Positions 1-23,443 of a DNA stretch of 23,443 nucleotides are shown piece after piece. The notes under the pieces were generated by a model. It was given only the letters and a program-made list of their open reading frames with translations, was not told where the DNA came from and did no database searches. Origin of the DNA: a virus; IMG/VR virus record IMGVR_UViG_3300030331_000990, positions 3,249 to 26,691 of that record. One strand, 5' to 3'. The position numbers and the translations under genes were made by a program. Positions within the stretch are counted from its first letter, which is position 1, and the number at the start of each line of letters is the position of its first letter.

Positions 1-979
1 CAATCTCATCAGCATTATTACCTAAACCAGAATTTTCTTTAATTCCAAAAAGCTGAGGGCTAGTTATACCGTGAGCTGTAAATATTTCTTCTCTAATTTG
101 GTTGTTTAGGTTTATAAATCTTTCATCTTGTCCATTTACTGGAATAGGTATTATTTGAGGGTGGTCACTATTCTGGTCTGTAAATGAAAGCAAAGGCTTA
201 CCAGCATTGTCAGCCCCTGTAGCATAGTCTTTAAATCTTCTTTCAATAGCCTGCATTTCTTGTTCTGTAGGGGAACCATTATTAAACGAGACCACATAGC
301 CCGCAGAAAGATTATTTTTGATGTTTTGTAAAGTAAAGTTAGCTATCTCAGCATCTGACTCTAAATAAGGTATAGCACTAGTATAGTCTGGCATAGGATA
401 GACTCCTAAATCTGGTCTATATTCTTTGTAATAAATTAAATAATCTACTTCAGGTTTTGCACTATCATCATAAGGAAAGTGCTGTAATATTTTATAATCT
501 TTGTTGTTTTGTGGATTCCTAGCAGACCAGTCATCTGTAAAATAATATAAATTATCATTAACACCTACTCTAATATCACAAAAATCTATATGATTAATAG
601 CTGCTATTTTACCATTTTTTGACATTCTAACTTGCAAGCTAAAACCTCCATAAACCTTTTTATCTTTTGCTAGTTTAGATGTTAGCTCATCAATATTCTC
701 ATCTTCGTTAGGCATCCTTAAAAAGCCATCAACATAAGCTTTTTCTGTGAACGATAGTTTTTCATCTACTACAAAACCTTGACCTACTATAAATTTAACT
801 TTACTATTAATGATTTGATTATGCTTACTAGACTCATTATATAGTTTAGTTAGATAATCTGGATATGTATTTTTATATGGTCTGTCTACGCCGTATTCAT
901 ACCAGTCACCCTTTTTAGATTCTTTAAACTCAGGTAATTCATAACCTCCAAAATTTATAGGTATTAGTTTTATGCTCAT
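1..979 (-). CDS. Phage portal protein (partial, C-terminus beyond left edge)
   Basis: Portal protein forms the dodecameric ring at the capsid vertex through which DNA is packaged and to which the tail joins. The visible 326 codons start at the ATG at 979 (MSIKLIPINFGGYELPEF...) and stay open to the window edge. Supporting features are the N-terminal 'GDWYEYGVDRPYKNTYPDYL' segment, a middle stretch of the type 'YYKEYRPDLGVYPMPDY', and the 'SPQLFGIKENSGLGNNADEI' segment at the edge, which resembles the late portal region of Bacteroidota phages. The start overlaps the stop of the upstream gene by 4 bp (ATGA), implying translational coupling. It is the last visible gene of the head unit, downstream of the major capsid gene, the reverse of the usual portal-first order. 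Family assignment is from recognition of sequence style; no search was run. Confidence 0.85.
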   Translation of the reverse strand, partial: MSIKLIPINFGGYELPEFKESKKGDWYEYGVDRPYKNTYPDYLTKLYNESSKHNQIINSKVKFIVGQGFVVDEKLSFTEKAYVDGFLRMPNEDENIDELTSKLAKDKKVYGGFSLQVRMSKNGKIAAINHIDFCDIRVGVNDNLYYFTDDWSARNPQNNKDYKILQHFPYDDSAKPEVDYLIYYKEYRPDLGVYPMPDYTSAIPYLESDAEIANFTLQNIKNNLSAGYVVSFNNGSPTEQEMQAIERRFKDYATGADNAGKPLLSFTDQNSDHPQIIPIPVNGQDERFINLNNQIREEIFTAHGITSPQLFGIKENSGLGNNADEI

Positions 980-1377
980 TGCGCTGGATTATATACTACG
1001 TTAGTAATAGTTGAAACTGTATGTTGATTAAATGTAGGTTGATAGGTAGAGTCTAATAATTTCATTTTACCTTGCTCTACTACATTAAGTCCATCTGGAT
1101 TTAAGTTGAATGGATTTGACTGTTCATAAACTTTGTATTTATAGAAACCAGCAGAACCTAAAATAAGACTTCCGCTAGTAGGATCAAAACTACCCTCTAT
1201 AAAATTAAATTCATTATATCTAAATTTGTTAGTGGTTAAATCAGTCATAACTGTATAATATTTCCTTTTAGTTTGGTCGCTTTCAAACTCAAATAAATAA
1301 TATGGAACCTCTAAAGTAGTTAGCTCCCACAAAGTTGTGATTATATTTGTAGTAGCATTTTTATTTATCACTAACAT
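976..1377 (-). CDS. Probable virion-associated protein between tail tube and portal (function unknown)
   Basis: A 133-residue protein starting MLVINKNATTN. A longer reading frame opens at 1404, but its first nine codons are a Lys/Arg/Gln run that lies inside the preceding small gene, so the ATG at 1377 is preferred; it gives a 17-bp overlap with that gene. The sequence is rich in aromatic and beta-forming residues (PYYLFEFESDQTKRKYYTVM, then FYKYKVYEQSNPFNLNPDG), suggesting a beta-sandwich. Proteins of this style recur beside portal and capsid genes in Bacteroidota phages, usually unnamed. The stop overlaps the portal start (ATGA). I infer a structural or connector role from position only. 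Confidence 0.7.
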   Translation of the reverse strand: MLVINKNATTNIITTLWELTTLEVPYYLFEFESDQTKRKYYTVMTDLTTNKFRYNEFNFIEGSFDPTSGSLILGSAGFYKYKVYEQSNPFNLNPDGLNVVEQGKMKLLDSTYQPTFNQHTVSTITNVVYNPAQ

Positions 1378-1513
1378 CTTTCTTTGCTTTTTTCTTTTCT
1401 GCAAATACTTCAGTTATTTCTAACTTTTTTAATAATTCTATATTCTCTTCACATACTAAAACTCTAAAGCCTTTAGTAACGATTGTTTTTCCTATATAAG
1501 ATTTTTTCAACAT
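1361..1513 (-). CDS. Small basic protein (50 aa), hypothetical
   Basis: Reading from the ATG at 1513 gives a 50-residue protein that begins MLKKSYIGKTIVTKGFRVLV and ends in a Lys-rich tail (AEKKKAKKDVSDK). It starts 14 bp downstream of the terminator hairpin at 1527-1550 and overlaps the next gene by 17 bp, so it is the first gene of the short unit that ends in the portal. The protein has a beta-like N-terminal half and a charged helical C-terminal half. The placement resembles small proteins found before head-tail connector genes, but I do not recognise a family. Support is from gene packing: without it there would be a gap in otherwise continuous coding sequence. Confidence 0.6.
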   Translation of the reverse strand: MLKKSYIGKTIVTKGFRVLVCEENIELLKKLEITEVFAEKKKAKKDVSDK

Positions 1514-1526
1514 AATTTACAAATTT

Positions 1527-1550
1527 AAAAAAAAGGGGTAGTTATACCCC
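1527..1550 (-). terminator. Intrinsic terminator after the probable tail tube gene
   Basis: On the minus strand GGGGTA, a 4-nt loop TAAC and TACCCC form a 6-bp stem followed directly by eight T (A-run at 1527-1534 on the plus strand). This is a textbook rho-independent terminator placed 23 bp after the stop of the upstream gene (1573). It would limit read-through into the small gene, the unknown protein and the portal. Confidence 0.85.
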
Positions 1551-1567
1551 TCTTTTATACAACAAAG

Positions 1568-1585
1568 AACGATTAAGCAATCGTT
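1568..1585. repeat. Perfect inverted repeat spanning a stop codon
   Basis: AACGATT and AATCGTT (7 bp each) flank a 4-nt spacer AAGC; the TAA stop of the probable tail tube gene lies within the structure. It sits 18 bp upstream, in transcript terms, of the terminator at 1527-1550, giving two hairpins in tandem at the 3' end of that gene. There is no T-run after this one, so it may protect the mRNA end rather than terminate. Confidence 0.55.
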
Positions 1586-2088
1586 AAACCAGCCACAACA
1601 GAGGCTTGTACCTCATAACAAGGTAACTGCGATTTATCCATTAATTCAATTTGGTACTGGTTAGGATCACCAAAAGCCTGTCCAGTTTGTGCGACTAAAG
1701 CACTTCCTTCAGCAAACTGGTCGAAACCTAATCCCCAAAATTTACCATTATTATCTTTTACTATTACTGCAAGTCTAGCTAACATTAACATTTTTATTTC
1801 ATTAGTTTTAGCAGCAGTCAATTTATTAATTGTAAAAGCTAAAACATTATCATAAAAAGAAGTACCAGCTGTTTGGTCTACAGTTGCTGTAGATGTCAAA
1901 CTACCAGATTCCTTTTTAAGATTATACCTAAAAAAAGATGATGCACCCGCCTGAGTAATAGCAGTAATTTCGTGGTTTGACAAAGTAAATGCAGTGACAT
2001 TGTCTCTTTCTGCAATAAGTATTTCCTCAATACCGCCTAGAGAATCACTACAATCCCTCGCCATTCCACTTGCTAATATACAACTCAT
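1573..2088 (-). CDS. Probable major tail (tube) protein
   Basis: A 171-residue protein. The N-terminal 'DCSDSLGGIEEILIAERDNVTAF' resembles the start of tube/structural proteins in Bacteroidota siphoviruses. The C-terminal part 'FWGLGFDQFAEGSALVAQTG' with 'QYQIELMDKSQLPCYEV' resembles the segment where these proteins describe a repeated beta element and a final strand; the whole is predicted beta-rich. It lies just downstream of the major capsid gene, with its own terminators before (2139-2156) and after (1527-1550), so it is a monocistronic-like, highly expressed unit, as expected for an abundant virion component. A head decoration protein is the main alternative. The ATG at 2088 gives MSCILASGMARDC; a second ATG eight codons in is possible. 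Confidence 0.55.
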   Translation of the reverse strand: MSCILASGMARDCSDSLGGIEEILIAERDNVTAFTLSNHEITAITQAGASSFFRYNLKKESGSLTSTATVDQTAGTSFYDNVLAFTINKLTAAKTNEIKMLMLARLAVIVKDNNGKFWGLGFDQFAEGSALVAQTGQAFGDPNQYQIELMDKSQLPCYEVQASVVAGLTIA

Positions 2089-2134
2089 AACTATTTGATT
2101 TTCAATTAGTTAGCATTTCAGCTAACAATTATTT

Positions 2135-2156
2135 AAAAGGGGGACCTTAATCCCCC
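2135..2156 (-). terminator. Terminator/attenuator after the major capsid gene
   Basis: On the minus strand GGGGGA-TTAAGG-TCCCCC folds into a 6-bp, GC-rich stem with a 6-nt loop followed by TTTTAAAT. It begins 8 bp after the capsid stop codon (2164). The T-tract is short (four T), so partial termination is likely: high capsid mRNA levels with some read-through to the next gene. Confidence 0.75.
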
Positions 2157-2163
2157 ATTAATA

Positions 2164-3108
2164 TTATACTAATAAGAACTCAACAACCTGGTCTGGAAAT
2201 GCTACATTAACACCTCTTCTAAAAGCCATAGTTACTTTATAAATTCTATCATTATCATCATACCAAGACCTTACATCATTAGACTCTTCGTCTGGTAGAT
2301 CAACACCAATATAAATATTAGATGCTCTCATTAAATAACAATTACCAGTAGCTAAACCAGAAAGACCTGGAGTGGCACAAACAGTTACATTAGGGAATCC
2401 GATTAGTGGAAGCTCAGCTGTGAACTCACCATCTACTACATAATGAAAGTAGTTACCATCAGCAATAGCTTTTTGATACTTTAAAAAAGTATCCATTCCT
2501 ACAAACAGTTTTAAATCATCAGCATCCATTATATCTTCTGGCATTAACTCAGCCATACCTGTTAGAATACCAATAACATTAGAGGCTGTAATTCCTGTAG
2601 CTTGTGCTATTGATGTTGGGTTACCATCAACAGCAGTAGCTGCTGCAATAATTTTATTTAATCCATCATACTTTGATAAGTTAGCAGTACCTGAAGTAGT
2701 ATCTCCTTGCCAATCAGCAACCTCAATTGCTTTTTGCAACTTAGCTACTTTTTCAGCAAAATATAACTCTTCAAAAGGTACCTCCTCTTTTTCACCTGTT
2801 AAACCTTGTTTTAACATTGTAGCTGTATATTTAGCAGCTAAATCTGTCATACATAAGTCTTCGTGAATTGCTACAGCACCTGGAGTAATAGTTCTTTGAG
2901 ATAAAGTAGTAGTACCACTCGCACTCCTAGAACAACCATCAGCCTGAAAAACAACATCACTAGAAAGGATATTTATTGTAGTTGGCCCTTTCACACCATC
3001 TTGGATATTAGCATATTGTGCTAATTTCCCACCAGCAACAGACTTAACTATTAAATCCATTGCATTTTGGTCCGTATACGCTGGTAGCGCACTTACATCA
3101 AAACTCAT
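2164..3108 (-). CDS. Major capsid protein
   Basis: A 314-residue protein starting MSFDVSALPAYTDQNAMDLI. Segments such as 'VVFQADGCSRS', 'LSQRTITPGAVAIHEDLC' and 'GCNLYIGVDL'-like 'NIYIGVDLPDEESNDVRSW' near the C-terminus, ending 'FRRGVNVAFPDQVVEFLLV', fit the HK97-fold capsid proteins I associate with Bacteroidota phages. It directly follows the scaffold gene (12-bp gap) and is followed by a strong hairpin. The protein lacks a long N-terminal scaffold (delta) domain, in keeping with a separate scaffold gene upstream. It would form the icosahedral shell. Confidence 0.85.
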   Translation of the reverse strand: MSFDVSALPAYTDQNAMDLIVKSVAGGKLAQYANIQDGVKGPTTINILSSDVVFQADGCSRSASGTTTLSQRTITPGAVAIHEDLCMTDLAAKYTATMLKQGLTGEKEEVPFEELYFAEKVAKLQKAIEVADWQGDTTSGTANLSKYDGLNKIIAAATAVDGNPTSIAQATGITASNVIGILTGMAELMPEDIMDADDLKLFVGMDTFLKYQKAIADGNYFHYVVDGEFTAELPLIGFPNVTVCATPGLSGLATGNCYLMRASNIYIGVDLPDEESNDVRSWYDDNDRIYKVTMAFRRGVNVAFPDQVVEFLLV

Positions 3109-3120
3109 AATTTTAAATTT

Positions 3121-3804
3121 TTAATTGATTATATTTTTATTTTTTAAAAGACTAATAATGTCTTTTTTGTTTTCTTTTTTCAACGATTTAAACGCTGAAT
3201 TTCTTTTAACGACTGCATTTCCAACAGGCTCAGTAATTAGCTTTTCAGTTAATTCTAAAAGCTTTGAAAAAGACTCTTTAAGATTTTCAATTTCTTTTTT
3301 AAGTTCGTTGTTTTCTTCACTAATAGTAGCCTCCATAGAGAATACTCTTTCAGTTACAACAGACTCAATAATCTTTTTAGCCTCTCTTTCCTGAGCTTCT
3401 GTCAAAGGTGCTGACATTTCTTCTTCATCTTCAGTCTCTGCTTCTTCCTCAACCTGCGGTGCTTCCTCAGCCTCTTCAATAGCAACAATAACCCCTGCTT
3501 CAGTAGTAATTTTTCTACCGTCACTAAGTTCGTGGTCACCATCTGGAGCTGGTAAAAGCTCACCATCGACCTCAACAACAACAGCAGCACCTAAAGTAAC
3601 ATCTGGCTCAACCTGTGCGACTGTACCATCCGCTAAAACAACATCTTCAAACTTTTGTATAGTTTCTTCTGTAGTCTCTTCTTTAGTTTCTTCTGTTAAT
3701 TCCTGAGTAGTTTCTGCAAATTCTTTAGAGTCATTTTCAATATCAATACCTTCGTTTTTGAATACGTTTTTAATATCGTTAAATAATTCTTTTAATTCAC
3801 TCAT
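3121..3804 (-). CDS. Capsid scaffolding-type protein, acidic and coiled-coil
   Basis: A 227-residue protein from the ATG at 3804 (MSELKELFNDIKNVF). A start at 3840 would place the first codons inside the promoter-like block, so I reject it. Layout: helical acidic N-terminus (1-50); a beta-type module (about 52-112) with 'VVLADGTVAQVEPDVTLGA', 'PAPDGDHELSDG' and 'GVIVAIE'; a very acidic stretch (111-130, EEAEEA...EDEEEM); a coiled coil (about 137-200); and a basic C-terminus (SLKKENKKDIISLLKNK), as scaffolds use to bind capsid protein. It lies between protease and major capsid genes, the standard scaffold slot, and is the first gene after the 3829-3859 promoter-like block. Confidence 0.75.
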   Translation of the reverse strand: MSELKELFNDIKNVFKNEGIDIENDSKEFAETTQELTEETKEETTEETIQKFEDVVLADGTVAQVEPDVTLGAAVVVEVDGELLPAPDGDHELSDGRKITTEAGVIVAIEEAEEAPQVEEEAETEDEEEMSAPLTEAQEREAKKIIESVVTERVFSMEATISEENNELKKEIENLKESFSKLLELTEKLITEPVGNAVVKRNSAFKSLKKENKKDIISLLKNKNIIN

Positions 3805-3828
3805 AATTAAATAATTTTTATATACTAT

Positions 3829-3859
3829 TATATATAACAAATTTTTGATAGTTGGACAA
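3829..3859 (-). promoter_or_regulatory. Late promoter-like block upstream of the head genes (copy 2)
   Basis: The 20-bp sequence TCAAAAATTTGTTATATATA (minus strand, 3848-3829) is identical to one at 13301-13282. Upstream is TTGTCC (3859-3854), 17 bp before TATATA (3836-3831). It lies between the protease stop (3871) and the scaffold start (3804), so transcripts would have a leader of about 25-30 nt. The palindrome AATAGT-A-ACTATT (3863-3875) overlaps the upstream edge. It is not a clean TAnnTTTG/TTG match (AAAATTTG has one mismatch and no TTG 19-21 bp upstream), so an alternative sigma or phage factor is plausible. Confidence 0.6.
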
Positions 3860-3870
3860 TTTAATAGTAA

Positions 3871-5430
3871 CTATTTTTTTGACTTAGGGTGTTTTGATGG
3901 TAATAAATCATAATCAGTAGTATATTTAGGGTTTTCTGGTCTTCCATTTTTAACTAAATATAAATAAGCATTTACCCTAGCTAAAGCCCACTGCTTCGCA
4001 CTTTTCACACTAGGTGAGTGGGATGTATTATAAGCACCTAAACCCCTTTGAAAAACTGTTTTTAATTGTCCCACTGTCACACCATAACCTAACTTTTCTT
4101 TATATCTTTCGTTAAATTCGTCTGACTTTTTTTGTAGTGTAGCCTCATCTTCTTTAGTTACTTTTGCACCTCTAGTGTTTTTAGCATTACCTTTTGCGCT
4201 TCCTTTACCTTTAGGATTTTTGTTAGGTGTTTTTGACTTAGGTGCCTTAGGTGATTTCTTAACACCGCCTTTAGGGCCTATTTCTGCATAAGTTTTTTTC
4301 TTTACACATTTGCCGTTTTTCTTCACATATCCTGGAGGGCATTTTTTATACATATTAGCCTTATGTGTTTCCCCTACCATATACCAAATTTGGCCTTCAT
4401 ATTCGTGTTCGTGTATTCCTTCAATACCTAAATCCATAGCAGCTTTTAAAGCCATATCTTTTGAGGCGTATGCTAGTCTATCATCTATTATAGCAAAGTC
4501 TTTATTAATTACCATACTAACAAAATTATCTTTTTTCTTTTGTATGTATTTTTTAACTACTTCTCTAATCTTATTAATAAGGCTTACAGGATATTTAGTA
4601 GATTTAGATTGTCCAAACATACCCTCTACACTAAATCCTTTAAAAGAACCATCTTTAACCATTTGCCAAACCTCATCATTTTCTACTCTCATAGAACCCC
4701 ACCAGCTGCCATCTGGAGCATTTTCAAAACCTTTAGGAGCTTTGATACCTCTTTTAGAATCTATTATTAAAGACTCTATCACATAAACACCTTTTGCTTT
4801 TAAATTATTATCGTGCATTAGATTTACGTTAGCATTAAGTCCATTCTTAAAAAATTTATTTACTATCTTTTCTATAGTTTCTTTTCTAAATACTACATAA
4901 TATTTTTCATTGTCTTCATTTAGTCTTATTATAGGTAGATCAGCTTTCATAAAATAACCGCTAACTATTCTCTTTTCTTCATTCTGTATTTTGAAAACCT
5001 GTTTATATTTGTCTTTAGTTTTCATTTTTTCAATAGCCCAATTGATACCACTAGCACCACCCCAAGCATCCCACATAATACCGCCACAACCCTCACTATA
5101 AGGAACATCTTTATTTTGTTGATGTCTTTTAAAACTAGCCATCCTTGCAATAGTCTCCCAACTAATTTTTTCTTTATTAGCTAACTGTCTTGCTCTAGTC
5201 CAACCTATTCTAGTACCACAGTCTGAGCCGTTTTCTTCTTTGTATTCAATTGCTTTCTTAGCGTTGTTAGATGCAGATTCTGGATAGTCGTTAAAAGTTT
5301 CTTCAAATTGATGTTTTTTAAAAGCCATCCACTCAGACTCTATAGCAGGTGAGTCTACAAGTGCAATGTAATCCACCCCAGATTCGTCTTCCTCATCTAT
5401 TATTAATTCTAGTAATTCTGTATTTTTCAT
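3871..5430 (-). CDS. Capsid maturation protease (XkdF/S78-like) with inserted domain and DUF5824-like C-terminal domain
   Basis: A 519-residue multidomain protein. Residues 18-38 (VDYIALVDSPAIESEWMAFKK) and 150-275 look like an XkdF-type prohead protease: H206 in 'NLMHDNN' and S267 in 'FKGFSVEGMF' are the candidate catalytic pair. Residues about 48-137 (NDYPESASNNAKKA..., CGTRIGWTRARQLA, MASFKRHQQNKDVPYSEGCG, GIMWDAWGGASG) form a separate domain interrupting the protease. Residues 308-356 form another small domain. Residues 360-425 are a Lys/Pro/Gly-rich basic linker starting with 'CPPGYVKKNGKC'. Residues 433-512 (LKTVFQRGLGAYNTSHSP, WALARVNAYLYLVKNGRP, TTDYDLL) resemble DUF5824. The protease would cleave scaffold and capsid protein during head maturation. 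It follows the tape measure gene by 11 bp and precedes the scaffold promoter. Confidence 0.75.
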   Translation of the reverse strand: MKNTELLELIIDEEDESGVDYIALVDSPAIESEWMAFKKHQFEETFNDYPESASNNAKKAIEYKEENGSDCGTRIGWTRARQLANKEKISWETIARMASFKRHQQNKDVPYSEGCGGIMWDAWGGASGINWAIEKMKTKDKYKQVFKIQNEEKRIVSGYFMKADLPIIRLNEDNEKYYVVFRKETIEKIVNKFFKNGLNANVNLMHDNNLKAKGVYVIESLIIDSKRGIKAPKGFENAPDGSWWGSMRVENDEVWQMVKDGSFKGFSVEGMFGQSKSTKYPVSLINKIREVVKKYIQKKKDNFVSMVINKDFAIIDDRLAYASKDMALKAAMDLGIEGIHEHEYEGQIWYMVGETHKANMYKKCPPGYVKKNGKCVKKKTYAEIGPKGGVKKSPKAPKSKTPNKNPKGKGSAKGNAKNTRGAKVTKEDEATLQKKSDEFNERYKEKLGYGVTVGQLKTVFQRGLGAYNTSHSPSVKSAKQWALARVNAYLYLVKNGRPENPKYTTDYDLLPSKHPKSKK

Positions 5431-5441
5431 AATTATTTATT

Positions 5442-7553
5442 TTATCTTATAGTTGCTTGTCCTTGTATTACCGCCACCTGGTTTTGAGTTGCTGTAATAT
5501 CTGTTTCAGTTACAAATACTCTAGTGTTATTTTGTGGTACTAAAGTGTTAGTGTTAGCTGGTGCTAGTAAAGGAGCTTCACCACCTCCTCCTGCACCATC
5601 ATAGCCACCTCCGCTACCTCCTCCTGCTAAAGTAGCTGCTTCAAATTTTTGTTGCCTTATTTTATTAACATTTGCTAATCCAGCAAAGATAGCAGCACTA
5701 GCAGCTATAGCACCCCTAACAGGTGATGATGGATCTGGCACTGGTAAAAATTGTGATTGATATGCACTGTTAGCACTAGAATATGTAGTCATTAAAGCAC
5801 CAGCAATTTGCGCTGCTTTTTGTCTGTCAAAAGCTTTTTTTGCCCTTTTATTATTTGCTTCTAATAATTTACTTTTTTCTTTGTTAGTTAATTTTTCATT
5901 ATTTAATATAGTATTATTCATTCTATTGAAACTGTCTAAAGTTTGTTGTGATAAATCAGCAAATGTATTTAATATTTGTGCTGTTGTATCAATAGAAAAT
6001 TGTTTATTTCTTTCCTGAATTTCTATTTGTCTTGCTAGCTCCTCATCTGCAAACCTTTTTTTAATTTCATTTATTTCAGCTTGCTGTGCCTCTTCTAATA
6101 TTTTTGAGTCTTGACCAAATTCTTTTGCTTTTTCAATTAATGTATTATATTTATCTAATACCGCATTTTCCTCTTGTTGTTGTCTACTTAACTGCTTATC
6201 AAAAAATTCATTTTCTAACTCTTCTTTAGCTAGTAAAAAATCTGCCAACTCTTGTGAATCAATAGCATTTTGTTGTATTTTTTTAGCCCTTGCATCTGCT
6301 GCTGCTTTATCTTCAGCATCTTTTGTTTTTTCTAGTTCTGTTTTCTTTCTTTCAAATTCTTTTTTATCTAAGTCTATAACCTGTAATTGAAAACCAGCTA
6401 AAGCATTTTGTCTATCTTTTAAAGTTTTTTCTAAAGCCTCTACCTCTTCTTTTCCTTTTTCCTCGGTTTCTTCTGGATCAAAGAAAAATTCTGCTGTCAT
6501 CTCTTTTAACTCATTAAAGCTTTCCCCTGGCTTAAAATCAATTTCAATAGGTTTTTCACCTATTATATCAGAGATAAAAGGAATATCACTTAAAGACTTT
6601 AAAAGCATATTTATACTATCTATTAATAAATCTCCAATTTTGAAAAATATTTGTGGGGTTAAAAACAAAACATCTAAAACTAATTTTAATCTTTCTCTGT
6701 TTCTTTTAACACCCTCTAACTCTTCTTCATTCTGTTTCTTTTTAATTTCTAAGTTTAATTGTTCACTTTTAATGACCTCACTTAAAGCAGCAATTTTCAT
6801 TTTAAGAATTTGCCTTTCTGTCTTGCCTTGCAGTCTTAATATATTTGTTTGGTTTTCTATTGCATCTAAATTCTCTATATTTGTTTTTAATCTTAATGAA
6901 GTGGCTTTTGCTAAGTCTTTAGAGGCTTGTGAGACTCCAGATATTGCGGCTTTAATCTTATCAAAGTTAGCTACTAAAGCACCGACACCAACTACTAATA
7001 AGCCTATACCAGTAGCGGCTATTGCCGCTCTTAATCCTTTAAAAGCTACTGAGGTAGTATTGACAGAACCTGTAAATAGTTTCATAATACCAGCGGCTAA
7101 TACAGTGGTAGCATTATTTGCTTTTTGTAAAGCTGTTGAATTTTTAACTACGTTGTTAAATAACTTCATAGCTGATTGAGTACCCTCTATACTACCTTTA
7201 AAAGCCATAGAGATACCAATAGCTTTTTCTATGTTTTGTACCGTTTCTTCAATAGCACCACCGCCTCCGCCTAACAAAACAAAAGCAGCTGAGACATCAC
7301 CAACAGCACCAGCAACAGAACCTAGCTCTGAAGCTACTTGCTCATTATCTAAAGCCTCCATAGATAGCTCGGTATTTTTAATTTGTTTATTAACTCCTAC
7401 TAATTCTGTCTTTAAGTCGTTAAAAGCCTTTGTGCCTAAAGGTACTTTCCTAAGCTCTTCATTTAATCTCTCCGCCTCTTGCTCTAATTGACCTAGTGAG
7501 GTGGTAGCACCTTTTGCGTTAATGTCTAATTCTAAAGCTATTTTTTCTGCCAT
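5442..7553 (-). CDS. Tail tape measure protein
   Basis: A 703-residue protein with the make-up of tape measures: N-terminal coiled coil (about 20-70, LGQLEQEAERLNEEL...), Ala/Gly-rich segments, a hydrophobic segment near 176-196 (AATGIGLLVVGVGALVANF), long charged coiled coils (about 365-610, e.g. EKTLKDRQNALAGFQ and KTELEKTKDAEDKAAADA), and a Gly-rich C-terminal region (LAGGGSGGGYDGAGGGG). At about 0.15 nm per residue, the usual rule, the tail would be about 100 nm, a siphovirus value. It guides tail tube polymerisation and is ejected ahead of DNA. It lies 3 bp downstream of the large tail protein gene, with the capsid protease gene next; in most siphoviruses the tape measure comes before the tip proteins, so the order here is reversed. 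Confidence 0.85.
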   Translation of the reverse strand: MAEKIALELDINAKGATTSLGQLEQEAERLNEELRKVPLGTKAFNDLKTELVGVNKQIKNTELSMEALDNEQVASELGSVAGAVGDVSAAFVLLGGGGGAIEETVQNIEKAIGISMAFKGSIEGTQSAMKLFNNVVKNSTALQKANNATTVLAAGIMKLFTGSVNTTSVAFKGLRAAIAATGIGLLVVGVGALVANFDKIKAAISGVSQASKDLAKATSLRLKTNIENLDAIENQTNILRLQGKTERQILKMKIAALSEVIKSEQLNLEIKKKQNEEELEGVKRNRERLKLVLDVLFLTPQIFFKIGDLLIDSINMLLKSLSDIPFISDIIGEKPIEIDFKPGESFNELKEMTAEFFFDPEETEEKGKEEVEALEKTLKDRQNALAGFQLQVIDLDKKEFERKKTELEKTKDAEDKAAADARAKKIQQNAIDSQELADFLLAKEELENEFFDKQLSRQQQEENAVLDKYNTLIEKAKEFGQDSKILEEAQQAEINEIKKRFADEELARQIEIQERNKQFSIDTTAQILNTFADLSQQTLDSFNRMNNTILNNEKLTNKEKSKLLEANNKRAKKAFDRQKAAQIAGALMTTYSSANSAYQSQFLPVPDPSSPVRGAIAASAAIFAGLANVNKIRQQKFEAATLAGGGSGGGYDGAGGGGEAPLLAPANTNTLVPQNNTRVFVTETDITATQNQVAVIQGQATIR

Positions 7554-7556
7554 TTC

Positions 7557-10500
7557 TTAATTATTTGATGTTATTAAAAAGTTTTGACCATCATATTGGA
7601 TAGTCACATAAGAGTAATTAGCACTTAATACATAAGTGTTAGAACCATCTATAGTAGCTCCAATAGTAGAGGCATCAATAGTAACTGTATTTGAGGCTGT
7701 TATTTTTTTAAAAGACCAGGTTTTTCCTTCATTTATTGTAACAGTAGGTGAAAAATCTACAGTAAAGTTACCACCTGTAGCATCACAAAAATATTGTTTT
7801 ACATTTAAATTTGCCTTTGTAAATGATGTAATAGTTTCAGTAGAACCATTGCCAGATGTTATTTCATTATTAATGTAGGTTATATTTGATGTTATGACAG
7901 TTTGATTATCACTGTTAATTAATTTAACATTATTACAACCTGAATTTATAATATTATTACTCCCTTGAATTTCAATATTTTTTGCAAATGATTTTATTTT
8001 ATTATTAGAACCAATTATATTAATTGCATAAGCTGTAGGTGAGATGTAATTGTTTGAACCTACTACTCTTTGATTTAAGCTTGTTCTGGTATTATTATTA
8101 GTTAATAGATTATTACTCCTAGAAAACAACGGCGCTCTACTACTACCAACTAAAACACCTGTACCACCTCTAGTAGCTGTAGTAGATGGTGTAAAAACTT
8201 CACTCAAATTTAATTTTAAAAATTCACATTTAGTAATTGGATTTATAGGGTTATAATTCTCTACTTTATTAAGTCTAAAATATTGACCTTCAAAGTAATA
8301 TTGTTTGCTAAAACTTAGATTTTTAATGTCTGTTGCATTTAAATAAAAATGAGCAATTACTACTTTACTATTAACATCTGTTATTTCCTGAATAAATTTT
8401 TCATAGTATTTATTAAAAAGTGTATTATCACAAAATGTTATTTCTTTGTCAAATACATTAGCATAATAAATTTCATTAGTCAAACCAAACTCTAAAAGCG
8501 TATTTGGTGTATATGGATCATCATACATACCAGCGTAAGGGTATGAAGACTGTAGTAAATTTGCACCACTTCCTAAAAAATTATCTGTGCTTAAAGACCA
8601 GTTAAAACTAGATGATTTCAAACCTCCCCACTGTAAAATCCTTATATTACTTTCTGTCCTAGTATAACCACTATTATCATCATATTTATATATGGTAGGG
8701 ATAACTCTATCGTGATAAGATTGCCCTACTGATGGCGTAGGTGAAAATATTACTTCTGTTTTGTGTTCTGTATTTAAAAAATCATTAACTAGTGTAAAAT
8801 CATCTTGACCATAAACTTCATTCCAAGTGCTAAAATATAACTCATTGTAAAAATCTTTATCCTGTTTATATGTATATAAATATTCTTTAAAGTTTAAAGC
8901 TCCCATAGGTTTAGACTCTACATTTTGGGATTTATCTATTTTAGTAGACCAGTCTATTATATCATTACTATAGAAATCGTCTCTAGGTTCTATTAATAAA
9001 TTTTTGTTGTTAGATGAATCTGGTTGAATATATAAATTAAACATTTTAACTAAAGACATAATATAGTCTTTTTGTTTTATTTTTTTTGGTATTGTGTCAT
9101 TCATAGGTATGTTAGTACCCTCTAAAATCATTGTGTTAGTAATATCCGATTTAAAAAAACCATCTAAAATATTAAGTGCATAAGCCTCTCCAGTAGTTCC
9201 TGTTGCACCAGGCCAAACAGATGGAAAGCTTTGTTGGCTACTTGAATTAAATTCTACTTTTCCCACTACCTTAGCAAAAATCTCCAGTTTTACTTTTTCG
9301 CCTTCTTCTAAAAATACCTCAGGTATATTTAAAAAATATTTATTTTTTGGATTTGTATTATTTAAAACAACCTGGTTTTCTATTACAGCAAAACCAGATT
9401 GTGAAACTTGCCTAATACCAGGACCAATAATTAAATAATCTTCATTTGTAGTAGATGGGTTAGCATCAGTTATATGTTGCTGTCCTGGTGTAAATGTTGT
9501 GTTTTCTGATCTGATACCAGCGTCTATAGCGTCTAAATTTTCAATAAAATTTTCTGAATTATCATATTTATTTATTTCTATTCTAACAGCCATAAAACCA
9601 TTAAAAGTTGTGCTAGTGTAAGATGTTGTTGGTGACTGAAAACTTGCTTGTAATTGAAGCATACTATTAAAACTGTAAAAACCTTTAGCACCTGCAGGAA
9701 CCGTAAAAACATCATTAACAAAAACGTTACCAGCATCCCTAACCTCATTTGTGAATCCTACATCTTTCATTTGTGAATTACTAAAAAAAGTAGCATCAAA
9801 AACAACATTAAAGTTAGTGCTGCCACTACTTTGTATTATAGGGCTATCAACTTCAAAAGTTCTATTTAAAATGGTAGTATTTAAAAATTTAAAATCCTCA
9901 CCATTAAAAGGTATTATTAAAGTATTAAAAAAGCTACTAGTCAAAAAAGTTGATGTATAACTATAACCAATAGAATCAAATATTAAATCCAAATATTTTT
10001 TTGCTTTTACAGCTGGGTAAAAATCAGTGACTTTCCACTCTTCTGCATTTGGGCCGATTGTAAGTAAAACGTTTGAATTGTTACTAATCATATCACCTCT
10101 ATAATTAATCATAGGATAGCAATAATCAGTGGTCAACGGCAAATTCCAAGTTGCTGTGATGTTTGTAGCAGTGTAGGTGTGATCTAAAGAACTTAAGTCT
10201 AAGTCAGTTAATTCAGCAGTTCCTAAGTCAGCTATAAAATTACCTACTCTACCTATTATAATACAGTTATATATAATGTGACCGTCTTTATCTTTTACAG
10301 ATTTTAACTGTAGATAGCCGTCAATTTGTATTTCACCATTAACTAAATATATGACATCTGTCTTTAGATTAGGATTGAAAGTTTGCAAATCAGTATCTAA
10401 TTCAAAGATGTGTTCAAATATTTTATTAATCTTTTTACTAGCTGGCAACTCTATAGTCTTAGAGTGGTCCGCTTTTCTAGTGTCTGGCTTTGCAATATCA

Positions 10501-10583
10501 GCAATATTAAAAGTTAAATTAGGGTTTAATGATTTAATTAACTCTACGCTTTCACCGTTTATATATAACTCTTCTTTAATCAT
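7557..10583 (-). CDS. Large tail tip/fibre protein with Asn-rich repeats and fibre-like C-terminus
   Basis: A 1008-residue protein. The N-terminus (MIKEELYINGESVELIKSLN..., IAKPDTRKADHSKTIELP) resembles the baseplate/tail-tip proteins that follow tape measures in Bacteroidota phages. The middle (about 490-780) contains 'ANVFDKEITFCDNTLFNKYY' and 'YYFEGQYFRLNKVENYNPINP'. From about 805 it becomes Ser/Asn-rich: residues about 840-905 carry repeated GSNN/NNI units (VVGSNNYISP, IIGSNNKIKS, IQGSNNIINSGCNN) spaced like coils of a beta-helix. The last about 85 residues (YFCDATGGNFTVDFSPTVTI ... TIDGSNTYVLSANYS ... YDGQNFLITSNN) match the style of fibre C-terminal modules of the type 'DA..G.FTV.L'. 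I infer a tail tip hub fused to a receptor-binding part. It lies 2 bp after the preceding gene. Confidence 0.7.
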   Translation of the reverse strand: MIKEELYINGESVELIKSLNPNLTFNIADIAKPDTRKADHSKTIELPASKKINKIFEHIFELDTDLQTFNPNLKTDVIYLVNGEIQIDGYLQLKSVKDKDGHIIYNCIIIGRVGNFIADLGTAELTDLDLSSLDHTYTATNITATWNLPLTTDYCYPMINYRGDMISNNSNVLLTIGPNAEEWKVTDFYPAVKAKKYLDLIFDSIGYSYTSTFLTSSFFNTLIIPFNGEDFKFLNTTILNRTFEVDSPIIQSSGSTNFNVVFDATFFSNSQMKDVGFTNEVRDAGNVFVNDVFTVPAGAKGFYSFNSMLQLQASFQSPTTSYTSTTFNGFMAVRIEINKYDNSENFIENLDAIDAGIRSENTTFTPGQQHITDANPSTTNEDYLIIGPGIRQVSQSGFAVIENQVVLNNTNPKNKYFLNIPEVFLEEGEKVKLEIFAKVVGKVEFNSSSQQSFPSVWPGATGTTGEAYALNILDGFFKSDITNTMILEGTNIPMNDTIPKKIKQKDYIMSLVKMFNLYIQPDSSNNKNLLIEPRDDFYSNDIIDWSTKIDKSQNVESKPMGALNFKEYLYTYKQDKDFYNELYFSTWNEVYGQDDFTLVNDFLNTEHKTEVIFSPTPSVGQSYHDRVIPTIYKYDDNSGYTRTESNIRILQWGGLKSSSFNWSLSTDNFLGSGANLLQSSYPYAGMYDDPYTPNTLLEFGLTNEIYYANVFDKEITFCDNTLFNKYYEKFIQEITDVNSKVVIAHFYLNATDIKNLSFSKQYYFEGQYFRLNKVENYNPINPITKCEFLKLNLSEVFTPSTTATRGGTGVLVGSSRAPLFSRSNNLLTNNNTRTSLNQRVVGSNNYISPTAYAINIIGSNNKIKSFAKNIEIQGSNNIINSGCNNVKLINSDNQTVITSNITYINNEITSGNGSTETITSFTKANLNVKQYFCDATGGNFTVDFSPTVTINEGKTWSFKKITASNTVTIDASTIGATIDGSNTYVLSANYSYVTIQYDGQNFLITSNN

Positions 10584-10585
10584 TA

Positions 10586-11908
10586 TTAGAAAGTTTGTCT
10601 AAAATTATCTATACCGAATTCAATGTCTAGTGTTAAACTGCAAACCATATCACTATTAACAGTCTTTTCCTCCCAATTACCCTCTATGTTTTGTACTGGA
10701 ATACGCCTTATTTCTGTAGTTCCTGAAGGTGTTGTATAGTTATCTAGTAAATATATCTCAGGGCTTTCTATTAGTTCTAATAACCAGTTATAAGTATCTA
10801 CATTCATAAAGTCAGAGTTCAACTTCATTTTGTTTTTAGATGTGGTATAGTATTGCACCTTTTGTCTATTTGATATTGAGTAATCAATAACACCAGTCTC
10901 AGATAAATCATTAGGATTAGTCTTAAAAAACTTTCTTTCTATTTCCTCTGAGTGTTTAGATACTTTAGTAAAATTATAATAATCAAAACCACCTAGACTA
11001 TTTAAAAATTCTAGTCTTCTAGTTTCATAACGACACTCACTAGCTATAGTAAAAAACATTTGCTCTGTCTTTAATATACTAGCTTTTTTTAGTTGAATTG
11101 AGTAATAAGAAGCAGATGTTGAAACTATTGGCTGACTACCTGTTAAATAAGTTGTATTTATAGAGTTTAATGTTGTTGGTGCGTAAGGGATTCTAACGTG
11201 CTTAGCATTTGTTAAAGTTGGGACTGTTATATCTAAATCATCTATCAAGTTACCGTTTGATCTAAATGTCTTTAAGTTTATAGCATCAAAATTAGTAACG
11301 TTATCCATTAATATGTATATATAACCTTCGTCTGTATATTGAACTTCTAAATTGTTAGAACTACCAGCAGAACCTCTAGGCTGATTAGTTAAGAATTTAT
11401 GAGTTGATATATTCGGAATATATTTTAAATAAAAATCAGTAGACTGCCAGTCGTAAAAGTTTACAACATCTCTTCTATAGTTAGGTAAAGAACCGTTAAA
11501 AACAATTAAGTTTTGTGATGAGGTTGTACTAGTATCTGGTAGTGTAACTGTTTGGGGTATGCTAGTAGTAGCTGATCCTGTGTTATAATGCACCCATCCG
11601 AATTGCAAAGTAAAGTTTGTATAGCTATTAGTATTGTCAAAAACAGAATCTATGTTAGTTCCATTTAATAATCCTAAATCACTTGAAATATAGGATTTCA
11701 TAATACCAGATAAATCAAATCTACCAAAACCATTAGTAGTAGGTGGTACTCTTAATCTACCTATAGTAGTTAAACCTATTTTAACATCTATTAAATACGC
11801 AAATCCAGTATAACCTCTAGTTGTTGCATCAGTCTCAAACATTACTATTTCAACTGGATTATATACAGTTCTATAATCTTGCGGCAAATATTTTACTTCT
11901 AAACTCAT
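10586..11908 (-). CDS. Tail-associated structural protein (tip/baseplate region), function unknown
   Basis: A 440-residue protein, MSLEVKYLPQDYRTVYNPVEI. It is rich in Thr, Ser, Asn and aromatic residues with short alternating beta patterns (GYTGFAYLIDVKIGLTTIGR, then FGRFDLSGIMKSYISSDLG), as in virion proteins. The C-terminal part has 'RRLEFLNSLGGFDYYNFTKV', 'VQYYTTSKNKMKLNSDFM' and 'IYLLDNYTT', a layout I associate with the protein encoded beside the large tail tip protein in Bacteroidota phages. The start overlaps the upstream stop (ATGA) and the stop is 2 bp from the next start, so it is co-translated with both. No enzymatic motif seen. Confidence 0.65.
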   Translation of the reverse strand: MSLEVKYLPQDYRTVYNPVEIVMFETDATTRGYTGFAYLIDVKIGLTTIGRLRVPPTTNGFGRFDLSGIMKSYISSDLGLLNGTNIDSVFDNTNSYTNFTLQFGWVHYNTGSATTSIPQTVTLPDTSTTSSQNLIVFNGSLPNYRRDVVNFYDWQSTDFYLKYIPNISTHKFLTNQPRGSAGSSNNLEVQYTDEGYIYILMDNVTNFDAINLKTFRSNGNLIDDLDITVPTLTNAKHVRIPYAPTTLNSINTTYLTGSQPIVSTSASYYSIQLKKASILKTEQMFFTIASECRYETRRLEFLNSLGGFDYYNFTKVSKHSEEIERKFFKTNPNDLSETGVIDYSISNRQKVQYYTTSKNKMKLNSDFMNVDTYNWLLELIESPEIYLLDNYTTPSGTTEIRRIPVQNIEGNWEEKTVNSDMVCSLTLDIEFGIDNFRQTF

Positions 11909-12483
11909 TTTTCTAATATTTCTTTTAATCCTTTTGCTACTCTGTCACCAGATACTACTCTAATATCTGACTTAAATCTGTCAAACGTTTCACCAAAAAA
12001 AGTTTCTTTCATACAATTATCAAAAAAGAATCTAGGTCTAATTCCTTTATGTGCTATTGATGTTCTTACGGCATACTCATTCAATCCTTTACTTCTAGCC
12101 CATTGTTTTATGTGACTTACCCTAGGGCCTTTTTTAAAACTATATGGGCTGTTAGGAGCTTTAATTTCCCATCCTTGACCTTTTAACCTCCCACTTTTTC
12201 TTTTTCCTCCAATACCTTTAACACCTTTATTAACAAAGTCGTAATAGTCAGCTAAAAATAAAGTAGCTGTTAATCTAAATCCAAACATCTTAACAGGCAT
12301 TTTAATTGACTCTAGTAAATTACCTTTAAAAGTTAGATTTTCTTTTTGTACTGATTGTTTTAAACAAAAAACCATTTCAGCAGCAATATTATTAAAGACC
12401 TCAGATAGTGTACTAGGGTTATCTATTTTAACCTCTTCTAGTTGGTTTACATCAAATCCAAATATGTCTAATTGATTACTCAC
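11905..12483 (-). CDS. HK97 gp10-like tail completion/neck protein (probable)
   Basis: A 192-residue protein beginning at a GTG codon (12483) that forms a GTGA overlap with the stop of the frameshifted chaperone extension. The next in-frame ATG is more than 30 codons in and would remove a well-formed N-terminus. Residues 79-93 (DYYDFVNKGVKGIGG) with a following basic Gly-rich stretch (KRKSGRLKGQG) and 'GIRPRFFFDN' near residue 150 have the style of gp10-type proteins, which complete heads or tails (tail terminator/neck region). In this phage it is separated from other head genes and placed at the start of the tail set. The next gene overlaps its stop by 4 bp. Assignment is by motif style and position. 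Confidence 0.55.
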   Translation of the reverse strand: MSNQLDIFGFDVNQLEEVKIDNPSTLSEVFNNIAAEMVFCLKQSVQKENLTFKGNLLESIKMPVKMFGFRLTATLFLADYYDFVNKGVKGIGGKRKSGRLKGQGWEIKAPNSPYSFKKGPRVSHIKQWARSKGLNEYAVRTSIAHKGIRPRFFFDNCMKETFFGETFDRFKSDIRVVSGDRVAKGLKEILEK

Positions 12484-12758
12484 CTTCTTTTTGTTTTCTG
12501 CATTTGTTCCCTATGCATTTGCATCTCCATTTTTTGTTTATCATTATAATAAGCTACTATGTTTAGTGCTTTAATTACGTTATAATTCAATACCTCATCC
12601 CACTTATCTATCCTGCTGTTTGTAAGGCTATCTAAGGTAGCCCACCATCCCCATCTTTTAGTGAACTCATTTCTAGTGTCACCTCTTTCTTTATCCTCTC
12701 CACTTCCTCCATTAAACAGGTTTTTATAGCCTTTGTTAAGCCTTCCAAGTGAGTGTAA
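12480..12758 (-). CDS. -1 frame extension of the tail assembly chaperone (programmed frameshift product)
   Basis: The -1 reading frame is open from 12767 to the TGA at 12482-12480 and has no good start of its own. Entered from the upstream chaperone frame at a run of nine T (minus strand, 12765-12757), it adds 92 residues: LHSLGRLNKGYKN... then 'FTKRWGWWATLDSLTNSRID' and 'KWDEVLNYNVIKALNIVAYY', ending in a Met/Gln/Lys-rich tail. The 'WGW...L..g.i.k.....' pattern is characteristic of the second half of frameshifted tail assembly chaperones (the GT product in lambda). The stop makes a GTGA overlap with the next gene, as expected if ribosomes arrive in this frame. Fusion length would be 265 residues (173 from the zero frame plus 92). 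Confidence 0.75.
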   Translation of the reverse strand, partial: LHSLGRLNKGYKNLFNGGSGEDKERGDTRNEFTKRWGWWATLDSLTNSRIDKWDEVLNYNVIKALNIVAYYNDKQKMEMQMHREQMQKTKRR

Positions 12759-13276
12759 AAAAAAACACTAATAGGATAAGCTATAGTCATTGGCATATTG
12801 TCAAAAAAGTTTTTAGATGTTTCTCTAATTATTTTAGCATCTACTTTTGTTTTACGCCAAACAAAAAACCTTCTTTTAACTGGTCTACATACAGTGGTTA
12901 GTATAGTATGTAGATTATCGAAAATAACCTCTTCATTATCTCTTGCTTTTTCTATTATCTCCATTATGTTAATATACTCACCAAATAATAAGTTTTGCGC
13001 TCTTAATTCAAATACATACCACTGCTTACCTATTTTAAATCTTTTGTGTTTAAGTTCTTTAGGTAGTTCAGTATCTAAAAAACTCATCTTTTTCCTTATT
13101 ACTTTATACTGATCTAAACTAATATTCTTAATTACTTCTTTCTTTTGTCCTGTTAATACAGCTAGTATGCTAATTACTCTTTGTATTGGTGTTAGCTCTG
13201 AATTTAAAACTGGTCTTAAATTAATGTAATTACCTACAGTAATATCTTTCCACTTTGTTGGTATTGTAACATTCAT
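12632..13276 (-). CDS. Tail assembly chaperone (zero-frame product)
   Basis: A 214-residue protein, MNVTIPTKWKDITVGNYINLRP, mostly helical and charged, in the style of the first tail assembly chaperone of Bacteroidota phages (start 'IP..W..IT...', then 'L...E..P.QR.I..ILA.LTG'). In this class the chaperone coats the tape measure during tail assembly and is made in two forms through a frameshift. The codons for V171-F172-F173 and the first base of Y174 contain the nine-T run where the shift would occur. It starts 5 bp after the promoter-like block at 13282-13311, so the transcript leader would be very short or absent. It opens the tail unit. Confidence 0.75.
   Translation of the reverse strand: MNVTIPTKWKDITVGNYINLRPVLNSELTPIQRVISILAVLTGQKKEVIKNISLDQYKVIRKKMSFLDTELPKELKHKRFKIGKQWYVFELRAQNLLFGEYINIMEIIEKARDNEEVIFDNLHTILTTVCRPVKRRFFVWRKTKVDAKIIRETSKNFFDNMPMTIAYPISVFFYTHLEGLTKAIKTCLMEEVERIKKEVTLEMSSLKDGDGGLP
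12757..12766 (-). other. Slippery T9 run for -1 frameshifting
   Basis: On the minus strand the coding sequence reads G TTT TTT TTT AC in overlapping form: the zero frame is GTT TTT TTT TAC. A run of nine T allows tandem -1 slippage of both tRNAs and could also cause RNA polymerase slippage. Shifting -1 after the second TTT yields TTA CAC TCA and enters the open -1 frame. It is the only such run in this gene and lies upstream of the zero-frame stop by about 40 codons. Confidence 0.75.
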
Positions 13277-13281
13277 ATTTC

Positions 13282-13311
13282 TATATATAACAAATTTTTG
13301 AATTATGACAA
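13282..13311 (-). promoter_or_regulatory. Late promoter-like block upstream of the tail genes (copy 1)
   Basis: Carries the same 20-bp TCAAAAATTTGTTATATATA (13301-13282, minus strand) as the block at 3848-3829, with TTGTCA (13311-13306) 16 bp before TATATA (13289-13284). The chaperone ATG is at 13276, only 5 bp from the block, so transcription from a -10-like TATATA would begin at or within a few bases of the start codon. It lies after a terminator and the iteron region, so it is the natural promoter of the tail unit. Confidence 0.6.
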
Positions 13312-13390
13312 TAAGACCTAAAATAAATTTTAATTAAAACCCCATCAACTAAACACCAACTAAATAAATTAACTCAACATATATTTAAAC

Positions 13391-13424
13391 ACTATTTAGA
13401 TAAGTTCTAAGACACTTAAATAGT
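13391..13424. repeat. Inverted repeat with bulged stem in the intergenic region
   Basis: ACTATTTA (13391-13398) and TAAATAGT (13417-13424) are perfect complements; AGT (13403-13405) and ACT (13414-13416) extend the stem beyond a 4-nt bulge. On the plus strand five further T follow, but no plus-strand gene is present to terminate. A second short palindrome, GTATAT-TC-ATATAC, lies at 13431-13444. Both sit between the pyrimidine tract and the late promoter-like block and may be structural elements of an origin or regulator sites. Confidence 0.5.
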
Positions 13425-13490
13425 TTTTTGGTATATTCATATACATCAGCATTTAATAATAGCTTAGAGGTCTTTATTTTAATTATATTG

Positions 13491-13550
13491 CTTTTTTATC
13501 TTATTTTATCTTTTATTGTCTTATCTTTTCTTATCTTATCTTATATAACC
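13491..13550. repeat. Degenerate 10-bp tandem repeats, AT-rich and strand-biased
   Basis: Consecutive 10-bp blocks from 13491 read CTTTTTTATC, TTATTTTATC, TTTTATTGTC, TTATCTTTTC, TTATCTTATC, TTATATAACC; the first five share the consensus TTaTnTTnTC. TCTTAT occurs five times. The plus strand is almost pure pyrimidine plus A with a single G across the first 50 bases; the minus strand is a GATAAGATAAG-type purine tract. Such easily melted arrays next to iterons are typical of DNA-unwinding elements. Confidence 0.7.
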
Positions 13551-13551
13551 C

Positions 13552-13595
13552 CATTTGCTCAGCATTTGCTTACCATTTGCTCAGCATTTGGTGTT
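13552..13595. repeat. Four tandem 11-bp iterons (candidate replication origin)
   Basis: Four units follow without gaps at exactly 11-bp steps: CATTTGCTCAG (13552), CATTTGCTTAC (13563), CATTTGCTCAG (13574), CATTTGGTGTT (13585). Units 1 and 3 are identical, giving also a 22-bp superrepeat. One unit per helical turn places every site on the same face of the DNA. The adjoining AT-rich decamer array makes an iteron-plus-melting-region layout. They could alternatively be operators controlling the late promoter 240 bp downstream. Confidence 0.7.
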
Positions 13596-13607
13596 TTTTC
13601 CTCTGTT

Positions 13608-13649
13608 AAAAAAAAGGGGAAATAAAGCTCTTTTGCCGACTATTTCCCC
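13608..13649 (-). terminator. Intrinsic terminator closing the early/terminase operon
   Basis: On the minus strand GGGGAAATA (13649-13641) pairs with TATTTCCCC (13624-13616) as a perfect 9-bp stem with a 16-nt loop, followed by eight T (13615-13608). It lies 55 bp after the stop of the methyltransferase gene (13705). On the plus strand no T-run follows, so it acts only on leftward transcripts. It separates the early operon from the tail unit. Confidence 0.85.
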
Positions 13650-13704
13650 AAAACATAAATTAATGAAATATTTCTAAAAAAAATACATTGTAAATATAAT
13701 GAAT

Positions 13705-14661
13705 TTAAAACAATTTGTAATTCACTTCTTTAATTCTTTTTTTTGCAATTTCAAAATATGCCTCATCTTGCTCTATACCTATAAATTTTCTTTTAGTATT
13801 CTTACAAGCAACTCCAGTTGTTCCAGAACCCATTGTTAAATCAACTACTAAATCATTTTCATTACTAAATGTTTTTATTAAGTCTTCTAATAATAATATA
13901 GGTTTTTGTGTTGGGTGGTATCCATCATAATCTTTTTTGTATTTTAGAATATTACTTTTGTATTTTTTACCTTCCCAAAGATTAAAAGTACTCTCAAAAC
14001 TTTTTTTATAATCTTCATAATCTTTTTTTAGTTCTGAGTATGGTTTTTTAAAAAAACCTGTTTCTTGTAATTTAGTGTAATGCTTTTCTGTTGGCATAAT
14101 CCACTGTTCTCTACCCCAATAATGCCCCAACATACCACCACCCTTTAAACTTAATCCACACATTATTCTTAAATCTCTATCCTTATAACCCGATTCTTTT
14201 ACTTTTTGTCTTTGTTCCCTCATATAATCCCTTAAATGATTATCAACTTTTAATTGATGTGTTTTACTAAAAACCAAAACATCTTCCGTAAAACTTACCA
14301 TATTCTTATTAGCACCTAAAGCAACTGCAAAATTATCTTTCTCCCAAGTAGCTCTGTAATTAAAAGGTATATTCGCAATTGCTTCTGTTATTAATTTAGT
14401 TGTATAGGGTTCCTGGCTAAATAATATCATTTTACCATTTTTCCTTAGTATTCTGTTTGCTATCTTAAAAATTTTAATTGGATCAATAGCTTTATCCCAT
14501 TTTTCAGCAGTATTTAATTTAGTATAGTTTTTGCTTTTTTCTTTCGTTTTAACCACTCCATAAGGTAAATCCGTTAATATCAAATCAACATTACCATTTT
14601 CTATTTTATTGCTTTCAATTAAACAATCTCCTTTATATAATTTTATCTTATTGAATACCAT
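13705..14661 (-). CDS. Beta-class DNA methyltransferase (N6-adenine or N4-cytosine)
   Basis: A 318-residue SAM-dependent DNA methyltransferase. Motif IV is DLPY (residues 31-34) near the N-terminus and the SAM-binding motif I is DLTMGSGTTG (274-283) near the C-terminus, followed by FIGIEQDEAYFEIAKKRI; this order defines the beta class. The segment 'YDGYHPTQKPILLLEDLI' before motif I is motif X. Residues about 140-240 form an insert with 'GGGMLGHYWGREQWIMPTEKHY', a recognition-domain type common in phage methyltransferases. It overlaps the large terminase gene by 19 bp and is the last gene before a terminator. No restriction partner is present, so it probably protects phage DNA from host restriction or marks it for packaging or replication. 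Target sequence cannot be read from sequence alone. Confidence 0.85.
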   Translation of the reverse strand: MVFNKIKLYKGDCLIESNKIENGNVDLILTDLPYGVVKTKEKSKNYTKLNTAEKWDKAIDPIKIFKIANRILRKNGKMILFSQEPYTTKLITEAIANIPFNYRATWEKDNFAVALGANKNMVSFTEDVLVFSKTHQLKVDNHLRDYMREQRQKVKESGYKDRDLRIMCGLSLKGGGMLGHYWGREQWIMPTEKHYTKLQETGFFKKPYSELKKDYEDYKKSFESTFNLWEGKKYKSNILKYKKDYDGYHPTQKPILLLEDLIKTFSNENDLVVDLTMGSGTTGVACKNTKRKFIGIEQDEAYFEIAKKRIKEVNYKLF

Positions 14662-15821
14662 CCTCTATTATTTTGTTTTAAATGTATTAAAGCTACGTAT
14701 CGCAAAGCATCTAGTAAGTGATCTTGTCCTATTGGTTTTTGTAGACTATTACCGTTTTTATCAACAGCCCATTTATAAGTTCTAAACTCTCGTCTTAAAT
14801 TACTACTACTTACTACATTTATTTTAAAGCGTTTTAAGATGTCTATTCCATTTAGTATACTATCTCTACCTTTTGTAGCTGGCTTTGCGTTTAAACCTAG
14901 TCTATATATTTCTTCTATTGACTTAGGCTCTGCACTATCACAAATAACCTCATCCCTACCTATAATAGGTCTTAGTCTTTCTGCTAGGTCCTGATTAGTT
15001 AATTCTCTTTCGTAGATGATTTCTTTTAAATATAGCTCATCATCTTTTCTATATACAGCAACACAAGCAGAAGGATCAATACTATAGCCAAAGTCTAATC
15101 CATAAGCTACTAACTTACAATCTGGCATACTATCTACATATTTAACATTCTCATATACTAGACCACTTATATTACCATACTCACCTAGACCGTATATCTT
15201 CCAAAATTCTTTATCTGTTTCTTTTAAGTACTCTATTTCTTTAATTAGTGACTTAGGTAGAAACGTATTATTTTTGTAGTTACTTACTATCACCTCTACA
15301 TCATTAACCTCTGCCGCTCTTTTTATTTCAAGCTCCTGGTTAATCCATATTTGTTCATCATCTGGATTAAAGTCTAAGAATATTTTATTCTCAGTTCGCA
15401 TTAGTAATTGAAAGAACTCTTGCTTGTATTCTAATTCGTTTGCTTCATTGCAGTATAGAATATTTCTTTTAGCACCTCTTAACTTTTGCTCATCATCAGC
15501 ACCTATAAACTCTACTAGTCTTTTACCGTATCTGTATTGTTTTTTAGTTTTATTATGATCTACACTATTATACCAATCCTCAGCTTTTAGTATGTCTTCA
15601 AAATCTCTAATTACAGTACCGTCTAGATTAGTTCTATACTTTCTAACAGTGGTCCAAACACCCTCACTCACATACATACCATTTCCATAGTTACCACTAA
15701 TTAACCATAAAGCACACAATTGATTTAAAGACCAGGTTTTACTGCTTCTAGTACCACCTCTATTAATTACTATCTTAGCTGTAGAGTCGTAGTTGCGTTC
15801 AAAGATTTCAGTCGCTTCCAC
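14643..15821 (-). CDS. terL: Terminase large subunit
   Basis: A 392-residue DNA-packaging motor (ATPase plus nuclease), Terminase_3/PBSX-like. Walker A is in RGGTRSSKTW (21-30). Walker B with its catalytic Glu is ILYCNE (121-126), and FLDFNPDDE (148-156) follows. The RNase H-like nuclease has D243 in 'GLDFGYSIDP', D295 in 'VICDSAEPKS' and D371 in 'DHLLDALRY'. All expected motifs are present and length fits the family. The start is a GTG at 15821, overlapping the small subunit by 14 bp; no upstream ATG is available in frame. It acts with the small terminase and portal at the capsid vertex; here the portal gene is about 14 kb away rather than next door. Confidence 0.92.
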   Translation of the reverse strand: MEATEIFERNYDSTAKIVINRGGTRSSKTWSLNQLCALWLISGNYGNGMYVSEGVWTTVRKYRTNLDGTVIRDFEDILKAEDWYNSVDHNKTKKQYRYGKRLVEFIGADDEQKLRGAKRNILYCNEANELEYKQEFFQLLMRTENKIFLDFNPDDEQIWINQELEIKRAAEVNDVEVIVSNYKNNTFLPKSLIKEIEYLKETDKEFWKIYGLGEYGNISGLVYENVKYVDSMPDCKLVAYGLDFGYSIDPSACVAVYRKDDELYLKEIIYERELTNQDLAERLRPIIGRDEVICDSAEPKSIEEIYRLGLNAKPATKGRDSILNGIDILKRFKINVVSSSNLRREFRTYKWAVDKNGNSLQKPIGQDHLLDALRYVALIHLKQNNRGWYSIR

Positions 15822-16281
15822 GCTTTATATTGATATTAATATTATGAACTGTTTGTTCTATCTCCTGTTTATCTGGTGCATTTAATCCAAACATCTTAGC
15901 TATTGAATCATAAGCACCCCTATAATCACTTCCTTTGACCATTTCCTTAAGTAAATAGAATTTAGCTTTCTGGTCTTTAGTTAGGTTTTCTTTTGCAGCT
16001 AGGTCCATTAGATACTCCCAAGATTTAATCATCTTAAAATAGCCCTCAGCTACCTCCTTGCGCGTTATTTGAAAAGACTCAGCTTCTTTTTTTTGTAATT
16101 CTTTCACCCTTGTACTTATGTTGTACTCCGCTAAGAGATGACTAGCCTTAGTTGCTATAGTCTCTAATTTAGTATCTGCACCAACATCATAGGCCCTTCT
16201 ATAAGCCTCTGAAGCATTACCAGTATTGACATACTCTTCAGCAAATTTACGTTGTTTAGGTGTTAGCTTTTTAGTCTTCAT
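15808..16281 (-). CDS. terS: Terminase small subunit
   Basis: A 157-residue protein beginning MKTKKLTPKQRKFAEEYVNT, the classic Terminase_2 N-terminus, with the DNA-binding helix-turn-helix 'GNASEAYRRAYDVGA...KASHLLAEYNISTRVKEL' (residues 21-65). A start four codons upstream (16293) is possible, but the ATG at 16281 matches family N-termini and gives an 11-bp overlap with the preceding gene. It recognises phage DNA and recruits the large subunit encoded immediately downstream. The C-terminus (DKQEIEQTVHNININIKRGSD) is an oligomerisation or TerL-contact tail by analogy. Confidence 0.88.
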   Translation of the reverse strand: MKTKKLTPKQRKFAEEYVNTGNASEAYRRAYDVGADTKLETIATKASHLLAEYNISTRVKELQKKEAESFQITRKEVAEGYFKMIKSWEYLMDLAAKENLTKDQKAKFYLLKEMVKGSDYRGAYDSIAKMFGLNAPDKQEIEQTVHNININIKRGSD

Positions 16282-16465
16282 AAATATAAGCAAGTTCTAA
16301 TATTTCAAAATCAGTGCCAAAATCAAATGTAGTAGATGCGACTCCATTAATATCAAAAAGTTCGTACGTTTCACCGTTTAGCATACTATGAAAATATAAT
16401 CCATCCTCATCAATGTAATAACCGTACTCAAGTTTTATTTTTTGATGTTCTTTTTTTGCGGACAT
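16271..16465 (-). CDS. Small acidic hypothetical protein upstream of terS
   Basis: From the ATG at 16465 the product is 64 residues: a basic start (MSAKKEHQKIKLEYGYYIDE), then a beta-rich acidic part 'GLYFHSMLNGETYELFDING' ending 'DFEILELAYIYED'. An in-frame ATG at 16498 would add a Lys/Gln/Arg run but would overlap the preceding gene by 71 bp, so I prefer 16465 (38-bp overlap). No family recognised. Pattern 'YYIDEDGLYFHSMLNGETYELFD' looks like a small single-domain beta protein. Confidence 0.6.
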   Translation of the reverse strand: MSAKKEHQKIKLEYGYYIDEDGLYFHSMLNGETYELFDINGVASTTFDFGTDFEILELAYIYED

Positions 16466-16682
16466 TTTTTTTCTTTTTTGACTTTGCTTCTTTGTCATTT
16501 AACCAACTTAAAAGCAAACTCATTTGATTTTTAACACAGCTATTACAGGCCCAGCTTATTCTAACTTCTGGAAAGTTCTCTTTTATAATTGGATTAAAAT
16601 TATTTCTAAGATAGCTTATGTCTATTTTACTAGGAAATGCATCTACTTTATTATATAGTCTTATGACTTCTTCTATTTTCAT
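16428..16682 (-). CDS. Small protein with CxxC and basic tail, hypothetical
   Basis: An 84-residue protein starting MKIEEVIRLYNKVDAFPSKI. A longer open frame extends to 16793 but runs back through the preceding gene; the ATG at 16682 makes an ATGA junction with that gene's stop and is preferred. Residues 43-60 are 'SWACNSCVKNQMSLLLSW' with a C46-x-x-C49 pair, possibly metal-binding; the last 20 residues are strongly basic (KSKKKKNVRKKRTSKNKT), suggesting nucleic-acid contact. The same arrangement (small membrane protein, then this protein, then terminase) is one I associate with Bacteroidota phages, but the function is unknown. Confidence 0.65.
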   Translation of the reverse strand: MKIEEVIRLYNKVDAFPSKIDISYLRNNFNPIIKENFPEVRISWACNSCVKNQMSLLLSWLNDKEAKSKKKKNVRKKRTSKNKT

Positions 16683-16894
16683 AATAATCTTCTTTCTATT
16701 ATACGCAAAATTAATGGACTTATTAATATGTAAGTGTCTAAAGTTATAAAAAAAGTTAGAAGACTTATCCAAAAAGTAAGACAAAAGGCGCAATTTAACG
16801 GCTTGTAATCAAATTTATTAATTAGTGGAAGTGCATAATCCACCCAGGTAGTAGTAATAGTTATTATAAGTAATATGTTAAGTATAGAATTCAT
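16679..16894 (-). CDS. Small membrane protein with CxxC
   Basis: A 71-residue hydrophobic protein with two likely transmembrane segments (about 4-16 and 38-66), separated by 'NKFDYKPLNCAFCLTFW' with C35-x-x-C38. The motif 'NC.FCL.FWISL' resembles short DUF1360-like membrane proteins. Role could be membrane remodelling, superinfection exclusion or lysis regulation; nothing in the sequence decides. It overlaps the sigma-like gene by 17 bp and the next gene by 4 bp. Confidence 0.6.
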   Translation of the reverse strand: MNSILNILLIITITTTWVDYALPLINKFDYKPLNCAFCLTFWISLLTFFITLDTYILISPLILRIIERRLL

Positions 16895-17366
16895 TTAGTG
16901 ACCATTTAGATTTTATTTTATTTGCTAATTCTTTAAATTTATATTTAATAGTGCTGTGTGAAATTTTACTTTTTTTAGCCAGGCAAAGTTTATTTCCAGA
17001 GCAAAGTAGTAAGTGTTCTAACATTATTTTATCTAAGCCATCTAAAGAGTTTATTAGATCATTTAGAACCTCATCTTTAAAACAGCTATTAGAATAAGTC
17101 TCTACCTCATCTATGCTACTAAAATGACTAGGTATATAGTATTTAGTTCTATAGTTACCTCTTTCACTAATTATTTGATATATACAAAGTTTATAAACGT
17201 ATTTCTTAATACTGTTTTCCTTATCTAATTGTATGATAAAATCCTCTCCTTTTTGTAGTAGTAGTATAAAAATATCCTGTTTAAAGTCTTCTAATTCGAC
17301 TACATTGTATTCTCTACCAATACAAAATATAAAATTCTCTATTTTCTTAATTAGTTTATTATTCAC
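16878..17366 (-). CDS. Sigma-70-like protein (phage-encoded, probable)
   Basis: A 162-residue protein with a short sigma-factor layout: an N-terminal region-2-like part 'VVELEDFKQDIFILLLQKGE' and 'IKKYVYKLCIYQIISERGNYRTKY' (about 20-80), a linker, and a C-terminal HTH 'KLCLAKKSKISHSTIKYKFKELANKIKSKW' (about 125-155) like region 4. This is much shorter and more divergent than host sigma factors. Start is GTG at 17366, directly after the stop of the preceding gene (AGGA lies 5 bp upstream). Recognition by an in-house late sigma could explain the two identical late promoter-like blocks, but this is inference. An alternative is a transcription regulator with an HTH unrelated to sigma. Confidence 0.55.
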   Translation of the reverse strand: MNNKLIKKIENFIFCIGREYNVVELEDFKQDIFILLLQKGEDFIIQLDKENSIKKYVYKLCIYQIISERGNYRTKYYIPSHFSSIDEVETYSNSCFKDEVLNDLINSLDGLDKIMLEHLLLCSGNKLCLAKKSKISHSTIKYKFKELANKIKSKWSLNEFYT

Positions 17367-17708
17367 TTAATCCTTTTGAGTATTATACATTTCTGACTTT
17401 AAAAAACTTATATTAGTTCTCATAGCGTCTACTACTCTATATCCAGATTCTAGTAGTCTTCTTAGTTGATACATTTCAGGAACTTCTATATTAGCTTGAT
17501 TAGTCGCTCTAGCCACAGAAAACCCTTCAGCTACTTTAGTATGAATCACTTTCTCATAATCTTCGTGAGCTTTAGTTCTTATAGTTTCTATGTAATATAG
17601 TCTGCTAGTCAATTCTTTTAGTTGTTCGTTTAGCTTATTACCATCAAATATATTAGTCTTGTTATACTCTTCTATTAATTCAGCTATTCGCTCTAGTGTC
17701 AATTCCAT
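17367..17708 (-). CDS. Conserved-style phage protein, helical, function unknown
   Basis: A 113-residue, almost wholly helical protein, MELTLERIAELIEEYNKTNI. The part 'HTKVAEGFSVARATNQANIE' followed by 'VPEMYQLRRLLESGYRVVDA' is distinctive; I associate it with small proteins in Bacteroidota phage early regions but know no function. The final helix (MRTNISFLKSEMYN) could support oligomerisation. It overlaps the cytosine methyltransferase gene by 29 bp upstream and abuts the sigma-like gene with no gap. Confidence 0.65.
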   Translation of the reverse strand: MELTLERIAELIEEYNKTNIFDGNKLNEQLKELTSRLYYIETIRTKAHEDYEKVIHTKVAEGFSVARATNQANIEVPEMYQLRRLLESGYRVVDAMRTNISFLKSEMYNTQKD

Positions 17709-18333
17709 TTGTTTTTTTGTTTAGTATTTCTTTGCATAGTTCATAAGGTATTTTACTTCTTTCATAATTATTTTTTAATCCTTGAGTACCTGTTTTAGAT
17801 CCTCTAGAGGCTTCTTCGTGATGACAATGTTTATTCCCATTAAAACATATAGGCCTAGGAATCCACCCAGTAGGATTAAATAAGTTAGCTATATTGTTAG
17901 ACCATATATCTGTAGGCTTAGCTCTAATATCTCCATAACGACAATACCATACTGTTGTTTTAGGAATACCCCTCATAAAAGGCATTTTTCTTAAATAGCC
18001 TCTAGGGTTTTCAATATAATAAATACAATTAAATTCTTTAATAATTTTAAGTGTGTTTTTTACTAACCTATCACTTTTAGCCGCAAAATCTGTTTTGGGT
18101 TTTCCATTATCTCTGTGAATTGATATTGCTGCAATTGAATAAGTAGTGCAAGGTGGAGAAGCCCATATAATATCTGGCTTAAATGGAATGTCTTTTTTTT
18201 CTAGTAACTCTATATCTTTTACTAAATCAATTCCTTTAAATGCTTTCACGTCAACTGAGAAAACATTATAGCCTAACTCTTCAGCTGCTTTACCTATAGA
18301 CCTACTACCAGCAAAGAGTTCAAGTACATTCAT
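17680..18333 (-). CDS. C5-cytosine DNA methyltransferase, short form
   Basis: A 217-residue protein with motif I 'LELFAGSRSIGKAAEELG' (4-21), the catalytic Pro-Cys in 'WASPPCTTYS' (C62) and the ENP-type motif VI 'YIENPRGYLRKMPF' (E108), all diagnostic of Dcm-type enzymes. It lacks the long recognition domain of typical 300-450 residue enzymes; instead residues 125-200 hold 'RYGDIRAKPTDIWSN' and the Cys/His-containing 'NGNKHCHHEEASRGSKTG', a layout I associate with compact phage versions. Expected chemistry is methyl transfer to cytosine C5 from SAM, probably to evade host restriction. It overlaps the resolvase-like gene by 14 bp. Confidence 0.8.
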   Translation of the reverse strand: MNVLELFAGSRSIGKAAEELGYNVFSVDVKAFKGIDLVKDIELLEKKDIPFKPDIIWASPPCTTYSIAAISIHRDNGKPKTDFAAKSDRLVKNTLKIIKEFNCIYYIENPRGYLRKMPFMRGIPKTTVWYCRYGDIRAKPTDIWSNNIANLFNPTGWIPRPICFNGNKHCHHEEASRGSKTGTQGLKNNYERSKIPYELCKEILNKKTNGIDTRANS

Positions 18334-18673
18334 CTTGTAATTGTTGTATAGTTAATAGTAAATTCATAAAGTCTTCAAATTCTAAACAGGCATAGTCTTT
18401 CTCAAAGTTCTTAGTGAATACTACTACAGGTGTTTTGCCTAGTGGCTTATCTGCCCTAGCTTGTGCAAGTGCTTTCCAAATATTTAGCTTTTCCTGGTTT
18501 TTACATTCAAAGTGGTAGTCATATAATACAGAGTCTGGATTAATGTCTATAATGTCTCCTTTAATACTCATACCACCAGACATAGGAGTTCGTCTAACAT
18601 TAGTATTAAACTTATTATTTAATTGCTTTGCAACGTCTCTTTCAAAGCGTTTTCCTTTTTGGTTAGCGTTCAT
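18320..18673 (-). CDS. Holliday-junction-resolvase-like PD-(D/E)XK nuclease
   Basis: A 117-residue protein with the compact layout of archaeal-type/phage resolvases: 'KGKRFERDVAKQLN' (E11), a basic loop 'RRTPMSGGMSIKGDIID' (D40), then the E-x-K pair 'HFECKNQEKL' (E56, K58) and a downstream 'ALAQARADK...VVVFTKN' strand. All four catalytic positions are present. It likely resolves recombination or replication intermediates or trims branched DNA before packaging. It overlaps the small upstream gene by 11 bp and the cytosine methyltransferase by 14 bp. Confidence 0.75.
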   Translation of the reverse strand: MNANQKGKRFERDVAKQLNNKFNTNVRRTPMSGGMSIKGDIIDINPDSVLYDYHFECKNQEKLNIWKALAQARADKPLGKTPVVVFTKNFEKDYACLEFEDFMNLLLTIQQLQDECT

Positions 18674-18827
18674 AATTTTTAAATTGTTTTCTTATTTCAG
18701 CACCTAAATCAGCATCATTAGGATAAATAGAACATAAATAGCTTATACTATCTTTTATAGTATTATAAGGGTGCCTATAATAACTGTCCTTAGTTTGTCT
18801 ATATTCGTTAAGTGTTCTTTTTTTCAT
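18663..18827 (-). CDS. Small hypothetical protein (54 aa)
   Basis: Reading from the ATG at 18827 gives a 54-residue basic protein that begins MKKRTLNEYRQTKDSYYRHP, then 'YNTIKDSISYLCSIYPNDAD' and ends 'LGAEIRKQFKNYER'. It overlaps the membrane protein before it by 20 bp and the resolvase-like gene after it by 11 bp, so gene packing supports it. No family recognised; the Tyr/Arg-rich beginning hints at nucleic acid or protein contact. Confidence 0.6.
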   Translation of the reverse strand: MKKRTLNEYRQTKDSYYRHPYNTIKDSISYLCSIYPNDADLGAEIRKQFKNYER

Positions 18828-18927
18828 TTATGTGCCTTACAAATTCATAATAAATAAAAGTAAAAATACAACCCCCAAAGAAAGCAAACAAATGAGACGA
18901 TACTAAAAGAGTTGTTATTTCGTACAT
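18808..18927 (-). CDS. Tiny single-span membrane protein (39 aa)
   Basis: The ATG at 18927 gives a 39-residue protein starting MYEITTLLVSSHLFAFFGG, continuing 'CIFTFIYYEFVRHINEKKNT'. One hydrophobic span covers about residues 5-27 and is followed by a positively charged tail, so the C-terminus is probably cytoplasmic. It overlaps the coiled-coil gene before it by 13 bp and the small gene after it by 20 bp. A strand-level coding fit exists but the size makes this the weakest gene call of the operon. Confidence 0.45.
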   Translation of the reverse strand: MYEITTLLVSSHLFAFFGGCIFTFIYYEFVRHINEKKNT

Positions 18928-19226
18928 TTATTTTTATTTGGTGACTCTAATTCTGCTTTTATTAAATTGTGTTTGTATTTATCAAAGTCTGCTTTCAATA
19001 TAGCATTTTCTTTGTAAGATACAGCATTTTCATATTTTAATTTTGCTATTGTCTTATATTGATTTCTTATTTCGTCTTGCAGTTCGTGTATTAATTCTAG
19101 TATATCTAATAGAGTTTCTAAGCCTTCCTGTTTAACTTTATCTTTTTTCTTTTCTAGTTGATGACTAGCTTTTATAATCATTATATCTAGTTTGTTTTTT
19201 CTAAGTATTACATCTAATTCGTTCAT
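18915..19226 (-). CDS. Coiled-coil protein, hypothetical
   Basis: A 103-residue, highly charged protein with heptad-like patterning from about residue 20 to 95 (LEKKKDKVKQEGLETLLDIL and ELIHELQDEIRNQYKTIAKL). There is no catalytic motif. The ATG overlaps the stop of the helicase-like gene (ATGA), so the two are translationally coupled; an accessory or loader role for the ATPase is possible but not shown. Confidence 0.65.
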   Translation of the reverse strand: MNELDVILRKNKLDIMIIKASHQLEKKKDKVKQEGLETLLDILELIHELQDEIRNQYKTIAKLKYENAVSYKENAILKADFDKYKHNLIKAELESPNKNKCTK

Positions 19227-20083
19227 TGTTGTATGTTTTTTAGTATATTATTACCACCAATTGTAAAGCCTAAGCCTCCATTATAATCAAAACAAAGCGG
19301 CTCGTCTAGTGTTGGTGTTCCGCCAGTTTCTTTGTCTTTAATCTTTTCTACTCTTATCTGCGACATCATCCACAACTGAGGGCTGTTTATGAAACGGTGA
19401 ATACTTAATAGCTGGTCGCATCTGTTGGCAAAAACCTGGCCCCCCTCAATATCAGATTTTCTAGGTGGTTGAATATATGATGCAAACTCGTGACCTGGTG
19501 GGTATACTCTCCTAGCAGATTCTGTCATTGGATGAGTCATTAAATATATAGTTTTTCCAGTAGTATTACAAAACTCTCTTATGTCATTACATATTAAATA
19601 ATTACGTTCATATTGATTAACTCGTCTGTCGTGATTTAATCCAGTAAAAGGATCAATTACACCAGCATCACAATTAGACTCTTTAAATATCTTTAACAGT
19701 TCTTTATGATTATACATTTTCTTATTAGATACAAAGCTAAACCACTCACCTATTTTAGTATTATATTCTTTTATTTTACTTTTAGATAGATAGTTTAGTT
19801 TTGTTTGTGAATACATTTGTATTAAATCTCTAGTTAATTGACCAGCTGAATTTTCACCAGACCATAACAACCACTTTATATTATGCTTCACACTTAAGGC
19901 TAAAAAATACCATAACATAAAATTAGTCTTACCTACATTATCTAAACCTACTATAATATTAAAACTCCCTCTTTTATATAAAACCCAATTATCTAATTGG
20001 TTTCCAATTCCTAAACCTCTTTTAATTTTACCCTCTTTAAAAGCATATAAATATTTAAGTTGCTCTTCTTTTTCAACTATCAT
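19223..20083 (-). CDS. DnaB/RecA-type ATPase (replicative helicase-like, no N-terminal domain)
   Basis: A 286-residue P-loop ATPase. Walker A is GLDNVGKT (46-53), Walker B is 'CDAGVIDPF' with D144, and 'KTIYLMTHPM' followed by 'DIEGGQVFANRCDQLLSIHR' matches the sensor and linker segments of DnaB-family C-terminal domains. Full-length DnaB is about 450 residues with an N-terminal collar; only the motor domain is present here, so it may be a short replicative helicase or a RecA-like recombination ATPase such as the Sak4 group. It overlaps the DUF1376-like gene by 11 bp, a pairing that supports a replication role. Confidence 0.75.
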   Translation of the reverse strand: MIVEKEEQLKYLYAFKEGKIKRGLGIGNQLDNWVLYKRGSFNIIVGLDNVGKTNFMLWYFLALSVKHNIKWLLWSGENSAGQLTRDLIQMYSQTKLNYLSKSKIKEYNTKIGEWFSFVSNKKMYNHKELLKIFKESNCDAGVIDPFTGLNHDRRVNQYERNYLICNDIREFCNTTGKTIYLMTHPMTESARRVYPPGHEFASYIQPPRKSDIEGGQVFANRCDQLLSIHRFINSPQLWMMSQIRVEKIKDKETGGTPTLDEPLCFDYNGGLGFTIGGNNILKNIQQ

Positions 20084-20462
20084 TCTGTTGCGCTTTCATA
20101 AAGTTGTTAATACTATTAGTAGATAAATAAGGATCACTAGTAACTACCTTAGTTTTTTTAGACTTTTTAGCAGCTTCTACTCTTTTTATATATTGTTCTT
20201 TGCGTTCTTTGTATTGTTTATCTAAAAATTTTATTTTAATTTGATGTCCTTTTTTTTGTAATAGTTCCTCATCTATTAGTATATCTAGTGACTTTTGACC
20301 TATACGCCTAGCTAGTTTATTATAAGTCATACTACAGTCTTTATTCCAGTAGTGACAGACAGCATCTATAAAAGCTCCTTTGTCTTCTTTCGATAAATAG
20401 TTAATCTCTCCCCCTATCCACTGACTAGGAAAAAATTTAAAATAAGGTAGTTCTTCACTCAT
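20073..20462 (-). CDS. DUF1376-like phage replication protein
   Basis: A 129-residue protein with an N-terminal 'PYFKFFPSQWIGGEINYLSK' followed by 'EDKGAFIDAVCHYWNKDCSM' (residues 6-45), a strong DUF1376-type pattern; this winged-helix-like domain occurs in phage replication initiators and primosome proteins. The middle is 'YNKLARRIGQKSLDILIDEE', an HTH-like stretch; the C-terminus is a basic tail (KERKEQYIKRVEAAKKSKKT). It sits directly before the helicase-like gene (11-bp overlap), the expected initiator/loader slot. Candidate binder of the iterons at 13552-13595 by inference. Confidence 0.7.
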   Translation of the reverse strand: MSEELPYFKFFPSQWIGGEINYLSKEDKGAFIDAVCHYWNKDCSMTYNKLARRIGQKSLDILIDEELLQKKGHQIKIKFLDKQYKERKEQYIKRVEAAKKSKKTKVVTSDPYLSTNSINNFMKAQQNDS

Positions 20463-20874
20463 TAATTTTAGTTTGTTGTGATGGTTTTAGTTTATAAAAG
20501 TATTTATTTATTTTGTTATTTTTATTAAATTCTGTTTGGTAACTTACCTTTTCAATAATTATTTCAGACTTTAAAAGATTTGTTTTTTGCTTTTCTAAGT
20601 TATAAAAAAAATATCCTTTTTCGTCTTTTACACAATAGTAAGGTGTTTTTGAATAGTATTCAGCAGCCATAATCAAACTTAAAAATTTATCTATTTGAAT
20701 ATATTTATCTTTATAAAATTTATTTCTGAATTTAAATTCTATAATTAATTTATCACTTTGACAATCCCACATAGTAAAATCACTAGCAGTCTTTACTAAA
20801 TTTAAATTATATTTATCGTTAAAATATTCTATTGATAATAAAACTTTTTGTGCTTCAGTTAAATTAGATTTCAT
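20455..20874 (-). CDS. PD-(D/E)XK-like nuclease, small (probable)
   Basis: A 139-residue basic protein. 'TASDFTMWDCQSDKLIIEFKFRN' (residues 29-51) gives D32 and an E46-x-K48 pair in a strand-like context, followed by 'KYIQIDKFLSLIMAAEYYSK' as the conserved helix; this is the layout of PD-(D/E)XK enzymes (D...ExK...Q). The remaining C-terminal part (KVSYQTEFNKNNKINKYFYKL) is basic. It would be a second or third nuclease of the recombination module, perhaps a structure-specific endonuclease. It overlaps the next gene by 8 bp. Family identity is uncertain. Confidence 0.5.
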   Translation of the reverse strand: MKSNLTEAQKVLLSIEYFNDKYNLNLVKTASDFTMWDCQSDKLIIEFKFRNKFYKDKYIQIDKFLSLIMAAEYYSKTPYYCVKDEKGYFFYNLEKQKTNLLKSEIIIEKVSYQTEFNKNNKINKYFYKLKPSQQTKINE

Positions 20875-20881
20875 TTAGGTT

Positions 20882-21169
20882 TTATATTTTGTTACAAATA
20901 TCTTTCTCAGATTGACTAAGATCACTAAAATTATAAGACAAATTTAAAGTTCCATAATCCATCTCATTTTTGTAGTAGGGTTCTTTTTTTTCTGAGAACC
21001 AAATTGGTGTTATATAAACAAATTCATAAAGTAAATGATATGTTATAAATCTAACAGACAGCCCAAATCTTTCAGATATGTATTTTTTTGTTTTACCTTT
21101 TGATATTAAAACTTTGATGAGTTTTTTATCGTCTTCATTTAAGCTGTCATATTTTTCTTTAGATGTCAT
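20882..21169 (-). CDS. Small helix-turn-helix protein (probable regulator)
   Basis: A 95-residue protein whose residues 13-47 (DDKKLIKVLISKGKTKKYIS then ERFGLSVRFITYHL) look like a helix-turn-helix of the type found in resolvase/LuxR-like DNA-binding domains. The second half (YITPIWFSEKKEPYYKNEMD ... LSQSEKDICNKI) has no recognised pattern. It starts 50 bp after the SSB-like gene, the longest internal gap of the early operon apart from the terminus, so an internal promoter or processing site could lie at 21170-21219. Confidence 0.55.
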   Translation of the reverse strand: MTSKEKYDSLNEDDKKLIKVLISKGKTKKYISERFGLSVRFITYHLLYEFVYITPIWFSEKKEPYYKNEMDYGTLNLSYNFSDLSQSEKDICNKI

Positions 21170-21219
21170 TTTTTAAAATAAAACCGTATTTATTAAATAG
21201 TTTTATAATATGATTTATG

Positions 21220-21483
21220 TTAAAATGGTAAGTCATCAGTTTGCTCAACTATCTGCTGAGATGGTTTTGACTCTTTTTGTGGTTCGTATGTATTCACACT
21301 AAGACTAACGTCTTTTCCAAACTGGTCTGCCTGGTCTTTAACATTAACATTTAACTTTAAATATCTATTACCTTTATATTCAAAGATATGTTCTTTAGCT
21401 TTATCTATATGAACTGTAACCGTTAGCCAGTTTTCGTTTCTTTTATTACCGCCACCACAGTATATTGTAGGTTTTTTTTCCAT
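21220..21483 (-). CDS. SSB-like protein with DDLPF tail
   Basis: An 87-residue protein that begins MEKKPTIYCGGGNKRNENWL and is beta-rich throughout (VTVHIDKAKEHIFEYKGNRY, LKLNVNVKDQADQFGKDVSL), consistent with a small OB fold. The C-terminus is 'QIVEQTDDLPF': the acidic tip ending in L-P-F matches the bacterial SSB tail (DDDIPF) that recruits host and phage replication proteins. It is shorter than E. coli SSB (178 aa). It lies next to the exonuclease and annealing genes. Single-stranded DNA protection and partner recruitment are inferred. Confidence 0.65.
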   Translation of the reverse strand: MEKKPTIYCGGGNKRNENWLTVTVHIDKAKEHIFEYKGNRYLKLNVNVKDQADQFGKDVSLSVNTYEPQKESKPSQQIVEQTDDLPF

Positions 21484-21484
21484 T

Positions 21485-21619
21485 TTATTTATTATTTATT
21501 TTATTATATTGTTCTTTAGTCATTACTATATAATTATTTTCTTCTAGTAATTTAATAGATTCTTCTATTTTTTTCTGTTTCATTCTATAAGTATAGAATA
21601 TTTGATTATGTATTGCCAT
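21485..21619 (-). CDS. Small hypothetical protein (44 aa)
   Basis: The ATG at 21619 gives a 44-residue basic, helical protein: MAIHNQIFYTYRMKQKKIEE then 'SIKLLEENNYIVMTKEQYNK' and 'INNK'. It fills the gap between the exonuclease gene (stop 21622) and the SSB-like gene (start 21483) with 1-2 bp spacing on each side, which is the main support. The 'LLEENNYIVMTKEQYNKI' ending recalls short regulatory proteins but no family is recognised. Confidence 0.6.
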   Translation of the reverse strand: MAIHNQIFYTYRMKQKKIEESIKLLEENNYIVMTKEQYNKINNK

Positions 21620-21621
21620 TT

Positions 21622-22266
21622 TTATAAATTTATATTGTTTATATATTCTCTACACTCTTCTACTCTAGTGTAAATTCTGTCAATGTCTAAGTCATTACGT
21701 TCTATTTCAAATACTTTTATTCTATATTTAGAATCAATATCTGAATACTTATAATGCTTTGCAAAAGTATCATAGTCTAAATTACTGCCAAAATACTCTT
21801 TTTTAATTAACTCTTCTGGAGTGTCCATTAGTGTGTATATTAATCTATAATAGTCTAATCCAGTCAGTGCCATATATCCTTGAGCTTGCCAGTAATAATT
21901 TTTATTAGGTACGTTATCAAAAAATAGTGGAAAGGTAAAACAATCCCAGCTATTTTTAACATCTATTATATGATCTTTAAATATAGCATCTGGAGTACCT
22001 GTTAGATAATCGTTTTCAAATGACTTTTCATTTTTAGGTAGACTATCATAACCTAATTCACTTGCTATATAATCTAAAGAGTTTTGTTCCATTATATTGC
22101 CTTTGTCAAAGTATTTACTGCTAATTTCTTTTTTACGGCTGTAGATTTGTTCTTTCATCCATTCCTTACAATAACTAGCAGTAGTTTTAGATATTAAGTC
22201 ACTTTTGGATTTTGCATTTGTCATTATTAAACCAATAGCAGAGCATCTTATTTTAAAGGTCTTCAT
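21622..22266 (-). CDS. YqaJ/lambda-exonuclease-like recombination nuclease
   Basis: A 214-residue PD-(D/E)XK nuclease of the viral recombinase type. 'YFDKGNIMEQNSLDYIASEL' supplies E60; 'YLTGTPDAIFKDHIIDVKNS' supplies D93 and the D102-x-K104 pair; 'YYWQAQGYMALTGLDYYRLIYTL' is the conserved helix with Q127/Q129. Length matches lambda exonuclease (226 aa). It would resect double-stranded DNA 5'->3' to leave 3' overhangs for the annealing protein encoded two genes upstream. It overlaps the small gene at 22253-22417 by 14 bp. Confidence 0.85.
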   Translation of the reverse strand: MKTFKIRCSAIGLIMTNAKSKSDLISKTTASYCKEWMKEQIYSRKKEISSKYFDKGNIMEQNSLDYIASELGYDSLPKNEKSFENDYLTGTPDAIFKDHIIDVKNSWDCFTFPLFFDNVPNKNYYWQAQGYMALTGLDYYRLIYTLMDTPEELIKKEYFGSNLDYDTFAKHYKYSDIDSKYRIKVFEIERNDLDIDRIYTRVEECREYINNINL

Positions 22267-22417
22267 CTTTTCTAATTGTTAAGTTGTTTAAATTTTCTAA
22301 ATCTTCTTTCATATTTTCTGTCAACCAATAGTCATAAGCTGATTTTTCTTTTTCTAATTCTTTTAAAATCATTTCGCATTGGTTTTTTATGTTTTCTATG
22401 TGATCAAATATTGTCAT
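22253..22417 (-). CDS. Small acidic helical protein (54 aa)
   Basis: The ATG at 22417 gives a 54-residue protein: MTIFDHIENIKNQCEMILKE then 'LEKEKSAYDYWLTENMKEDL' and 'ENLNNLTIRKDEDL'. It lies between the annealing-type protein (stop 22420, 2 bp away) and the exonuclease (14-bp overlap), in the place where recombination modules often carry a small accessory or inhibitor protein. Predicted coiled coil for the first 27 residues. No family recognised. Confidence 0.6.
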   Translation of the reverse strand: MTIFDHIENIKNQCEMILKELEKEKSAYDYWLTENMKEDLENLNNLTIRKDEDL

Positions 22418-22419
22418 AA

Positions 22420-22773
22420 TTATTGGTTTTTAATTGCGTTTGCTACCTCATCTGCACTAGCTACATTAGAATCAACTCCAATTCCAAAATTAGCTAAGCA
22501 TCTACCCCAGCTACTAGTTTCACAGTTTTCTATAAATGAAGTCTTATTTATAAAACTTGAGTTTTGTTTTTCGTGAGCATATCCACTAGCTACCTCTACG
22601 CCTTTGTCATTTAAAATACTTGAACGAATTATAACACCGTTATCATTAATATGTGTTATTTCTGAAGTTAAGCAATATCCTGTGAATTTTTCTCTAAAGT
22701 ATTTAATTCTTTCGTTGACTGTGACATAAGCTTTGCCCTTTATATCTACAGTCTTTAGTCTATTAATTGTCAT
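22420..22773 (-). CDS. Single-strand annealing protein, Erf/Rad52-like (probable)
   Basis: A 117-residue protein with 'KGKAYVTVNERIKYFREKFT' (12-31), 'YCLTSEITHINDNGVIIRSS' (33-52), 'SYAHEK'-type 'SGYAHEKQNSSFINKTSF' (63-80) and the motif 'ENCETSSWGRCLANFGIG' (82-99). The E-T-S-x-x-G-R segment followed by a Gly-rich turn resembles annealing proteins of the Erf/Sak groups. It overlaps the upstream gene by 11 bp and the exonuclease lies just downstream, the standard annealase-plus-exonuclease pair for recombination-dependent replication. It is short for Erf (about 200 aa) but in line with compact phage annealases. Confidence 0.65.
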   Translation of the reverse strand: MTINRLKTVDIKGKAYVTVNERIKYFREKFTGYCLTSEITHINDNGVIIRSSILNDKGVEVASGYAHEKQNSSFINKTSFIENCETSSWGRCLANFGIGVDSNVASADEVANAIKNQ

Positions 22774-23071
22774 ATTGTTGTATTTTGGTTAGTATATTAA
22801 TTATCTTAATTATTCTTTTTTCGTTGTAATTTATATTTAGTTGCTTCATTTCTTTAGCGATAGCTTCTACTACTGCTATATAACGGCCAAATCTATTTCT
22901 GTGAATTTCAATATCATTTCTAGTCAAATAAAATCTACATATTAAATTTTTATTCCAGTTAGCCTGTATAATAATATTAAGTAGTCTTTGAGCTAAAAAT
23001 TTATGTCTTTCATAACGTTCCCAGTGTTCTAAATAATCATTATGGGTATTATAATATATATTAGATTCCAT
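22763..23071 (-). CDS. Hypothetical protein (102 aa), early operon
   Basis: A 102-residue basic helical protein, MESNIYYNTHNDYLEHWERY, with 'LTRNDIEIHRNRFGRYIAVV' and 'EAIAKEMKQLNINYNEKRII' in the middle and an Ile-rich helix near the end. It starts 2 bp after the ribbon-helix-helix-like gene and overlaps the annealing-type gene by 11 bp. No recognised domain. Confidence 0.65.
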   Translation of the reverse strand: MESNIYYNTHNDYLEHWERYERHKFLAQRLLNIIIQANWNKNLICRFYLTRNDIEIHRNRFGRYIAVVEAIAKEMKQLNINYNEKRIIKIINILTKIQQYDN

Positions 23072-23073
23072 AC

Positions 23074-23223
23074 TTAATTATTTTTATTGTATTCTTCCAT
23101 TAGTTTTAACATCACATTAGAATATGATTTGTGTCCGTTATTTCTGCATTTTTCTTGAAATTCTAGTAATATTGGCAGCTTGTCAGCTGGTACATAAAAA
23201 GTCCTAGTATTAAATTTTGACAT
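23074..23223 (-). CDS. Ribbon-helix-helix-like regulator (49 aa), first gene of the early operon
   Basis: The ATG at 23223 gives a 49-residue protein beginning MSKFNTRTFYVPADKLPILL, then 'EFQEKCRNNGHKSYSNVMLK' and 'LMEEYNKNN'. A short strand (TRTFYVP), a first helix (about 13-29), 'HKSYSN' as the turn and a second helix (about 33-46) give the size and layout of an Arc/CopG/MetJ-type ribbon-helix-helix DNA binder. It lies 22 bp after the promoter at 23246-23277, so autoregulation is plausible; AT-rich palindromic half-sites occur within that promoter. It ends 2 bp before the next gene. Confidence 0.6.
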   Translation of the reverse strand: MSKFNTRTFYVPADKLPILLEFQEKCRNNGHKSYSNVMLKLMEEYNKNN

Positions 23224-23245
23224 AATTTATAATTTTTAATTTAGT

Positions 23246-23277
23246 CAAATATATAACTATAATTATAATTATAACAA
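23246..23277 (-). promoter_or_regulatory. Early promoter with Bacteroidota sigma-A consensus
   Basis: On the minus strand TTG (23277-23275), 21 bp, TATATTTG (23253-23246): a perfect match to the Bacteroidota TTG / TAnnTTTG pattern with spacing in the usual range. The spacer holds the palindromic repeats TTATAATTATAA and related TATAATTATA, suitable as operator half-sites. The ATG of the ribbon-helix-helix-like gene lies 22 bp further. It should drive the whole early operon down to the terminator at 13608. Confidence 0.8.
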
Positions 23278-23296
23278 TAAACTTAAAAAAACTTTA

Positions 23297-23314
23297 TTAA
23301 CAAAGATTTGTTAA
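23297..23314 (-). terminator. Perfect palindrome with following T-run, terminator or operator
   Basis: TTAACAAA-GA-TTTGTTAA (8-bp arms, 2-nt spacer). On the minus strand it ends the partial gene at the right edge (TAA stop lies inside it) and is followed after 5 nt by seven T (TAAAG then TTTTTTT), so it can act as an AT-rich intrinsic terminator. A 2-nt loop is too tight for a strong hairpin, so an operator for the early promoter, about 20 bp away, is equally possible. Confidence 0.5.
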
Positions 23315-23443
23315 AATAGATGTGTAAGCCTAGCGACTTGACCAAACTCACTAAACAAAAAAGCTTCTATTGCTTTGTTATTAGAACTTTGATAACCAGC
23401 AGTGTGGTGAAAAATATCACTTTCAGTAGGTGACATTAAAGAC
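23311..23443 (-). CDS. C-terminal part of a gene running off the right edge (function unknown)
   Basis: The frame ending at the TAA at 23313-23311 is open to the window edge. An ATG at 23436 would give 41 residues, beginning MSPTESDIFHHTAGYQSSNN and ending 'KAIEAFLFSEFGQVARLTHLF'. Composition looks coding (SNNKAIEAFLFSEFGQVARL), but whether this is the end of a longer gene or a small protein starting at 23436 cannot be decided. It is on the same strand and ends at a palindrome before the early promoter. Confidence 0.55.
   Translation of the reverse strand, partial: SLMSPTESDIFHHTAGYQSSNNKAIEAFLFSEFGQVARLTHLF

Follow-up and report, generated by a model that had tools for sequence, protein, structure and literature searches.

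The array of 11-bp direct repeats in the one long intergenic gap of the window (the whole 23,443-nt stretch analysed, positions 3,249 to 26,691 of the IMG/VR virus record IMGVR_UViG_3300030331_000990) is, on comparative sequence evidence, very probably the DNA replication origin of this marine flavobacterial phage. We further consider it likely that the array is bound by a DUF1376-like initiator, and that it is an oriR-type copy of an ancestral origin that lay inside the initiator gene, now the only origin detectable in the clade to which the window belongs (clade A).

Anatomy of the putative origin module

All annotated genes in the window lie on the minus strand, and the site is therefore read on that strand. 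The features of the intergenic region and its surroundings are the following:

12632..13276, minus strand: first gene of the late operon, 214 aa, function unknown; conserved downstream neighbour of the module
13277..13704, strand not applicable: intergenic region of 428 bp holding the putative origin module
13496..13547, minus strand: purine-rich pentamer tract, (GATAA)n, linked to the iterons through GGGGTTATAT and a candidate unwinding element
13552..13593, minus strand: iteron array of four 11-bp units, each a core AGCAAATG plus a 3-nt spacer (C/G)TN
13608..13649, minus strand: terminator-like hairpin with a covarying stem and a conserved loop (GTCGGCAAAAGAGC-T in the window), then a T-run; a separate element, not part of the origin
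14643..15821, minus strand: terminase large subunit; the module lies downstream of it in all relatives

The gap is bordered on one side by a DNA methyltransferase gene, itself downstream of that for the terminase large subunit, and on the other by the 214-aa late gene. Apart from small chance ORFs it has no coding sequence, and no other gap in the window is long, as had been claimed; short ORFs starting from its repeated ATGs were rejected because, on inspection of the relatives' sequences, the frames differ. On the minus strand, the hairpin and T-run (13649-13608) are followed by the 11-bp units (13593-13552), GGGGTTATAT, the GATAA tract (13544-13496) and an AT-rich stretch that extends to the start codon; within the clade, the AT-rich part of the gap (13277-13490) is conserved. 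In class C and D phages, the module comes directly after the stop codon of the terminase large gene.

The minus-strand units of the array are CACCAAATG, CTGAGCAAATG, GTAAGCAAATG and CTGAGCAAATG. Three exact CATTTGCT cores lie at 13552, 13563 and 13574, with a fourth, partial unit at 13585, and the identity of the array at lag 11 is 26/33; dinucleotide shuffling never gave more than 23 when the window was shuffled 200 times, and 1000 shuffles of the intergenic region reached 24 at most. The sequence GGGG separates the iterons from the GATAA tract, to which TRF assigns a period of 5 and 9.8 copies across 13496-13544 (unit TTATC or, on the minus strand, GATAA), and whose identity at lag 5 is 35/45, against a maximum of 30 in 1000 shuffles of the gap. 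Both the 11-bp array and the AT-rich repeats are real, beyond chance. The four stacked units of the original prediction are thereby borne out, as is the presence of AT-rich repeats beside them, although the decamer unit proposed for the latter does not stand: each ten-base unit is two pentamers.

The DNA next to the iterons is of low stability. Of the 100-bp stretches in the 320 bp 3' of the array, the least stable falls in the least stable 0-1% of the genome in 13 of 13 genomes, and in five of them (G005, G007, G009, G011 and G013), the genome's least stable site is at the module. Cumulative skew, which had been put forward as a check, did not help: GC skew was uninformative, and GC3 skew gave no consistent switch at the site.

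Conservation within the clade

An alignment of the same intergenic region in related phages had also been suggested, and it upholds the prediction: every near relative examined keeps the array with its 11-bp phase intact. Searching with the 214-aa protein returned 31 loci, with the array upstream in those that reach far enough, and a pattern search for the array itself returned 50 contigs; it is present in relatives both with and without the methyltransferase. Among 18 distinct clade arrays, 15 have four units, two have three and one was counted as a single unit; the core AGCAAATG is found in 56 of the 67 units, and the spacer is always (C/G)TN. One locus, L021, has an insertion with repeated CGGTCGTTTAA-like units between the array and the 214-aa late gene, some 200 bp upstream of the latter.

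The adjacent hairpin

The hairpin looks like a structured RNA or leader element. Each genome has a single copy, which lies upstream of the late operon and behind a promoter-like TATATTTG, and the 8-bp stem covaries fully, with two-sided changes in 8/8 pairs and 95.8% pairing across 86 viral contigs (near-copies included). The 16-nt loop, GTCGGCRAAAGAGCGT, is invariant but for a single A/G site and a few rare changes, such as GCTTT in place of GCGTT in the window. No Rfam family matched above its gathering score, and no complementary partner was found in the window.

Two further observations concern the loop. In L032 1-658 (IMGVR_UViG_3300030099_003215), some 41 nt stand in its place, and roughly 25 of them are antisense to the gene for the terminase large subunit in related phages; a template switch, a functional antisense loop or an artefact of assembly could explain this. 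Additionally, six bacterial genomes (L138-L143) match the loop exactly, in every case antisense within an apparent conserved carB motif, ALLPT. These matches are probably a coincidence with a conserved coding motif, although they may mark an antisense target in the host; as they all represent one carB-like coding motif, they do not identify prophages.

The same module in divergent phages

The genomes compared (G000-G013) are complete or near-complete, at about 30 kb. Phages without AGCAAATG have another period-11 array at the same terminase/late-gene junction, with the core CTTAAGCA and then, directly, TTAAGATAAGAAAAGATAA. The general form of the module in relatives with other iterons is 11-bp iterons and then TTAAGATAAGAAAAGA; the cores in these divergent phages, at the terminase/late junction and in the DUF1376-like gene, are CTTAAGCA, CTACAGC and TTCGCTAAGC. 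The module may precede or follow the hairpin, is also found in phages without one, and is therefore an independent unit. In class B and C phages, small unrelated ORFs lie between module and hairpin behind a shared promoter-like TTTTGTAGTTTATAAATATATTTATATATT (G006 15395-15667, G007 29371-29532, G008 and others), as if this stretch were a cargo slot.

A search with the DUF1376-like protein revealed a second copy of the module inside the 3' coding part of the DUF1376-like gene in most relatives with other iterons (GCTTAAGCAATGCTCAAGCATTAAGAAAAGATAAGATAA in L216, for example). Given that the same DNA is coding in the gene and non-coding at the terminase junction, the conserved property is at the level of the DNA. 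The cores match within a phage: L214 has CTACAGC and L253 has TTCGCTAAGCATA at both sites, and the in-gene/intergenic match gives p=0.033 in a permutation test of low power (five groups, three of which share one core). Four cultured phages, namely, Cellulophaga phi10:1 and Nekkels_1, Flavobacterium morran9-1 and Leeuwenhoekiella Arctus_1, have the module only inside the initiator gene; their 11-bp repeats are phage-specific, those of phi10:1 being four AAACCGAAACG-type units. In clade A, no in-gene copy was found when scored by the GCAT-tract junction, and a genome scan found no other 11-bp array, with the proviso that the strict two-part scan misses two-unit arrays.

The absence of a second site bears on the strongest of the alternatives, which is nevertheless unlikely: that the initiator binds the intergenic array without replication starting there, the array serving instead to stall forks for the switch to concatemers, or to titrate the initiator, while the true origin of clade A lies elsewhere. 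There is a precedent in SPP1 oriR, where forks have been proposed to stall at the bound initiator, setting off the change to concatemer synthesis (PMC6316719); moreover, the site adjoins the gene for terminase, which uses concatemers, and most relatives also keep the in-gene copy. Clade A, however, has no in-gene copy or other 11-bp array in its genomes, and the unwinding tract is kept. That the terminase-side copy is the one that fires is suggested by this lack of any other array in clade A; in phages that have the two, the copy beside the terminase could serve in regulation or in fork stalling.

Another reading, which we judge improbable, takes the iterons as upstream sites for an activator of late transcription, set in helical phase with a late promoter. 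The array does precede the late operon, and class B and C modules are followed by a promoter-like TTTTG-N19-TATATT, but the same module lies within a coding gene in relatives and cultured phages, L228 and L253 have no conserved promoter-like sequence between the module and the late gene, and none of the candidate activators, the HTH protein (cluster 16) included, varies with iteron type.

Co-segregation of iterons and initiator

The proteins most relevant to a replication origin in this gap are encoded elsewhere in the window:

19223..20083, minus strand: DnaB/RecA-like helicase, the probable motor loaded at the origin; neighbour of the initiator gene
20073..20462, minus strand: DUF1376-like winged-helix protein, candidate initiator (iteron binder), without the in-gene iterons and the linker that they encode in relatives
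21220..21483, minus strand: small protein assigned as SSB from its sequence, with no Pfam match; co-segregates with iteron class

The predicted fold of the candidate initiator is a winged helix, at moderate confidence (pLDDT 77; 54 for a model built without an alignment). The viral models closest to it are DUF1376, Lin1244-like and replisome-organizer proteins; its matches to solved structures are weak, and those to Pfam fall below the cut-off.

The class B phages (G006 and G008) combine terminase and structural proteins of the class A type (76-88% for many of them) with iterons of the class C type. Among the gene clusters common to all three classes, those grouping B with C most clearly are the DUF1376-like protein (identities of 38, 36 and 57% for AB, AC and BC, respectively) and SSB (52, 53 and 72%); the terminase large subunit runs opposite to the iterons (AB 88%, BC 27%), and the HTH protein is unordered relative to iteron class. 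Judged by these identities, the iteron type tracks the initiator, and equally well the SSB, rather than the terminase, structural or HTH proteins. The original prediction had named both the DUF1376-like protein and the small HTH proteins as possible binders. The former gains support as the likely user of the site from the module inside the DUF1376-like gene of relatives and from its co-segregation with iteron class, whereas the 95-aa HTH protein (20882-21169) was rejected, as similar HTH proteins occur in A and C phages that have different iterons.

That the small terminase binds the iterons as a recognition site for packaging (cosB/pac), in the manner of the lambda cosB R sites, is most improbable of all and was rejected because the repeat type does not track the terminase: the module is always just downstream of the terminase large gene, but the small terminase is 84-91% identical between A and B despite their differing iterons and has no detected homolog in class C even though C shares its iterons with B, and a second copy of the module lies inside the initiator gene.

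The in-gene twin, the co-segregation with the initiator and the low stability of the DNA 3' of the iterons all favour the predicted arrangement of an initiator-binding array beside an unwinding element. In the mechanism we propose, the DUF1376-like winged-helix initiator would bind the four iterons, which are spaced by one helical turn, in a row along a single face of the DNA; the strain of binding would melt the adjacent GATAA purine tract, at which the DnaB/RecA-like helicase would then be loaded.

Comparison with known origins

Several features of origins of the lambda ori and SPP1 oriL-oriR type are found here: tandem direct repeats, an adjacent AT-rich tract of low stability, an intergenic late-region copy, and a DNA-binding initiator (from its winged-helix model) encoded beside a helicase. 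The in-gene location, a trait of oriL and lambda ori, is absent in the window's clade and present in relatives and the four cultured phages. The iteron units of lambda are longer than 11 bp, and those of iteron plasmids usually span 17-22 bp, i.e. longer than the units of one helical turn seen here. Plasmid origins of the Rep_3/RepA kind likewise place tandem initiator repeats beside an AT-rich element, but the proteins tested yielded no Rep_3-type initiator. The basal unwinding system of bacterial oriC (DnaA boxes, GC cluster and DnaA-trios) is similar in having a binding-site array, a short G-rich spacer and a repeated purine motif; its DnaA-trios have a period of 3 rather than the 5 seen here, and the DnaA box TTATNCACA has no match anywhere in the window.

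The closest likeness is to SPP1, in which oriL lies in gene 38 and oriR is intergenic in the late region, both consisting of repeats plus an AT-rich element and both bound by gp38 (PMC6316719). The shared traits are direct repeats with an AT-rich unwinding element, an in-gene copy and a distant intergenic late-region copy bracketed by transcription signals, and one initiator for both; the repeat sequence and the host phylum differ (here the phages are those of Flavobacteriaceae), and the window's clade lacks the in-gene copy. In lambda and the lambdoid phages, ori in gene O has four iterons and then a strand-biased AT-rich tract, the origin DNA encodes the initiator linker, and extra iterons lengthen the protein (PMC7466680); the arrangement in these phages resembles it in such respects, although the window's copy is outside the initiator gene. 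Anatomically, then, the module would work like the SPP1 and lambda origins; strict membership of that type is limited by the position of the window's copy outside the initiator gene and by a likeness to the gp38 system that is judged on anatomy. The original prediction that no origin of this exact form had been described stands for the exact sequence and location, but not for the general form, for which SPP1 oriL/oriR and lambda ori are close precedents. Literature searches on DUF1376 initiators and on the origins of Cellulophaga phages returned neither a description of this module nor one of an origin for marine Flavobacteriaceae phages with DUF1376-type initiators.

A proposed relocation of the origin

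In a tree of 78 initiator sequences (mostly from metagenome contigs, with near-copies included here as in the alignment counts), the in-gene module was lost once, on the branch leading to the window's clade, with support of 100/100. The initiators of clade A are without the linker encoded by the in-gene iterons, and the sister of the clade, L214, keeps both copies. Taken together with the tree, the cultured outgroups that have only the in-gene copy suggest that the simplest course is an in-gene origin, its duplication to the terminase/late-gene junction, and the subsequent loss of the original by clade A. The window would then hold an SPP1-oriR-like origin that is now the sole detectable one. 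On balance, we favour the view that the clade moved its sole origin from the initiator gene to the terminase/late junction by this duplication and loss, and that initiator and iterons changed together on one branch.

Since intermediates with both copies survive, the steps of this relocation are directly readable and testable. Practically, 11-bp iterons followed by ATTAAGATAAGAAAAGA within a DUF1376-like gene make up a sequence rule by which candidate origins are found in cultured phages where the gene is annotated only as 'hypothetical protein'. More broadly, these phages would present the states before, during and after the departure of an origin from its initiator gene, a matter relevant to why many phage origins lie in such genes and to what releases them.
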